Shown piece after piece: positions 1-64,000 of a DNA stretch of 64,000 nt. Below the pieces are notes generated by a model. That model was not told where the DNA came from. It saw only the letters and a list, made by a program, of their open reading frames with translations, and did not search any database. Origin of the DNA: Anaerolineales bacterium (GTDB lineage: Bacteria > Chloroflexota > Anaerolineae > Anaerolineales > UBA11579); the NCBI GenBank assembly GCA_020059485.1, contig JAGVCA010000004.1, forward strand, positions 1 through 64,000. Direction: 5' to 3'. The translations under genes and the position numbers were made by a program. Each line of letters begins with the position of its first letter. Within the stretch, counting starts at the first letter, position 1.

Positions 1-122
1 GCCAGCGGCAGAATGGGTCGCCCCGAAAACCTGATGGGAGCAGTGTTAAGACCCGGGCAAATCACCGACCCGGAAACGGCGTTGTGAACTCAGGAACCCT
101 CTGCCTTTAGGCATGGGGAGAT
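1..122 (+). mobile_element. Probable 3' end of an IS200/IS605-type element
   Basis: The stretch ends in an imperfect hairpin at about 97-119: CCCTCTGCC, loop TTTA, GGCATGGGG. A CTGCCTTTAGGCATGGGG-like hairpin is the usual right end of IS200/IS605 elements carrying tnpB, where it also forms the 3' part of the omega RNA. Two forward frames are open from base 1, stopping at 85-87 or about 110. Neither could be assigned to TnpB with certainty because so little is left. The transposase body would lie to the left of the window. This is recognition of an end motif only. Confidence 0.45.
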
Positions 123-132
123 ATCAGTCTCG

Positions 133-2901
133 CTATTTCAGGTTCCGCCAGATCAGCCCGGCCGCCCATCCGATCAGGGATCCGCCGGTGACGCTCAGTA
201 CAATTCCCCAGATATGGTATTCTCCCACCAGGGTGGCGGCACCGGGCAGGTTGAACGAAATGTAGGTAATCACGAGCAAGCCGCCGATCAGAGAGGTCAG
301 GCCCCAGCGCACGCCCCAGCGCACCTGGCCGGCCAAAGCGCCAAATTGATAAGCAAACAGGCTCATGAAGATAATCACAACCATCGAAAGGAGCCAATCG
401 ACCAGGTTGTTGAGTTCGCGCGTCTCTTCAGGCTGCTGGCTGTCGTCCTCGATGAGGGGGGTGGGCGTCGGTTCTTCCGGCTGGTCCTGACCGGCGGCGG
501 GCGTTTCGCTGGGTTGGCCTGAACCGGCGACCGCGATCTGGATCTCGTTGGAAAGCGCCGGCGGTTGGCCGCTGGCAGCCTGCACCCGCAATGTGCCGGC
601 TGTATCCAGGATGAAGGAGGCCTGGGCGATGCCGTCGCTGGTGAGGCCGGTAAGCTCGCGCTGGCTCGAGACCCCCTCTGGGTTGGTGCTGATCAGAGTG
701 AAGCGCACCAGGGTATCATCCCGAATTGGGTTGTTGTTCATGTCCAGGATGCTGCCGGTCTGCAGAATGATCGAGTCTCCCTGGGTAAAGGAGATGGTGG
801 GGGAGGTATCTCCGCTACCTTGCTGGTTGCCGGCGTCGCTCTTGCTGATCGAAAGCGGGATGACCTGTGCCGGATTGGGGGTCAGCGCCTGGTCGATGAC
901 GTATCCGACGCTATTTACAGTCACCGGTGAGGCCCCGGCAGACTTGAGTTCCTTGAACAGCAAGCGGGCGGCCACTTCAATAAATTGGGGCTGTTTGCTG
1001 TACAACCCGTAATAGGCAGTCACGGATGAGATCTCAGTGGCATTCAGGTAATAAGGAGCGCCTAACCCGAAGACAACGATCTTCTTATCCTGGATCAGTT
1101 CCGGCGTTTCGGACAGGAAACGGCTTAATGCCAACGAGGCCGGCCGGCTGGGGGTGGAATTCACTTGCAGAAAGACCAGCCATTCCGCCCGCTGGATGTT
1201 GGCGATCAGCAGGCTTTCCGGGTCGTTGGATTGGGTGACAGCTTCGTTCAGGTTTTCAAAGGTGTAAGAAGCCACGTTGCCGGGGACGATCAGGCCATCT
1301 CCGGCCGGGCCATACAGACGCAGGATGACTTCTTCGAATGCCGTCCGGGCCGGATATTGCACTTCGGGGCAATCCGCACAGGGTTGGTAGGTGGCGGTAT
1401 CGGTGAAGATGACGACGAAGTCGTTGGCCGCGGGCGGGTTGGGCAGGACAGTCTGTAAATTTTCGACCGCGGGATTGATCAGCGTGGCCCCCTGGCGGGC
1501 GATCTCAAAACTGACCTGATCGCCGCCACCGATCCGGTCCAATTGCAGGGTGGTTTTCAGGATGCTGGTTTCCGAAAAGGAATTGTCGTACAGGTCAAAT
1601 TTGAGCGTCAGGATCCGCAGGACGGCTTCATCCACCAGTTGAGCGAAGGCGACATCGTCCCGGTATTTCTGGGCGAAGAAACTGAGCGTATTGATCGTGG
1701 AAGTATGCAGGTTGGGGTCGTCAGGGTCGATGAAATTCCCGGTCAGGAGCAGGTCATTGCCGGCGAGCAGGGCATCACGCGAAATGAAACGTGGGTCGTA
1801 TTTCTGTCCGATCTGGATATAGTAGCGCCGGATCGCCTGGCTGCCGAGTTCATCGCTGACGATCAACCCGCCGTTGGCGTGCCAGGTGCTGAATTCCTGC
1901 AGGGAGAGCAGTTGGTTGAGCGCCTGCGGGTCGAGGGAGATCGGAGGGGTGATGTTGGAGATATTGCTTTGGAAAGCCTGGTAGCGGGCGTGGGTCAGCA
2001 GCAAACCGTCACCCAGCTTGGCGGGATCTTCGCCCAGGTCGGTGATGACGAAGAAAGGCGGCAGTTCGGTCAGCAGCAGCTGGTCAAGCGTTTTGCGGAT
2101 GGTGGGGATCTCATCGCGCAGCGGTTGGTCCGCGCCGACAAAGCCGGGGAAGTTGCGGGCAATCACGGCCAAAGAATCATTGCTGCCAGAATGCAAACCA
2201 TGGATGTAGGCCTGGCCGATCTCTCCGACCCAGAACGGACTCCCGGAAAAGCTGGATGTGCCCAGGTCGCCGGCAAGTTCCGGACGCGGGTTGCTGTGCA
2301 CATTCATGGATGGGCCGAGGATGAAGTTGAATCCAAGCTGGCTCAATTCCAGGCCGAGCTGTTCGCCAACCTGCTGCGCCAGCGCCGGGTCCCAGGTGGC
2401 ACCGATGGCCAATTGGCTGGGCATGGCGGTCAGGCCGGTGATGAGCTGGTCGCGCGGGGCGCCATCGCCAGGCTGCTCGATGGCGATGAAGAGTGGAATG
2501 GCGGCCGGGGTGAAAGTTTCGCCTGTGGCCGGAATAGTCTGCCGTTCAGCGGCGTTCTCGAGTTCGATCCGCTGAATATCCTGGATCAACTTCCAGGTAT
2601 CGACCAAAGGCGATTCACTATGTGAGAAGTTGTTGTTACTGGCATTGAAGTTCACGCCGCCGATATGGTAGCGTGTGATCAGTTCGGCCAGGAGAGATTC
2701 ATCGGTAAGTTCACTCCCGCTGAAATCGACCACGAACAACTGGCCGACCCGCTCTTCCGGGGTCAAGGTATCAAGCAGCTGGTTGGCAAGTTCCTCAGAG
2801 GACTGCACCTGGGCAGATGGCGCGGCCAGGGTGGAGACCGAGGTCAACAGCAAGACGAACACCAGGATCAGCAAGGATCTCAATCGGCGGAGCACACTCA
2901 T
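133..2901 (-). CDS. Membrane-anchored GH3-like (NagZ-type) protein with degenerate active site
   Basis: This 922-residue protein begins with a signal peptide (about residues 8-27, cut near LAAPSAQ). The next 430 residues or so have the glycoside hydrolase family 3 N-terminal fold, as in beta-N-acetylhexosaminidase NagZ. VSDEL near residue 347 fits the nucleophile-Asp strand. The usual KHFPGHGD loop with its His/Asp acid-base pair reads ARNFPGFVGAD near residue 247, so activity is doubtful. A beta-rich Ig-like domain lies at about 690-790, then a Pro/Glu-rich linker, then three or four membrane helices at the C terminus. The body should face outside. The start overlaps the stop of the phosphodiesterase gene as ATGA, so the two are translationally coupled. 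A role in cell-wall sugar binding or turnover is inferred. Confidence 0.8.
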   Translation of the reverse strand: MSVLRRLRSLLILVFVLLLTSVSTLAAPSAQVQSSEELANQLLDTLTPEERVGQLFVVDFSGSELTDESLLAELITRYHIGGVNFNASNNNFSHSESPLVDTWKLIQDIQRIELENAAERQTIPATGETFTPAAIPLFIAIEQPGDGAPRDQLITGLTAMPSQLAIGATWDPALAQQVGEQLGLELSQLGFNFILGPSMNVHSNPRPELAGDLGTSSFSGSPFWVGEIGQAYIHGLHSGSNDSLAVIARNFPGFVGADQPLRDEIPTIRKTLDQLLLTELPPFFVITDLGEDPAKLGDGLLLTHARYQAFQSNISNITPPISLDPQALNQLLSLQEFSTWHANGGLIVSDELGSQAIRRYYIQIGQKYDPRFISRDALLAGNDLLLTGNFIDPDDPNLHTSTINTLSFFAQKYRDDVAFAQLVDEAVLRILTLKFDLYDNSFSETSILKTTLQLDRIGGGDQVSFEIARQGATLINPAVENLQTVLPNPPAANDFVVIFTDTATYQPCADCPEVQYPARTAFEEVILRLYGPAGDGLIVPGNVASYTFENLNEAVTQSNDPESLLIANIQRAEWLVFLQVNSTPSRPASLALSRFLSETPELIQDKKIVVFGLGAPYYLNATEISSVTAYYGLYSKQPQFIEVAARLLFKELKSAGASPVTVNSVGYVIDQALTPNPAQVIPLSISKSDAGNQQGSGDTSPTISFTQGDSIILQTGSILDMNNNPIRDDTLVRFTLISTNPEGVSSQRELTGLTSDGIAQASFILDTAGTLRVQAASGQPPALSNEIQIAVAGSGQPSETPAAGQDQPEEPTPTPLIEDDSQQPEETRELNNLVDWLLSMVVIIFMSLFAYQFGALAGQVRWGVRWGLTSLIGGLLVITYISFNLPGAATLVGEYHIWGIVLSVTGGSLIGWAAGLIWRNLK

Positions 2902-3629
2902 CGCATCTGCTCCCTGACTGCAACCGCAGATGGGACGTCATCGGTGAAAATGCCATCGATCCCAAGCGAGAATAGCTGGTGGAGATCCTCCGGCCGGTTA
3001 ACGGTATAGGCGATCACCGGCCGGTTCGACCGCCGGGCGCGGGCCAGAAAGCGGTCATCGACGGCGGTGTAATGCGGGTGCAGCGACCACGGCCTGATGA
3101 GTGGCTCGAACAGCGTCCGGGCCAGCCAGCCAGACCAGCCGCGATCAAGCAATAGACCAAGCGCTACATCTGGTTCCAGCTGTCGGATCCGCAGTAAGTG
3201 CCGGACATCAAAGGAAGAATACAGGACGGAATGGCTCAAGCCATGCGAGCGAACACAGGCGATGGTTTCAGCAGCCAGCCTTTCGCCAGGCTGGGCGAAC
3301 CCTTTCAGTTCGACATTCAGCAGCACCTGATCGCCAACGAGTGCCAGGACCTCATCCAGGGTCGGAATGGCCTCTCCCTGGCCGGCATCCAAACGGCGCA
3401 ATTCCTCCAGGCGGGTTCGGTGCACCAGGCCGACACCATTGGTGGTCCGGTTGAGGTTTTGGTCGTGGATGACCACTACGATGCCATCCGCGCTGAGATG
3501 CACATCCAGTTCAATGCCATCGGCCGGTTGGGACAAAGCCAGGCGGAACGCAGCCAACGTATTCTCTGGCGCGCTGGCGCTTGCGCCCCGGTGGGCAAAA
3601 ATGGCAGGCCGGGGTAGTTCCAAATTCAT
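2898..3629 (-). CDS. ugpQ: Glycerophosphodiester phosphodiesterase
   Basis: This family cleaves glycerophosphodiesters, released from phospholipids, to glycerol-3-phosphate and an alcohol. The 243-residue protein shows the GDPD signature from the start: IFAHRGASASAPENT (catalytic His and Arg), then GIELDVHLSADG (metal-binding Glu and Asp), then VVIHDQNLNRTT (second catalytic His). GIFTDDV closes the TIM barrel. No signal peptide is seen, so it is probably cytoplasmic like UgpQ. Its start lies 2 nt after the stop of the AAA+ ATPase gene and its stop overlaps the GH3-like start, which makes a tight three-gene operon. The family call is firm; the substrate is not known. Confidence 0.9.
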   Translation of the reverse strand: MNLELPRPAIFAHRGASASAPENTLAAFRLALSQPADGIELDVHLSADGIVVVIHDQNLNRTTNGVGLVHRTRLEELRRLDAGQGEAIPTLDEVLALVGDQVLLNVELKGFAQPGERLAAETIACVRSHGLSHSVLYSSFDVRHLLRIRQLEPDVALGLLLDRGWSGWLARTLFEPLIRPWSLHPHYTAVDDRFLARARRSNRPVIAYTVNRPEDLHQLFSLGIDGIFTDDVPSAVAVREQMR

Positions 3630-3631
3630 AC

Positions 3632-4942
3632 TCAGAGGTCGACGAAATAGGCCGCAGCTGCCCGATCCAGCAGTTCCTTGCTCATCACCGGTTCGATGTT
3701 CAGGTATTTGGCAATGTCCAGGATCTGGTCGCAGATATCACGCGGGTGCGAGGCGCGCAGCTTGCGGTTGGCTTTGATGTAGTATTCCTGCAGCAGGTAG
3801 GCCAGCCCCTGGTCGCTGTATTGGACCCGTTTGTGCGTGGAGACTGATTTAAAGATCTCGCGGTATTCCTCATAGGTGGGGTCACCGATCTCGATCTTGT
3901 GCCGCAAGCGGCGCAGGAAAGCCTCATCTACCAGGTCGCGCGGGGGCAGGTTGGTGGAGAAGATCACGAGGACATCAAAGGGGATCTCGATCTTCCTGCC
4001 TGTGTGCAGGGTGAGGTAATCGATGCGGTTTTCGAGTGGCACGATCCAGCGGTTGAGCAGGTCGCGGGGGCGGACCTGCTGGCGGCCAAAGTCATCGATC
4101 AGGAAGATGCCGCCATTGGCTTTCATCTGGAAAGCGGCTTCGTAATATTTGTTGGTATCGTCAAACACCAGGTCGAGACCGGCCATGGTCAGCTCGCCGC
4201 CGACGACGATGAATGGCCGACGGATGTGGACCCAGCGCGGGTCCCGCCGGCTGCCAGAGCGGAGCGAACCGGTGCCGTTTTCGTTGGTGTCTCTTTCCGA
4301 GGTCAGCTGGTGGTTGACAGAATCATACAGCTTGACCACCTGTCCGTCGACAAACAGCGAATACGGGATGAACATGGAGGTTGCGCCGCGCATTTCGCCG
4401 ATCGCCCGGGCGATAGAGGTCTTGCCGTTGCCAGGAGGGCCGTAGAGGAACATCGAGGTGTTTGAATTGACGGCCGGGCCAATCTGGTGGAAGGTCTTTT
4501 TCGAGAGGATCAGACCGGCAAGCGCCTGGCGCATGGTCCGCTGGTTGACGGACATCTGGGTGCGGGATTGGCGCATGATGGCCTGGTTATAGTCCTGGAT
4601 CGGCACCGGCGCCGGGCCGGCATATTGGCTGCGTTCCAGGGCTTCGCGCGCTCGCAGCATGCCGGCATTGGTGATCGCATACTGGTAGGCGCCCTCGCCA
4701 TATCCGCCTACCTGGCTGCGGACTTCGACAAATTTCTCGCGTTTCAGGTTATCCAGGATCTGGTCAACGATCCCGGCAAAGGGCAAGGCGATCCGCTCTG
4801 CCACTTGATAGCCATTCAGGTAACCGCTGAAATAAATGATCTTCAATGCCAGATCTTGGAGCCATAAGATATTCAAACCGGTATCTTCGATCGAACTGAG
4901 CGCCGGTGGGACAAATTGGCTTGCTTCCGGTGGTCTGGACAT
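3632..4942 (-). CDS. AAA+ ATPase with N-terminal winged-helix region
   Basis: This 436-residue protein has an N-terminal helical, winged-helix-like region (about 20-110) and an AAA+ core. Walker A is GPPGNGKTS near residue 168, Walker B is GIFLIDDFGR near 280, sensor 1 is VIFSTNLPP, and an arginine-finger-like FLRRLRHKIEIG follows. The open frame runs further upstream to 5260, but the start at 4942 is chosen because GGAGGA sits 10 nt before it and the extension would cross the start of the divergent gene. A -10-like TATAAT lies at 5004-5009 on this strand. It is the first gene of the operon with the phosphodiesterase and the GH3-like protein. Its client is unknown. Confidence 0.8.
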   Translation of the reverse strand: MSRPPEASQFVPPALSSIEDTGLNILWLQDLALKIIYFSGYLNGYQVAERIALPFAGIVDQILDNLKREKFVEVRSQVGGYGEGAYQYAITNAGMLRAREALERSQYAGPAPVPIQDYNQAIMRQSRTQMSVNQRTMRQALAGLILSKKTFHQIGPAVNSNTSMFLYGPPGNGKTSIARAIGEMRGATSMFIPYSLFVDGQVVKLYDSVNHQLTSERDTNENGTGSLRSGSRRDPRWVHIRRPFIVVGGELTMAGLDLVFDDTNKYYEAAFQMKANGGIFLIDDFGRQQVRPRDLLNRWIVPLENRIDYLTLHTGRKIEIPFDVLVIFSTNLPPRDLVDEAFLRRLRHKIEIGDPTYEEYREIFKSVSTHKRVQYSDQGLAYLLQEYYIKANRKLRASHPRDICDQILDIAKYLNIEPVMSKELLDRAAAAYFVDL

Positions 4943-5043
4943 AGCGGTACTCCTCCAGTGAGGGGGCGATCGGCCTGAAAACTCTGTATGAAAACTGCTG
5001 TCAATTATAGCATGCCGCCTGAATGCTTGTGACTGTAGGGTGA

Positions 5044-5072
5044 TTGCACTTTGCGCCGGTTGTGGGTAAGAT
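5044..5072 (+). promoter_or_regulatory. Promoter of the GT39-type gene at 5118
   Basis: TTGCAC (5044-5049), a 17-nt spacer and TAAGAT (5067-5072) fit a sigma-70-type promoter. The start would fall near 5079, giving a leader of about 40 nt with an AAAGGGA ribosome site at 5106-5112 before the GTG start. Confidence 0.55.
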
Positions 5073-5117
5073 AGATGATATGAGTGGGCGGAATAATCAG
5101 CCTGCAAAGGGAATCTA

Positions 5118-6611
5118 GTGCCGCGAGACAAAACTGTTTTGTATATTGCGATCATCCTGGTTGTCCTGGGGTTCGGTCTGCGCCTGGTGGATCTGACCGA
5201 TCCGCCGGTCGATTTCCATCCGACCCGACAATTTCGCGGCGCGGTGATCGCCCGCAGCATCTACTATGATCTTGACCCGGTTGCCGATCCTGAACTGGCA
5301 GACCGGGCGGCGGCATTGCGCTCCGGTTTTGAGGAGTTTGAACCGCCGATCCTGGAGACGGCCGCGGCGCTGGGCTACCTGGCGCTCGGACGAGAGGCGC
5401 TGTGGATCCCCCGGGTGATCGTTTCACTGGTGTGGTGTTTGGGCGGCCTGGCGCTATTTGCATTGGTCCGGGAGAGCGTCTCCGGACTGGCCGGTCTGGC
5501 TGCGCTGAGCTATTACCTGTTCCTGCCATTCGGGGTGATCGCCAGCCGCTCGTTCCAGCCTGACCCCTTGATGACGGTGGCGATCATCCTGACGATTTGG
5601 ACTGCCTATCGGTGGGCGGAACGCCAGACCTGGGGTCTGGCGCTGGCTGCGGGCCTGCTCGCCGCGCTCGCCGTGCTGGTGAAAGTGGTGGCGGCTTACT
5701 TCCTGGCCGGGGTGATGATCGCGGGAGTGTTGCACACTTTTGGCTTCAGGCGGGCAGTCAGGAACCTCCAGGTGTGGGTGGTGGCAGGGATGATGACTTT
5801 GATCCCCGTCGCGTATTATCTGCTGGTGATCGGGGAAAGCTCGTCGAATTATTTCCAGAACTGGGTGGTGGCGCTGCTGCCGTTGCTGCTGACGGCGGAC
5901 TTTTATCTTGGCTGGGTGAAACGTCTGGCGCAGTTCGACCTGCTGCCGATGCTGGCAGCAGCGGCCGGTTTTGTACTGCTGGCACGCGGGCGCGGCCGGT
6001 GGATGCTGTGGGGCGCGTGGATCGGTTATGCGCTCTACGGTTTCAGCCTGCCGCTACAGACCGCCACCCATAGCTATTATCACCTCCCGATCACCCCGCT
6101 GGTTGCCTGGTCGCTGGCGTATACGGTCAAGTGGGGCCTGGACCGCATCGGCGAGCAGCGCCCGCGCTGGCAGCTGGCTGCCGCGGCTGTGCTGGTGATC
6201 GCCCTGGCTTTGCCCGCCCGGCAGGCGGTGCAAACGCTGCTGGCCGAAGACCACCGCGCCGAGCAGCCCTATTGGGAGTATGTCGGAGAGCATGTGCCGC
6301 GGGACGGCGAGACGATCGGCCTGGTGCAACATTACGGGCATCTGCTGTTGTATTATGGCTGGTCGGATGTGGCTCTGTGGCCGGTATCCGCCGAACTGGC
6401 CCTGGCGGAATTGCGGGATGGCGGGTTCAGCCCTGAATTTGAGACCATGTTCCGCAAGCGGACTGAAGGGATGGATTATTTCCTGGTGACCAATTTCGGT
6501 GATTTTGAGCGCCAGACCGCGCTGAACCAATACCTGTATGATCAATTCCCGGTCCATTTTGAGGGCCAGAAAGTGCTCGTATTTGACCTAGATCCTTCAG
6601 ATTCCAATTGA
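5118..6611 (+). CDS. GT39-type (ArnT/PMT-like) membrane glycosyltransferase
   Basis: This 497-residue polytopic membrane protein has about ten hydrophobic segments. The first extracytoplasmic loop carries acidic residues (LVDLTDPPVDFHPTRQF) as in family 39/83 transferases, which use polyprenyl-phosphate-linked sugars outside the membrane. The C-terminal soluble part (YWEYVGEHVPRDG onward) resembles the periplasmic tail of this superfamily. The start is GTG with AAAGGGA upstream. A GT2 enzyme of the polyprenyl-phosphate sugar synthase type follows 33 nt later. That pairing suggests the neighbour charges the lipid carrier and this protein uses it. The acceptor is unknown. Confidence 0.75.
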   Translation: MPRDKTVLYIAIILVVLGFGLRLVDLTDPPVDFHPTRQFRGAVIARSIYYDLDPVADPELADRAAALRSGFEEFEPPILETAAALGYLALGREALWIPRVIVSLVWCLGGLALFALVRESVSGLAGLAALSYYLFLPFGVIASRSFQPDPLMTVAIILTIWTAYRWAERQTWGLALAAGLLAALAVLVKVVAAYFLAGVMIAGVLHTFGFRRAVRNLQVWVVAGMMTLIPVAYYLLVIGESSSNYFQNWVVALLPLLLTADFYLGWVKRLAQFDLLPMLAAAAGFVLLARGRGRWMLWGAWIGYALYGFSLPLQTATHSYYHLPITPLVAWSLAYTVKWGLDRIGEQRPRWQLAAAAVLVIALALPARQAVQTLLAEDHRAEQPYWEYVGEHVPRDGETIGLVQHYGHLLLYYGWSDVALWPVSAELALAELRDGGFSPEFETMFRKRTEGMDYFLVTNFGDFERQTALNQYLYDQFPVHFEGQKVLVFDLDPSDSN

Positions 6612-6637
6612 CGGATCAGCAGGGTTCCGAATACAAT
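6608..6637 (+). promoter_or_regulatory. Leaderless-type promoter for the GT2 gene
   Basis: TTGACG (6608-6613), an 18-nt spacer and TACAAT (6632-6637) lie just 7 nt before the ATG at 6645. The predicted transcript starts at or next to the start codon, and no ribosome-binding sequence is present. The -35 box overlaps the stop codon of the preceding gene. Confidence 0.65.
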
Positions 6638-6644
6638 CCCCCCT

Positions 6645-7328
6645 ATGAACTTATCCGTAATCATGCCTGTCTACAATGAGATCAGCACGATCCGTGAGAT
6701 CATTGACCGCGTGCTGGATGTCGAGATCGTCAGCGAGCTCCTGATCGTGGATGATGGCTCCAGCGATGGGACCCGGGAAGCGCTGGCAGAATTCCGGGAT
6801 GATCCGCGCATCCGGCTGATCCTGCATGAACACAATCAGGGTAAAGGCGCGGCAGTCGTGACCGGGATGCGGGCGGCAAGGGGCCAGATCATGATCGTGC
6901 AAGATGCTGACCTGGAATATGACCCGCAGGAATATCGCAAGCTGGTCGCGCCGGTGGCAGCGGGCGAGTATGATGTGGTGTACGGCTCCCGGTTTGCGTC
7001 GACCAAGACCAAGCGCCCGATGCTGATGAACTGGTTTGCCAACTGGGTGCTGACCCAGTTCACCAACCTGCTGTTTGGTTCCCGCCTGACGGATATGGAG
7101 ACTTGTTACAAAGTTTTCCGGCGTGAGGTGGTCGAAGATATGGAGATCAATGCGCGCCGCTTCGATTTTGAACCCGAGTTCACGGCCAAGCTGCTAAAAC
7201 AAAATGTGCGGGTGCATGAGATCCCGATCTCATTTAACCCGCGCGGCTATGCCGAAGGAAAAAAGATCAACGCCTGGGATGGGGTGATGGCAGTCTGGAC
7301 GTTGATCAAGTACCGGTTTGTGGATTAG
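6645..7328 (+). CDS. GT2 glycosyltransferase, polyprenyl-phosphate sugar synthase-like
   Basis: This 227-residue soluble GT-A enzyme belongs to the dolichyl-phosphate mannose synthase (DPM1)-like branch of family 2. SVIMPVYNE near the N terminus, LLIVDDGSSDGT for nucleotide binding, and VQDADLEYDP (the DAD metal motif) are all present, followed by the acceptor-loop residues ETCYKVFRR. There is no C-terminal membrane domain, as in the single-domain DPM1 type. By family it moves a sugar from a nucleotide sugar to a polyprenyl phosphate at the inner membrane face. The sugar is not known. It follows the GT39-type gene but has its own strong leaderless-type promoter. Confidence 0.85.
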   Translation: MNLSVIMPVYNEISTIREIIDRVLDVEIVSELLIVDDGSSDGTREALAEFRDDPRIRLILHEHNQGKGAAVVTGMRAARGQIMIVQDADLEYDPQEYRKLVAPVAAGEYDVVYGSRFASTKTKRPMLMNWFANWVLTQFTNLLFGSRLTDMETCYKVFRREVVEDMEINARRFDFEPEFTAKLLKQNVRVHEIPISFNPRGYAEGKKINAWDGVMAVWTLIKYRFVD

Positions 7329-7359
7329 TCCAGGGGAATCGCTTTCGCCAGCCGGCAAC

Positions 7360-9051
7360 TCACCAGGTGAATTTGAGATCCTTGATATTGATCTGAAGCG
7401 TTTGCCGGCCGTTGAACTCGTTGAGTTCAAAAGCATACAGCACGTCGATCTGCCCGGGAATGTCATTGGTGAGATGCCCGAAGCGGAAGGCGATGGCATC
7501 AAAGGTGGAATTGCCCTGCGACAGCAGCAACTTAAGATGGGACTGGTCGCGCCCGACCGCCCGCGCGCCGCGGACATACACCTTGCGGCTGACGAACAGG
7601 GGCGAGTGATTGCTCTGACCGGTCGGTTCCAGACGGTCGATCTCCCTCAGGAGAGCAGTATCCAGCTGGCTGAAATCCACCTCGGCATCGGCCTTGAGCG
7701 CCGGGCGAAGATCCTGGTCGTGCAGCTGCTCTCGAGCCAGTTCGCTCAACCGGTCGGCAAGGGTGTCTAGGTTGTAGTTCAGCACGGTAAATCCAGCCGC
7801 GGCGGCATGCCCGCCGTACTGCACCAGCAGGTCGGCACATTCGTCCAGCGCATGGGTGATGTGGAACTCCGGGATGCTGCGGCAGGAAGCCCGGGTATAT
7901 TCCTCATTTTTGTAACCGACCACCGCCGGGCGGTAATACTGCTCGACGAGCTGAGAGGCAGCCAACCCGACCACGCCCGGATTGAAGTCCGGGTGATAGG
8001 CAAATAGCAGGAAGGCCTCTGGATCCTCTGCACCGGAAAGCGCCTGGGCTTGTTCCTGGATCTCGCGGGTGATGCGCTGGCGTTCGCGGTTGCGGTTGTC
8101 CAGCACCTGGGCATATACCCCGGCTTCGTTCAGGTCGCGCGTGGTCAACAGCCGAAGTGCGTCTTCGGCTGAACCGATCCGACCGGCGGCGTTGATGCGC
8201 GGTCCGAGTCCGAAACCGATATGCCCGGCTGTGACCGATTCCGGCGGGATGCCGGCGACGCCCATCAACGAGCGGAGACCCTGCCGCCGCGGCGTGCGCA
8301 GATGTTTGAGTCCTTCCCGCACCAGGGTGCGGTTTTCACCAACCAGCGGGACCAAGTCGGAGACCGTCCCGATGGCGACCAGGTCGAGCAGGTCCTCGGC
8401 AGCCAATTCGGCGGGCTGGAAGGCTTCGATCAGTGCCAGGGCCAGCTTGTAAGCCACCCCGACACCGGCCAGCACCTTTTCCGGGTAGTTGTCCTCCGGC
8501 TGTTTGGGGTTGATGAGTGCTACACTGCGCGGCAATTCTGCGCCGGTGGTGTGGTGGTCAGTGATGAGTAGGTCCAGCCCAATGGCGGCGGCGTGTTCGG
8601 CTTGGTCCAATGCCCTGATCCCACAATCGACTGTGACGACCAGGCTGATGCCCTCGTCTTTCAAGCGGTCGAGCGCCGTGATGTTCAGGCCGTAGCCCTC
8701 CCGGAAGCGGTCCGGGATGTAGGTGATGACGTCAGCCCCGAGAGCGGTCAGCGTCTGGAACATCAGGGCTGTGGCGGTGACCCCATCGGCATCGTAATCC
8801 CCGTAGATAGCGATCTTTTCGTTGCTGTGCAGGGCTTGTCCGATCCGGTCGACAGCTTTGTCGGTGTTCAGCAGTTTCTGGCCGGCATGGTCGACTGGCG
8901 CAGCGGTCAGGAAGGCTTCAGCCTTGGCTGCGGTGGTCAGGTTTCGATTGTAGAGTAATTGCCGGAAAACTGGAGAATAATCTTTCAGGTTTTCTGCGAT
9001 GTCTTCAGGGATCGAGGGGTTGAGTTCCCATCTGGTTTCATTATCGGTCAT
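7360..9051 (-). CDS. recJ: Single-stranded-DNA-specific exonuclease RecJ
   Basis: RecJ degrades single-stranded DNA 5' to 3' in RecF-pathway recombination and repair. The 563-residue protein has the DHH phosphoesterase motifs in order: AIYGDYDADGVTAT, VVTVDCGI, LLITDHHTTGAELP, and GVAYKLALALIEA. The DHHA1 domain has VQYGGHAAAAGFTV, and a C-terminal OB-like domain ends in LQINIKDLKF. The length is normal. The gene is convergent with the GT2 gene with only 31 nt between them, and no terminator is seen there. It has its own promoter at 9087-9115. Confidence 0.96.
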   Translation of the reverse strand: MTDNETRWELNPSIPEDIAENLKDYSPVFRQLLYNRNLTTAAKAEAFLTAAPVDHAGQKLLNTDKAVDRIGQALHSNEKIAIYGDYDADGVTATALMFQTLTALGADVITYIPDRFREGYGLNITALDRLKDEGISLVVTVDCGIRALDQAEHAAAIGLDLLITDHHTTGAELPRSVALINPKQPEDNYPEKVLAGVGVAYKLALALIEAFQPAELAAEDLLDLVAIGTVSDLVPLVGENRTLVREGLKHLRTPRRQGLRSLMGVAGIPPESVTAGHIGFGLGPRINAAGRIGSAEDALRLLTTRDLNEAGVYAQVLDNRNRERQRITREIQEQAQALSGAEDPEAFLLFAYHPDFNPGVVGLAASQLVEQYYRPAVVGYKNEEYTRASCRSIPEFHITHALDECADLLVQYGGHAAAAGFTVLNYNLDTLADRLSELAREQLHDQDLRPALKADAEVDFSQLDTALLREIDRLEPTGQSNHSPLFVSRKVYVRGARAVGRDQSHLKLLLSQGNSTFDAIAFRFGHLTNDIPGQIDVLYAFELNEFNGRQTLQINIKDLKFTW

Positions 9052-9086
9052 AAAGGTTTGGCATCCTGTCCGCTGGGTTGCAGACT

Positions 9087-9115
9087 AGTATACCCGATGT
9101 GAATGGGATTGCCAA
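9087..9115 (-). promoter_or_regulatory. recJ promoter
   Basis: Read on the minus strand, TTGGCA (9110-9115), a 17-nt spacer and TATACT (9087-9092) precede the recJ start at 9051, leaving a leader of about 30 nt. No ribosome-binding sequence is evident. Confidence 0.6.
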
Positions 9116-9127
9116 AAGGACAGCCGG

Positions 9128-9166
9128 AGAAAAAACCACCCGCCTGGCTGTCTGCCGGACGGGTGG
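9128..9166 (-). terminator. Intrinsic terminator after the acr3 operon
   Basis: On the minus strand a CCACCCG/CGGGTGG stem (9160-9166 with 9136-9142) is followed by a run of six T (9130-9135). It lies 25 nt after the stop of the arsenite pump gene. Confidence 0.7.
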
Positions 9167-9190
9167 TGTTTAGTTTGGGCGGATTGGTGG

Positions 9191-10309
9191 TCAGGACCTC
9201 TGCAGGTGCTCATCCGGGGGACAGATCTCTTCGGCTGCGGCCAACATTCCCGGCGCAGCTGAAACCTCCCCGCCATAATATTTTTTCTGGAAGCGGAAGG
9301 CCACATTTACCAGGGCGATCATCACGGGGACTTCGACCAACGGGCCGATCACGGCGGCAAAGGCTGCCCCGCTGTTGATCCCGAAGACGGCCACGGCTAC
9401 CGCAATGGCCAATTCAAAGTTGTTGCTTGCGGCTGTAAAAGCCAGGGTGGTGGACTTGGAATAATCCGCCCCAATGCGGTGCCCCATCCAGAAAGAGACC
9501 AGGAACATGAGGACAAAGTAGATCAGCAGCGGGATGGCGATCCGGACCACATCCAGCGGGATCTGCACGATCAGGTCACCTTTGAGGCTGAACATGACCA
9601 CAATGGTGAACAGCAAGGCGATCAGGGTCATCGGGCTGATCCTGGGAATGAACTCTTTGTGGTACCACTCTTTGCTTTTGATGCGGATCAACACAAAGCG
9701 GGTGAGGAAACCGGCAATGAACGGGATCCCAAGATAAATGAATACCGACTGTGCGATCTCGCCGATGGTGATCTGGACCAGACTGCCTTCCAGCCCGAAC
9801 CAGGTGGGCAGAACGGTGATAAACACGTAAGCGTACACGCTGTAAAAGAGCACCTGGAAGATACTGTTAAAGGCAACCAGCCCGGCGGCGTACTCATTGT
9901 CCCCTTTTGCCAGTTCGTTCCAGACGATCACCATGGCGATGCAGCGGGCCAGTCCGATCATGATCAAACCAACCATGTATTCCGGGTAACCGCGCAGGAA
10001 GATGATCGCCAGCAGGAACATCAAAATCGGCCCGATGATCCAGTTCTGGATCAGGGAGAGGCGCAGGACCTTCCAGTTGCGGAACACCCTGCCCAAATCT
10101 TCATAATGCACCTTTGCCAGCGGCGGGTACATCATCAGGATCAGGCCGATGGCGATCGGGATATTGGTGGTACCGATTGAAACCGCGGCGTTGAAATCTT
10201 TCACTGCGGCGGGGATGAGAAAGCCAATCCCAACGCCAACCACCATAGCCAGGAAGATCCACAGCGTCAGGTAGCGGTCGAGGAAGGATAATCGTTTTTG
10301 TTTTTCCAT
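9191..10309 (-). CDS. arsB: Arsenite efflux transporter, ACR3 family
   Basis: ACR3 proteins export arsenite through the cytoplasmic membrane using the proton gradient. The 372-residue protein has about ten hydrophobic segments, and the start [19 protein letters not shown] is typical of bacterial ACR3. The conserved [19 protein letters not shown] segment holds the essential Cys and, in the next helix, the polar charged residues. [15 protein letters not shown] and [16 protein letters not shown] near the C terminus also match the family. It is the last gene of the operon, 3 nt after the first arsC, and ends at a clear terminator. The name Acr3 is more exact than ArsB, which strictly denotes an unrelated family. 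Confidence 0.95.
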
Positions 10310-10312
10310 GAG

Positions 10313-10735
10313 TTAATCCTCTTTTGCCAGGTTTCGCAGGTAACCAAGTACCCGGTTATCGATGTCATCGCGCACGTCACGGAAGACTGCCATAATCTCT
10401 TCCTCGCTGCCGGCAGCTTTGGCTGGGTCGGGGAAGCCGATATGGACGCGCTGGCCCTGCCCGAGCCAGACCGGGCAATTCTCGGCAGCGTCATCGCAGA
10501 CTGTGATGACGGAATCAAACTCTTTGGTCGGCAGGTCGTCGATGTGTTTGGATTCTCCCTCGTGCTGGATGCCGATCTCTTCCAGAGCGAGGAGGGCTTT
10601 CGGATGGACGTAGCCGGAGGGTTCGGTGCCGGCGCTGAAGGCTACCCAGCCATCTACCAGGCGTTGGTTGATGAGGGCTTCCGCCATCTGCGAACGGCAG
10701 GAGTTGCCGGTACACAGGATCAGGACCGTTTTCAT
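10313..10735 (-). CDS. arsC: Arsenate reductase ArsC, thioredoxin-coupled LMW-PTPase type (copy 1)
   Basis: This enzyme reduces arsenate to arsenite, which the pump then exports. The 140-residue protein starts with the P-loop [15 protein letters not shown] (CX5R) and has the relay pair VCDDAAENC (C-x6-C), so it should use the three-cysteine mechanism with thioredoxin as reductant. The later segment [14 protein letters not shown] fits the phosphatase-fold Asp loop. Its start overlaps the stop of the second arsC as ATGA. The two copies differ clearly: this one has Cys after NS in the P-loop where the other has Ala. Confidence 0.95.
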
Positions 10736-11169
10736 GTGTGCACCTCTTTCAGCCAGACCTGGATGCGGGTATTGATCTGGTCACGGATCTCACGGAACTT
10801 GGCCAATTTCTCTTCATCCGAGCCTTCCAGTGCGGCTGGGTCGTCAAAGTCCCAGTGGGTATGGATGCCGGATGAAAGGAAGGTGCGCGGGCAGTTTTCC
10901 TCAGCATGGCCGCACACGGTGAATAGATACTGAAAATGCGTTTTCCCGAGATATTCGCCGACATCCTTGGAACTGTGCCCTTCGAGTCTGATCCCGCTCT
11001 CGTCCATGACCTGGACCGTGAAGGGATTGATCTCTTTTGGCTCCAACCCGGCGCTGTGGACCTCGAACCGGTCTCCGGCATATTTGCGCAGGAAAGCTTC
11101 CGCCATCTGGCTCCGGGCTGAATTGCCGGTGCACAGGAAGATCACTTTCTGTTTTCTAATCTCATTCAT
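10732..11169 (-). CDS. arsC: Arsenate reductase ArsC, thioredoxin-coupled LMW-PTPase type (copy 2)
   Basis: This 145-residue relative of the adjacent arsC has the P-loop [15 protein letters not shown] and the redox pair [24 protein letters not shown] corresponds to the Asp-containing loop. AAGGAG lies 6 nt before the ATG. It is the first of the arsC-arsC-acr3 trio. The 142 nt before it contain a -10-like TAAAAT (11208-11213 on this strand) but no copy of the ATTC-N8-GAAT operator, so the trio may depend on read-through from the permease gene. Sequence divergence from copy 1 argues against a recent tandem duplication. Confidence 0.93.
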
Positions 11170-11311
11170 GACTTTCTCCTTGAGAAAAATCTGACCGATT
11201 TGGTTCTATTTTACTCAAAGGGCTAGGAAAATTTGTAAACACTAAGTTAACCTATTTGGGTTTGTCAGACCACCTGGAACCAGCAAGCGATCAGGGTAAG
11301 TCTGTGTGTTG

Positions 11312-12814
11312 TCATATCTTGCTTTTCTCGTCGATGGAAGTGGGTTTTGGCAAATCGCTGGTATTCCGTCTGGCGCCGATGCGACCAATAATCCAGAAGA
11401 CCAGACTGACAAATCCCAGGAACATGACCAGATACAGCGCAACAAGCCCAATTGCCGTTCCGTCCACCCACGCGCCGTACAACAGCCCAGCGATCGTGCT
11501 GAAGAGTGCCACCCAGCCGACATACACCCAGGCTTTTTTACGCCCGATGATGGAGGCAGTGATCAGGATACTTTGCAGACTGAGCTCCGGATCGGAGATC
11601 AGGTAGGCCAGCAGCGGTCCGCGGTGCATGCCCAAGCCGAGGAACATTTGGGCAATCGGCACTTCCACCAGGGTGGGGAAATACATAAAGACGCCAAACA
11701 CCACGCCGACGAAATTGCCGACCAGTGTGTTTTCTCCGGCAATCGCCTGAATCCATTCTGGCCGAATCAGTTCCCGGATGATCCCAACGGCGAAAACGCC
11801 CACGATCAGCAGGGGGAAGATCTGTTTAATGAAGCGCCAGGTTTCCCAGAGGAAGTCGCGGGTTTCATCCTGGGCTAATTGGGTGGGCAGCATCCAACCG
11901 ATCAGGGCAATGCTCAGCAACACACCGATGAATTTGCCGGTAAACTGCAGGGCGACACCACCCGGGTAAGGGCTGACACCCAGGGCAGCGATCAGGAGGG
12001 TGAGGCCCACCAATCCGGTCGCGATCCAGGTCCAGGCGTTGATCCCGTCATGGATCTTTTCCAGCCCTTTCCAGGAAGCGAGGCCGATCAGGACCAGCAT
12101 CCCGATCAGGATGGCGCCCTGGGCTGTGACACCTTCTTCTCCCCGGGCGGGGTCAAACGGCACCAGGGCGAAAAGGTTTTCCTGGAACCGGTTTACCCAT
12201 TGGAGTGGAAGATCTAACTGGAAGTAGGTTGTTTTCAGCAGGTCGATCTGGAAAGTGCCGATGACCAGCAAAGCCACCAACGCCAGCAGGAAGATCACCG
12301 AAGACCGGCGCATGGAGGCCTGCCCGGCGAACATGGCGTCGGTGGCCTTGTCGTGGGCGGCATCGTCCTTGCGGAAGATCACAGCCATCAGGACACCGAC
12401 CCCGATCCCAAAAGCGAGCGAGAGGACCAGCCGGGCGATGGCCAGGTCCATCCCGATAACTGCACCGGTATAGGACAGCGCCAGGATGTTCACTGCTGGG
12501 GCGACGAACAGGAAGGTGATCGCCGGGCCAAGGCCAGCACCCTTCTTGTAGATCCCGGCAAACAGAGGGATCACGGTGCAGGAGCAGACCGCCAGCAAAA
12601 AACCTGCTGCCGCCGCGGCCGGATAGGAAATCACCTTTGGGGTGTTCCGGCCAAGAAAGCGGGTGATGGTCTCTTTGGGGATCAGTGCGGTCATGGCCCC
12701 GGCGATATAAAAAGCGGGCAGCAGGCAGAGCAGCACATGCGCGGCCAGATAGGCGGCAAGGTTACCCAACCCGCTGTTAAGCAACTGGATGATGAAATCA
12801 ATGGTTGTATTCAT
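11312..12814 (-). CDS. ArsP/YraQ-type permease (DUF318 superfamily)
   Basis: This 500-residue protein has about ten membrane helices in two repeated halves. The first half carries the signature LAVCSCTVIPLFAGIYKKGA, with a CSC motif, followed by GLGPAITFLFVAPAVNILAL. The second has VFGVFMYFPTLVEVPIAQ and MHRGPLLAYLISDPE. This family includes predicted metalloid and organoarsenical exporters (ArsP). A related type is often found with an ArsR regulator and a small redox protein, as here. A terminator hairpin and an ArsR-like operator sit directly upstream, so it probably has its own regulated promoter. The substrate is unproven. Confidence 0.85.
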   Translation of the reverse strand: MNTTIDFIIQLLNSGLGNLAAYLAAHVLLCLLPAFYIAGAMTALIPKETITRFLGRNTPKVISYPAAAAAGFLLAVCSCTVIPLFAGIYKKGAGLGPAITFLFVAPAVNILALSYTGAVIGMDLAIARLVLSLAFGIGVGVLMAVIFRKDDAAHDKATDAMFAGQASMRRSSVIFLLALVALLVIGTFQIDLLKTTYFQLDLPLQWVNRFQENLFALVPFDPARGEEGVTAQGAILIGMLVLIGLASWKGLEKIHDGINAWTWIATGLVGLTLLIAALGVSPYPGGVALQFTGKFIGVLLSIALIGWMLPTQLAQDETRDFLWETWRFIKQIFPLLIVGVFAVGIIRELIRPEWIQAIAGENTLVGNFVGVVFGVFMYFPTLVEVPIAQMFLGLGMHRGPLLAYLISDPELSLQSILITASIIGRKKAWVYVGWVALFSTIAGLLYGAWVDGTAIGLVALYLVMFLGFVSLVFWIIGRIGARRNTSDLPKPTSIDEKSKI

Positions 12815-12836
12815 ATGTGGCCAGCCTCGGTTTCAT

Positions 12837-12852
12837 ATTCATATAACTGAAT
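12837..12852 (-). promoter_or_regulatory. ArsR-type operator before the permease gene
   Basis: ATTC-ATATAACT-GAAT is an inverted repeat with an 8-nt spacer, 22 nt before the permease start. The same pattern occurs before arsR and before the radical SAM gene. ArsR proteins bind such dyads near the promoter and let go when arsenite binds. Confidence 0.65.
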
Positions 12853-12869
12853 ATGTTGTTTCGTGAAAG

Positions 12870-12888
12870 AGCCCCGATGGACGGGGCT
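12870..12888 (-). terminator. Hairpin between the thioredoxin-like and permease genes
   Basis: AGCCCC and GGGGCT form a 6-bp GC-rich stem with a 7-nt loop. Only a short CTTT follows on the minus strand, so it may be a partial terminator or a processing site rather than a full stop. Confidence 0.45.
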
Positions 12889-12900
12889 ATGGTGGTTTTG

Positions 12901-13152
12901 TTAGGCCTCGTCCAGAGCGGTGGCCAGCATGCTGACAATCTCGGATTGTGAGGGGATCTTGCCGCTGGACACTACTTTTCCATTGATCACCAAACCAGGC
13001 GTACTGAGGATGTCGAATTCCATGATCTTTTGGTAGTCGGTGACCTTTTCAAATTCGGCCTTGACGGCCAAGCTGGTAACTGCTTTTCGGGTTTCCTGTT
13101 CCAGCTTTTTGCAGTTCGGGCAGCCAGTGCCCAGGATCTTGATATTCAACAT
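12901..13152 (-). CDS. Thioredoxin-like redox-active disulfide protein
   Basis: This 83-residue protein of the small archaeal-type thioredoxin family (MTH895-like) has ILGTGCPNCKKLE with a CPNC redox pair, and the cis-Pro segment STPGLVINGKVV. The frame is open to 13302, but the start at 13152 is chosen because GGAGG lies 7 nt before it and the longer form would overlap arsR. Such proteins are commonly linked to ArsP/YraQ permeases and ArsR. It could reduce the ArsC enzymes or the CSC motif of the permease, but this is inference. Confidence 0.88.
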   Translation of the reverse strand: MLNIKILGTGCPNCKKLEQETRKAVTSLAVKAEFEKVTDYQKIMEFDILSTPGLVINGKVVSSGKIPSQSEIVSMLATALDEA

Positions 13153-13168
13153 GATTGGACCTCCAGGG

Positions 13169-13552
13169 TCAGTTTTGATTGGCATTGCTGTCTGGTTCAC
13201 ACTTTGGGCAGGCACAGTTGGATAATATTCCAGGGCCAGCCGGTTCGGGCAAGTCCTGGGTCGGGATGGACTGAATGATCGCTGCTTCTCGCAACAGATC
13301 AAAGATGGTTGGATCGGAGACCCGATAGAAGATGTATTTTCCTTCCCTGCGGGCCTCCAGAATGCCGGTATCCCGAAGCAGCATCAGGTGCTGGGAGATG
13401 TAAGCCTGCCGCTTTCTCAGAACCGCTTCCAGGTGGCAGACGCACACCTCGCCATAGCCAATGCTGTAAAGCAGCCTGATCCGAAAGGCGGAACCAAGCA
13501 GTTTGAAGAGCTGGCTGATGCGTTTGTCAATGGCGTTAATTTTCATATTCAT
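13169..13552 (-). CDS. arsR: ArsR/SmtB-family arsenite-responsive repressor
   Basis: This 127-residue winged-helix protein has the metalloid site GEVCVCHLEAVL (the CVC motif in helix 3 of arsenite sensors) and the recognition helix RQAYISQHLMLLRDTG. The tail NCACPKCE adds three more cysteines, a further possible metal-binding group. Two ATG codons, at 13552 and 13546, are possible, and the operator overlaps the first. Without ligand it should repress its own promoter and the two other genes that carry the same operator. Confidence 0.94.
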   Translation of the reverse strand: MNMKINAIDKRISQLFKLLGSAFRIRLLYSIGYGEVCVCHLEAVLRKRQAYISQHLMLLRDTGILEARREGKYIFYRVSDPTIFDLLREAAIIQSIPTQDLPEPAGPGILSNCACPKCEPDSNANQN

Positions 13553-13570
13553 AATATTGAATATATTATA
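13547..13570 (-). promoter_or_regulatory. arsR operator and -10 box
   Basis: ATTC-ATAATATT-GAAT (13547-13562) overlaps the arsR start codon and abuts TATAAT (13565-13570, minus strand). The predicted transcript start is near 13558, so the arsR message would have almost no leader. A repressor bound here would cover both the transcription and the translation start. Confidence 0.65.
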
Positions 13571-13636
13571 GGCTTGTTCTCAAGTGATGCCATGGACAGA
13601 TATCCCTTGCCTAGAGGGTCAAATGTCCCATCATTC

Positions 13637-14896
13637 TTAGGGGCACTGGATCACGCCATGCGCCCAGAGGCAGCCGCCGCAATTCGGGTGGCGGTAGCCT
13701 GTGCAGTCCAGCAAGTTATCCTCAGACAGATTGCACGTGTGGCAATCCACACATGGCGAGAAGTTTATCGCCAGCAGATCTTCCCTGAAGCGCCGATATT
13801 CCGGCGAATACCACAGATCGACAATTGAGCTTGTATTCAGATTGCCAAATGTGTGGGGCAGGCTGCGCCTGTGCCAATCCCCCAGGATGTGGGTGTGTTC
13901 ATATAAGAGGGGCAGGCAGGGGGCAAGGTTTCCATCCCAGCGCACGGCTGTGGCGCCTCGCGCCAGGAAGGGACAGAGATATGGATTACGGTTCAGGATG
14001 TTCCCGGCGACCTTGACCTGGTATCCCTGCATGAGCATGTAGATCAGGTCCTCTCCTGGCGTGCCGTCCAGGTCCATGCGGGGCAGCCAGACCCTGGGTT
14101 GGGTGCCTTCCCAGCTGCCGGAGGCGTGGGTCAGGCTTTTTTCATACAGCACCTCTGCCGCCATTCCCTGGGTATACGCCATGAGGTTGGTGACAAAGAA
14201 CTGGTTCGCGCCGAGTTGTTTGCCCAAAGCAATCACCGCGGGCAGGTCTGCCGCGTTCTTTCTCATCAGCACAAAGGCAATCCCTAACCCGGGACGGCCA
14301 GACCATGCGGATGACCCATACTTGTCTGTCCGGGCTTGATGAAAGTAGTGCAGGTTTTCGATGATCTTTGGCAGATGGTTTCCCAGGCGGACATCCTGAT
14401 AGCTCTCCGGATGGGCGCCATCGATCGAAACCCACAGCATATCGAGGCCGGACTCGATCAATGAGTGAGTCATTGCCTGTGAGAGCAGCGTGCCGTTTGT
14501 GATCAGGGAGGTGCTGGCGCCTTTTGCCCTGGCATAGCGGATCATTGGGAGGATATCCGGGTGGCTGAGGGGTTCCCCATATCCTCCGAAAAAGATCTCA
14601 GGGATGGGGGAGAATTCGGAAAGGTCTGCGATGATCTTCTGGAAACCGGGGAAGGGCATGGATCCCAGGCTGTCGTTCCAGATGGTGCGGATACAGGTGC
14701 TGCAGTCCAGGTTGCACTGGTTGGTGACTTCGATATAGATCCGGTTCAAACCGTCACTTGGGCGGCTCAGATGCAGCCGGTCTTCGTCAATCTCCACCAG
14801 AATCTTGCTGCCGGGAACCATCCGGAAGTGATCTTTCAGGCTTTGGGGGATGGCCAGATTGCCATCCTGGTCGATCTCGAGGATAAGTCTTTTCAT
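13637..14896 (-). CDS. AbrB-like/radical SAM/SPASM protein resembling tungsten-cofactor oxidoreductase maturases
   Basis: This 419-residue protein has three parts. Residues 1-47 look like an AbrB/SpoVT swapped-hairpin domain (LEIDQDGNLAIPQSLKDHF). Next is a radical SAM core whose cluster motif CNLDCSTC (CX3CX2C) lies near residues 59-66, followed by EIFFGGYGEPLSHPD. The C-terminal SPASM region has many cysteines and ends NCGGCLWAHGVIQCP, an ending I associate with tungsten-cofactor oxidoreductase maturases (TIGR04317-type). No aldehyde oxidoreductase partner is in the window. The gene is upstream of arsR on the same strand and has a matching operator. The start has no clear ribosome site. The family call is from memory of motifs, so moderate. 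Confidence 0.7.
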   Translation of the reverse strand: MKRLILEIDQDGNLAIPQSLKDHFRMVPGSKILVEIDEDRLHLSRPSDGLNRIYIEVTNQCNLDCSTCIRTIWNDSLGSMPFPGFQKIIADLSEFSPIPEIFFGGYGEPLSHPDILPMIRYARAKGASTSLITNGTLLSQAMTHSLIESGLDMLWVSIDGAHPESYQDVRLGNHLPKIIENLHYFHQARTDKYGSSAWSGRPGLGIAFVLMRKNAADLPAVIALGKQLGANQFFVTNLMAYTQGMAAEVLYEKSLTHASGSWEGTQPRVWLPRMDLDGTPGEDLIYMLMQGYQVKVAGNILNRNPYLCPFLARGATAVRWDGNLAPCLPLLYEHTHILGDWHRRSLPHTFGNLNTSSIVDLWYSPEYRRFREDLLAINFSPCVDCHTCNLSEDNLLDCTGYRHPNCGGCLWAHGVIQCP

Positions 14897-14922
14897 CTGG
14901 TTGAGGAGAGGTCAATAAAAAC

Positions 14923-14946
14923 ATTCGTTTTTTTGAATATATTATC
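14923..14946 (-). promoter_or_regulatory. ArsR-type operator and -10 box before the radical SAM gene
   Basis: ATTC-GTTTTTTT-GAAT (14923-14938) has the spacing of the arsR and permease operators. On the minus strand it is preceded by GATAAT (14941-14946). The 12 bases TAATATATTCAA are shared exactly with the arsR promoter, in the same position relative to the dyad. Confidence 0.6.
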
Positions 14947-15035
14947 CTGTCATACGCTGGCTGGTCAGGTACAGGTGTCCTGACAATCCTGTGACAATTA
15001 TCCCGGGCGAGAGACGGTGCTCTGTTCCAGCATGG

Positions 15036-15064
15036 TTGACTAGCCCGATAAAGACTGCTATTAT
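15036..15064 (+). promoter_or_regulatory. Leaderless-type yvcK promoter
   Basis: TTGACT (15036-15041), a 17-nt spacer and TATTAT (15059-15064) stand 9 nt before the ATG at 15074. The predicted leader is 0-3 nt, and no ribosome-binding site is present. Confidence 0.7.
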
Positions 15065-15073
15065 CGCGGTGCA

Positions 15074-16408
15074 ATGCAGAAAAAACCCAGTTCCTCACTT
15101 TCCCGTTTGCGCAGCAGTTTCCAACAGTTGATCTTGTGGTTCAGCCCAGGTTTGGGCGTGAAGCGCTGGTTCGGGCTGGTGTTCGCCGGGACGACCATGC
15201 TGGCTGTGGGCCTGGCATTTGTGCTGCTGGATATCTACCGCCAGGCGCCGGACAACTGGGTCTCGGATGTGCTGGCACTGATCTCGTTGCAGCCTTTGCC
15301 GCGTCTGTTACGGGCGTTGATCTTTGGCGGTATTGGCGTAGCCTGTGTGGTGATCGGCATCCTGCGCTTGAACCGGACCATCCTGCGCCCCTTCCTGGTG
15401 CCGGGGACACCGGTGGTGAATACCTTGATGCAGTACAGCCGGCTGGACCGCGGTCCGAACGTGGTGGTGATCGGCGGTGGGCACGGGCTCGCAACTGTGT
15501 TACGGGGGTTGAAGAAGTACACCCGTAACATCACCGCGATCGTCACGGTTGCGGATGATGGCGGCTCATCCGGGAAATTACGGGCGGTCAAAGGGGTGCT
15601 GCCGCCGGGAGACATCCGGAACTGTCTGGCGGCTCTCTCCAATGATGAGGACCTGACCAGCCAGTTGTTCCAATACCGCTTCTCGACCGGGGATGAGCAC
15701 CTGGAAGGGCATTCCTTCGGCAACCTGCTGATCTCGGCGCTGGCGGAGATCACCGGCAGTTTCGAACGCGCCGTGGTCGAAGCCGGGCGGGTACTGTCGG
15801 TCAGCGGCCAGGTGGTGCCGTCCACGCTGCACGATGTCCGTCTGGTGGCGGACAAGAGCTTGCCGAACCTGCGGCGGGAGGTGCGGGTCAAGGGGGAGAG
15901 CCAGATCCCGGAGATCAGCGGCCAGGTGCGGCGTCTTTGGCTGGAACCAAATGCCCCGCCGGCCTATCCCTCAGCGGTGCGGGCTTTGCTGCGGGCGGAT
16001 ATGATCGTGGTCGGTCCGGGCAGCCTGTATACCAGTATCCTGCCAAACTTGCTGGTACCGGACATCATCGCCGCGATCCAGGCCAGTTCGGCTTTCAAGG
16101 TGTTTGTCTGCAATGTCACCACCCAGCCGGGCGAGACCGATAATTATGACTGCGGCGATCACTTGCGGGCGATCGAGGAGCATGTCAAGGCTGACCTGTT
16201 CGATCTGGTGGTCAGTAACGGGGAGACCAACGCGCCACTGCCGGAAGAACTGAAGTGGGTGCAAGCGCCAGCCGAGATGGATGATAACTACGCGGTCTAC
16301 CGCGCCGACCTGATCTCCGCCGAAAACCCCTACCGGCATGATTCTGAAAAACTCGCTCAGGTGCTGATCGATCTGTACCTTGAGCGCACCGGTCCGCTGG
16401 TAGTCTGA
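15074..16408 (+). CDS. yvcK: YvcK/CofD-like protein (gluconeogenesis factor) with N-terminal membrane helices
   Basis: The 444-residue protein has two hydrophobic segments (about 35-57 and 75-97) ahead of a CofD-like Rossmann domain. VVVIGGGHGLATVLRGLKKY is the nucleotide-binding turn, and IVTVADDGGSSGKLR, GVLPPGDIRNCLAAL, GHSFGNLLISAL and VGPGSLYTSILPN are the family's conserved loops. YvcK proteins bind UDP-sugars and affect central carbon flow, cell shape and wall synthesis. The N-terminal membrane anchor is absent from the Bacillus protein but fits the longer actinobacterial and Chloroflexi forms. It stands alone with its own promoter. Confidence 0.92.
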   Translation: MQKKPSSSLSRLRSSFQQLILWFSPGLGVKRWFGLVFAGTTMLAVGLAFVLLDIYRQAPDNWVSDVLALISLQPLPRLLRALIFGGIGVACVVIGILRLNRTILRPFLVPGTPVVNTLMQYSRLDRGPNVVVIGGGHGLATVLRGLKKYTRNITAIVTVADDGGSSGKLRAVKGVLPPGDIRNCLAALSNDEDLTSQLFQYRFSTGDEHLEGHSFGNLLISALAEITGSFERAVVEAGRVLSVSGQVVPSTLHDVRLVADKSLPNLRREVRVKGESQIPEISGQVRRLWLEPNAPPAYPSAVRALLRADMIVVGPGSLYTSILPNLLVPDIIAAIQASSAFKVFVCNVTTQPGETDNYDCGDHLRAIEEHVKADLFDLVVSNGETNAPLPEELKWVQAPAEMDDNYAVYRADLISAENPYRHDSEKLAQVLIDLYLERTGPLVV

Positions 16409-16516
16409 GCCATTTGGTAGTGCTGTTGTTCCGTGATCGGAATGATCTCGTAATATTTCCTCCAATAATCGTGTCTGAGAATTAATTATTCCGTATACTA
16501 AGGGTAGGAAACGGAT

Positions 16517-18214
16517 ATGGTGGCGGAAAACCTACAATACATCCTGCCGTATATTCTTTCACTTATGATCTCGGTTGCAGTAGGTGTGATTGCCTGGAGG
16601 CGGCGCGAGATCAGCGGTGCAAAGACGTATGCCGCGCTCGCATTCAGCCAATCAACGATCATTCTTGGGTATATTTTCGAACTGGCTACCCCGCCCATCG
16701 AGGGAAAGATCTTTTGGGATGATTTCCAATGGCTGGGGTATATCTTCTGGCCGGTGCTCTTGCCGATCTTTGCTCTACAATTCACCCGTGATGGCCGGGC
16801 GAAGGATCGGCGGGTGTGGGCATTGCTGCTCATCGTTCCGGCGATCTTTCTCGGGCTGCTGTTTACGAACGGGGACCATGGCTGGGTCCATACCGATGAG
16901 CGCCTGATCTCCCACCCACCCTTTGATATCCTTACTTATGAATTCACCCCGCTGGTGAACGCCTTTGCCATTTATGGCTACCTGGTGATCATTGCCGCCT
17001 TTGGCCGGCTGCTGCTTGGCTATTTCCAGAGCAGCCGGTTATTCCGTTCGCAGATCGGGGTGGTGGTGATCGGCGCGGCAGTCCCCCTGATCGGGACTGC
17101 GCTGGCGTTGCTCGGGGCCAGTTTCAGTTACCAGCGCGATATCACGCCGCTGACACTGGCAGCCGGTAACCTGATCGTGCTGTGGGGTTTGTTACGCTTC
17201 AATCTGTTCGATATCAAGCCGATCGCCTGGGATATCGTGGTGAAGAATATGAAGGATTGCGTGATTGTGGTCGATAACCAGGACAGGCTGGTTAGCCTGA
17301 ATGATGTTGCCCGGGAGGGGAATCTGGCTGCTCAGCGACCTGTCATTGGCAAGCGCGCCGGAGAGATCTTTACGCCTTGGTGGCAGGAGATCACCCAACT
17401 GGCCCGAGACGAAAGTGACAAACTGGAACTGACCACTGCTTTCAACGGCGAGCCAACCACGCTTGATATCCAGATCTCGCCTGTCCAGGACCAGGCCGGG
17501 ATCCAATTAGGCCGGGTACTCGTTTTCCGCAACATCACCCGCCAGAAAGAGATGGAGAAGGAACTCAGGTCGCTAAATTGCCAGCTGGAAGAGATCGTGG
17601 CGGAACGAACCCGGGAGATGGAAGAAGCCTACAACTCGACCCTGGAAGGCTGGGCCAAGGCGTTGGAGATCCGGGATAAAGAGACTGAGGGCCACTGCCG
17701 GCGGGTGACCGAACTGGCTATCCGGGTAGCGACCGAGATCGATCTGGATGAGGAAGAGATCCTGCATATCCGCCGTGGGGCGTTGCTGCATGATATCGGA
17801 AAGATGGCAATCCCGGATGAAATCCTGCACAAGCCGGGACCTCTGAACGAGCAGGAATGGGCGGTGATGAAACAGCATACGCTGGTCGCAGAGAATTTGC
17901 TATCCCATATTTCTTATCTCACCCGGGCGATGGAGATCCCGGTTTACCATCACGAACAGTGGGATGGCTTGGGCTATCCGCACGGGCTGCGTGGCGAGGA
18001 TATCCCGATCTCGGCGAGGATCTTTACTTTGGTGGATAACTGGGATGCCTTGCTGTCCAACCGCCCCTATCGGTCTGCGTGGGGACAGAAGCAGGTCATG
18101 GAATACATCCTGGAGCAGCAGGGAAAGAAATTCGACCCCAAACTCACCAGGGTGTTCCTGCGGGTGGTCAGCGGTTTGCCATTCGACGGCTGGATCAGCC
18201 GGCAGAACTTGTAA
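16517..18214 (+). CDS. Membrane sensor with PAS and HD-GYP cyclic-di-GMP phosphodiesterase domains
   Basis: The 565-residue protein has seven or so N-terminal helices (about 1-225, 7TM histidine-kinase-type sensor), a PAS domain (about 240-345, from MKDCVIVVDNQDRLVSLND), a short coiled coil, and an HD-GYP domain (about 370-555). The catalytic HD is in GALLHDIGKMAIPDEIL, and the diagnostic HHEQWDGLGYPHGL contains HHE and GYP. The family hydrolyses cyclic di-GMP. TATACT at 16494-16499 and AGGAAACGG before the ATG suggest a short leader. A PAS-GGDEF protein that could make the same messenger lies about 3 kb away. Confidence 0.92.
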   Translation: MVAENLQYILPYILSLMISVAVGVIAWRRREISGAKTYAALAFSQSTIILGYIFELATPPIEGKIFWDDFQWLGYIFWPVLLPIFALQFTRDGRAKDRRVWALLLIVPAIFLGLLFTNGDHGWVHTDERLISHPPFDILTYEFTPLVNAFAIYGYLVIIAAFGRLLLGYFQSSRLFRSQIGVVVIGAAVPLIGTALALLGASFSYQRDITPLTLAAGNLIVLWGLLRFNLFDIKPIAWDIVVKNMKDCVIVVDNQDRLVSLNDVAREGNLAAQRPVIGKRAGEIFTPWWQEITQLARDESDKLELTTAFNGEPTTLDIQISPVQDQAGIQLGRVLVFRNITRQKEMEKELRSLNCQLEEIVAERTREMEEAYNSTLEGWAKALEIRDKETEGHCRRVTELAIRVATEIDLDEEEILHIRRGALLHDIGKMAIPDEILHKPGPLNEQEWAVMKQHTLVAENLLSHISYLTRAMEIPVYHHEQWDGLGYPHGLRGEDIPISARIFTLVDNWDALLSNRPYRSAWGQKQVMEYILEQQGKKFDPKLTRVFLRVVSGLPFDGWISRQNL

Positions 18215-19369
<1,155 letters not shown>

Positions 19370-19375
19370 CAGAAA

Positions 19376-19419
19376 TCTGGGGCAGGCGGTCAGGATCATT
19401 TCTGGCTGCCTGCCCCAGA
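19376..19419 (+). repeat. Perfect 12-bp intercistronic stem between gap and pgk
   Basis: TCTGGGGCAGGC (19376-19387) pairs exactly with GCCTGCCCCAGA (19408-19419) across a 20-nt loop. No T-run follows, so it is unlikely to be a normal terminator. It may protect the gap message or set the gap-to-pgk ratio, as intercistronic stems in glycolytic operons do. Confidence 0.6.
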
Positions 19420-19435
19420 ACTCATCTGGTGCATT

Positions 19436-20611
19436 ATGTTCAATAAACAGACAATCAAAGATATTGCCCTGAAGGGTAAACGCGTACTGGTCCGAGTGGA
19501 TTTCAATGTTCCGCTTACGGATGGCAAGGTGACCGACGACACCCGGATCCAGGCCGCTTTGCCGACGATCGAATATCTGCTGGAGCAGGGTGCGGCGGTG
19601 ATTTTGTGCTCGCACCTCGGCCGGCCGAAAACCGCCGCCGATACACAGTATTCGATGCGGCCTACTGCTGACCATCTCAAGACCTTGCTGGATGCGCCGG
19701 TGTTGTTTGCCGAGGACTGCATCGGGCCAAAGGCCGAGGCGGCTGCCTCCCAAGTGCAACCTGGACAGGTGCTGGTGCTCGAGAATACCCGGTTCCATCC
19801 GGAAGAGACCGCCAACGACCCGGAAATGTCCCGGCAGCTGGCCAAACTGGCGGATGTGTTTGTCAACGATGCCTTTGGTTCGGCTCACCGGGCGCATGCC
19901 TCGACAGTCGGCGTAACCGAGCATCTGCCCTCCGTTGCGGGGTTCCTGCTGGAAAAAGAGATCGTCTATCTCGGCAACGCCATTGCTGACCCCAAACGGC
20001 CGTTCGTAGCCATTATGGGCGGCGCCAAGATCAGCGATAAGATCAATGTGATCCGCAACCTGCTGCAAAAGGCCGACAAGATCCTGATCGGCGGCGGGAT
20101 GGCCAATACTTTCTTCAAAGCCCAGGGTTATGAAATGGCCGACTCGCTGGTGGAAGCGGATGCGCTTGAGACTGCGAAAGCCCTGCTGGACGAGGGCGGC
20201 GGGAAGTTGATCCTGCCGGTCGATATGGTGATCGCTGATGCCTTTGACAACGATGCCGAGCGCAAAACTGTCCCGGTCGGCGACGTGCCGGCAGGCTGGC
20301 GCGTGCTGGATATCGGGCCGGAAACGCTGGACCGCTTCGGCAGTGTGCTCAAGGATGCCGGGACGGTGGTTTGGAACGGTCCGATGGGTGTGTTTGAGTT
20401 CGAGAACTTTGCCGCCGGCACGTTCAGCCTGGCCAAACTGGTGGCAGAAAGCCCGGCGGTGACCATTATTGGCGGTGGCGATTCGGCGGCCGCGGTCAAT
20501 CAGTCTGGTTTGGCCGAGCAGATCACGCATATTTCTACCGGCGGCGGAGCCTCGCTTGAAATGCTGGAAGGCCAAATGCTTCCCGGCCTGGCCGCCCTGG
20601 ATGATAAATAA
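19436..20611 (+). CDS. pgk: Phosphoglycerate kinase
   Basis: The enzyme transfers phosphate from 1,3-bisphosphoglycerate to ADP. The 391-residue protein has the N-terminal signature [11 protein letters not shown], the substrate-binding [37 protein letters not shown], and the nucleotide-site motifs [11 protein letters not shown] and [12 protein letters not shown], ending with [11 protein letters not shown]. The length matches the family. The ribosome site is weak, so translation may partly depend on the upstream gap gene. Confidence 0.98.
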
Positions 20612-20619
20612 TCCGACCG

Positions 20620-20649
20620 ACAGAGAGTGCGCAAGCACTCTCTGTTTTT
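20620..20649 (+). terminator. Intrinsic terminator between pgk and tpiA
   Basis: ACAGAGAGTGC, loop GCAA and GCACTCTCTGT make a perfect 11-bp stem followed by TTTTT. It would end or attenuate transcription from gap-pgk before tpiA. Confidence 0.85.
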
Positions 20650-20667
20650 AGAGAACTGAGGTGAACC

Positions 20668-21423
20668 ATGCGAGTACCAATGGTGGCAGGAAACTGGAAA
20701 CTGCACAAGACGGCTGCCGAGACCCGGCAGCTATTGGCAGAAATGATCCCTGGTTTGCAGGCGGTTGCCGGCGTTGAAAAACTGGTCTGCCCTCCGTATC
20801 TGGCCATCCCCGCTGCGGCGGAGGCGCTGGCTGGCACCGGGATCGCGCTGGGCGCGCAAAATGTGTACTGGGAAGAACAGGGCGCTTTCACCGGGGAAGT
20901 TTCGCCAGGCATGCTGGCCGAGTTCTGTCAGTATGTGATCATCGGCCACTCCGAACGGCGGGCTTACTTCGGCGAGACTGACGAGACCGTCAACCGGCGG
21001 GTTAAGGCTGCCCTGGCGCATGACCTGATACCGGTGATGTGTGTGGGTGAAACCCTGGATGAGAATGAGGGCGGTCTGACAAACGAGATTGTCAAGCGTC
21101 AGATGCGCGGCGGCCTGTCCGGGATCGAGATCGGGTCTGCGGCCAGACTGGTGGTCGCGTATGAACCGGTGTGGGCGATTGGGACGGGCAAAGCGGCCTA
21201 CCCGGATGATGCTTCCCGGGTGATCGGTCAGGCGATCCGTCCGGTGCTGGCAGACCTGTTCGGGGATGAGATCGCTGAGGGGCTCCGGGTGCTGTATGGC
21301 GGTTCGGTCAAGCCGGATAACGCAGCCGAATTTTTTAATGAAGAACAGGTGGATGGGGCACTGGTAGGGGGCGCCAGCCTGAAAGCCCAGGATTTCATCG
21401 GGATCGCACAGGCTGCGGCCTGA
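20668..21423 (+). CDS. tpiA: Triose-phosphate isomerase
   Basis: The enzyme interconverts dihydroxyacetone phosphate and glyceraldehyde-3-phosphate. The 251-residue TIM barrel has the N-terminal AGNWKLHKT with catalytic Lys, IIGHSERRAYF with catalytic His, VVAYEPVWAIGTGKAA with catalytic Glu in loop 6, and LYGGSVKPDNA for phosphate binding. GAGGTG stands before the ATG. NWKLHK in place of the common NWKMNK leaves the catalytic Asn and Lys intact. A terminator separates it from pgk, so its expression may differ from gap-pgk. Confidence 0.97.
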   Translation: MRVPMVAGNWKLHKTAAETRQLLAEMIPGLQAVAGVEKLVCPPYLAIPAAAEALAGTGIALGAQNVYWEEQGAFTGEVSPGMLAEFCQYVIIGHSERRAYFGETDETVNRRVKAALAHDLIPVMCVGETLDENEGGLTNEIVKRQMRGGLSGIEIGSAARLVVAYEPVWAIGTGKAAYPDDASRVIGQAIRPVLADLFGDEIAEGLRVLYGGSVKPDNAAEFFNEEQVDGALVGGASLKAQDFIGIAQAAA

Positions 21424-21443
21424 AAACAGGTCTGGCTTTTCTT

Positions 21444-21472
21444 AGCGGCAGGCTTGAATGCTTGCCGCTTTT
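21444..21472 (+). terminator. Intrinsic terminator after tpiA
   Basis: AGCGGCAGGC and GCTTGCCGCT form a 10-bp stem with one G-T pair, followed by TTTT. It lies between convergent tpiA and the GGDEF gene; the reverse strand lacks a good T-run. Confidence 0.7.
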
Positions 21473-21475
21473 CAG

Positions 21476-22789
21476 TTAAGTGAGGGTGTTGGGTTCAAAG
21501 ATCCTGATCCGGTTGCCGGGCGCCTGTTTGGCCTGGTACATGGCGGCGTCTGCCCGCTGCAGCAGGGTTTCAAAGTCATGGCCGTGGTCGGGGAAAACTG
21601 CCCCGCCGACGCTGATGGTGATATTGAGGGAGTGCTCCCGGATCTGGTATTTTCCGCTCAGGAAATCGACCACCTTTTGGGCCACATGGATGGCATCCTC
21701 GCGGGAGTTCAGCTGTTCCATGATCAGGGTGAACTCATCCCCCGAGATGCGGGCGACCGTGTCGGATTCGCGCAGGTTGTTGGTCAGGCGGCCAGCTATT
21801 GATTTGAGTAATTCATCGCCGATGTGGTGGCCGTAGGTGTCGTTGACGGATTTGAAATCGTCCACATCGAGGAAGAACACGCCAAGCTTTTGTTCGGTCC
21901 TGCCGGCATATTGCAGGCTGTGCTCGAGGATCTCACGGAACAGGATCCGGTTGGGAAGTTCGGTGAGTGGATCGTGGGTCGCGAGGAAACGGATGTGTTC
22001 CTCGGTCTCTTTGCGCTCGGTGATATCGAGGATCGTGGCAAATACCAGGATGTGTCCATCCTCTTCAGTATGCACCTGGGCGTTGTCGCTGACCCAGATC
22101 ACCTGCCCGTCTGACCTGATGATCCGATACTCGATCTCGATGCTGGCGCCGTTGGTGACCCTGGTGCGGGTCTGGTTGTACTTCTCCAGATCATCCGGGT
22201 GCAGGATCGATCTCCAAAAAGTCCAGTCCCGATCAAAGTGGTCGTTCGGATATCCGGTCAGTGAATCGAAGTTGTCTGAAAGATACCGCCGGGACAGGGT
22301 TTTGTCGGCGGAGTATTCCAGAGAGTAGAAATGGGCATGGACGGTATTGATCAGGCGGCGGAAACGTTCTTCACTGGCGGCCAGGGCTTCGTTCGCCTGG
22401 TGGATGGCGGTGACATCCTCTTTGATGGCAATGTAGTTGATGATCTCATCCCCGCTACCCAGGACTGGTGTGATGGTCATCTCTTCATGGTAGAGTGATC
22501 CATCCTTTTTGCGGTTGATCACTTTCCCCCGCCAAACCTTGCCAGCCTGGATCGTATCCCATAGTTCTTTATAAAAAGCGGTTTCATGCAGACCGGATCG
22601 GAAGAGGCTGGTCTTTTGGCCGATCAGTTCATTGAGGGAGTACCCGGTCAGTCGGCTGACGGATGGGTTGGCCCAGATGATGGTGCCACTCCGGTCGGTG
22701 ATAACAATGCCGTTGGCAGCCGCGGCAAGGGCTGCAGTTTGGATGTCTCTAATATTGGCTGGCGTGGTGTCGCGTTCACTAAGGTCCAT
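21476..22789 (-). CDS. PAS-PAS-GGDEF diguanylate cyclase
   Basis: The 437-residue protein has no membrane segment. A first PAS domain (about 12-130, GIVITDRSGTIIWANPSVSRLTGY) is followed by a second, PAS_3-like one (about 135-260), and a GGDEF domain (about 265-430). The signature reads RISGDEFTLIM, so the first Gly is Ser; SGDEF forms are often active. The substrate region FFLDVDDFKSVNDTYGHHIGD is intact. It should make cyclic di-GMP in response to a signal read by PAS, possibly redox or a small ligand. No RxxD inhibitory site was identified with confidence. Confidence 0.92.
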   Translation of the reverse strand: MDLSERDTTPANIRDIQTAALAAAANGIVITDRSGTIIWANPSVSRLTGYSLNELIGQKTSLFRSGLHETAFYKELWDTIQAGKVWRGKVINRKKDGSLYHEEMTITPVLGSGDEIINYIAIKEDVTAIHQANEALAASEERFRRLINTVHAHFYSLEYSADKTLSRRYLSDNFDSLTGYPNDHFDRDWTFWRSILHPDDLEKYNQTRTRVTNGASIEIEYRIIRSDGQVIWVSDNAQVHTEEDGHILVFATILDITERKETEEHIRFLATHDPLTELPNRILFREILEHSLQYAGRTEQKLGVFFLDVDDFKSVNDTYGHHIGDELLKSIAGRLTNNLRESDTVARISGDEFTLIMEQLNSREDAIHVAQKVVDFLSGKYQIREHSLNITISVGGAVFPDHGHDFETLLQRADAAMYQAKQAPGNRIRIFEPNTLT

Positions 22790-22864
22790 TGCTAATATTT
22801 TTCACTCAAGATGGGTAAAGGTCTAACCAGCCTTAACCATCCGAAGTTTCCATAGTCTGTTACC

Positions 22865-23491
22865 TTATCCAGTCCCGAATTGCCGATCTCCTGCATCGCC
22901 AAGGCCGGGGACGATATAGCCGATCTCATTGAGGTGGCTGTCGATGGCGGCCAGATAGATGGGTACTTCCGGATGGTTTGCTTGCATCAACTTCACACCC
23001 TCAGGCGCACCGAGCAAACCGACAAACTTGATCCGGCTGACCCCCCAGCGTTTGAGCACATCGATGGTGGCAACTGCCGAGCCGCCGGTCGCCAGCATCG
23101 GGTCGAGTACCAGGCAGACCTTGACGGTTGGGGCGACCGGGAGCTTGTTGTAGTATTCGACCGGTTTGAGGGTGCGTTCATCCCGATACAAGCCGATGTG
23201 CCAGACCTCGGCATTGGGCATCAGACCCCAGACACCTTCCACCATTCCCAGCCCGGCGCGCAAGATCGGCACGAGGCCGATCTTGTCCGTCAATTCGCTG
23301 CCAGTCATATCACCCATCGGGGTTGTGACTTCTATTGGATGAACGGCCAGATCCGTTGTGGCTTCGTAGGTCATCAAGGCCGAGATCTCGCGCACCAGTT
23401 CCCTGAATTTCTTGGGGGAGGTATTTACGTCTCTCAGTTTTGTGAGTTTGTGGGCTACCAGGGGGTGATTGGATTCAAAAACATTGGACAT
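22865..23491 (-). CDS. upp: Uracil phosphoribosyltransferase
   Basis: The enzyme salvages uracil with PRPP to make UMP. The 208-residue protein has [14 protein letters not shown], the PRPP loop [19 protein letters not shown], and the C-terminal uracil-binding [17 protein letters not shown], all diagnostic. GGAGGAG lies 5 nt before the ATG. A -10-like TATAAT at 23531-23536 on this strand gives a leader of about 33 nt. The gene is divergent from ruvB. Confidence 0.97.
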
Positions 23492-23632
23492 GCGCTCCTC
23501 CGTTTGCTGGTTCTGGATCCGGTTCAGCCTATTATATCCCAGACAGCAGAAAATCCTGAGCCATTTCAGGTCGTCTGTTCAGAACGCCAAGAACTGGTTC
23601 GCCCTCCCGATGCCAAGCCGGGGCCGATGTTG

Positions 23633-23638
23633 TATAAT
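23633..23638 (+). promoter_or_regulatory. Leaderless-type ruvB -10 box
   Basis: TATAAT ends 6 nt before the ruvB ATG at 23645, placing the expected transcript start on or beside the start codon. No ribosome-binding sequence is present, and the -35 region is weak. Confidence 0.5.
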
Positions 23639-23644
23639 CTCTCC

Positions 23645-24670
23645 ATGACTGATTCCGGTGATCGATTGATCAACCCCTCCCCGCGTTCCGAAGACCAGTC
23701 GGAGTTATCCCTGAGACCGCAGATGCTGGCCGAGTTGATCGGTCAGGAGAAGATCAAGGAGAACCTCCGCATCCTGATCGAAGCGGCTCGTCACCGCGGC
23801 GAGCCGCTGGACCATGTGTTGTTCTACGGGCCGCCCGGTCTGGGCAAGACCACCCTGGCCCATATCCTGGCGAACGAGATGGGCGTCAATATCAAGGTGA
23901 CTGCCGGCCCGGCTATCGAGCGGCAAGGCGACCTGGCGGCGATCCTTTCCAACCTGCGCGAGGGGGATGTGCTGTTCATCGACGAGATCCACCGTCTGGG
24001 CCGGGCAGTCGAGGAAGTGCTGTATCCGGCGATGGAGGATTTTGCCCTGGACATCGTGATCGGCAAAGGCCCAGCGGCCCGTTCGGTCAGGCTGAAGCTG
24101 CCGCGCTTCTCGGTGATCGGAGCGACCACCCGGCTGGCGCTGGTAACCGCGCCGCTTCGGGCCCGTTTTGGGGCGGTGTACCGATTGCACTTCTACTCGC
24201 AGGAGGCGATGGAAGAGATCGTTGTGCGGGCGGCGGAACGCCTGGTGGTGACCACCGACCCGGACGGCGTGCGCGAGATCGCCATCCGGGCGAGAGGCAC
24301 GCCGCGGGTGGCGCTGCGCCTGCTGCGGCGGGTGCGGGATTTTGCCCAGGTGCGGGCGGGCGGTATGATCACGGCAACTGTGGCCGACGAAGCCCTCGAT
24401 CTGTTGGATGTCGATTCGCTAGGCCTGGATGAATTCGACCGCCGCGTGCTGCGCACGATCATAGAAAAATACAACTGCGGGCCGGTTGGCCTGAACACGA
24501 TCGCGGCCTCGATGCACGAGGAGCAGGACACTATTCAGGATGTGGTTGAACCCTATCTGCTGCAGCTTGGTTTCCTCGAACGCACTTCCCAGGGCCGGAT
24601 GGCGACCCGGTTGGCTTGCGAGCATCTCGGCTTACCTTACCCGGACAATCAGCCGCCCAAATTGTTCTGA
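23645..24670 (+). CDS. ruvB: Holliday junction branch-migration helicase RuvB
   Basis: RuvB is the hexameric motor that drives branch migration with RuvA. The 341-residue protein has [18 protein letters not shown], Walker [15 protein letters not shown], Walker [13 protein letters not shown], sensor 1 [20 protein letters not shown], and the C-terminal winged helix ending [18 protein letters not shown]. The frame is open far upstream, but the start at 23645 gives the normal family length and follows a -10 box directly. It overlaps nothing downstream; queA follows 32 nt later. Confidence 0.97.
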
Positions 24671-24702
24671 GTGGCGGCATCCCTCTGTTTGGACTCCACA
24701 CT

Positions 24703-25716
24703 GTGAAACTTTCTGATTTTGATTACATCCTGCCCCCTGAGCGGATCGCCCAGACGCCGCTGGAACCGCGGGATGCCTCGCGGCTGCTGGTGATGGACCG
24801 CCGGACCGGGGCCTTGACCGATACGGTCTTTGGCCGGATTGGCGAGTATTTACGGCCCGGCGATCTGCTGGTAGTCAACCGCACCCGGGTGCTGCCCGCC
24901 CGATTGCAGGCCCGCAAGATCCCGACCGGCGGCAAGGTGGAGGTGCTGCTGCTGGCCCGGAAAGGGCCGGCGCTGTGGGAGGCGCTGGTCGGGGGCAAGC
25001 GGGTGCGGGCCGGTTCGCGGCTGGCGCTGGGGGAAGATCTCGAAGCCGAGGTGGTGGAAGCGCTGGATGGCGCCCGCCGGCTGGTTCGTTTCAGTCGTCC
25101 GGTCTCGGAAGAACTGGCGCGGATCGGGCAGATGCCCCTGCCGCCGTACATCCATGAACAATTGCAAGACCCTGAACGTTACCAGACCGTGTATGCCCGC
25201 GAGACCGGTTCGGCCGCCGCGCCGACAGCCGGACTGCATTTCACCCCGCGCCTGCTGGCAGATTTGCAGTCTGGCGGGGTCGACCTGGCGGAGGTGACCT
25301 TGCATGTTGGGCTGGATACCTTTGCTCCGGTGCAGGAGGAAGATGTCCGCCAGCACCAGATCCACACCGAGTGGTGCCAGCTGCTGCCGGCAGAAGCAGC
25401 CCGGATCAACCAGGCGCGCCAGGCCGGCGGTCGAATCGTAGCGGTCGGGACCACCTCCGTTCGCACGCTGGAGAGCGCCGCCAGCGATGCCGGTGAGGTC
25501 AGGCCGTTCGAAGGGCTGACCGATCTCTACATCCTGCCGGGATACCGCTTCAAGGCGGTAGATGCCATGGTGACCAACTTTCATCTGCCCCGCTCGACCC
25601 TGTTAATGCTGGTGAGCGCTTTTGCCGGACGGGAACAGGTGCTGTCCGCGTATCAGGAGGCTGTCCGGCGGGAGTACCGGTTCTATTCATTTGGCGATGC
25701 GATGCTGATCCTGTGA
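24703..25716 (+). CDS. queA: S-adenosylmethionine:tRNA ribosyltransferase-isomerase
   Basis: QueA transfers and rearranges the ribosyl group of SAM onto preQ1 in tRNA, making epoxyqueuosine. The 337-residue protein shows FDYILPPERIAQTPLEPRD, LLVVNRTRVLPARL, APTAGLHFTPRLL, LHVGLDTFAPV, and TNFHLPRSTLLMLVSAF, all strong family signatures. GTG at 24703 is chosen because the family begins here (KLSDFDY); an upstream ATG at 24616 would overlap the end of ruvB. The ribosome site is weak, so coupling to ruvB is likely. Confidence 0.96.
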   Translation: MKLSDFDYILPPERIAQTPLEPRDASRLLVMDRRTGALTDTVFGRIGEYLRPGDLLVVNRTRVLPARLQARKIPTGGKVEVLLLARKGPALWEALVGGKRVRAGSRLALGEDLEAEVVEALDGARRLVRFSRPVSEELARIGQMPLPPYIHEQLQDPERYQTVYARETGSAAAPTAGLHFTPRLLADLQSGGVDLAEVTLHVGLDTFAPVQEEDVRQHQIHTEWCQLLPAEAARINQARQAGGRIVAVGTTSVRTLESAASDAGEVRPFEGLTDLYILPGYRFKAVDAMVTNFHLPRSTLLMLVSAFAGREQVLSAYQEAVRREYRFYSFGDAMLIL

Positions 25717-25767
25717 GCGGTCAACCCGGTATATAATAGAATCAAACCACGAACAAAGGCAAAACCT

Positions 25768-27072
25768 ATGCGCGCTGTAGATGTGATCGAAAAGAAACGG
25801 GACAGGGAAGAACTGACCACTGAGGAGATCCAATTTTTCATCTCCGGATATGCCTCGGGTGAGATCCCTGATTACCAGGCATCTGCCTGGGCCATGGCGG
25901 TGATGCTGAACGGGATGACCCCTCGTGAGATCACCGACCTGACCCTGGCGATGGCTTATTCGGGTGATATCCTGGACTTGAAAGGTTTCGTGGATATTGT
26001 GGTCGATAAGCATTCAACCGGCGGCGTGGGCGACAAGACTTCGCTGGTGGTGCTGCCGCTGGTCTTGGCGTGTGGTGTGCGGATCGGCAAGATGTCCGGG
26101 CGTGGACTGGGCTTCAGCGGCGGGACATTGGACAAGATGGAATCGATCCCGGGCTTCCGGACGGACCTAAGCAAGGAAGAATTTTTAGACCAGTTGAAGG
26201 ATTTTGGCCTGGTCTTAACCGGCCAGACCAGCAGTCTGGCCCCTGCGGACGGCAAGTTGTATGAACTGCGGGATGTTACCGGTTCGGTGCCGTCACTTCC
26301 TTTGATCGCCTCATCGATCATGAGCAAGAAGATTGCTGCCGGTGCCCAACGGATCGTGATGGATGTCAAAACAGGGTCAGGGGCATTTTTAGAGACTGTG
26401 GATGAGGCAACGGAACTGGGAAAAATGATGGTCCAGATCGCGAAGCAGGCCGGACGAGTGGCTGTCGGGCTGGTCTCGGATATGAATCAGCCGTTGGGAT
26501 TTGCAGTCGGCAACGCGCTGGAGGTCAAGGAAGCGATCGAGACGCTGCAAGGGCATGGTCCGGCGGATTTGGTCGAGCATTGTATCGAAATCGCTGCCTA
26601 TATGGTCCTGCTGGCAGAGAAGGCGGATGAGATTGAAAGCGCCCGGAAGATGGTGCGAGAGGCATATACAAACGGGCAAGGCTGGGAAAATTTCCGCCGG
26701 ATGGTGGAAGTTCAAGGCGGCGATGTTTCATACGCTGACCAGCCCGACAAGCTGCCGAAGGCAAAATTGATCGAGACAGTCCGGGCATTTCGGAGCGGCT
26801 ATCTCTCACAGATCGATGCGCGGGTAGTTGGTGAGATGTCGGTCGTGCTGGGAGCCGGAAGAAGGAAAAAAGGCGACTCGATCAACCATGCTGTTGGAAT
26901 CGTGGTGCATCATAAGGTCGGTGATTATGTGGAGGCAGGGGGGGAGTTGTTTACGATCCATGCGGATGACCGTACCTCCCTGGAAGAAACCCGCGGAAAG
27001 CTGCTGGTTGCCCATAAGTGGTCCGATGCGCCGGTTGAGCCGCTGCCGCTGTTTTATGGGGTGATCGAGTAG
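25768..27072 (+). CDS. pdp: Pyrimidine-nucleoside (thymidine) phosphorylase
   Basis: The enzyme splits pyrimidine nucleosides with phosphate. The 434-residue protein has the N-terminal helical domain (RAVDVIEKKRDREELT), the signature KHSTGGVGDKTSLVVLP, KMSGRGLGFSGGTLDKMES, and the C-terminal lobe with RRKKGDSINHAVGI. An Arg and a Lys in LRDVTGSVPSLPLIASSIMSKK bind the base. TATAAT at 25732-25737 gives it a promoter of its own, with a leader of about 25 nt. Together with upp nearby it supports pyrimidine salvage. Confidence 0.95.
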   Translation: MRAVDVIEKKRDREELTTEEIQFFISGYASGEIPDYQASAWAMAVMLNGMTPREITDLTLAMAYSGDILDLKGFVDIVVDKHSTGGVGDKTSLVVLPLVLACGVRIGKMSGRGLGFSGGTLDKMESIPGFRTDLSKEEFLDQLKDFGLVLTGQTSSLAPADGKLYELRDVTGSVPSLPLIASSIMSKKIAAGAQRIVMDVKTGSGAFLETVDEATELGKMMVQIAKQAGRVAVGLVSDMNQPLGFAVGNALEVKEAIETLQGHGPADLVEHCIEIAAYMVLLAEKADEIESARKMVREAYTNGQGWENFRRMVEVQGGDVSYADQPDKLPKAKLIETVRAFRSGYLSQIDARVVGEMSVVLGAGRRKKGDSINHAVGIVVHHKVGDYVEAGGELFTIHADDRTSLEETRGKLLVAHKWSDAPVEPLPLFYGVIE

Positions 27073-27112
27073 GTGTAGGTATTTAATTATTCCAATCAGT
27101 GGAGGACCTTGA

Positions 27113-29287
27113 GTGAAAAAATTATCAATTATTTCACTATCTTTGATTCTGCTTGTCGCTTGCGACAGCTCCGTATCTGAGCAAAAATCCCCCGTCCCAG
27201 TAGTAAATACAGAAACACATGAGGTAACACGTACACCAAGTGAAACCTTTGCGCCAACAATTGCACCTACACAAATTCCAACGCCATTGCCAGAACCGAT
27301 AGATTTATTCCATGCGGATCTTGAAAAGGCAGAAATAAAGTATCAGGTTGGCAAGGGACAAATCCTCGACGTGGCGTTTTCTCCGGATGGTCAGTACATT
27401 GCGGTCGCTCGGGAGACCGGGATTGATATTTTTGACATCACTAATTTTGAGTATGTGTATTCTTTCGAATCCAATTCAGGGGCGATTATCGATGTCGAAT
27501 TTAGCCAGGAGGAGGGTGCTCTATATGCGGCCAATGTGGCAGGACTGGTATTCTATAAAGACGAGTTCCACTCCCGTTTCAATTATCAACTCCAGCTTGA
27601 CACTGATTATGATTCTGAGGTGTGGAAAGATCGGTGGGCTACACACTATATCGAAAAATTCGACCTATCGATTATGGAAAAAATAGATGAATGGTACCTG
27701 GATTCAAGGGGGTTGACGGCCTTCAGCATTACCGCAGATGGGTGTTTTCTTGCTGTAACGGATATTGTTAATGCATCTTATTTGTTTGATGTGTGTAATG
27801 ATGAACAAATCAGTCTGCCTGCCGTCTTTGAAGACAGCCAAATCAATGCCAGAGAAGCTGTAGGCGATGCTGCTGCTGTGATAAGTCCCAATGCCAAACA
27901 CATATTTCTGAGCAAGGCGGATATGGACGGGATTATTTATGGCTATGATCTGGTCTCAGGAAAGGAGATCCTTTCTAATTACCAGGCTTATTTTCCGAAA
28001 ATTGCTTTTTCACATGATGAAAGTATGTTTGCAATTCTTCGCTACTATGCGGGTCAGGGTCAGATTTCCATTTATACATCGATGGGGACGAAAGTGCGCT
28101 CGATTGGGGTGCCTTCCCTTGGGACTTTGGCGTTTAGTCAAGATGATAAAAAATTGATATATGGTAGTTATACAGAGGATTGGGAACTTAGAGATGGCTT
28201 TTCCACATTTAAAGGGTGTGGAGATGATATTGAAGTGAAAATTTGGGATTTAGCGAGTGGGGAATTAACTCAAAAATTTGATGATTTCAGTTGTGATGTA
28301 TTGGGTGTGTCTTTCAATTCCAATGAACAGGTAATTGCGGTAAGTAGAGATGGAACTATTATTGAGTGGGATATCAAGTCCGGAGATCAACTCCGCCAAT
28401 ATCCCGAACCTTATTTATACCCATCTGACGCTGCTCTAACATTAGATGGCAGCAATCTGTATGTCTGGAATCAGGATCAGACATTGCAGATCTGGAAATT
28501 ACCAGAACTGACATTATTACATAGTATCAGGCTCAACCACTTACATGGAGGGGGATCGAATATTGACCTGAATCCGCAGGAAAATCTGATTTTGCTTGGT
28601 GATAACCTTGGGATTGAATTGCTATCCATTCCAGAGTTAACACTTGTCAATTCCAAAAGTCTAAGAAATGTTAATGGTGTCGCATTTCTTCCAGATGGAA
28701 AGAGTTTTGTCGCTTATGTTGGTGGTGGGAATATCCTCAGAATTGACACTGAAACCATGAGGATCTTAGCATCATACTCACCTCCCGCAACGTATACTGA
28801 TATTTCCTCTAGTTTCAGCGTCAATCCATCAGGGACTTTGGCTGTGTTTGATGCTGTGGAAAATGATGATCTGATGTCCATCATCGTTGATGTGCTCACG
28901 ATGACTGAAGTAGGAGCGGTTTATGGATGGAACCCTGAATTCCTCCCCAATGGAAAATTACTTGCCGGATTTGATTTCTATAACAGCTCCAATTTCGAGG
29001 ACTCAGAACCAGTCCCATTCGAATCTGTGAGGATTCATAATGTACATACAGTAGAGGGGAGTGAAAATTTTTTATATGAGTATTTCTCTCCAGAAGTTGA
29101 GGACCCACATCGTCAAGCGGGTCAATTAAATATCTTTGTCAACCAAAATGGCGTATATAAAGAATACGTCCTGCCTTCTCAAATTGGGCAGCCCGTCGGA
29201 GTGTTTTTGCTTCCCGATCAAAAACACCTGGTAGTCGTTGATAGGGTGAACGGAATCAGTGTGTGGGTGGTGATGGGATCCGAATAA
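27113..29287 (+). CDS. WD40-like beta-propeller lipoprotein
   Basis: This 724-residue protein begins with a lipoprotein signal peptide (lipobox LLVAC, cut before Cys near residue 17) and a Thr/Pro-rich spacer (about 30-65). The rest is made of WD40-like blades with recurring FSPDGQYIAVA-type segments, for example FSQDDKKLIYGS and LDGSNLYVWN, probably two propellers. It should sit on the outer face of the membrane as a binding scaffold. The start is GTG with GGAGG 7 nt before. The gene is clearly richer in A+T than its neighbours, with different codon choice, which suggests acquisition from outside. The ligand is unknown. Confidence 0.8.
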   Translation: MKKLSIISLSLILLVACDSSVSEQKSPVPVVNTETHEVTRTPSETFAPTIAPTQIPTPLPEPIDLFHADLEKAEIKYQVGKGQILDVAFSPDGQYIAVARETGIDIFDITNFEYVYSFESNSGAIIDVEFSQEEGALYAANVAGLVFYKDEFHSRFNYQLQLDTDYDSEVWKDRWATHYIEKFDLSIMEKIDEWYLDSRGLTAFSITADGCFLAVTDIVNASYLFDVCNDEQISLPAVFEDSQINAREAVGDAAAVISPNAKHIFLSKADMDGIIYGYDLVSGKEILSNYQAYFPKIAFSHDESMFAILRYYAGQGQISIYTSMGTKVRSIGVPSLGTLAFSQDDKKLIYGSYTEDWELRDGFSTFKGCGDDIEVKIWDLASGELTQKFDDFSCDVLGVSFNSNEQVIAVSRDGTIIEWDIKSGDQLRQYPEPYLYPSDAALTLDGSNLYVWNQDQTLQIWKLPELTLLHSIRLNHLHGGGSNIDLNPQENLILLGDNLGIELLSIPELTLVNSKSLRNVNGVAFLPDGKSFVAYVGGGNILRIDTETMRILASYSPPATYTDISSSFSVNPSGTLAVFDAVENDDLMSIIVDVLTMTEVGAVYGWNPEFLPNGKLLAGFDFYNSSNFEDSEPVPFESVRIHNVHTVEGSENFLYEYFSPEVEDPHRQAGQLNIFVNQNGVYKEYVLPSQIGQPVGVFLLPDQKHLVVVDRVNGISVWVVMGSE

Positions 29288-29353
29288 TTACCCTCTTCTA
29301 ACAATAACCTTGGAATCAAGGGCTTGGTAGATGGAGGTCCAAACTCTGTAAAA

Positions 29354-29385
29354 AAGAACGGGACAAGTTAACTTGTCCCGTTCTT
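29354..29385. terminator. Bidirectional terminator, 32-nt perfect palindrome
   Basis: AAGAACGGGACAAG and its exact complement meet at TTAA without a mismatch. On the plus strand TTCTTGCTTTT follows; on the minus strand TTTTTAC follows. It serves both the lipoprotein gene and the convergent degV gene. Confidence 0.85.
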
Positions 29386-29406
29386 GCTTTTGGGGTTAAG
29401 TCGAGA

Positions 29407-30267
29407 TCAAGGGTAGTCAAAGCCAGCCATGTAGGCCACGCCGACGGTCCCTGGCCCGGTGTGAGTGCCGACCGTTGGGGCGACATCCGTGACCATCCGG
29501 TGTTTGAGCGGCAGTTTATCTGCGAGCATCTCAAGGACCCACTCTGCATCCTCTACCGCGTTGGCATGCAGCACGGCCATATAGACCGGCCGGCGGTCGC
29601 CGATCTTTTCGATTGCCAGTTCGGTCAGGCGGGTGAGAGATTTCTTGCGGGTGCGAACGCGTTCGCTCGGTTCGATCCGGCCGTCGATCACTTCCAGGAT
29701 CGGTTTGAAGTTGAGCATTGTGCCGACCAGACGCTGTGCGCCGCCGATGCGCCCGCCGCGATGCAGGAACTCGAGCGTTTCGACCGTCAGCAGGATGCCG
29801 GTATGCTTACTGGCCTCCTCGACCACAGCCTGGACCTCGGAGAGAGGTTTGCCCGCCTGGGCCGCGTGCACACCCATCAGCAGCGGCCAGCCCTCTCCCA
29901 TGGAAGCCGAGAGGGTATCGACGTTGACGATGTTGGCCTCCGGGAACATCTGGCGAGCTTGCTCGGCCGAGGCGAATGTGCCGGATAGTTTGTGGGATAT
30001 ATGCACGCCCAGGATGTCCTTACCTTCAGCCAGCAGCCCTTCATAGATGCGCTGGAAATCTGCGGGCGAGGGCTGGGAGGTGGTTGGCATCGTGGGGGAG
30101 CTGGCCAGGCGCTTGAAGAAGGCATCGGCGGTGATGTCCACGCCGTCGCGCAGTTCGTCTCCATCCCAAATAACAACTGAGGATGCGATTTTAATACCGT
30201 ACTTCTCGGCCCATTCCCTGGGGATGTGGGCGGTCGAATCTGTAACAATTGCGACAGGATTTGCCAT
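29407..30267 (-). CDS. DegV family fatty-acid-binding protein
   Basis: DegV/FakB proteins bind a fatty acid and present it to a FakA kinase. The 286-residue protein begins VAIVTDSTAHIPREWAEKYG and has the family's SPTMPTTSQPSPADF, HISHKLSGTFASAEQARQ, LEFLHRGGRIGGAQR, and the C-terminal VGTHTGPGTVGVAYM. The frame is open upstream to 30462, but AGGAG precedes the ATG at 30267. The kinase partner is not in the window. Confidence 0.93.
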   Translation of the reverse strand: MANPVAIVTDSTAHIPREWAEKYGIKIASSVVIWDGDELRDGVDITADAFFKRLASSPTMPTTSQPSPADFQRIYEGLLAEGKDILGVHISHKLSGTFASAEQARQMFPEANIVNVDTLSASMGEGWPLLMGVHAAQAGKPLSEVQAVVEEASKHTGILLTVETLEFLHRGGRIGGAQRLVGTMLNFKPILEVIDGRIEPSERVRTRKKSLTRLTELAIEKIGDRRPVYMAVLHANAVEDAEWVLEMLADKLPLKHRMVTDVAPTVGTHTGPGTVGVAYMAGFDYP

Positions 30268-30385
30268 CTCTTTTTCTCCTTCTGACAGCATGAAATAAGG
30301 GTCGTGTGTAAGGTGGTAAAACCCAGAAGCAATAGAAAAGTTGCGGCAGTCGACCCGATTTACGGGAGAAAAGAAAAACTGAACC

Positions 30386-30414
30386 TTGACCGCAGCCATA
30401 CTCGCCGTTAGAAT
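30386..30414 (+). promoter_or_regulatory. ffh promoter
   Basis: TTGACC (30386-30391), a 17-nt spacer and TAGAAT (30409-30414) predict a start near 30421, 29 nt before the ffh ATG. Confidence 0.65.
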
Positions 30415-30449
30415 CACGCGTCGCCTGCAACAACAGGCGCGGGACTGCA

Positions 30450-31775
30450 ATGTTTGAGACACTGACCGAACGCCTGAACACTGTTTTTAAGGAACTCCGC
30501 CGGCATGGCAAGCTCTCCGAGAAGGATGTCGATGCCGCCATGCGGGATGTCCGCATGGCTTTGCTGGAAGCGGATGTGCATTATGCTGTCGTCAAGACGT
30601 TTGTCAGCCGCGTCAAGGAGCGGTCGATCGGTCATGAGGTCTCGCGGGCGCTGAACCCGGCCCAGCAGGTAATCAAGATCGTCAATGAAGAACTGATCGC
30701 CACGCTGGGCGAGCCAGCAGCCCTCAATCTGAGCGGGCCAAAACCGCATATGATCATGCTGGTTGGCCTGCAGGGTTCGGGCAAGACCACCACCGCCGGC
30801 AAACTGGCCAAGCTGCTGCGCAGTCAGGGCGAGCGCGTCATGCTGGTGGCGGCTGACCCGTACCGGCCGGCGGCTGTGCAGCAACTCCAGACCCTGGGCG
30901 CCAGCCTGGGCGTGGAGGTCTTCGTGCAGCCGAATATGACCCCGCCTGACCTGGCCGGGATGGCGTATGTCAAAGCCCGGCAGGGTGGTTACTCGGTGAT
31001 GATCCTCGACACCGCCGGACGCTCTCAACTAGACGACAGCCTGATGTCTGAACTGAAAGCGATCAGCGACAACGTCACCCCGAATGAAGTGCTGCTGGTG
31101 GTGGATGCCATGATCGGCCAGGAAGCGGTCAATATTGCCCAGGGCTTTCGCCAGACTGTCCCGATCACCGGGCTGATCCTGAGCAAGATGGACGGCGATG
31201 CCCGCGGCGGAGCGGCGATCTCGATCCGTTCTGTGACCGGCGTGCCGATCAAGTTCCTGGGTGTGTCCGAAAATCTGGACGGCCTGGAGCAGTTCGACCC
31301 CCAGCGTTTGTCCTCCCGAATTTTGGGAATGGGTGATATGATTGGGCTGATCGAGAAGGCTGAGGCTGGATTGGACGCCGAACAGGCGGCCAAGTCTGCC
31401 CAGAAGATGCTGTCTGGCGAGTTCACCCTTGAGGATTTCCGAGACCAACTTCGTCAGGTCCGAAAGATGGGACCGATCGGCCAGCTGCTGGGGATGCTCC
31501 CCGGCAATATGACCGGCGGGATGGCTGCTCAGGTGGACCCGCAGGAAGCGGAAAAAGGGCTGAACCGGATCGAGGCCATCATCAATTCGATGACCCCCGA
31601 CGAACGCCGGAAGCCCAAGGTGCTGAATGCCAGCCGTAAGCGGCGGATCGCCAGCGGCTCGGGCACGGAAGTGATGGATATCAACCGGCTGCTCCGCCAG
31701 TATCAGGAGATGCAGCGGATGATGAAAAAAATTAAGAAATCAGGCATGCGGGGATTACCCCCGATGTTTGGCTAG
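30450..31775 (+). CDS. ffh: Signal recognition particle protein Ffh
   Basis: Ffh binds signal peptides of membrane and secreted proteins with the SRP RNA and brings ribosomes to FtsY. The 441-residue protein has the N domain, the GTPase domain with VGLQGSGKTTTAGKLAKLL (G1), ILDTAGRSQLD (G3) and LSKMDGDARGG (G4, with Ser for the usual Thr), and a Met-rich M domain (about 300-441) containing MGPIGQLLGMLPG and the RNA-binding RKRRIASGSG. It leads the conserved ffh-rpsP-khpA-rimM order. Confidence 0.98.
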   Translation: MFETLTERLNTVFKELRRHGKLSEKDVDAAMRDVRMALLEADVHYAVVKTFVSRVKERSIGHEVSRALNPAQQVIKIVNEELIATLGEPAALNLSGPKPHMIMLVGLQGSGKTTTAGKLAKLLRSQGERVMLVAADPYRPAAVQQLQTLGASLGVEVFVQPNMTPPDLAGMAYVKARQGGYSVMILDTAGRSQLDDSLMSELKAISDNVTPNEVLLVVDAMIGQEAVNIAQGFRQTVPITGLILSKMDGDARGGAAISIRSVTGVPIKFLGVSENLDGLEQFDPQRLSSRILGMGDMIGLIEKAEAGLDAEQAAKSAQKMLSGEFTLEDFRDQLRQVRKMGPIGQLLGMLPGNMTGGMAAQVDPQEAEKGLNRIEAIINSMTPDERRKPKVLNASRKRRIASGSGTEVMDINRLLRQYQEMQRMMKKIKKSGMRGLPPMFG

Positions 31776-31908
31776 TGTGCGGCACACAGGTTTCCCGTCG
31801 GATGGCCCCTCCCTCCGGCCGTAAACAACCTGAAGATGCCCAGCTGGACCCCGGTTTGTACCCCTCCTTCGGGGGACCCCCCTCTACCGGCCGGAAAGCA
31901 GTGCACAC
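31775..31908 (+). ncRNA. Candidate structured leader RNA between ffh and rpsP
   Basis: An outer helix GTGTGC (31775-31780) with GCACAC (31903-31908) encloses three elements. These are CAGGTT (31787-31792) with AACCTG (31827-31832), CCGGT (31851-31855) with ACCGG (31886-31890), and inside the latter a UUCG-capped CTCC/GGGG hairpin near 31864-31875. A local GTGTG-CGG-CACAC hairpin (31775-31787) would compete with the outer helix, so two states are possible. It could be a ribosomal-protein leader controlling rpsP. No known class was recognised. The pairing was worked out by eye. Confidence 0.4.
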
Positions 31909-31940
31909 ATCAAAACTAGAGTACAGGAGAAACATAGATC

Positions 31941-32573
31941 ATGGTACGTTTGAGACTGCGCCGGGTTGGGCGCAAGAAACAGCCGAGCTACCGCGTGGTG
32001 GCCGCCGATAAGGAAGCGCCGCGCGACGGTCGTTTCCTTGAAATTGTCGGGTTCTACAATCCCCGCATCGAGCCTTCGACCATCAATCTGAAGGAAGACC
32101 GCATTTTCGATTGGCTGAGCAAAGGTGCCCAGCCGAGTGATTCGGTCCAGAGTCTGTTCCGCCAGATGGGCACGATGGACCGCTTTGAGCGTTTCAAAGC
32201 CGGCGAGTCCATCGAGAAACTGATGGAAGAGTATCAGGCGGTGGAAGACGGCCGCACCAAGACGGACAGCGCCAGTTCGGCCAAAAAGTCCAAGAAGGCC
32301 AAAGCGGCTGAAGCCGCGGCGGCTGCCGAGGCGGAGAAGGCTGCTGCCGAGAAGGCGGCTGCCAAAGCCAAGGAAAAGGAAGAGGCAGAAGAAAAGAAGG
32401 CTGCTGCCAAGGTCGAGAAAGCCAAAGCGGCTGAAGAGGCCCCGGCAGCGGAAGCGGAAGAACCGGCAGAAGAGGCCGAGGAAGCACCAACGGAAGAAGC
32501 TGAGGAAGCCCCGGCAGAAGAAGCCGAGGAAGCCCCGGCAGAAGAAGCTGAGGAAGCGGGTAAGGAAGAGTAG
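31941..32573 (+). CDS. rpsP: 30S ribosomal protein S16 with long acidic/basic C-terminal tail
   Basis: The first 80 or so residues are a normal S16 (VRLRLRRVGRKKQPSYRVV, GRFLEIVGFYNP, DWLSKGAQPSDSV), which binds 16S rRNA early in small-subunit assembly. The protein is 210 residues in all. Residues 100-210 are an Ala/Lys/Glu-rich, probably helical or disordered tail, first basic (KKSKKAKAAEAA) and then strongly acidic. The end is built of 24-nt tandem repeats. AGGAG stands upstream of the ATG. Shorter tails of this sort occur in some actinobacterial S16 proteins; this one more than doubles the length. Confidence 0.95.
   Translation: MVRLRLRRVGRKKQPSYRVVAADKEAPRDGRFLEIVGFYNPRIEPSTINLKEDRIFDWLSKGAQPSDSVQSLFRQMGTMDRFERFKAGESIEKLMEEYQAVEDGRTKTDSASSAKKSKKAKAAEAAAAAEAEKAAAEKAAAKAKEKEEAEEKKAAAKVEKAKAAEEAPAAEAEEPAEEAEEAPTEEAEEAPAEEAEEAPAEEAEEAGKEE
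32469..32561 (+). repeat. 24-nt tandem repeat inside rpsP
   Basis: Three full copies (32469-32492, 32493-32516, 32517-32540) and most of a fourth encode EEAEEAPA-type octapeptides. Copies differ mainly at third positions, such as GCC or GCT for Ala, so slippage is probable but not recent for all copies. Confidence 0.85.
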
Positions 32574-32598
32574 TTCACCCGCCGATTGAGAGGATTAG

Positions 32599-32835
32599 AT
32601 GAGAGATTTGATCGACTATATCGCCCGTTCGCTGGTCGATGACCCCACCCAGGTGGATGTCAGCCAGCGGAAATACGGTTCCACCACCAACATCCGCCTG
32701 CGGGTGGCTAAGGAGGATATGGGCCGTGTGATCGGGCGCAACGGGCGGGTGGCGAATGCCATGCGGTCACTGCTGCGTGTGGCTGCGGCTCGCAATCAGA
32801 AACGCGCGAAACTGGACATCGTGGAGCCAGAATGA
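32599..32835 (+). CDS. khpA: KH-domain RNA-binding protein KhpA
   Basis: This 78-residue single KH domain has the GxxG loop in GRVIGRNGRVANAMRSLL. The family binds RNA, often with KhpB, and influences cell-division and envelope gene expression. It lies between rpsP and rimM, its usual place, and its stop overlaps the rimM start as ATGA. Confidence 0.95.
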   Translation: MRDLIDYIARSLVDDPTQVDVSQRKYGSTTNIRLRVAKEDMGRVIGRNGRVANAMRSLLRVAAARNQKRAKLDIVEPE

Positions 32836-33413
32836 GCTCCCGGCGACGACAGACAGCCGCCCGCAGAAAATCGAAAAATCAGGAGAAAGCAGGGGCGCCC
32901 CCGGTGGTGCCGCCTGCTTTTCTTCTGGTGGGCAAACTGCACCGTCCGCACGGTGTGAGCGGTGAGATCATCATGTCGGTGCTGACCGACTTCCCGGAGC
33001 GTCTGAAGCCGGAGACGGTCTTACTGATGGGCCCGGAGCACCAGCCGGTCACGATCAGCGCCATCCGGCACCACAACCGTGGGGCGCTGGTCTCGCTGGT
33101 TGGGTACGAATCGCGCGAAGCGGTCGATCCGCTCCGCAATATGGAGCTGTTCGTCAGGGCCGATGACCGCCCGCCGTTGCCCAAAGGGGAGTATTACCTG
33201 CACCAGATCATCGGGCTGCAGGCGGTCAGCGATGAGGGCCAGCCGCTGGGGGTGGTGGCCGATTGGCTGGAGACCGGCGCGAATGGCGTCTTCATAGTCC
33301 AGACCGAGGAGGGCGGCGAGATCCTACTCCCCGATGTGGACGAAGTGATCGTCCAGATCGACCTGGAGGCTGGGCAGATGGTCGTCCATTTGTTGGAGGG
33401 GTTGATCCCCTGA
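32832..33413 (+). CDS. rimM: 16S rRNA processing protein RimM
   Basis: RimM binds the 30S head with S19 and helps mature the 3' domain. The 193-residue protein has a basic, probably disordered N-terminal extension (about 1-30), then the RimM domain (LLVGKLHRPHGVSGEI) and the PRC-barrel (YYLHQIIGLQAVSDEG to LLPDVDEVIVQIDLEAG). It is coupled to khpA by a 4-nt overlap. The N-terminal extension is longer than usual. Confidence 0.96.
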   Translation: MSSRRRQTAARRKSKNQEKAGAPPVVPPAFLLVGKLHRPHGVSGEIIMSVLTDFPERLKPETVLLMGPEHQPVTISAIRHHNRGALVSLVGYESREAVDPLRNMELFVRADDRPPLPKGEYYLHQIIGLQAVSDEGQPLGVVADWLETGANGVFIVQTEEGGEILLPDVDEVIVQIDLEAGQMVVHLLEGLIP

Positions 33414-33420
33414 GAGTGCT

Positions 33421-33741
33421 TTGATCTACCATATCGTCCCCCGCACGGATTGGGAGTCAATCTCCGGAGACCTGTACCGCGGCGACACCCTGGAGAGCGA
33501 AGGTTTCATTCACTGCTCGACTGCGGCGCAGGTGGCGGATACCGCCAACTTTCTGTTTGCCGGGCGGGAGGACCTGGTGCTGCTGCAGATTGACCCGGCC
33601 AGATTGACCGCCGAGGTGCGCTACGAGGATGGGGGTGACGGGCGATTGTTCCCGCACATTTACGGGCCGCTGGAGAAGTCGGCGGTGGTGCGGGTGACGG
33701 AGTTCAGGCCAGGGGAGGATGGGCGGTTTTCTTTTCCCTGA
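33421..33741 (+). CDS. DUF952 family protein
   Basis: This 106-residue protein has the DUF952 pattern: IYHIVPRTDWESI at the start, EGFIHCSTAAQVADTANFLF in the middle, and FPHIYGPLEKSAVV near the end, with His and Cys in the IHCS motif. The family relates by fold to ADP-ribosyl-handling proteins, and its reaction is unknown. It seems to start with TTG at 33421, 7 nt after rimM stops; no ATG is available in the frame before the conserved start. Translation is probably coupled to rimM. Confidence 0.8.
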   Translation: MIYHIVPRTDWESISGDLYRGDTLESEGFIHCSTAAQVADTANFLFAGREDLVLLQIDPARLTAEVRYEDGGDGRLFPHIYGPLEKSAVVRVTEFRPGEDGRFSFP

Positions 33742-33883
33742 TCGTAAATAACTGGTTGACCCAACCGGGCATAATTCTCCGGATCACGCCTTCTTCCTTG
33801 ACATCCCTTAATCCGCTGTGGTATTCTCGTGCCCGTTTGCTTCATTTAAGTAACAACATCCAGTAAGATAAAGGCGTTCACTG

Positions 33884-34304
33884 TTGGGAGAGGATGTGGC
33901 GACGAGCGCGGAAGACAGGCTGTACACGATCGGACTGAACCTGATCAGCGGGATTGGTTCGGAGCGCCTGGCAACGCTGGTGGAGTTCTTCGGCTGCCCG
34001 CGGGCGGCCTGGCAGGCTTCGCCCGCGGCGCTGCGCGAGGTCTGCCTGCCCCAGCTGGTGCTGGAAGAATTCCTCAAGGTGCGGGACGAGATCGATCTGC
34101 AAGGCGATCTTCAATGTGCTCGGGCAGGAACTGCTGCATATCGACCAGATCGGGATCGAGGCGGCGCTGCCGATCGAGGAGATCTCCTCGACCCTGGCGC
34201 TGATGGAACTCAAAGGCATGGTGCGCCAAGTGGGCGGGATGCGCTATGTGGCGGTCAGAGAAGCCCAGGCTGCCTACCGGACCGAGTCTGAAAAGGACGA
34301 ATGA
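33884..34304 (+). pseudogene. dprA: dprA remnant: internal deletion and frameshift
   Basis: The first part (about 33896-34105) encodes the N-terminal SAM-like helical region of DprA (LISGIGSERLATLVEFFG). From about 34105, in the next frame, the sequence encodes the C-terminal winged helix (FNVLGQELLHIDQIGIEAAL, then LALMELKGMVRQVGGMRYV). The entire Rossmann domain that binds single-stranded DNA and RecA, roughly 230-250 residues in a normal DprA, is absent. The junction lies in 34089-34112, where CGATCT occurs twice. The gene should be inactive. The remnant's stop overlaps the manC start. An assembly error is possible. Confidence 0.8.
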
Positions 34305-35398
34305 TGAATGACAATTTCTACGCTGTGATCATGGCTGGCGGCGGCGGGACCCGACTGTGGCCGCTCTCAAGACAACAGACCCCCAAACAGATGCTCAAGC
34401 TGGATGGCGAGCGCACGCTGTTTGAGATCGCGGTCAGCCGGCTGCTCGGGCTGTACCCTGCCGAGCGGATCCTGGTGGTCACTTCCGAACATCAGGCGGC
34501 TTTCTTCCAGCAGGACCAGCCTGCCATCCCGGCCGAGAATTACATTATCGAACCCTCCGGCAAGGATACCGCCGCGGCCATCGGTCTGGCAGCGGTCGCC
34601 CTGCAACAGCGTGATCCAAACGCCATCATGGCGGTGGTCACAGCCGACCATTACATCGAGCGCGAAGGCCGCTTTTTGCATGTGCTGCGGGCGGCCGGTC
34701 AGGTAGCCGAAAAAGGATTTCTCGTCACGCTTGGGATCCAGCCAACCTTTCCATCGACCGGTTTCGGCTACATCCAGCAAGGCGCTTATCTGGGCACGTT
34801 TGAGAATATGGTAGTCTTTAAGGCAGAACGGTTCAAAGAAAAACCGGACCAGAAAACGGCGGTGGAGTTCATCGCATCGGAAGATCACTCCTGGAACTCA
34901 GGCATGTTTATCTGGCAGGTGGCGCGCATTCTGGGTGAGATCGAACGCCAGATGCCGCAGCTGCACCAGGTGCTCTCCGCGATCAGCGCGGCCTGGGGCG
35001 GCCAGGACCACCAGCAAGTGCTGGCCGCGCAGTGGGAGGCGCTCGATAAGGTTTCGATCGACTTCGGGATCATGGAAGGGGCGCAGGATGTGGCCGTCAT
35101 CCCGGCCCGCGGCCTGGGATGGAGTGATGTCGGCAGCTGGAATGCCGTTTTTGAGGTGCTGCCGAAGGATGCGGACGGCAATGTGATCAACTGCCCGGAC
35201 CACCTGACCCGCGAAACCCGCAACTCGCTGGTGTTCACCAGCGGGGAGTGCCAGCGCCTGGTTGTGACCCTCGGATTAGAAGACGTGGTGATCGTGGATA
35301 CGCCGGATGTACTGATGGTCTGCCAGAAGGACCACGCCCAGAATGTCAAGGCGGTCGTGGACCTTTTGAGAGAAAAAGGTAAGAAAGAGTATCTCTAG
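34301..35398 (+). CDS. manC: Mannose-1-phosphate guanylyltransferase
   Basis: The enzyme makes GDP-mannose from GTP and mannose-1-phosphate. The 365-residue protein has YAVIMAGGGGTRLWPLSR, the nucleotide-binding loop, then PKQMLKL, IIEPSGKDTAAAIGLAA, TADHYI, and EKPDQKTA (the FVEKP-like motif), with WNSGMFIW and a C-terminal beta-helix-like part. There is no isomerase domain, so it is the single-function form. Start codons at 34301 and 34304 are both possible; the first overlaps the dprA remnant's stop. The product would feed the mannose-type glycosyltransferases of the window. Confidence 0.95.
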   Translation: MMNDNFYAVIMAGGGGTRLWPLSRQQTPKQMLKLDGERTLFEIAVSRLLGLYPAERILVVTSEHQAAFFQQDQPAIPAENYIIEPSGKDTAAAIGLAAVALQQRDPNAIMAVVTADHYIEREGRFLHVLRAAGQVAEKGFLVTLGIQPTFPSTGFGYIQQGAYLGTFENMVVFKAERFKEKPDQKTAVEFIASEDHSWNSGMFIWQVARILGEIERQMPQLHQVLSAISAAWGGQDHQQVLAAQWEALDKVSIDFGIMEGAQDVAVIPARGLGWSDVGSWNAVFEVLPKDADGNVINCPDHLTRETRNSLVFTSGECQRLVVTLGLEDVVIVDTPDVLMVCQKDHAQNVKAVVDLLREKGKKEYL

Positions 35399-35499
35399 GT
35401 ATCTGAATGAGTGCTGCAGGCCCGGTGCCGGCGGGGCATGACTATTAACTTGCCCGCAGGTCCGGTTGCAGTTGAAAGTTATCATTATTGGAGGATGTT

Positions 35500-37821
<2,322 letters not shown>

Positions 37822-37885
37822 CCGGTCAATCATCCCCCTTAGGTGGGTATAGTTCTTGCATCTGTTTATTCCAAACAGCTTTCGG

Positions 37886-37914
37886 TTGCAGAAAAACCTG
37901 GGCTGGTCTACAAT
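37886..37914 (+). promoter_or_regulatory. Promoter of the unknown gene at 38061
   Basis: TTGCAG (37886-37891), a 17-nt spacer and TACAAT (37909-37914) predict a start near 37921 and a leader of about 140 nt. Confidence 0.6.
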
Positions 37915-37916
37915 AC

Positions 37917-37938
37917 TTGAGAACATTTGTGTTCTCAA
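37917..37938. promoter_or_regulatory. Palindromic operator candidate at the transcript start
   Basis: TTGAGAAC, six bases and GTTCTCAA form an exact 8-bp dyad directly after the -10 box. A repressor bound here would block initiation. The inner GAAC-N6-GTTC resembles a Gram-positive LexA box (GAAC-N4-GTTC) but has two extra bases. Confidence 0.45.
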
Positions 37939-37946
37939 TCCTTCGT

Positions 37947-38045
37947 GGCATCTATGCGCGGAGGGGAGGCAAATGTGCCCGTCGAAACTGGATGGCATAA
38001 CCGGATCGGGCGGCCAAACATAAACCCCTCTCGCTGATGCATGCC
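37947..38045 (+). ncRNA. Candidate structured 5' leader RNA (riboswitch-like)
   Basis: Four nested helices can form: GGCAT (37947-37951) with ATGCC (38041-38045); GCGGAGGGG (37958-37966) with CCCCTC-T-CGC (38025-38034); GCCCG (37977-37981) with CGGGC (38007-38011); and CTGG (37988-37991) with CCGG (38001-38004). The end loop ATGGCATAA repeats GGCAT and could compete for ATGCC as a pseudoknot. Large A-rich internal loops (AGGCAAATGT facing GGCCAAACATAAA) look like a binding pocket. The ribosome site GGAG of the downstream gene follows at once. No known class was recognised. Confidence 0.4.
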
Positions 38046-38060
38046 GATATGGAGTGAACG

Positions 38061-39233
38061 ATGGCTTTAGATAATATGGATTACGAATTTGATGAGGACA
38101 ATGGAGTCTTTAACCAGCCTCTGGAAATGGAGGAGCAGCCCCGCCGCCGGCCCTCCCGTGGTGATTCTCCGTTGAATGGTCTCTTCCATAACCTATCCGG
38201 TAATCCAATGATCCTGGGAATTGGGGCGCTGGTGATCGGTCTCGTGATCGGACTGATCCTGGCCTGGGGGATCTGGCCGGTGAAGTATGTGAATGCGACT
38301 CCGGAAAACCTGCACCCGAACTTCCAACTGGATTATATGCAGATGGTCATCGACTCGTTCACCCTGCGGCAGGATAATTCCATGGCCAGGCAACGCATCG
38401 ATGCGCTGGGCGAAGCCGGACCGACGGTCCTCCAGTTGCTGATCCAGAACCCGGGAGACGAACTCAGCCGGGCCGCCATCGATCTGTTCCTGCGCCAATA
38501 TGATCCGATGGCTGCCGGAGCGCCATCTGCCGATCCGAACGCGGGCGGCGGGCTGGACCCGGCCACTGGGGGGGAGGCTGAACCTGAAGCGCCGGGCGGT
38601 CTGCTCGGCAGGTCCAGCACGCTGCTGCTGGCAGCCTGCGGCGTGACCGGTCTGGTGGCAGTGGCAGGTGCGGCGTATTACTTCCTGCGGATCCGCAACC
38701 AGCCTCAGGGTGTGCGCACGGCTGCCGCCAGGGCCAATGAGTATTCCCAACAGGCAGAGCAGACCGATTACGAGGCGATTGGTGAAGCGCCGCCGATCGC
38801 CCAATGGATGACGACTTACCTGATCGGCGACGACCTGTTCGATGATTCGTTCAGTATTGATGCGCCGACCGGCGAGTTCCTGGGCGAGTGCGGTGTTGGG
38901 ATCGCGGATACGATCGGAGTGGGCGAACCCAAGCGTGTCTCGGCCTTTGAAGTCTGGCTGTTCGACAAGAACGACATCCAGACGGTTACCAAGGTGTTGA
39001 TGAGCGCTCACGCGATCAATGATGCTAATACGTATGCCCGGCTGGAAGCCAAAGGCGAACCTGTTCAGGCCAGACTGGGCGATGGCGTGGTCCTGGATAC
39101 CAAGACTCTGCGGATGGCCGTCCGGGTGATGGATATGGACTACGGCACCGGGCACCTGCCAGAGAACAGTTTCTTTCAGCGCATCACGCTGGAACTGGCA
39201 ATATGGGCGCTCGATGATGAGATGCCCTACTAG
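38061..39233 (+). CDS. Unknown two-helix membrane protein with conserved C-terminal domain
   Basis: This 390-residue protein is not recognised. It has an acidic N terminus, a first membrane helix (about 52-75, ILGIGALVIGLVIGLILAWG), and a Gly/Pro/Ala-rich linker. A second helix follows (about 190-212). The C-terminal 150 residues appear folded: GEFLGECGVGIADTIG, RVSAFEVWLFDKNDIQTVTKV, and ITLELAIWALDDEMPY. The arrangement suggests a loop of about 115 residues on one side of the membrane and the tails on the other. It follows a strong promoter, a palindrome and a structured leader, and ends at a good terminator, so it is a single-gene unit. Confidence 0.7.
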   Translation: MALDNMDYEFDEDNGVFNQPLEMEEQPRRRPSRGDSPLNGLFHNLSGNPMILGIGALVIGLVIGLILAWGIWPVKYVNATPENLHPNFQLDYMQMVIDSFTLRQDNSMARQRIDALGEAGPTVLQLLIQNPGDELSRAAIDLFLRQYDPMAAGAPSADPNAGGGLDPATGGEAEPEAPGGLLGRSSTLLLAACGVTGLVAVAGAAYYFLRIRNQPQGVRTAAARANEYSQQAEQTDYEAIGEAPPIAQWMTTYLIGDDLFDDSFSIDAPTGEFLGECGVGIADTIGVGEPKRVSAFEVWLFDKNDIQTVTKVLMSAHAINDANTYARLEAKGEPVQARLGDGVVLDTKTLRMAVRVMDMDYGTGHLPENSFFQRITLELAIWALDDEMPY

Positions 39234-39250
39234 AAAAAAAGTTCTCAAGA

Positions 39251-39281
39251 AGAGACTCCTGCAACCAGGGGTCTCTTTTTT
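39251..39281 (+). terminator. Intrinsic terminator after the unknown gene
   Basis: AGAGACTCCTG, loop CAAC and CAGGGGTCTCT form an 11-bp stem with one G-T pair, followed by six T. Confidence 0.85.
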
Positions 39282-39352
39282 CGTATACAGAATCGGCAGT
39301 CTGGCAGGGTAATTGAACAGGCAAACTTAAACATCACATTGAGGAGTGTGAC

Positions 39353-39817
39353 ATGAGCGAACTTCAGAGTATGGTAGACAGCTTCCTGGCACAGAAGCGG
39401 ATCGCGGTGGTCGGTGTGCGCACCACCGTGGAGGATGCCGCCAACGGCATTTATGACAAGTTCAAGAAGCATGGTTATCAGGTCTTTCCCATCAATCCGA
39501 AAACGACGGAGTATAAAGGCGAGCCGTGCTATCCATCGGTCAAGGATATTCCTGGCGGCGTGCAGGCGGTCATGCTGGTCACCCGGCCGGAGATCACCGA
39601 GCAGGTGGTGCGCGAGTGCGCTGAGGCGGGGGTGACGCATGTCTGGATGCACCGTTCGGCTGGAAACAGCGTCTCGGATGAAGCCGTGCAATTTTGCCGT
39701 GAGAATGGCATCACCGTGATCGGAGGCGGCTGTCCGATGATGTTCCTGGAGCCGGATTTTGGGCATGTCTGCATGCGTTTCATCGGGAAATATGTCGGCT
39801 GGCTGCCGAAAGACTGA
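39353..39817 (+). CDS. CoA-binding protein (YccU family)
   Basis: This 154-residue single-domain protein has the CoA-binding Rossmann fold of succinyl-CoA synthetase alpha: RIAVVGVRTTVEDAANGIYD, VFPINPKTTEYKGEPCYPSV, VMLVTRPEITEQVVREC, and GITVIGGGCPMMFLEP. No catalytic domain is attached. It probably binds CoA or an adenine nucleotide in a regulatory role that is not known. GAGGAGTG lies before the ATG. A terminator follows. Confidence 0.88.
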   Translation: MSELQSMVDSFLAQKRIAVVGVRTTVEDAANGIYDKFKKHGYQVFPINPKTTEYKGEPCYPSVKDIPGGVQAVMLVTRPEITEQVVRECAEAGVTHVWMHRSAGNSVSDEAVQFCRENGITVIGGGCPMMFLEPDFGHVCMRFIGKYVGWLPKD

Positions 39818-39834
39818 GAGAAGGCAGAAAAACG

Positions 39835-39864
39835 AAGAACGCACCGGCCGGTGCGTTCTTTTTT
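39835..39864. terminator. Bidirectional terminator between convergent genes
   Basis: AAGAACGCACCGG and its exact complement form a 26-nt perfect palindrome with TTTT on the plus side and TCGTTTTTC on the minus side. It ends both the CoA-binding gene and greA. Confidence 0.85.
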
Positions 39865-39880
39865 GTTTCTGAATTAGTGG

Positions 39881-40348
39881 CTATTCCACTTTGAGGATCT
39901 TGAACTCGGTCTTGCCGCCGGGGGTCACCACAGTGACCTTGTCCCCGGCTTTGTGGCCGATCAGGGCGCTGCCGATCGGGGACACATTCGAGATGCGTCC
40001 TTTGGCTGGGTCGGCTTCCTTGGCCCCGACGACAAAGTAGGTCTCCTCAGGATAGCTGCCTTCCTGGATGGTGACGGTCGAGCCGACCGAGACCTGGCCA
40101 CTGTACTTGCCCGGGGTAATGATCCGGGCGCCGGCGATCAGTTCCTGGTATTCCCGGATCTTTCCTTCCAGGAAGGCCTGGTCTTCCTTGGCTTTGTGAT
40201 AATCGGCGTTTTCGCTCAGGTCGCCCTGTGAAATGGCAAAGCGCAAACGCTGCGAGAGCTCCTCACGCTGGCGGGTCTGCATGTCTTCCAGTTCGGCTTT
40301 CAGTTTTTCAACGCCTTCCTGGGTCAATAAATATTCATCTTTCTTCAT
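39881..40348 (-). CDS. greA: Transcription elongation factor GreA
   Basis: GreA rescues backtracked RNA polymerase by stimulating transcript cleavage. The 155-residue protein has the N-terminal coiled coil (LTQEGVEKLKAELEDM to FLEGKIREYQELI) with the acidic tip SQGDLSENADYHKA, and the FKBP-like C-terminal domain (PIGSALIGHKAGDKV). The frame is open to 40384, but the start at 40348 matches the family length and avoids overlap with dgt. It lies 13 nt after dgt and is the last gene of the minus-strand operon. Confidence 0.96.
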   Translation of the reverse strand: MKKDEYLLTQEGVEKLKAELEDMQTRQREELSQRLRFAISQGDLSENADYHKAKEDQAFLEGKIREYQELIAGARIITPGKYSGQVSVGSTVTIQEGSYPEETYFVVGAKEADPAKGRISNVSPIGSALIGHKAGDKVTVVTPGGKTEFKILKVE

Positions 40349-40361
40349 CGGTTCCACTCTC

Positions 40362-41513
40362 TTACGGTAATGTGCGCGGATCAAATAATTTCTGGTACAT
40401 CTCGACAGCGTAGCGGTCCGTCATCCCGGCGATGTAGTCGCACAGGGTCCGCTCCAGCCCGCGCTCTTCGATCAGACCTTTAAAGTTGTCGTCCAGCATA
40501 TCGGGTTCATCCCGGTAGGCTTTGAAGATCGCCGTGATCGTGCGTTCAGCCTTTTCGGCCATCCGCACCACCCGATAATGGCGGTAAAGCTTATTATACA
40601 GGAAGTCCTTTAACTCCCGGTTGCGGCGGTGGAGTTCGGTCGAATAGCCGGCCACGTTGAAGTCCAGTTTCTGGATGTCTTCCGGGGTTTTTGCTTTGGC
40701 TTGTTTGATCCGGTCTGAGGTGGCGTTAACCACATCGGTCACCAGCAGGCCGATCAGGTGCCGGATCAGACGATGGCGGTTGAGATCCGAGAGGTGGCGC
40801 TTGCGTAATTCGATCCCTTCGCGCAGGATCTCCCAAAGCTCGATACCAGAGAGCATGCCGGGGTTGATCATCCCGGAGCGCAACCCGTCGTCGAGATCGT
40901 GGGCGGTGTAGGCCAGTTCGTCGGCCACATTGGCGAGTTGGGCTTCCAATTGACCGCGCAGTTCCGGGTTGTACTGGCTGGCGTCGGCGACATCGTATTC
41001 GGTTTCGTGCTTGACGATCCCTTCCAGTACTTCCCAGGTCAGATTCAGGCCGGGGAAATCCTGGTAGCGGCGCTCGAGCGCGGTCACGATGCGGTAGGAC
41101 TGCTTGTTGTGGTCAAAGCCGCCGTGTTCTTTCATCAGGCGGTGGAGCACCACTTCGCCGGAGTGGCCGAACGGCGGGTGTCCGAGGTCGTGCGCCAGAC
41201 AGATCGCTTCCACCAGGTCCTCATTGGCGCCGAGAGCCCGGGCCAGCGTCCGCCCGATCTGGGCGACCTCCAGGGTGTGCGTCAGGCGGGTGCGGAAGTA
41301 ATCGCCTTCATAGTTGATGAATACCTGGGTCTTGTATTCCAGGCGGCGGAAGGCGGTGGTGTGGAGGATCCGGTCCCGGTCGCGCTGAAAAGAGGTGCGG
41401 TAGGCCGGTTCGTGATCGGTGTGATGGCGGCCTTTACTGTTCTTGCTCAACATCCCGTAGGAGGAGAGGTTCTGTTCTTCCTGTTTTTCTAGCATTTCCC
41501 GGGTGTGGATCAT
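40362..41513 (-). CDS. dgt: Deoxyguanosinetriphosphate triphosphohydrolase-like protein
   Basis: This HD-domain family removes triphosphate from dNTPs. The 383-residue protein begins with SKGRHHTDHEPAYRTSFQRD, then RILHTTAFRRLEYKTQVF, TRLTHTLEVAQIGRTLAR (first metal His), and LAHDLGHPPFGHSGE (the HD pair). DELAYTAHDLDDGLRSG holds the further metal-binding and active-site residues. The C-terminal part is helical. The start is 43 nt after the IPK gene, in the same operon. Confidence 0.94.
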   Translation of the reverse strand: MIHTREMLEKQEEQNLSSYGMLSKNSKGRHHTDHEPAYRTSFQRDRDRILHTTAFRRLEYKTQVFINYEGDYFRTRLTHTLEVAQIGRTLARALGANEDLVEAICLAHDLGHPPFGHSGEVVLHRLMKEHGGFDHNKQSYRIVTALERRYQDFPGLNLTWEVLEGIVKHETEYDVADASQYNPELRGQLEAQLANVADELAYTAHDLDDGLRSGMINPGMLSGIELWEILREGIELRKRHLSDLNRHRLIRHLIGLLVTDVVNATSDRIKQAKAKTPEDIQKLDFNVAGYSTELHRRNRELKDFLYNKLYRHYRVVRMAEKAERTITAIFKAYRDEPDMLDDNFKGLIEERGLERTLCDYIAGMTDRYAVEMYQKLFDPRTLP

Positions 41514-41556
41514 CTTAGTCCAATCCTTTTCCTGGTAAGTGGTTGAGAAGGAACAT

Positions 41557-42402
41557 CTATTCTACCCGATTTTCGCGGCTGCCTGCCAGGTCACCCGGAT
41601 CGTGGAGCAAGGTGCCGGTGGCCGGCTGGCGAAAGGCGGTCAGAAGGTCGCCGCCAATCAGCGCTGAGAAGATCTGGATCTGAAGACCTGGAATAGCGGT
41701 GGACAGATTGAGCATGTTCCGCACTTTGGAAGCCATCCCGCCGGTGACATCGGTGGCGGCCGCACCCTGGAGGCTCTGCGAAGGGGTGAAATTGTGCGGT
41801 GTGATCTCATCGATCAGCCGGGTGCAGGCCGGGTAATCCGCCCAGACCCCCGGTTCAATCCCGGCCAGCAGGATGCGCTGCGGCCGCAGCTGGTGGGCCA
41901 GATACGCGAAGATCTCCTCAGTGGAGAGGATCGTCCCGCCGCGGGAACGGTCGAAGGCGACATCGCCAAAAACCACCGGCAGCAGGCGGTACTCAAGGGC
42001 ATTTTTCAGCGGGGTCAGCAGCCATTCGATGATCTCGCCATCGTCCGCCAGGGCGCTGCCTGAAACCGGAAAAACGATGGCCGGCAGCCCGGCATGGTGA
42101 AGCGATTCGACCACCAGCCGGTTGAGCGCGCTGGCTTGCCGCCAGACCTCGGCAAAGCCGCGCCATTCTTCCGGGGTGGCGGCACCCTGGCGCGTCCCAT
42201 AGCGGCTGGCCGCCTGATGCCCGAAAGAACCGGAGCCATGCCCGACCACCAGCCGCATGCCGGGGTTTTCCGTCCAGACCTGGGCGATCTCACCGGCCAG
42301 CTGGTGGATGCGATCAGGCATCGCCGTGCCGGGCGTGTTCTTGTCTGTGATCAGCGAACCGCCCAACTTCAGGAAAATGAGGTTATTGAGCATATTGGAC
42401 AT
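41557..42402 (-). CDS. ipk: Isopentenyl phosphate kinase
   Basis: IPK phosphorylates isopentenyl phosphate to isopentenyl diphosphate, the last step of the alternative mevalonate pathway. The 281-residue amino-acid-kinase-fold protein has IFLKLGGSLITDK, the diagnostic VVGHGSGSFGHQAA with the His that marks IPK among its relatives, LLPVVFGDVAFD, and DVTGGMASKVRNML. It begins 4 nt after the mevalonate kinase stop. The adjacent MVK gene supports the pathway call. The phosphomevalonate decarboxylase needed between the two is not in the window. Confidence 0.9.
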   Translation of the reverse strand: MSNMLNNLIFLKLGGSLITDKNTPGTAMPDRIHQLAGEIAQVWTENPGMRLVVGHGSGSFGHQAASRYGTRQGAATPEEWRGFAEVWRQASALNRLVVESLHHAGLPAIVFPVSGSALADDGEIIEWLLTPLKNALEYRLLPVVFGDVAFDRSRGGTILSTEEIFAYLAHQLRPQRILLAGIEPGVWADYPACTRLIDEITPHNFTPSQSLQGAAATDVTGGMASKVRNMLNLSTAIPGLQIQIFSALIGGDLLTAFRQPATGTLLHDPGDLAGSRENRVE

Positions 42403-42406
42403 GAGG

Positions 42407-43342
42407 TTAACGGATGGTGGTAATGATGGTGCGGACAGCGCCGGCTGTGGTCAGTGCATCGGCAACTTGCTCGGCAGCAGTCGGTTCGACCAGGGCGATC
42501 ATGTTGCCGCCCTGCCCGCCTCCGGAGAGCTTGGCGCCCAATGCCCCGGCATCGCGGGCGGCCTCCACCAGAGTATCCAATTCCAGGGAAGAAACCCCCA
42601 TCTTGCGCAGGACCCCATGGTTGTCGTCCATCAATGGGCCGAGAGATGTGTTCCGGCCGGCGGTAATCTGCTGCCAGCCCAGGCGGGCAAACTGTCCGCA
42701 CAGTTCGAAATAATTCTGAAACAGATCCGGCTCGGTGTTGCAGGATTCCCGGACAAGGGCGACGGTCTTTGAAGTCGGGCTGGTGATCCCGGTATCACCG
42801 ATCACGAGGGTGAACGGCCGGGGGATGTCGAAGGTTTTGATCGGCTGGTCTTTGATGAAGAATACCGGTTTGGCATAGGTCACGACGGTGTTGTCAATCC
42901 CGGAGGGAGTGCCATGGTGCAGTTTTTCGACCTGATAGACGAGATGATTGACTCGTTCATCCGTGAGGGACTGACCAAGAAATGCGCTCAATGCCCGGAT
43001 GATGGCCACAGAAACAGCCGCACCGGAGCCCATCCCGGCAGCCAGCGGAATGGTAGAGGTCACCAGGATCGACATGGGTGGCAAATGGTCAAGCCCGAGG
43101 GAGTCCTGTACCAATTTCACGGTCAAGGAGAGCGCGTCATCCAGCGGAAGGTCGGCAAGCTCGCTTTTGATCGCCAGCTCCGGGGCCAACAGGGTGATCC
43201 CTTGCTGGCCTGGGCGGGCCTGGATGACCGCCCGCGCCTGGACATCAGGCACCGGTACGGCGATGGCCGGCTGGCCGTACACGACTGCATGCTCGCCGAA
43301 CAGGATGATCTTTCCGGGTGCAGAGGCGGTAAAGGCGGTCAT
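42407..43342 (-). CDS. mvk: Mevalonate kinase
   Basis: The enzyme phosphorylates mevalonate at C5. The 311-residue GHMP kinase has SAPGKIILFGEHAVVYGQPA, the nucleotide loop IPLAAGMGSGAAVSVAI, KLHHGTPSGIDNTVVTY with the catalytic Asp, and the C-terminal AKLSGGGQGGNMIAL. The ATG at 43342 is chosen because the family begins with MTAFTASAPGK and because the longer frame (to 43384) would overlap the prenyltransferase gene, which ends 2 nt upstream. Confidence 0.93.
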   Translation of the reverse strand: MTAFTASAPGKIILFGEHAVVYGQPAIAVPVPDVQARAVIQARPGQQGITLLAPELAIKSELADLPLDDALSLTVKLVQDSLGLDHLPPMSILVTSTIPLAAGMGSGAAVSVAIIRALSAFLGQSLTDERVNHLVYQVEKLHHGTPSGIDNTVVTYAKPVFFIKDQPIKTFDIPRPFTLVIGDTGITSPTSKTVALVRESCNTEPDLFQNYFELCGQFARLGWQQITAGRNTSLGPLMDDNHGVLRKMGVSSLELDTLVEAARDAGALGAKLSGGGQGGNMIALVEPTAAEQVADALTTAGAVRTIITTIR

Positions 43343-43344
43343 GG

Positions 43345-44211
43345 TTAGAAAAAATAGAAGATCAGCAGGATCGCCAGGCCCCACAGGACCAGGTTGATCT
43401 GGAACGGGCGGTCCGTCAGCACGATCTCTTCCGGCGCTTCCCCGGTCCCTTCGACCTGCAGCAGGTAAAGGTAGCGGAAGACGCCGTAGATCACAAAGGG
43501 GATCGTCAGCATGGTGACATGGTTTTCCGGCAGATTGGGAGCCGAAAAGGTGTACAGGCTGTAAGTCACGATCGTGATGGTCAGGACGATCAGCAGCAGG
43601 TTATCAAGGTAGGCCAGGGTGTAGCTGGCCAAGACTTTGCGAGTATCGCCATTACCGCTGTTCTTGAGCAGCTCGGCCCGCCGTTTTCCGATCCCCATCA
43701 GTAACGCCAGGAAGGTGGTGGCGATATACAGCCAAGGAGAGAAGCGTTCCACTTCGATGATGGTGACGCCAGCCACCACCCGGATCACATAGAAACTGGC
43801 GAGGAAGAGCACATCCAGCAGCGCGATATGTTTGAGCCACATCGAATAGGAAACATTCAGGACAAAATATCCCACGCACAGAGCACAGAACCACGGCGAG
43901 AGCAGGAATCCGAGCGGCAGCGCGATCAGAAGCAGGAGGACTGCTCCTGCCCAGGCTGCCGGGACAGGCAGCGCACCGCTGGCGATCGGCCGGTGTTTCT
44001 TTTTTTCATGGAGCCGGTCGGCTTCTACGTCGGAAAGATCGTTGATCAGATAAACCGCGCTGGAGACCAGGCTGAAAAGGACAGCACCGGCAACGGTGGA
44101 AAGGACCGCGTCCAGATCGCCGATCTTGCGATCGAAAATCAGAGCGGCAAAGATCAGAATGTTTTTAACCCACTGTTTGGGCCGAATGGCCAGGATGAAT
44201 GCTTTCAGCAT
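43345..44211 (-). CDS. UbiA-family prenyltransferase, decaprenyl-phosphate phosphoribosyltransferase-like
   Basis: This 288-residue protein has eight or nine membrane helices. The N terminus IRPKQWVKNILIFAALIF and the motif LINDLSDVEADRLHEKKKH (NDxxDxxxD), followed by RPIASGALP, match the phosphoribosyl-transferring branch (Rv3806c-like), which makes polyprenyl-phosphate ribose for cell-envelope arabinan. The start at 44211 follows a -10 box (TATTAT at 44218-44223, minus strand) by 6 nt, so the transcript looks leaderless. It heads the mvk-ipk-dgt-greA operon, so prenyl supply and prenyl use are coded together. Use of PRPP is inferred. Confidence 0.82.
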   Translation of the reverse strand: MLKAFILAIRPKQWVKNILIFAALIFDRKIGDLDAVLSTVAGAVLFSLVSSAVYLINDLSDVEADRLHEKKKHRPIASGALPVPAAWAGAVLLLLIALPLGFLLSPWFCALCVGYFVLNVSYSMWLKHIALLDVLFLASFYVIRVVAGVTIIEVERFSPWLYIATTFLALLMGIGKRRAELLKNSGNGDTRKVLASYTLAYLDNLLLIVLTITIVTYSLYTFSAPNLPENHVTMLTIPFVIYGVFRYLYLLQVEGTGEAPEEIVLTDRPFQINLVLWGLAILLIFYFF

Positions 44212-44217
44212 GGTGAA

Positions 44218-44223
44218 ATAATA
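44218..44223 (-). promoter_or_regulatory. Leaderless-type -10 box of the prenyltransferase operon
   Basis: TATTAT on the minus strand ends 6 nt before the ATG at 44211. No ribosome-binding site is seen. The -35 region is weak. Confidence 0.45.
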
Positions 44224-44330
44224 GCACAAATGCGAGGGTGTTGGTAGATAAGAGGACGTGAAACCAGATCCGTCCCGACTGAACAGGCGAAGGTTTAATA
44301 ATTCTTAAGGTTAAGATATAATTGAATATC

Positions 44331-44438
44331 ATGCAGTGTTCCCGCTGTCAATTGGTTGGCGAGGACCGGTTAGCACTACCCGAGCTGGCTGTCAAGCAGC
44401 CTGAAAACGGCATTAATCTTCGAAGTGTTGATCGCTGA
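44331..44438 (+). CDS. Possible 35-residue CxxC peptide before hlyIII
   Basis: An ATG placed 8 nt after TATAAT (44317-44322) opens a 35-codon frame beginning MQCSRCQLVGEDR with a CxxC pair. It ends at 44438, 62 nt before hlyIII. It may be a leader peptide, the stump of a longer zinc-ribbon protein, or chance. The -10 placement matches the leaderless pattern of this genome, which is the main reason to list it. Confidence 0.3.
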   Translation: MQCSRCQLVGEDRLALPELAVKQPENGINLRSVDR

Positions 44439-44500
44439 AACGTTTGTCACTATGATGGAGGCAAATCCGAGATCGATCAATGTAAAAATTAGGAGCAGCA

Positions 44501-45163
44501 ATGGCACTTGAATATCACAAACAATCTTCACAAATGTACTCCCCCAAAGAGGAGTTGATCAATAGTATCACCCATGGCATTGGGATGCTGTTGAGCGTAG
44601 CCGGTCTGATCTATCTGATCTACCAGGCGTTAAATTTCGGCACACGCTGGCACCTGGTCACCTTTATCATTTATGGTGTTTCATTGATCGTGCTGTTTCT
44701 GGCTTCTACGCTGTACCATGGTATCCCGGTCGAGTCCTGGAAAGGGGCCTTGAACATTTTCGACCGTTCTGCTATCTATATCCTGATTGCCGGGACTTAC
44801 ACGCCCTTCCTGCTGAACGATCTGCGCGGCCCGACCGGCTGGACGATGTTCGCCGTGGTCTGGGGGCTGACCATCTTTGGCCTGACGATCAGTCTGGGTT
44901 TGCTGCCGAAACTGCGCAAAGCCTCTGTGATCCTGTACCTGGCGATGGGCTGGCTGGTGATGGCCGGCGGGCGGCAGCTGCTGGCTGAGCTCGCCCCGAC
45001 CACGATCATCCTGCTGATGGCGGGCGGCGCCAGTTATACCATTGGCGTGATCTTCTATCTGTGGCGGCGGCTGCCCTATAACCATGCGATCTGGCACCTG
45101 TTCGTGCTGGGCGGCAGCATCACACACTATTTCTCGGTGGTCACCTTGTTGGGGCCAGCGTAA
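44501..45163 (+). CDS. Hemolysin III family (PAQR-like) membrane protein
   Basis: This 220-residue protein has seven membrane helices. The start SPKEELINSITHGIGMLLS, ASTLYHGIP, FDRSAIYILIAGTYTPFLL, and the C-terminal NHAIWHLFVLGGSITHYFSV are typical, with the conserved His, Asp and Ser of the zinc-dependent PAQR/hydrolase superfamily. AGGAG precedes the ATG. The bacterial function is uncertain; the hemolysin name is historical. Confidence 0.93.
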   Translation: MALEYHKQSSQMYSPKEELINSITHGIGMLLSVAGLIYLIYQALNFGTRWHLVTFIIYGVSLIVLFLASTLYHGIPVESWKGALNIFDRSAIYILIAGTYTPFLLNDLRGPTGWTMFAVVWGLTIFGLTISLGLLPKLRKASVILYLAMGWLVMAGGRQLLAELAPTTIILLMAGGASYTIGVIFYLWRRLPYNHAIWHLFVLGGSITHYFSVVTLLGPA

Positions 45164-45220
45164 AAACAGGCGAGGCGGATCGGCCTGAGGGCCGCCAACC
45201 CTCTCCTGCGCAAACCTTGT

Positions 45221-45226
45221 TACAAT
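45221..45226 (+). promoter_or_regulatory. Leaderless-type tlyA -10 box
   Basis: TACAAT ends 7 nt before the ATG at 45234. No ribosome-binding site is seen. Confidence 0.4.
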
Positions 45227-45233
45227 TCAACCC

Positions 45234-46052
45234 ATGAAGAAGGAGCGTGTCGATATCCTGCTGGTGGAGCGCGGGCTGGCAGAGAGCCGGTCGCTGGCGC
45301 AGCGGCTGGTGATGGCCGGTCAGGTGCGCGCCGATGGGCAGGTGGTCGCCAAACCTTCGGTTGCCTATCCGCCAGAGGTTGTGCTGGAGGTTGACCAGGG
45401 CCCGCCGTTTGTCTCGCGCGGCGGTGACAAACTGGCTGCCGCCATCCAGACTTTCGGGCTGGATCTGAATGGAAAGGTATGCGCCGATATTGGCGCTTCG
45501 ACCGGTGGTTTCACCGATTGTGTGCTGCAAAATGGCGCCAGCAAGGTGTATGCGATCGAGGTCGGACAGGGCATCCTGCATTGGAAACTGCGGCAGGACC
45601 CGCGCGTGGTGGTGATGGAGGGGACCAATGCCAGATATGTGACGGAATTGCCCGAGCCAGTCGATTTCGTCAGCGCGGATGCCTCGTTTATCTCTCTGAA
45701 GGTGCTGCTGCCGGTTTTGAAGGGTTGGTATGGTCAGGAAGGCGGGCAGGCGGTCGTACTGGTCAAACCGCAGTTCGAGGCCGGGCGCAAGCAGGCGGCC
45801 AAAGGCAAGGGCGTGATCCGCGATCCGGAGGTGCACCGGCAGGTGCTGCTGGATGTGCTCGGATTTGCCCAGGAACAAGGCTTTGGGGTCATGGGGCTGG
45901 CGGTTTCCCCGGTGGTCGGGCCGAAGGGGAATATTGAGTTTTTGGCGCTTTTGTCGTATCCAGGTGAGGCCAGAAATGATCTGGCAGAGATTGTGTTGAC
46001 AGCCACCCCGGAAGATCTGAAACCACAGATGGACACAGATGAACACGGATAA
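45234..46052 (+). CDS. tlyA: TlyA-family rRNA 2'-O-methyltransferase
   Basis: TlyA methylates ribose of cytidines in 16S and/or 23S rRNA. The 272-residue protein has an N-terminal S4 RNA-binding domain (KKERVDILLVERGLAESRS, VMAGQVRADGQVV) and an FtsJ-type methyltransferase domain (VCADIGASTGGFTDCVLQNG for SAM, VDFVSADASFISLKVLLP, and VVLVKPQFEAGR). The C-terminal residues PQMDTDEHG are encoded by a decamer repeat and are probably an acquired tail. TACAAT 7 nt before the ATG suggests a leaderless message. Confidence 0.94.
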   Translation: MKKERVDILLVERGLAESRSLAQRLVMAGQVRADGQVVAKPSVAYPPEVVLEVDQGPPFVSRGGDKLAAAIQTFGLDLNGKVCADIGASTGGFTDCVLQNGASKVYAIEVGQGILHWKLRQDPRVVVMEGTNARYVTELPEPVDFVSADASFISLKVLLPVLKGWYGQEGGQAVVLVKPQFEAGRKQAAKGKGVIRDPEVHRQVLLDVLGFAQEQGFGVMGLAVSPVVGPKGNIEFLALLSYPGEARNDLAEIVLTATPEDLKPQMDTDEHG

Positions 46053-46053
46053 A
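46024..46053 (+). repeat. CACAGATGNA decamer repeat at the end of tlyA
   Basis: Three tandem decamers, CACAGATGGA, CACAGATGAA and CACGGATAAA, end the gene, and the stop codon lies in the third. Short arrays of this sequence are scattered in many environmental bacterial genomes, so this looks like a mobile or amplifying intergenic repeat that has been read into the coding frame. Confidence 0.5.
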
Positions 46054-46158
46054 GGCTGGATGGGCATCTGTTGCCTGGCTGGCTGACCGAAGACCATCTG
46101 ACCACTCGCCGATCCGACGATCAAACCAATCAATTACCCGACCATTCCACTATTAAGT

Positions 46159-46164
46159 TATACT
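46159..46164 (+). promoter_or_regulatory. Leaderless-type lepA -10 box
   Basis: TATACT ends 9 nt before the lepA ATG at 46174. No ribosome-binding site is seen, and the -35 region is weak. Confidence 0.4.
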
Positions 46165-46173
46165 TCTCCAGAT

Positions 46174-47973
46174 ATGTTCGATCACATCCGTAACTTTTGT
46201 ATTATTGCCCATATTGACCACGGCAAGTCCACACTGGCGGACCGCATGCTGCAGGTTACCGGGACGGTCTCGGACCGCGACATGACCGAGCAGGTGCTCG
46301 ACAGTATGGACCTGGAGCGGGAAAAGGGCGTCACGATCAAGGCCTCGGCGGTGCGGATGAACTACACCGCCCAGGACGGCAAGACCTACCAGCTCAACCT
46401 GATCGATACCCCCGGCCATGTTGACTTCGGTTATGAGGTCAGCCGGGCGCTGAACGCGTGCGAAGGAGCCGTCCTGGTGGTGGATGCCAGCCAGGGGATG
46501 GAAGCGCAGACGATCGCCAATATGTATCTGGCATTGGAAGCCGATTTGGAGATCATACCGGTGATCAACAAGATCGATATGCTCTCTGCCCAGCCGGACC
46601 ACGTGGCCGAACAGATCAGCAACCTGATCGGGACACCGGTCGATGAGATCCTGCGCATCTCGGCTAAACAGGGCCAAAACGTGATCGATGTGCTGGAGGC
46701 GGTCGTCCGCCAGGTGCCGCCCCCGACCGGGGATCTGGACGGTCAGGCCCGGGCGCTGGTCTTCGATTCGCATTACGACCCCTATAAAGGCGTGGTGGCC
46801 TATGTCCGGGTGATCGATGGGCAGCTGGACAAGAACGACGAGATGCACATGATCGCCACCGGCGTGGATTTCAAGCCGGTGGAGGTTGGCGTGTTCGCCC
46901 CGCAGCTCAAACCAACCGGCAATCTGCGCGCCGGCGAGGTTGGTTACATCGCGACCGGTTTGAAGACTGTCTCCGAGAGCCGGGTGGGGGATACCGTCAC
47001 GGTCAAATCCAAGCAGCCGCCGGCAGCCCTGCCCGGGTATAAGGAAGTCAAGCCGATGGTGTTTGCGGGTATTTATCCGGTGGAGGGCGAGGACTACAAC
47101 GATCTAAAAGACGCGCTGGAAAAATTGCAATTGAATGATGCCTCGCTGGTGTACGTGCCGGAGACCTCGCAAGCGTTGAATTTCGGCTTTCGCTGCGGTT
47201 TTCTGGGGATGTTCCATATGGAGATCATCCAGGAGCGGCTGGAGCGCGAGTATGATCTGGATATCATTATTACCGCTCCGTCGGTCGAGTATGAGGTGCT
47301 GATGAAGAACGGCGAGGTCGTCCGCGTCGGGTCGCCGGCAGCGCTGCCGGACGAGAATCTGATCGCCGAGATCCGTGAACCGTGGATGGCGATCCAGGTA
47401 TTTACCCCGACGGATTATTACGGTGCGATCATGGACCTGACCACCAAGCGGCGCGGCGTGTATGTCAGCGAGGAATACGCCTCCTCGGACCGGGTCCAGC
47501 TCAACTTCGAGATCCCGCTCTCAGAACTGATTGTCGATTTCTTCGATGTGCTCAAATCACGCAGCCGGGGCTATGCTTCGCTGGATTACCAATTTAAGGA
47601 ATACCGGGCTGAGGACCTGGTCCGGCTGGAGATCCTGGTTAATGGTGAGCCAGTCGATGCGCTGGCTTCAATCGTCCACAGAGAGTCTGCCTACCACCGC
47701 GGCCAGGCAGTGATCACCAAGCTGAAGGACCTGATCCCCCGGCAATTATTTGTGGTCCCGATCCAATCTATGGCCGGTAACCGGGTGATCTCGCGCGCCA
47801 ATGTCAAAGCGATGCGCAAGGATGTGCTGGCGAAATGCTACGGCGGCGATGTGTCCCGCAAGCGGAAGCTGCTGGAAAAGCAAAAGAAAGGCAAGAAGCG
47901 GATGAAGATGATCGGCAGCGTGGAGATCCCCCAGGAAGCCTTCCTGGCAGTATTGCGGCTGGGCGATGATTGA
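46174..47973 (+). CDS. lepA: Elongation factor 4 (LepA)
   Basis: LepA is a ribosome-dependent GTPase that acts in translation initiation and back-translocation. The 599-residue protein has G1 IIAHIDHGKSTLADRML, the effector region EREKGVTIKASAVRM, G3 DTPGHVDFGYEVSRAL, G4 VINKIDM, the EF-G-like domains, and the LepA-specific C-terminal domain (FVVPIQSMAGNRVISRANVKA, CYGGDVSRKRKLLEKQKKGK). The next gene begins inside its last codons. Confidence 0.97.
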   Translation: MFDHIRNFCIIAHIDHGKSTLADRMLQVTGTVSDRDMTEQVLDSMDLEREKGVTIKASAVRMNYTAQDGKTYQLNLIDTPGHVDFGYEVSRALNACEGAVLVVDASQGMEAQTIANMYLALEADLEIIPVINKIDMLSAQPDHVAEQISNLIGTPVDEILRISAKQGQNVIDVLEAVVRQVPPPTGDLDGQARALVFDSHYDPYKGVVAYVRVIDGQLDKNDEMHMIATGVDFKPVEVGVFAPQLKPTGNLRAGEVGYIATGLKTVSESRVGDTVTVKSKQPPAALPGYKEVKPMVFAGIYPVEGEDYNDLKDALEKLQLNDASLVYVPETSQALNFGFRCGFLGMFHMEIIQERLEREYDLDIIITAPSVEYEVLMKNGEVVRVGSPAALPDENLIAEIREPWMAIQVFTPTDYYGAIMDLTTKRRGVYVSEEYASSDRVQLNFEIPLSELIVDFFDVLKSRSRGYASLDYQFKEYRAEDLVRLEILVNGEPVDALASIVHRESAYHRGQAVITKLKDLIPRQLFVVPIQSMAGNRVISRANVKAMRKDVLAKCYGGDVSRKRKLLEKQKKGKKRMKMIGSVEIPQEAFLAVLRLGDD

Positions 47974-48979
47974 TCAGACCACATCCGAACCGAAACAACC
48001 CCGACAGTTCCTGCGGATGCTGCCCGGCATCGTGATCAGCGCGGCTGCTGTTCTGATCCTTTTGCTCCAGATCGACCTGCAGGAGACCGCGGCCGCCTTT
48101 GGGCAGGTGCGCTGGTGGCGGATGGGGGCTGCATTTGCCGTCCTGATGCTGGCTTTTGTGCTGCGGTCTGCTGGCTGGCGGGTGCTGCTGCGGGAACAGG
48201 CCAGCCTGGGGGATGCCTTTTCAGCCACCGGGATCGGATATCTGCTGAATACCATTCTCCCATTCCGGTTGGGTGAGGTCGGGCGGGCGCTTGCTCTCGG
48301 TTTGCGTTCGCCGCTCTCGTTCTGGGAGATCTTCCCGACGGTGGTGATCGAACGGATCTTTGACCTGGGATTTTTGGCGGCGGTTCTGTTTGGGACCTTG
48401 CCGTTCGTGGTGGGGGCGCAGTGGGCCACCAGCGCAGCAATCCTTTCGGCCTTGCTGGTGGTGGCAGGCTTTGGGCTGCTGTATGGCATCGTGCTCAACC
48501 CCGGTTGGGTGCAGGGGGTCTTGGGGTGGTTCTCTGGCCGCTGGCCGAAGCTGCGGACATTTGGTGAGGAAAAGATCGACCTGCTGCTGCGCGGCCTGGC
48601 GGTATTACGCAACCCGCGGCGATTCCTGTTGGTATTCCTGTGGATCGGCGGCACCTGGGTGCTGACGGTGATCTGGAACCTGATCGTGCTGGTGACTTTT
48701 TTCCCTTCGCCGACTTTGCTGCAAACCGGTTTCATCGTTGGCGTGGCGGCGGTGGGCGTGGCGGCACCCTCCACGCAGGGCAACCTGGGGGTGTATGAAG
48801 CGGCGGTGGTCAGCGCGTTTGCCGCGCTGGCAGCGGACCCGGCGCAGGGGCTGGCGTATGCACTGGTGACGCACGGGTTGTACCTGTTGGTGGTCTTCGT
48901 GCTCGGATTTGCCGGCCTGACCCGGACGGGCATCTCCCTTAACGAGATCTATTCGCAGGCCAAAACGCAGCAGACCTGA
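47966..48979 (+). CDS. Flippase-like (lysylphosphatidylglycerol-synthase/AglD-type) membrane protein
   Basis: This 337-residue protein has about eight membrane helices of the UPF0104/LPG_synthase_TM superfamily. The conserved AGWRVLLREQ, GIGYLLNTILPFRLGEVGRALALG (the polar G-E-R motif), PTVVIERIFDLGFLA, and the C-terminal VGVAAPSTQGNLGVYEAA with YALVTHGLYLL are typical. Members are often linked to glycolipid synthesis and include the archaeal AglD tail region. It overlaps lepA by 8 nt and opens the glycosylation block. Lipid-linked sugar handling is inferred from context. Confidence 0.85.
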   Translation: MIDQTTSEPKQPRQFLRMLPGIVISAAAVLILLLQIDLQETAAAFGQVRWWRMGAAFAVLMLAFVLRSAGWRVLLREQASLGDAFSATGIGYLLNTILPFRLGEVGRALALGLRSPLSFWEIFPTVVIERIFDLGFLAAVLFGTLPFVVGAQWATSAAILSALLVVAGFGLLYGIVLNPGWVQGVLGWFSGRWPKLRTFGEEKIDLLLRGLAVLRNPRRFLLVFLWIGGTWVLTVIWNLIVLVTFFPSPTLLQTGFIVGVAAVGVAAPSTQGNLGVYEAAVVSAFAALAADPAQGLAYALVTHGLYLLVVFVLGFAGLTRTGISLNEIYSQAKTQQT

Positions 48980-48995
48980 GCAAGGACAGAAAACG

Positions 48996-50150
48996 ATGCG
49001 CATCCTGATCGCCCTGACCTATTATCGACCGCACTATTCCGGATTAACGATCTATACCGAAAGGCTGGCGCGTGCCCTGGCGCGGCGCGGCCACGAGGTC
49101 ACCGTGCTGACCTCGCAATTTGACCGCTCGCTGCCGCGAGAGGAAATCGTGGATGGCGTCCGGGTGGTGCGGATGCCGGTCCTGATGCGGTTGAGCAAGG
49201 GCGTGATCATGCCCTCGATCCCCTTCCGGGCGTTTGCCGAGATCCGCCGGGCCGATATTGTCAATCTGCATGTGCCGCAACTGGATGCCGCCCCGATCTC
49301 TGTGCTGGCACGGCTGCTGGGCCGGCCGGTGGTGCTGACCTACCAGTGTGACCTGCAACTGCCGGATGGCTTGATCCACCGGGTGGCCAACCTGGTTTCT
49401 AATATTGCCAATACGGTCTCGGCAACCATGGCCAATGTGGTCGTGACCACTTCGCTGGATTATGCCGAGCACAGCGCGTTCCTCTCCCGTTATCAAAAGA
49501 AATTGGAACCGGTCGATCCGCCGGTGATCCTGCCGAAGGTCTCGGCGGAATTCATCGAACAGACCCGGCGCAAGTTCGGCATCCAGCCGGGAGACCGGGT
49601 GATCGGGATGGTGGCGCGGCTGGCAGCCGAAAAGGGCGTGGAGTATCTGGTACGGGCACTGCCGCTGGTTCTGGAAAAAGAGCCGAATGCCCGCGTGTTG
49701 TACGCCGGCCAATACGAGAATGTGATGGGAGAAGAGGCGTATGCCGCCATGCTGGCGCCGTTGATCGCCGACCTTGGCGATCGCTGGCAATTCCTCGGGC
49801 TGGTGTCGGATGACGAATTGGCCGCCTTTTACCATTTGTGTGATGTGGTTGTTCTGCCCAGCACCAACAGTACCGAAGCATTCGGGATGGTGCAGGTGGA
49901 GGCGATGACCTGCGGCACTCCGGCTGTGGCCAGCGATATGCCGGGGGTGCGCCAACCGGTGCTGACCAGCGGGATGGGCCGGCTGTTCCGGCTGCGGGAT
50001 GCCCGTTCGCTGGCAGAGGCATTGCTGGCCGTCCTGGCAGACCGTAAGGGTCACACCGGGGATGTGGCGGCTATCACCCGCCAGTATGCTCCGGATGCCA
50101 CTGCTCAGGCGTATGAAACCATTTTTTCAGATCTCGTAAAGAAGGACTGA
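48996..50150 (+). CDS. GT4 family glycosyltransferase
   Basis: This 384-residue GT-B enzyme has the N-terminal YYRPHYSGLTIYTERLARAL (acceptor side), VRMPVLMRLSKG, the C-terminal domain opening with RVIGMVARLAAEKGVEYLV, and the donor-binding region LPSTNSTEAFGMVQVEAM with the EX7E motif (first Glu in STEAFG). It is soluble or membrane-peripheral and retaining by family. The Nudix-methyltransferase gene begins immediately after its stop. The sugar is unknown. Confidence 0.92.
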   Translation: MRILIALTYYRPHYSGLTIYTERLARALARRGHEVTVLTSQFDRSLPREEIVDGVRVVRMPVLMRLSKGVIMPSIPFRAFAEIRRADIVNLHVPQLDAAPISVLARLLGRPVVLTYQCDLQLPDGLIHRVANLVSNIANTVSATMANVVVTTSLDYAEHSAFLSRYQKKLEPVDPPVILPKVSAEFIEQTRRKFGIQPGDRVIGMVARLAAEKGVEYLVRALPLVLEKEPNARVLYAGQYENVMGEEAYAAMLAPLIADLGDRWQFLGLVSDDELAAFYHLCDVVVLPSTNSTEAFGMVQVEAMTCGTPAVASDMPGVRQPVLTSGMGRLFRLRDARSLAEALLAVLADRKGHTGDVAAITRQYAPDATAQAYETIFSDLVKKD

Positions 50151-51419
50151 ATGCTGCTCAACACCGTGTGTTTGCCGGTCCGCAAGGGCCGCGCGGGCGA
50201 GGAAGTGCTGCTGGCCCGCAAGAAGGTCGGCTTTGGCATCGGCAAGGTGGTCGGGGTGGGCGGCACGGTCGAACCCAGCGAGACGATCCCCGCGGCAACG
50301 GTGCGCGAAGTTCAGGAAGAGCTTGAGATAGAGATTCGGGAAAAGGATCTGATCCTGGCTGCCCGGCTGGGGTTCACTTTCCCGGCCAGGCCGGAATGGA
50401 ACCGGATCGTGTTTGTGTATCTGGTCCGCCGCTGGCAGGGGGAACCGCAGTCCACCCGGGAGGTGGATCCGTTCTGGCTGCCGATAGAAGAACTGCCAGC
50501 CGGTGAGATGTGGGCCGACAGCGGTATCTGGCTGCCGCGGGTGCTGCGCGGTGAGCGTTTGATCGGGCGATTCACTTTCCAATCGGATAACGAAACCCTC
50601 GATCACTATGAATTGAAACCCGACCGCGACTTCCTGTGGCCGCAGCTGCAGAGCTTACCTTATTTCCGGGCGCTGCTGCGGGCTGTCGAGGCTAATCAGT
50701 ATCAGGACCTGGACCTGCCCGAGCCGGTGCTGGACCTGGGCAGCGGCGATGGGCATTTCGCCAGCGTAGCCTTTGACTCACCCCTGGATGTCGGGCTGGA
50801 CCCGTGGTGGGAACCGCTGGACGAATCCCGTCAGTATGCGGGGGTGTACAAAGGGCTGGTTCAGGCGGAAGGCGCGGAGATGCCGTTCCCGGAGGGACAC
50901 TTTGCCAGCGCACTGAGCAACTCTGTGCTGGAACATATCGTCCATATTGATGAGGTCCTTGCCGATACCGCCCGTGTGCTGCGGCCGGGCGCGCCATTCC
51001 TGTTCTGCTGTCCGAATGATGGTTACGCCCGGGAACTTTCCGTCCCGAATCTGCTGGGCGGACTTGGGCTGAATGGCCTGGCGCGGCGGTACCGGGATTG
51101 GTTCATGCGGATGTCACGCACTCAACACGCCGACCCGCCTGAGGCCTGGCAGGCGCGGCTGGAGCGGGCGGGATTCCAACTGGTCAGATACTGGCATTAT
51201 TTCTCCCCGGCAGCGCTGCGGATGCTGGAATGGGGACATTACCTCGGCGCGCCGACCCTGCTGGTTCGGAAGCTGTTCGGCCGGTGGATCATTGCCCCGG
51301 CCAGATGGAACCTGTGGTTGACCGAGCGCCTGGTGCGGCCGTATGCCGGGACAGAACCCAGGCCGGATGGGACTTATACCTTTTACGTTGCAGTCAGAAC
51401 CAAAGAGGATTCCGAATGA
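50151..51419 (+). CDS. Nudix hydrolase-SAM methyltransferase fusion
   Basis: This 422-residue protein joins two complete domains. Residues 1-150 are a Nudix domain of the 8-oxo-dGTPase (MTH1) type, with GGTVEPSETIPAATVREV followed by QEELEI (the Nudix box, Leu-Glu replacing x-Gly near its end). Residues 170-400 are a type 11 methyltransferase with VLDLGSGDGHF (SAM site) and SNSVLEHIVHIDEVLADTAR. No break or stop separates them. GAAGGA overlaps the end of the GT4 gene, and the stop overlaps the next gene as ATGA, so it is locked in the glycosylation operon. The Nudix part may act on a nucleotide sugar rather than a damaged nucleotide. Confidence 0.88.
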   Translation: MLLNTVCLPVRKGRAGEEVLLARKKVGFGIGKVVGVGGTVEPSETIPAATVREVQEELEIEIREKDLILAARLGFTFPARPEWNRIVFVYLVRRWQGEPQSTREVDPFWLPIEELPAGEMWADSGIWLPRVLRGERLIGRFTFQSDNETLDHYELKPDRDFLWPQLQSLPYFRALLRAVEANQYQDLDLPEPVLDLGSGDGHFASVAFDSPLDVGLDPWWEPLDESRQYAGVYKGLVQAEGAEMPFPEGHFASALSNSVLEHIVHIDEVLADTARVLRPGAPFLFCCPNDGYARELSVPNLLGGLGLNGLARRYRDWFMRMSRTQHADPPEAWQARLERAGFQLVRYWHYFSPAALRMLEWGHYLGAPTLLVRKLFGRWIIAPARWNLWLTERLVRPYAGTEPRPDGTYTFYVAVRTKEDSE

Positions 51420-52672
51420 AAATTGCGTTCATAGCTTCCGGGAGTAGAGGGGATGTCCAGCCGTATGTTGCTTTGGGACGAGGTTTGGTCCAGGCGGGGC
51501 ATCAGGTCTCCTTGGCTTCCTCCCTTGATTTTGAAGACCTGGTCACTCGCCACGGGGTGGAATTTTTCCCGATGGCTGGCAGTGTTCAGGATATTGTGCA
51601 GAGCCAGGGGATGCGCGACAAGATCGAAGGTGGGAACTTCCTCGTCCTGATGGCTCAGATGGCCAAAGAAGCAGAAGGCGCGGCCAGGTCGATGGCCCAG
51701 GCTGCGATGCAATCCTGTCAGGGTGCTGACCTGGTGATCGGCGGGATGGGGGGTGAGTATGTCGGCGGCGCAGTGGCTGAAAAGCTGGGGATTCCTTTCC
51801 TGCCTGCATTTCTGGTGCCGTTCTCGACAACAAGTGAGTTCCCCAGTGTGCTGACGGCCAACCTGCCGCTGCCCGGGGTTTTTAATCGGGCCACTCACCA
51901 GATGGCCCGTCAATTGATGTGGCAGGGGTTCCGCCGCGCAGACCAGATCGCCCGGCAAGAAGTGATCGGACTGCCGCCAGCACCGTTCTTTGGCCCGACC
52001 TACTCGCTGGACCAGGCAATCCCAACCCTGTATGGTTTCAGCCCGGCGGTGATCTCGAAACCTGCTGATTGGGGCGAGAATGTCTATATCACCGGATACT
52101 GGTTCCTGGAGGCGGAAAAAGATTGGACTCCGCCACAAGACCTGGCAGCCTTCCTTTCTGCAGGTGAAGCGCCGGTATATATCGGGTTTGGCAGCATGAG
52201 CAACCGCGACCCGCGCGCAACTGCCGATCTGGTGATCGAAGCGCTGCGGCAGTCCAGACAGCGCGGGCTGGTCCAGACTGGCTGGGGAGGGCTTGAACAA
52301 TCGGACCTCCCCGATTGGATCTATATGGCCGGGTCGCTGCCGCATTCGTGGCTTTTCCCGCGCATGAAAGCGGTTGTGCATCATGGGGGAGTGGGGACGA
52401 CAGCGGCCGGTTTAAGGGCTGGCGTTCCAAATCTGGTCGTACCGTTCTTTGGGGATCAACCGTTCTGGGGTCAGCGTGTCGCCGCGTTGGGGGTTGGCCC
52501 GAAACCGATCCCCAGAAAGTCCCTGACCGTGGAACGGCTGGCCAATGCCATCGGGCAAATGGCTTCCGACCAGGGGATGCAGACCAGTGCAGCAGATTTG
52601 GGTTTCCGGATTCAGGCTGAAGATGGGATCGCGAAGGCTGTCACTTTAATCGAGCAGGCAGTGTTGACCTAG
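51416..52672 (+). CDS. GT1/GT28-type glycosyltransferase (sterol glucosyltransferase-like)
   Basis: This 418-residue GT-B protein has the GT28-like N terminus KIAFIASGSRGDVQPYVALG, as in sterol and macrolide glucosyltransferases, and the donor site SWLFPRMKAVVHHGGVGTTA followed by VPFFGDQPFWGQRV. The frame is open upstream to 51230, but the ATG at 51416 overlaps the previous stop and fits the family start. The acceptor is a lipid or other hydrophobic molecule by family, not known here. A hairpin (AGGCCGC, 52679-52685, with GCGGCCT, 52712-52718) follows without a T-run. Confidence 0.9.
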   Translation: MKIAFIASGSRGDVQPYVALGRGLVQAGHQVSLASSLDFEDLVTRHGVEFFPMAGSVQDIVQSQGMRDKIEGGNFLVLMAQMAKEAEGAARSMAQAAMQSCQGADLVIGGMGGEYVGGAVAEKLGIPFLPAFLVPFSTTSEFPSVLTANLPLPGVFNRATHQMARQLMWQGFRRADQIARQEVIGLPPAPFFGPTYSLDQAIPTLYGFSPAVISKPADWGENVYITGYWFLEAEKDWTPPQDLAAFLSAGEAPVYIGFGSMSNRDPRATADLVIEALRQSRQRGLVQTGWGGLEQSDLPDWIYMAGSLPHSWLFPRMKAVVHHGGVGTTAAGLRAGVPNLVVPFFGDQPFWGQRVAALGVGPKPIPRKSLTVERLANAIGQMASDQGMQTSAADLGFRIQAEDGIAKAVTLIEQAVLT

Positions 52673-52807
52673 CGAGATAGGCCGCGAATATCGATGTTTC
52701 CAGCCTGGTTGGCGGCCTGATTGGGGGGCAGGCAGCATGTACACATCCTCCCGCCGCGTGTATACTAGATAACTGTTTGGTGAGGAAAGTCTGCCACAAT
52801 CAGAGCC

Positions 52808-54976
52808 ATGATCGAAAACGAACAAAACTCTCAAACTGGTGAAGAACCGACAGTGCTGGACTATGTGTTGGCGAAACTGATGCCCTGGCGCGGTCCTGCA
52901 CCTGAGATCCCGGCAGAAGGTCCACAGGCACCTGCCGATCCGCCCTCCTCCGCGGTTAAAAAGGCAGAGCCAGCCGTTGCTTCCCCGGCTGTCCCTTTGC
53001 CCTGGCGAACGCTTGGCAGCCTGGCCCTGGCCCTGCTCGGACAGCTGGCACTTGCGCCGCCGGTGCGGCAGGGGCTGCTGGGCGGCTTTTTCTTTCTGCT
53101 GGCGGCGGCCGGTGTCCTGTGGGCGTACGCGGACCGGGAACTGGAACCGGCTGCGCTTGATCCGGAAAGCGAGGCGGCGGATGACTTCATGGTCGATATC
53201 CGCCCGTTGGGGGCCGGCTTCGCATTGCTGGCCGGGGCATTCTTTGCTTTCTCCCGCAACCCGGCCGGCGATTTTCTGTATACCGACCTGAACATGCTGC
53301 TGTGGCTGGCAGGCGTCGGGCTGGTGGTCTGGTCGTTGTGGAAGCCGCGGCCGGATCTGGCCGGCGGAATCAGGCGAGCGGCGGCTTTCTTCCGGCGGGA
53401 AGGATGGTCGGTATCGATCTCCCGGCATGCGGTCCTGCTGGCGGCTGCGCTGGCGCTGGGGGTGTTTTTCAAGGTTTACCGGCTGGGTGAGGTCGTACCG
53501 GAGATGTTCAGCGACCATGCTGAAAAACTGCTGGATGTGGTCGATGTTCTGGAAGGCCAGACCAGGGTTTTCTTTCCGCGCAATACCGGGCGGGAAGGAT
53601 TGCAGTTCTATCTGATCGCCTGGACGATCCAGTTGTTCGATACCGGGATCTCCTTCCTGAGCATGAAGATCGGGACGGTGCTGTTCGGGATCGCCATGCT
53701 GCCGTATATCTATCTGCTGGGCCGGGAAGTGGGCAACAAGCAAGTCGGGCTGCTGGCGGTGTTCTTTGCCGGGGTCTCGATCTGGCCCAACCTGCTGGCC
53801 CGGGTAGCGCTGCGCTTCATTCTGTATCCGGCGCTGGCCGCGCCGGTGTTCTATTACCTGGTGCGGGGTTTGAAAACCGGCAAGCGGCACTATTTCATTC
53901 TGACCGGCCTTTTCCTGGGGATCGGGCTGCACGGCTATTCGCCCTTCCGGGTGGTCCCGGTGATGGTGGTACTGGTAATGCTGCTGTATTGGCTGCAGCG
54001 GCGCTCAACGATCCGCTTCTATAAAGCCTTCGTCTGGCTGGGGATCGTGGCGTTGGTTTCGCTGGCAGTCTTTGTGCCGCTGATGCGGGTGTGGACGCAA
54101 GCCCCGCTGGACTTTAATCAACGCGTCCTGAGCCGGATGACGGCGATCGAGGCCGGCGACGAGATGGCGCGCGGCTGGGCGCTGGCAGGGGTCTTTGTGA
54201 AAAACGTGTGGGATGGGCTGCTGATGCTGAACTGGGACAGCGGCGATACCTGGGTCAATACCCTGCCCGGTTACCCGAGTCTGGATGCGACCACTGGCGC
54301 GGCGTTTGTATTGGGAGTATGCCTGGCGTTTGGGCGGCTGATCGCCGAGCGCCGCTGGGAAGATGGTATGCTGCTGCTCGGCATCCCGGTGCTGATGCTG
54401 CCCTCGACTTTGGCGCTGGCGTTCCCGGCAGAAAACCCGGCGCCCAATCGGGCCGGCGGCGCAATGATCTTTGTCTTCATCCTGGCGGCGATGGCCGTCG
54501 AGGCGGTACTGCGGTCGGTGAGGCAGACGGCCGGCGAGAAGCACGGTGGCCGGCTGACCAACCTGGCCGCGGCCGTGTTGGTCGTGACAGCCCTGGGGCA
54601 GAACTATCACCGGACTTTCGAGCTGTTCCCGCAGCAATACCTGCCGACCGCCAAAAACACCTCCGAATTGGGCGCGGTCATCCGGCAGTTTACCGACACC
54701 GGCGGCTCGGAGGAGCAGGCCTGGGTGGTGGCGTATCCGCATTGGGTCGATACCCGTCTGGTAGGGATCAATGCCGGTTTCCCGACGATGGATTTTGCCA
54801 TCTGGCCGGACGAGATCGAAAGCACGCTGGTGATCGATCCGCCTAAACTGTTCCTATTAAACCTGGCAGACACAGATGGGTTGGAGGTCTTACAGCAGTT
54901 GTATCCGGATGGCCGCTTATCGATCTATGAAGCCCGGATCTCCACCCAGAGTTTCATGATCTACTATATCCCCTGA
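52808..54976 (+). CDS. GT39-type membrane glycosyltransferase
   Basis: This 722-residue protein has a Pro/Ala-rich cytoplasmic N terminus (about 1-65), two or three early helices, then a GT39 (PMT-like) core: FFKVYRLGEVVPEMFSDHAE with acidic residues in the first loop, FPRNTGREGLQFYLIAWT, and about ten further helices. A C-terminal soluble domain (WVVAYPHWVDTRLVGIN) should be extracytoplasmic. TATACT at 52761-52766 may drive it; no ribosome site is near the ATG. The next gene begins 14 nt after its stop. Transfer of a polyprenyl-phosphate sugar is inferred from the family. Confidence 0.8.
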   Translation: MIENEQNSQTGEEPTVLDYVLAKLMPWRGPAPEIPAEGPQAPADPPSSAVKKAEPAVASPAVPLPWRTLGSLALALLGQLALAPPVRQGLLGGFFFLLAAAGVLWAYADRELEPAALDPESEAADDFMVDIRPLGAGFALLAGAFFAFSRNPAGDFLYTDLNMLLWLAGVGLVVWSLWKPRPDLAGGIRRAAAFFRREGWSVSISRHAVLLAAALALGVFFKVYRLGEVVPEMFSDHAEKLLDVVDVLEGQTRVFFPRNTGREGLQFYLIAWTIQLFDTGISFLSMKIGTVLFGIAMLPYIYLLGREVGNKQVGLLAVFFAGVSIWPNLLARVALRFILYPALAAPVFYYLVRGLKTGKRHYFILTGLFLGIGLHGYSPFRVVPVMVVLVMLLYWLQRRSTIRFYKAFVWLGIVALVSLAVFVPLMRVWTQAPLDFNQRVLSRMTAIEAGDEMARGWALAGVFVKNVWDGLLMLNWDSGDTWVNTLPGYPSLDATTGAAFVLGVCLAFGRLIAERRWEDGMLLLGIPVLMLPSTLALAFPAENPAPNRAGGAMIFVFILAAMAVEAVLRSVRQTAGEKHGGRLTNLAAAVLVVTALGQNYHRTFELFPQQYLPTAKNTSELGAVIRQFTDTGGSEEQAWVVAYPHWVDTRLVGINAGFPTMDFAIWPDEIESTLVIDPPKLFLLNLADTDGLEVLQQLYPDGRLSIYEARISTQSFMIYYIP

Positions 54977-54990
54977 CAGAGAGCACTCTG

Positions 54991-57900
54991 ATGATGGCTG
55001 AAACGAACGAGCAGAACAAACCCGAACCGGTACGCACAGCGCGTTGGGACCGCGCCTATCTGTATGATCTGCTGATGCTGGCGGTGCTGCTGGCAGCGGC
55101 TGCGCTGCGCCTGACCGGGATCGACTGGGCATCCGAGCAGTATCTGCACCCGGATGAACGTCACCTGGTGAATGTCGAGAGCGCCCTGGCAACCGTGCGA
55201 ACCTTTGGCGAATATTGGGACACTGCCAATTCAACGCTTAACCCGCACAATGTCGGGTACAACTTCTTCGTCTACGGGACCCTGCCGATCATTGCCGTGC
55301 GCTATGCGGCCGAATGGCTGGGTCAGACCGGATACAGCGAGATCATGATCGTCGGGCGGCAGTTGTCGGCGATCTCCGATCTGCTGGTGGTGCTGCTGGT
55401 CTACCTGACCGCCTCGCGTGTGTTCGACCGCCGAGTGGGGCTGGCAGCCGGGATGTTCAGCGCTTTCACCGTCCTGCAGATCCAACTATCGCATTTCTTC
55501 GCGGTCGATACCTTCCTGACCCTGTTCAGTATGCTGGCGGTGTATCTGGCTGCCCGGCTGGCTATCGAAAAGCCTTCCTCCGGCGGGACGTTCTTCCGGC
55601 CGCATTTGTTCGTTCTGTTCGGGATCGCCCTGGGCATGGCAGTGGCTTCCAAACTGAACACGCTGCCGGTAGCGATGGTGCTGCCGCTGGCGGTGTGGGT
55701 GCGGCTCTCGCGGCTGGAGCGGGAGGAGTGGGTGGATGCCGCCTGGCAGGCTTCGGGGTACCTGTTCCTGGCGGCAATGGTCAGTTTCCTGACCTTCCGC
55801 GTCTTCCAGCCGTATGCGTTCAGCGGGCCGGGATTCTTCGGGATGGTGCCGAACCAGAAATGGGTGGACAACATCCGCGAACTGATGTCCCAGCAGACCG
55901 GCGATTTTGATTGGCCGCCCTCGATCCAGTGGGCCAGGCGTCCGGTGTGGTTCTCCTTCCAGAACATGGTGTTGTGGGGAATGGGTTTGCCGATGGCACT
56001 GATGGCTTGGGGTGGTTTCTTGGCGGCCGGCTGGCAGCTCTTGACCGGCAAGTGGCGCAAGCACCTGGTGTTGTGGGTTTGGACAACGTTCTATTTCGGC
56101 TGGCAGTCGATGGCCTTCAACCCGACCATGCGCTACCAGATCCCGGTGTATCCGACGCTGGCCATATTTGCCGGGTGGGCGCTGGTCAGTCTGTGGGACC
56201 GGGCGGGAGAGGCTCGCAAGGCTCGTCCGGTGCTGCGGGGGGCGGCGCTGGCGGTTGGGGCGGCCGCGATCGCTCTGACGGCCTGGTGGGCGGTGGCGTT
56301 CACCCAGATCTACGAGCGGCCGATCACCCGCGTGGCCGCCTCGGAGTGGATCTATCAGAATGTGCCCGGGCCGCTGACCTTGCAGGTCGAGACGGATGAA
56401 GGGACTTACGCCCAGCCGCTGCCGTTCTCTTACGACCAACAGATCACCCCGGACACACCGTTCTTCACCAGTTTTACTGCCAAGACGAGCGGCACCCTGC
56501 GCCAGATCGCGTATCTGGACGTCTCGGCTGGCGGGGGCGACCAGACTGTTTCGGTGACATTAACCGAAAGAGCCGGACTGGACGTACCGGTGTTCGCGCA
56601 GCTGCAGCCGGTGGCATTAGGTCAGGAAGCTATGCCGATGGGCGTTTCATTTCTGCCCGATCCACCGCCGATCGTACCCGGCGGACGCGAGTTTTTGCTG
56701 CGGGTGGATGTCGGCGGCCTTTCCGGTCTGGTACTTGAGGATGGTTATATCCGCCTGGATGGGGTCAGCGGGCCACTGACCTTGCCGGTAACGACCAGCC
56801 CGGTCAGTGTGTACCCGGGTACCGGGCACTTTGAATTCACCTTTTCGCTGACCGAGGCGGCCGCGCTGCAGGAGATCTATCTGTTCCTCTCTCCGGGAGA
56901 AAGCCAGCTGGCAGCCGAACAGAAACTGCGCCTGACGCTGGACATTGACCCGGCCATGGGCGCGCCGCTGGCAGCTGGCGAGGTGACGGTGGACGGGCTG
57001 GAAGACGGGATCAATGCCGAGGGCGGCGTTTTTGAGCTGGGGTCGCCGGTCGAGATCAAGCAAGGGGAACTGTATTTCATCCGGATCGAGAACCTGACCA
57101 CGGGTGGCGCAGTCTCGCTGAGCGGCACGCCGCTGGCGGTCGAAGGCCCGTGGGATGACGGCCTGCCGATGCGCACCAACGGCTACGACGGCTATTCCGG
57201 GATTTATCCGCGCGGGCTGAACCTGGACATGAACGCGGATGACAACCCGGAGAAAGTGCAGCGCTTCCTGGAAGTGCTGGATGCGAGCGAATACCTGACG
57301 ATCTCCTCCAGCCGGCAGTGGGCCAGCACCACCCGGATCCCGGAGCGCTTCCCGCTGAATGCAGCCTACTACCGCGCCTTGCTGGGCTGCCCGCCAGAAC
57401 GCACGATCGAGTGGTGCTACAACGTGGCCCAGCCGGGGATGTTCAGCGGCGATCTGGGATTTGAACTGATCAAGGTGTTCCAGTCCGACCCGGCTTTCCT
57501 GGGCGTGCAGATCAACGACCAGTTCGCCGAGGAGGCCTTTACGGTCTATGACCATCCCAAGGTATTCATTTTCCAGAAGAGCGGCGAATATGACCCCGAC
57601 CGGACCGCCGCGATCCTGGGGGCAGTCGATTTCGACCAAGTCGTCCGGCTGACGCCGCAACAGGCCTCCAACTACAAGCCGCTGCTGCTCTCGGATGAGC
57701 GGATGGAACAGCAGCGCACGGCGGGCACCTGGTCCGAACTGTTCGATACTTCTGCCTGGTACAACCGCTCCGGAATAGGGGCTGCGCTGGTATGGTACCT
57801 GGCGCTCAGCGCGCTGGGATGGGTGGTTTTCCCGCTGGTGCGGTTGGCGCTGCCCGACCTGCCGGACGCCGGGTTCCCGCTGGTGCGGACAGCCGGGATG

Positions 57901-60192
57901 CTGCTGCTGGCCTACCTCAGTTGGCTGGCGGGCTCACTGGGTTTGGGCTATACCCGCCCGATGATCCTGGGGGTCGCCATATTGCTGGCGGCGGCTGGGA
58001 TCGGCCTGGCCGTCTGGCGCAGGATGGAGATCTCAGCCTATCTCCGCACAAACTGGCGGCAGATGCTGATCGCGGAAGCGGTCTTTCTGGTGGTCTTCCT
58101 GCTGGTGCTGGGTGTGCGCTTCGGTAACCCGGACCTGTGGCACCCGTTCAAGGGCGGCGAGAAGCCGATGGATTTCGCTTATTTCAACGCAATCCTGAAA
58201 ACGAATGCCTTTCCGGCCTATGATCCGTGGTACGCCGGCGGTTACATTAATTACTATTACTTCGGGTTCGTGTTCGTCGGGACGCTGGTCAAGCTTTTGG
58301 GTATCGTTCCGGCCACGGCGTATAACCTGATCCTCCCGACAATCAGCGCGATGATCTTCAGCGGTGCGTTCTCGATCTCGGGAAACCTGTATGCCCGCTG
58401 GCGGATTGAGCGATCAATCAGTGAAGACCAGGGCCAAAAGCCTGGGCTGCCTGTCTGGGGTGTCGGTGTGGCTGGTGGCTTGATGACGGCGATCCTGGGC
58501 AACCTGGGGACGGTCAAGCTGGTGATCGAAGGCTTCCAACGGCTGGCTGCCCAGGGTGATTACAGCCGGGAAGCGGCCGTGCTGGTCAAGCTCGGCTGGA
58601 CGCTGCGCGGCCTTGGCCAGGTGATCTCAGGCATCGGGCTGCCTTTCGGGATCGCTGAATTCTACTGGCAGCCCAGCCGGGTGATCCCGGCCCTGAATGA
58701 ACCTGAACCGATCACCGAATTTCCGTGGTTCACGACCATCTATGCCGACCTTCACGCCCACTATATGTCGCTGGCGCTGGTCTCTCTCGGGCTGGCGTGG
58801 TGCCTGGCGGTGGTGTTCTCACGTGCCTGGCAAGGAGCCTCACGCTGGCAGATCGCCGGGAGTGTGGCCTTTGCCGGGATGGCGATCGGCGCGCTCCGGC
58901 CGACGAACACCTGGGACTTGCCCGCATATCTCGCCCTCGGGCTGGTGGCAGTGGCGTATGCCGTGCTGCGCTACACACCCCCGGATCAACGATTAACGCG
59001 CCTGCTGGCGTCCGCGGGCGGGCTGGCGTTTCTGACTTTCTTCCTGTATCAGCCCTTTGCTCACTGGTACGGCTTGCCGTATAGCGAGGTGATGCTGTGG
59101 AAGGGCACCCATACACCGCTGTCTTCGTATTTCGTGCATTGGGGTCTGTTCCTGTTCATCCTGGTATTCTGGATGGGATGGGAGTCCCGGCAGTGGATGG
59201 CTGCGACGCCGCTTTCGGCTCTCCGGCCGCTATTGAAGTACCGGCAGTGGCCGTGGTACGGCGGCGGAGCGGTCGTGCTGGTGATGCTGGTGTTGTCGGT
59301 GTGGCTGAAAGTGCGGATCCACTGGCTGGCTTTGCCGCTGCTGCTGTGGGCCGGGGTCCTGATCCTGCGGCCGGGGCAGAGCGACAGCAAGCGGGCTGTG
59401 CTGTTCCTGATCGGGACATCGCTGTTCCTGACCGTGCTGGTCGAGGTGATCGTGCTGTCGGGCGATATCGGGCGGATGAATACGGTCTTCAAGTTCTATC
59501 TGCAAGCCTGGGTGATGCTGGCGGCCAGCAGCGCGGCAGCCCTGGGTTGGACCCTGGAAGAATTCCGGCTGTGGCGTCCGGGCTGGCAATCGGCCTGGCG
59601 GGTGGGCGTGGCAGCGCTGGCGCTGGGTGCGCTGCTGTACCCGCTGACTGCCACTCCCGCCAAGATCCAGGACCGGATGTCAACGGAGACGCCGGCGACG
59701 CTGGATGGGATGGCCTTTATGCAGGATTCGGTTTACCCGGATGAGGGCGGCGTGGTGCTGCTGGCTGAGGACTACCAGGCGATCCGCTGGCTGCAGGAGA
59801 ATGTCACCGGCACGCCGGTGATCGTCGAGGCCAGTACACCATTGTACCGATGGGGCAGCCGTTACAGTATCTACACCGGCCTGCCGACCGTGCTTGGCTG
59901 GGATTGGCACCAGACGCAGCAGCGCGGCTTCAGCCCGGCCACTGCCATCTCGCAACGGCAGCAGGAGATCCGGATGTTCTACCAGATCGATGACCGGGAG
60001 GAAGCAGTGGCATTCCTGCAGCGCTACCAGGTCGAGTACATCATTCTTGGCCAGTTGGAGCGGAATTATTACCCCGGCGCAGGGCTGGCCAAGTTCGACC
60101 GATTGAATGGCGACTTGTGGCAAGAAGTCTACCGAGAGGGGCAGACGGTGATCTATCAGATCATCGATCCCCCGCTCTCCGCGGCCGAATAG
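54991..60192 (+). CDS. Two-module GT39-DUF2298 giant membrane protein
   Basis: This 1733-residue protein has three parts. Residues 1-445 are a GT39-like membrane module (LTGIDWASEQYLHPDERHLV with DE in the first loop). Residues 446-925 are soluble and beta-rich, presumably outside. Residues 930-1733 are a DUF2298 (Chlor_Arch_YYY) module with GGEKPMDFAYFNAILK, DPWYAGGYINYYYFGF, YADLHAHYMSLAL, GRMNTVFKFYLQAW, and a C-terminal soluble tail ending in YIILGQLERNYYPG. DUF2298 members usually stand alone or in tandem. The next gene is a single DUF2298 protein 9 nt away. Enzymatic activity is not proven for either module. Confidence 0.85.
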   Translation: MMAETNEQNKPEPVRTARWDRAYLYDLLMLAVLLAAAALRLTGIDWASEQYLHPDERHLVNVESALATVRTFGEYWDTANSTLNPHNVGYNFFVYGTLPIIAVRYAAEWLGQTGYSEIMIVGRQLSAISDLLVVLLVYLTASRVFDRRVGLAAGMFSAFTVLQIQLSHFFAVDTFLTLFSMLAVYLAARLAIEKPSSGGTFFRPHLFVLFGIALGMAVASKLNTLPVAMVLPLAVWVRLSRLEREEWVDAAWQASGYLFLAAMVSFLTFRVFQPYAFSGPGFFGMVPNQKWVDNIRELMSQQTGDFDWPPSIQWARRPVWFSFQNMVLWGMGLPMALMAWGGFLAAGWQLLTGKWRKHLVLWVWTTFYFGWQSMAFNPTMRYQIPVYPTLAIFAGWALVSLWDRAGEARKARPVLRGAALAVGAAAIALTAWWAVAFTQIYERPITRVAASEWIYQNVPGPLTLQVETDEGTYAQPLPFSYDQQITPDTPFFTSFTAKTSGTLRQIAYLDVSAGGGDQTVSVTLTERAGLDVPVFAQLQPVALGQEAMPMGVSFLPDPPPIVPGGREFLLRVDVGGLSGLVLEDGYIRLDGVSGPLTLPVTTSPVSVYPGTGHFEFTFSLTEAAALQEIYLFLSPGESQLAAEQKLRLTLDIDPAMGAPLAAGEVTVDGLEDGINAEGGVFELGSPVEIKQGELYFIRIENLTTGGAVSLSGTPLAVEGPWDDGLPMRTNGYDGYSGIYPRGLNLDMNADDNPEKVQRFLEVLDASEYLTISSSRQWASTTRIPERFPLNAAYYRALLGCPPERTIEWCYNVAQPGMFSGDLGFELIKVFQSDPAFLGVQINDQFAEEAFTVYDHPKVFIFQKSGEYDPDRTAAILGAVDFDQVVRLTPQQASNYKPLLLSDERMEQQRTAGTWSELFDTSAWYNRSGIGAALVWYLALSALGWVVFPLVRLALPDLPDAGFPLVRTAGMLLLAYLSWLAGSLGLGYTRPMILGVAILLAAAGIGLAVWRRMEISAYLRTNWRQMLIAEAVFLVVFLLVLGVRFGNPDLWHPFKGGEKPMDFAYFNAILKTNAFPAYDPWYAGGYINYYYFGFVFVGTLVKLLGIVPATAYNLILPTISAMIFSGAFSISGNLYARWRIERSISEDQGQKPGLPVWGVGVAGGLMTAILGNLGTVKLVIEGFQRLAAQGDYSREAAVLVKLGWTLRGLGQVISGIGLPFGIAEFYWQPSRVIPALNEPEPITEFPWFTTIYADLHAHYMSLALVSLGLAWCLAVVFSRAWQGASRWQIAGSVAFAGMAIGALRPTNTWDLPAYLALGLVAVAYAVLRYTPPDQRLTRLLASAGGLAFLTFFLYQPFAHWYGLPYSEVMLWKGTHTPLSSYFVHWGLFLFILVFWMGWESRQWMAATPLSALRPLLKYRQWPWYGGGAVVLVMLVLSVWLKVRIHWLALPLLLWAGVLILRPGQSDSKRAVLFLIGTSLFLTVLVEVIVLSGDIGRMNTVFKFYLQAWVMLAASSAAALGWTLEEFRLWRPGWQSAWRVGVAALALGALLYPLTATPAKIQDRMSTETPATLDGMAFMQDSVYPDEGGVVLLAEDYQAIRWLQENVTGTPVIVEASTPLYRWGSRYSIYTGLPTVLGWDWHQTQQRGFSPATAISQRQQEIRMFYQIDDREEAVAFLQRYQVEYIILGQLERNYYPGAGLAKFDRLNGDLWQEVYREGQTVIYQIIDPPLSAAE

Positions 60193-60201
60193 GAGCAGGT
60201 T

Positions 60202-62655
60202 ATGTGGTGGCAGGCAGTTCTGTGGTATCTGATCTCATCTGCGGCCGGGCTGGCAGTCTTCCCGCTGGTCTTCGCCATCTTCCCCGCGCTGGCTGACCGA
60301 GGCTACACGGTCAGCCGGGCAATCGGCCTGCTGATATGGGGCTACCTGTTCTGGCTGTTCAGTTCCCTGCGGGTGCTGCCGAATACCAGCGGCGGGATCC
60401 TGGCGGCTTTCCTACTGGTGGCTGCAATCAGCCTGTGGGTCTGGCGCAGAGCAGGGAGCCAAAATCTGATGGCCTGGTTGAAAGAACACCGCCGGATGGT
60501 CGTTGCGGTTGAGGCTCTTTTCCTGGCGGCGTTTGCCTTTCTGCTGCTGCTGCGCGGGATGGAACCGGCGGTACTGGGGACCGAAAAACCGATGGAGCTG
60601 GCCTTCATCAATGCGATCCTGCGGTCGCCGTTCATGCCGCCGAATGACCCCTGGCTGGCGGATTATGCGATCTCTTACTACTATTTCGGCTATGTGATCG
60701 TGGCGATGCTGGCCAAAACCGCTGGGACCAGCGGCGGGGTGGCTTTCAATCTCGGGCTGTCGCTGGTGTTTGCGCTGGGCGCGGTGGGCGCGTACGGGAT
60801 GATCCACAACCTGCTGGCAGCCCGCAAACCAGCCAACGGCACAGCGCCGGCAGGTGTGCCGCTGCTGGGGCCGCTGTTCGTGCTGATCGTCAGCAATGTG
60901 GAGGGCTTTCTGGAATTCCTGCATGGGCGCGGGGTGTTCTGGTCCCAGACTGCGGACGGGCAGTGGCGTTCGGCCTTCTGGTCATGGGTCAACCTGGATA
61001 ACCTCAAACTGCCCCCGCCAGGGAACACCGCCCCCGGAGAATTGCGGCACTGGTGGTGGTGGCGAGCCTCGCGGGTGGTGGCCGATTTCGATCTGTTTGG
61101 GAATTTCCGCGAGGTGATTGACGAGTTCCCGTTCTTCTCCTTCTTTCTGGGAGACCTGCACCCGCATGTCCTGGTGATCCCGTTTGTGTTCGCGGCGCTG
61201 GCGGTCAGTTTGAACTTTTTCCTGCGGAAAGAGGAGGTCAAGGACCCGATCGGGTTGTTCGGGCTACGCTTCCTGGTTTCCTGGCGGGATATCCTGCTGG
61301 GTGCGTTCATCTTTGGCAGCCTGGGTTTCCTGAACCTGTGGGATTTCCCCTGGTATGTGGTCGTTTTTGCCGGAGCACACTTATTGAAACAGTCGCGGCA
61401 GGAAGGCTGGGCCTGGCAACGGGTGCTGGAGGCGGGGGTGCTGGTGATCCTCTTTGGGATTGCCGGCGTGGTGCTGTTCCTACCGTTCTATCTCAGTTTC
61501 TCTTCACAGGCCGGCGGGATCGTGCCGAATGTGATCAATCCGACGCGCGGGATCCATTTGTGGATCATGTTTGGCACTTTGTTCGTGCCGCTGTTCGCCT
61601 TCCTGGGTGCGAAGGCATTCCGCAAGGGCCGGACGGCCGTGCTGCGGGGGATGGGACTGGCCGCGCTGGTGCTGCTCGGTTTGTTGGGTTTCTCGCTGCT
61701 GTTCAGTGCGATGATCGGCCCGGAGGTGCGGCAGGCGTTCTTCGGGGTGCCAGACCTGGCGAGTGTGCTGGGTGAAGGCTTGTCCAGGCGTGGTGCGGCC
61801 GTTTTCAGCGCCCTGACCTTGCTGTCCCTGCTGGGGTTGGGATTGGCGGCGCTGTGGCCGGATCCCGGATCGGGTGAAGCCGCGGAGCTGGATGCGGAAG
61901 ATGCGAAACCAGACCGGTTTGCCGCCCTGCTGGCCGTTGTAGCCACGCTGCTGGTGCTTACGCCGGAATTCTTCTTCCTCCAGGACCTGTTCAGCAGCCG
62001 GATGAATACAGTGTTTAAATTCTATTACCAGGCCTGGATGCTGTGGGCGCTGGCAGCGGCTTACGGCAGCGCGGTGTTGATCTCGCAGCGCGGGCGGCGG
62101 CTGGCCGGGTGGCTGTACCCGGCGTTGTTCGTGATCGTGCTGACGGTTGGCCTGACCTATCCCGTGATGGCCCTGAACACCCGGATCGTAAATTTTTCGT
62201 CCCAGGCCGCGCCGGCGCTGGAACTGGATGGGACGGCCAACTTCTTCTATCTCAGCCCGGATGAGCACGCCGCGGTGGACTGGCTGAAACAGGCGCCGCT
62301 CGGCACTCTGGTGGAGGTGGTCCATCCGGGCGGGGGCAGCTACACTCATTTTGCCCGGATCTCGATGAACAGCGGGCAGCCAGCCTTATTGGGGTGGGTG
62401 GGGCACGAGCAGCAATGGCGCGGCGGCGGGGATGAGATCGGATCCAGGCAGGCAGACATCGAAGTGCTGTACACCACGCCAGACTGGCAGACGGCCGCCA
62501 GCCTGATCGAACAATACCAGGTGGTCTATATTGTGATCGGCAACCTTGAACGCAGCACCTATCTGGTCCAGGAAGCCAAATTTACCCGCAACCTGGAACC
62601 GGTCTTCCAACTAGGCACGATCACGATCTACCAGACGGCTTTATTGGATAATTAG
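60202..62655 (+). CDS. DUF2298 (Chlor_Arch_YYY) membrane protein
   Basis: This 817-residue protein has about sixteen hydrophobic segments and the same landmarks as the C-terminal half of the preceding gene: GTEKPMELAFINAILRS, DPWLADYAISYYYFGY, LGDLHPHVLVIPF, SRMNTVFKFYYQAWM, and a soluble tail with YIVIGNLERSTYL. The family is restricted mainly to Chloroflexi and some archaea and is often next to Agl23-type genes, as here. GGAGCAGG precedes the ATG. A role in surface glycosylation is inferred from neighbours. Confidence 0.9.
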   Translation: MWWQAVLWYLISSAAGLAVFPLVFAIFPALADRGYTVSRAIGLLIWGYLFWLFSSLRVLPNTSGGILAAFLLVAAISLWVWRRAGSQNLMAWLKEHRRMVVAVEALFLAAFAFLLLLRGMEPAVLGTEKPMELAFINAILRSPFMPPNDPWLADYAISYYYFGYVIVAMLAKTAGTSGGVAFNLGLSLVFALGAVGAYGMIHNLLAARKPANGTAPAGVPLLGPLFVLIVSNVEGFLEFLHGRGVFWSQTADGQWRSAFWSWVNLDNLKLPPPGNTAPGELRHWWWWRASRVVADFDLFGNFREVIDEFPFFSFFLGDLHPHVLVIPFVFAALAVSLNFFLRKEEVKDPIGLFGLRFLVSWRDILLGAFIFGSLGFLNLWDFPWYVVVFAGAHLLKQSRQEGWAWQRVLEAGVLVILFGIAGVVLFLPFYLSFSSQAGGIVPNVINPTRGIHLWIMFGTLFVPLFAFLGAKAFRKGRTAVLRGMGLAALVLLGLLGFSLLFSAMIGPEVRQAFFGVPDLASVLGEGLSRRGAAVFSALTLLSLLGLGLAALWPDPGSGEAAELDAEDAKPDRFAALLAVVATLLVLTPEFFFLQDLFSSRMNTVFKFYYQAWMLWALAAAYGSAVLISQRGRRLAGWLYPALFVIVLTVGLTYPVMALNTRIVNFSSQAAPALELDGTANFFYLSPDEHAAVDWLKQAPLGTLVEVVHPGGGSYTHFARISMNSGQPALLGWVGHEQQWRGGGDEIGSRQADIEVLYTTPDWQTAASLIEQYQVVYIVIGNLERSTYLVQEAKFTRNLEPVFQLGTITIYQTALLDN

Positions 62656-62681
62656 CTCCTCATCGTTATAATGGAGGCAGC

Positions 62682-64000
62682 ATGGAATCCGACTTGAACA
62701 AGGGCGCGGCTGTAAGCCGCTGGACAAACGAAGACCTGCTGTACCTGCTAGCCTTTGCAGTTGCGCTGTTGATGCGGCTGGCGGTGCTGGGACTGCATCC
62801 TCTGACCGAACACGAGGCTGGGTTTGCCCTGCAAGCCTGGCAGGCAGCCCACGGCGAGTCCTTTGTGATGGTCAGCCACCCGGCGTATATCCAGTTGACC
62901 GGGTTGCTGTTCTTCCTGTTCGGCAGCGGGGATGTGCTGGCCCGCCTGCTGCCGGCGCTGGCTGGCAGTTGTGTGGTCTTGCTGCCGCTGGCCTTGCGCC
63001 AGCAGTTGGGACGCAAAGCCGCCCTGGTGGCGGCCTTCGGGCTGGCCCTGGATCCGATCTCGATCGCCATCTCCCGCCAGGCCGGCAGTCCGGCAATGGC
63101 GCTGGGTTTCCTGGCATTGGCGGTCTATTTGTGGACCCAGCGGCGATTCCTGGCATCCGGCGCGGCGGCCGGTCTGCTGCTGCTATCCGGTCCTTCGATG
63201 GTGTATGGGGTGCTTTCGCTCCTGGTCAGCGGGCTGATCGTGCGCCGGAGCGCGGCTGAGACCCTCAGTCCTGGACTGAATAAAGATGACTTCCGGCGGT
63301 TTTTGTTTGGCGCAGCAGCTGCGATCCTGTTACCCGGTACGTTCTTCACGAATCAACCGCAGGGATTGGCAGCCATGGTGCAGTCCATTCCGGACTTCCT
63401 TACCGGCTGGCTGCCAGGTGCGGCTGGCGTCAGTCTTGTCCAGGTGCTGCTGGCGCTGGCGGTTTACCAGCCGTTTGGCCTGATCTTTGGGATACTGGCA
63501 TTGCTCGATCAGCGGCGGGGCAGCCACAAACTTGATCCGCAGCTGGCGGTGCTGGTGCTGGTCCCGCTGGCAGCCGTCTTGCTGTATCCGGGCCGCCAGG
63601 TATGGATGCTGATGTGGGTAATGATCCCGATCTGGCTGCTGGCCGGCAGGTATCTCGGCGAATTCCTGACCCTTCCCGAAGAAGAAGATCGTCCCTTCGC
63701 GTATGGCGAGGCTGCTTTTTATGTCGTGCTGCTGGCCTATTGGTGGCACAATCTGGCTAAGCTGACCACGCAAGCCGGTCTGGTCGTGCCGGAAGGGTAT
63801 TCGCTGACCGATCTGTGGGCTTTCGATCCCACCGCGCGGGTGTATGTGATCCGTCTGGCGGTAGTGTTTCTGGTCCCGCTGGTGCTGCTGGCGATGAGCG
63901 GGCTGGTCTCGCTTGGCTGGCGGGGGAACTTCTTCAGTCACGGCGCGGTGTGGGGTTTAGGTGTATTCCTGGTGTTCTATCTCCTGGTGGCCGCTTTTGG
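62682..64000 (+). CDS. Agl23-like (TIGR03663-type) membrane protein, cut by window end
   Basis: The frame runs open from ATG 62682 to the window end, at least 439 residues, with about ten helices. GGAGG lies 4 nt upstream. LTEHEAGFALQAWQAAHG followed by HPAYIQLTGLLFFLFGSG and ARLLPALAGS aligns by eye with the N terminus of the TIGR03663/Agl23 family, a GT39 relative found beside DUF2298 genes. The invariant DE dipeptide is HE here and the HGP tripeptide is HPA. It could be a diverged paralogue with altered activity. The 3' end is outside the window. Confidence 0.65.
   Translation, partial: MESDLNKGAAVSRWTNEDLLYLLAFAVALLMRLAVLGLHPLTEHEAGFALQAWQAAHGESFVMVSHPAYIQLTGLLFFLFGSGDVLARLLPALAGSCVVLLPLALRQQLGRKAALVAAFGLALDPISIAISRQAGSPAMALGFLALAVYLWTQRRFLASGAAAGLLLLSGPSMVYGVLSLLVSGLIVRRSAAETLSPGLNKDDFRRFLFGAAAAILLPGTFFTNQPQGLAAMVQSIPDFLTGWLPGAAGVSLVQVLLALAVYQPFGLIFGILALLDQRRGSHKLDPQLAVLVLVPLAAVLLYPGRQVWMLMWVMIPIWLLAGRYLGEFLTLPEEEDRPFAYGEAAFYVVLLAYWWHNLAKLTTQAGLVVPEGYSLTDLWAFDPTARVYVIRLAVVFLVPLVLLAMSGLVSLGWRGNFFSHGAVWGLGVFLVFYLLVAAF

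Follow-up and report, generated by a model that had tools for sequence, protein, structure and literature searches.

A single ArsR repressor probably controls three promoters through the operator ATTC-N8-GAAT in a 64,000-nucleotide stretch of DNA from an uncultured Anaerolineales bacterium (hereafter the window), and the radical SAM enzyme encoded behind one of these promoters is predicted to be a conserved accessory of the ArsR regulon. The position of the operators, their conservation at a fixed spacing, their placement over or close to promoters and the recurrent linkage of the genes are established. Although ars operons are well catalogued, a radical SAM/SPASM enzyme is tied to them here, in many bacteria, by both its regulation and its gene order. 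This opens the function of a little-understood part of a maturase family to direct testing, because the cultured Longilinea arvoryzae, Levilinea saccharolytica and Bellilinea caldifistulae carry the gene in ars clusters or beside arsC.

Three predicted operator sites in one ars cluster

The genes of the cluster, its operators and the two −10 elements read directly from the sequence are as follows.

13637..14896, minus strand: radical SAM/SPASM enzyme, 419 aa (Pfam Radical_SAM and SPASM; nearest NCBIfam model TIGR04317, below cut-off)
13169..13552, minus strand: arsR, ArsR/SmtB repressor, 127 aa (NF033788, above cut-off)
12901..13152, minus strand: MTH895/ArsE-type thioredoxin-like protein (TIGR00412, above cut-off)
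11312..12814, minus strand: ArsP_1 (DUF318-type) permease (PF03773, 244 bits)
10732..11169, minus strand: LMWP-type arsenate reductase-like protein, copy 1 (TIGR02691, E 3.8e-38, below cut-off)
10313..10735, minus strand: LMWP-type arsenate reductase-like protein, copy 2 (TIGR02691, E 3.5e-34, below cut-off)
9191..10309, minus strand: Acr3 arsenite efflux transporter (TIGR00832, 466.6 bits against a cut-off of 282.8)
12835..12854, minus strand: permease operator, perfect dyad ATATTCA-N6-TGAATAT; core ATTCATATAACTGAAT at 12837-12852
13545..13564, minus strand: arsR operator, perfect dyad ATATTCA-N6-TGAATAT; core ATTCATAATATTGAAT at 13547-13562
14921..14940, minus strand: radical SAM operator, ACATTCG-N6-TGAATAT as read on the plus strand; core ATTCGTTTTTTTGAAT at 14923-14938
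13565..13570, minus strand: −10 box TATAAT of the arsR promoter
14941..14946, minus strand: −10-like box GATAAT of the radical SAM promoter, with the same architecture in relatives

The window contains just three copies of ATTC-N8-GAAT, one each at the promoters of arsR, the permease and the radical SAM gene, all of which are read from the minus strand. The three cores lie exactly where the original prediction had placed them, and its claim that each is just upstream of or overlaps a start was borne out: the permease ATG (12814) is 22 nt from its site, the arsR ATG (13552) lies within its own site, which thus overlaps the start codon, and the radical SAM ATG (14896) is 26 nt away. The same is true of the stretch that the arsR and radical SAM sites were said to share with the −10 box, since TATAAT (13570-13565) and GATAAT (14946-14941) each stand two bases ahead of ATTC on the minus strand.

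By themselves the window counts are weak and modest evidence, and we do not take them as proof: 1.07 sites were expected against the three found, and three or more turned up in 8 of 100 shuffles. Pattern searches of the genome (2.22 Mb, 70% complete) gave 18 sites, 15 of them beyond the three and several intragenic. Both the shuffles and these 15 sites speak for a reading in which AT-rich sequence produced all three dyads by chance, leaving the radical SAM gene outside ArsR control. The perfect long form, ATATTCA-N6-TGAATAT, is more informative: the genome has only two copies, at arsR and at the permease. The radical SAM site departs from the long dyad at 2 of 14 positions, is among the few two-mismatch copies in the genome and is the weakest of the three.

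The genome also holds a second ArsR-type gene (L008, 146-529 on G000:C17), with ATTC-N8-GAAT (ATTCGCATTAACGAAT) ~15 bp 5' of its start and a possible membrane redox protein gene close by. Because this gene has a site of its own, the window ArsR is assigned as the acting repressor from proximity.

The operator in related genomes

We regard the comparison with relatives as the decisive test that the sites are real. Homologues of arsR were drawn from 396 genomes of the class, and among the 35 upstream regions examined 29 carried the exact ATTC-N8-GAAT, while the spacings N4-N7 and N9-N11 were found in none and shuffling gave a mean of 0.10 for N8. Just before or overlapping the site, a TATAAT match of at least 5/6 was present in 51 of 66 conserved arsR-upstream sites, against 15% by chance. 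At ten arsR promoters (L171, L172, L175, L177, L179, L180, L232, L233, L242 and L244) the site is paired, and the second copy follows at a distance of 30, 31 or 33 bp, roughly three turns of the helix.

For the radical SAM gene we searched the region from −100 to +10 of 138 homologues. The N8 dyad was found upstream of five, the window counted, and each other spacing upstream of none or one; 1000 shuffles gave a mean of 0.23 and a maximum of 2 for N8. The other four carriers are L117 and L266, of one genus, and L250 and L261, of another family. In addition to these five, L226 has ATTCATATTGTTGAAT 49 nt upstream of its likely radical SAM ATG. The position of the dyad relative to the gene is the same in L117, L266, L250, L261 and L226, and all the dyads at radical SAM genes of relatives lie beside or over a −10-like element, in an architecture that spans four families of the order, the window's and three others. 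The permease-upstream dyad recurs in two relatives (L247 and L254). Conservation in relatives, by which the original prediction proposed that the sites be judged, was thus confirmed at all three promoters.

These results bear directly on the reading by chance. It is already contradicted at arsR, where N8 is so clearly preferred to the neighboring spacings, and at the radical SAM gene sites specific to N8 recur in other families next to a −10-like element; we therefore consider chance a very improbable explanation of the three dyads. Shared control by ArsR, the reading that we prefer, does not extend in the same form to all relatives. In many cases the radical SAM homologue lacks its own site and follows arsR or acr3, which makes the separate radical SAM promoter a lineage-specific trait. 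Matches located 113-162 nt 5' of the radical SAM gene (L091, L108 and L121) were excluded from the support. The comparison yields a precise operator for this group of ArsR proteins, which can be used in regulon prediction.

The regulator and its predicted signal

The window ArsR scores 71.5 bits with the family model NF033788, whose cut-off is 55, and has two groups of cysteines, C37-x-C39 within a CVCHL motif and a C-terminal C113-x-C115-P-x-C118. Both CxC and CxCPxC are kept in 59-60 of 61 homologues, with C37 and C39 present in 60 of the 61. The protein resembles the arsenic-type ArsR/SmtB repressors of ars operons in its winged-helix family, its CxC and the dyad over its promoter, but differs from them by the extra C-terminal CxCPxC. 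Its surroundings are likewise those of an ars operon in the clustering with acr3, arsC, a permease and a thioredoxin; they differ in that a radical SAM gene with its own promoter is predicted to be under the regulator.

A different signal must be weighed here, since the repressor may be a sulfide or persulfide sensor of the SqrR/BigR type, whose reactive-sulfur regulon happens to lie beside ars genes. The closest solved structures by sequence, 6o8k and 13ct, point in this direction, as we take both to be SqrR, an ArsR-family regulator. A match to the BigR model (53.5 bits) and the GcvH, DGC, OsmC and thioredoxin genes found in some relatives also fit a sulfide sensor. However, the BigR score falls far below the equivalog cut-off of 155, and the Cys of 6o8k that is presumably the redox Cys of SqrR aligns with a Tyr in the window protein. 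An arsenic sensor would be expected to carry CxC cysteines, as the window ArsR does, whereas the cysteines of SqrR appear to be absent from it; C37-x-C39 and CxCPxC are nearly universal in its homologues, and the genes carried with the regulator include acr3, arsC, arsA and arsD. On balance we think a sulfide sensor quite unlikely.

The operator itself is shared by the two types. ATTC-N8-GAAT is the recognition site of RcSqrR (PMC9774250), and the operators of SqrR, BigR and YgaV resemble those of the window in their identical core and spacing, as described for RcSqrR in the same work. The motif type is consequently known for ArsR-family repressors and is not specific to arsenic.

From the architecture described above, a mechanism for an arsenic-responsive ArsR can be outlined. 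ArsR-family repressors are dimers. A dimer of the window ArsR would bind ATTC-N8-GAAT on or next to the promoters of arsR, the permease and the radical SAM gene, and would block RNA polymerase at the three of them. Binding of As(III) or a similar thiophilic ligand to the CxC and the C-terminal cysteines would then cause ArsR to leave the DNA, and three units would be derepressed: the radical SAM gene, arsR with the thioredoxin gene, and the permease gene, the last possibly together with arsC-arsC-acr3 downstream of it. We infer the repression, its release by As(III) and the co-induction of the radical SAM gene with the efflux and thiol-redox genes from sequence, and arsenite is suggested as the inducer by the cysteines of the regulator and by the cargo genes. 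If the three shared promoters are released together, the radical SAM enzyme would be a conserved accessory gene of the ArsR regulon.

The radical SAM enzyme in and out of ars clusters

Relatives of the radical SAM gene were found by an alignment-based search of genome contigs; a single-sequence scan of genome contigs recovered no relatives, and none were found on viral contigs. Both arsR and the radical SAM gene are present in 58 genomes of the class, and in 14 of these no more than 6 kb separates the two, against a generous chance expectation of less than 0.71 (gene positions were compiled by hand). The order of the window, rSAM-arsR-trx-permease-arsC-acr3, is repeated in L226, which belongs to another family. 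Other arrangements are arsR-permease-trx-rSAM followed by arsC and acr3 (L097, L232 and L233), arsC-arsR-rSAM-acr3 (L249 and L230, the latter being the same as L291, from Longilinea arvoryzae) and arsR-acr3-rSAM (L245, L246, L254, L257 and L258). In the cultured strains the order is arsC-arsR-rSAM-acr3-trx-permease (Longilinea arvoryzae KOME-1), arsR-acr3-rSAM (Levilinea saccharolytica KIBI-1) and operator-rSAM-arsC (Bellilinea caldifistulae GOMI-1). Homologues linked to ars genes were also found outside the Chloroflexota, in Acidobacteriota (L315, L330 and L338) and in a Spirochaetota MAG (L331).

Because the site, the pairing of the genes and often their whole order recur in relatives, the enzyme seems to be an accessory of arsenic detoxification that has so far escaped notice. 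Taken with the dyads found across families, this linkage supports the central claim of the original prediction, namely that one ArsR operator at three promoters brings a radical SAM gene into the regulon.

The protein combines the Pfam domains PF04055 (Radical_SAM) and PF13186 (SPASM) with an AbrB/MazE-like N-terminal stretch, which was recognised in 9 of 14 aligned members. Its radical SAM motif CX3CX2C (C61-C65-C68) is invariant, as are nine other cysteines (C308, C327, C382, C385, C388, C398, C406, C409 and C418). The best model, TIGR04317 (tungsten cofactor oxidoreductase radical SAM maturase, W_rSAM_matur), gave 263.6 bits against a cut-off of 380. This cut-off fails to separate homologues linked to ars genes from those linked to aldehyde ferredoxin oxidoreductase (AOR), since the AOR-linked L167 also misses it with 297.8 bits. 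The sequence features thus identify the enzyme as a SPASM-type member of the radical SAM proteins, with the aldehyde-oxidoreductase maturases as relatives. It shares with the TIGR04317 proteins the domain plan, CX3CX2C and the C-terminal SPASM cysteines, but its gene has no AOR or MoaD gene beside it and the protein belongs to a different clade from the copies of rSAM-MoaD-AOR type. The predicted structure (pTM 0.79, mean pLDDT 72.8) matched SPASM-type and other radical SAM enzymes (BlsE, DesII, SuiB, SkfB, PqqE and anSME), and such matches to a model are unable to tell peptide from small-molecule substrates.

In a careful tree of 81 homologues the window protein fell in a clade of five, all ars-linked, with support of 98/83. 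The rSAM-MoaD-AOR copies were placed elsewhere, including L167, from the window's genus, and L154, the second copy of G050. In a larger and quicker tree the clade containing the window protein has 100% support and 40 members: 25 ars-linked homologues, 9 AOR-linked ones that form a subclade and 6 that are unlinked. The window protein has at most 46-48% identity to any homologue, and the length of its branch leaves its exact position uncertain. The best homologue (48%) is L226, whose radical SAM gene appears to start at ATGGCATCTG and is without the AbrB-like N-terminal stretch; the match in that region reads through one TAA.

The relationship to TIGR04317 suggests another explanation, that the enzyme serves in trans as maturase of the lone AOR of the genome and that its linkage to ars genes is incidental. 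It is the only such radical SAM enzyme found in the 70% complete genome, and the one AOR gene (match at C10:104527-105870; gene L366, 5751-7916 on G000:C10, 721 aa) has neither a MoaD nor a radical SAM gene adjoining. Moreover, L250 and L261 have arsR, ATTC-N8-GAAT, the radical SAM gene and an AOR gene in direct succession, an arrangement that would put an AOR under ArsR control. Against this, G050 keeps both an ars-linked copy (L097) and one linked to AOR and MoaD (L154), which belong to different clades, the AOR of the window's genome has no ATTC-N8-GAAT nearby, and a second copy may be missing from a genome of this completeness. We judge this AOR-maturase reading unlikely.

A third possibility is an enzyme that uses arsenic itself as substrate, with an organoarsenical as the product. 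Precedent exists in ArsL and ArsS, which are radical SAM enzymes of arsenic metabolism, with arsL in an ars operon (PMC8552651), and the window gene likewise lies beside efflux and reductase genes. Only three conserved cysteines are described in ArsL, in a central CX3CX2C at 194-201 (PMC8552651), so ArsL would lack a SPASM region. The window enzyme instead has its CX3CX2C near the N-terminus, at 61-68, together with the nine cysteines of the SPASM region, and in motif position it is unlike ArsL. Direct action on arsenic seems unlikely to us. Among the best 25 NCBIfam matches of the enzyme there was no model for ArsS. The existence of ArsL and ArsS also means that radical SAM proteins in arsenic metabolism are already known as a kind, and the original claim that the gene is not a standard ars gene has to be narrowed to this enzyme family (PMC8552651). 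We found no description of the family as part of ars clusters in the literature searched, most subscription journals and preprints lying outside that search.

As a first guess, which we would put at somewhat less than an even chance, the enzyme would be a maturase of the SPASM type, recruited from a lineage serving tungsten aldehyde oxidoreductases and modifying a partner protein required under arsenic. We propose, just as tentatively, that it is a new and widespread ars gene responsible for an undescribed modification of an arsenic-response protein or an arsenic compound. Control by ArsR and ATTC-N8-GAAT would then mark this gene throughout the Anaerolineae-type Chloroflexota, with ars-linked homologues also present in Acidobacteriota and, in one case, Spirochaetota. 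A small RiPP-like peptide partner was sought among ORFs of at least 25 aa near 41 homologues of the clade and none is proposed, because the small ORFs that recur are apparently shadows of known genes; conserved small neighbors of these 41 homologues gave no clue to the substrate.

Two further arrangements were observed. In L235, L236 and L348 two same-strand copies of the radical SAM family lie close together, some of them inside ars clusters. A cassette of a GcvH-like protein, two DGC-domain proteins, an OsmC-like protein, a radical SAM enzyme and a thioredoxin-like protein recurs near ArsR-type genes (L101, L102, L104, L105, L106, L108, L109, L120, L122, L147, L270 and L341). As candidate partners in the window's own genome, DGC, GcvH and OsmC fail at least for DGC, with no PF08859 in the 70% that is covered. 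In some cases ArsD and ArsA follow the cassette, and its lipoyl GcvH-like protein could be a dithiol carrier that binds arsenite.
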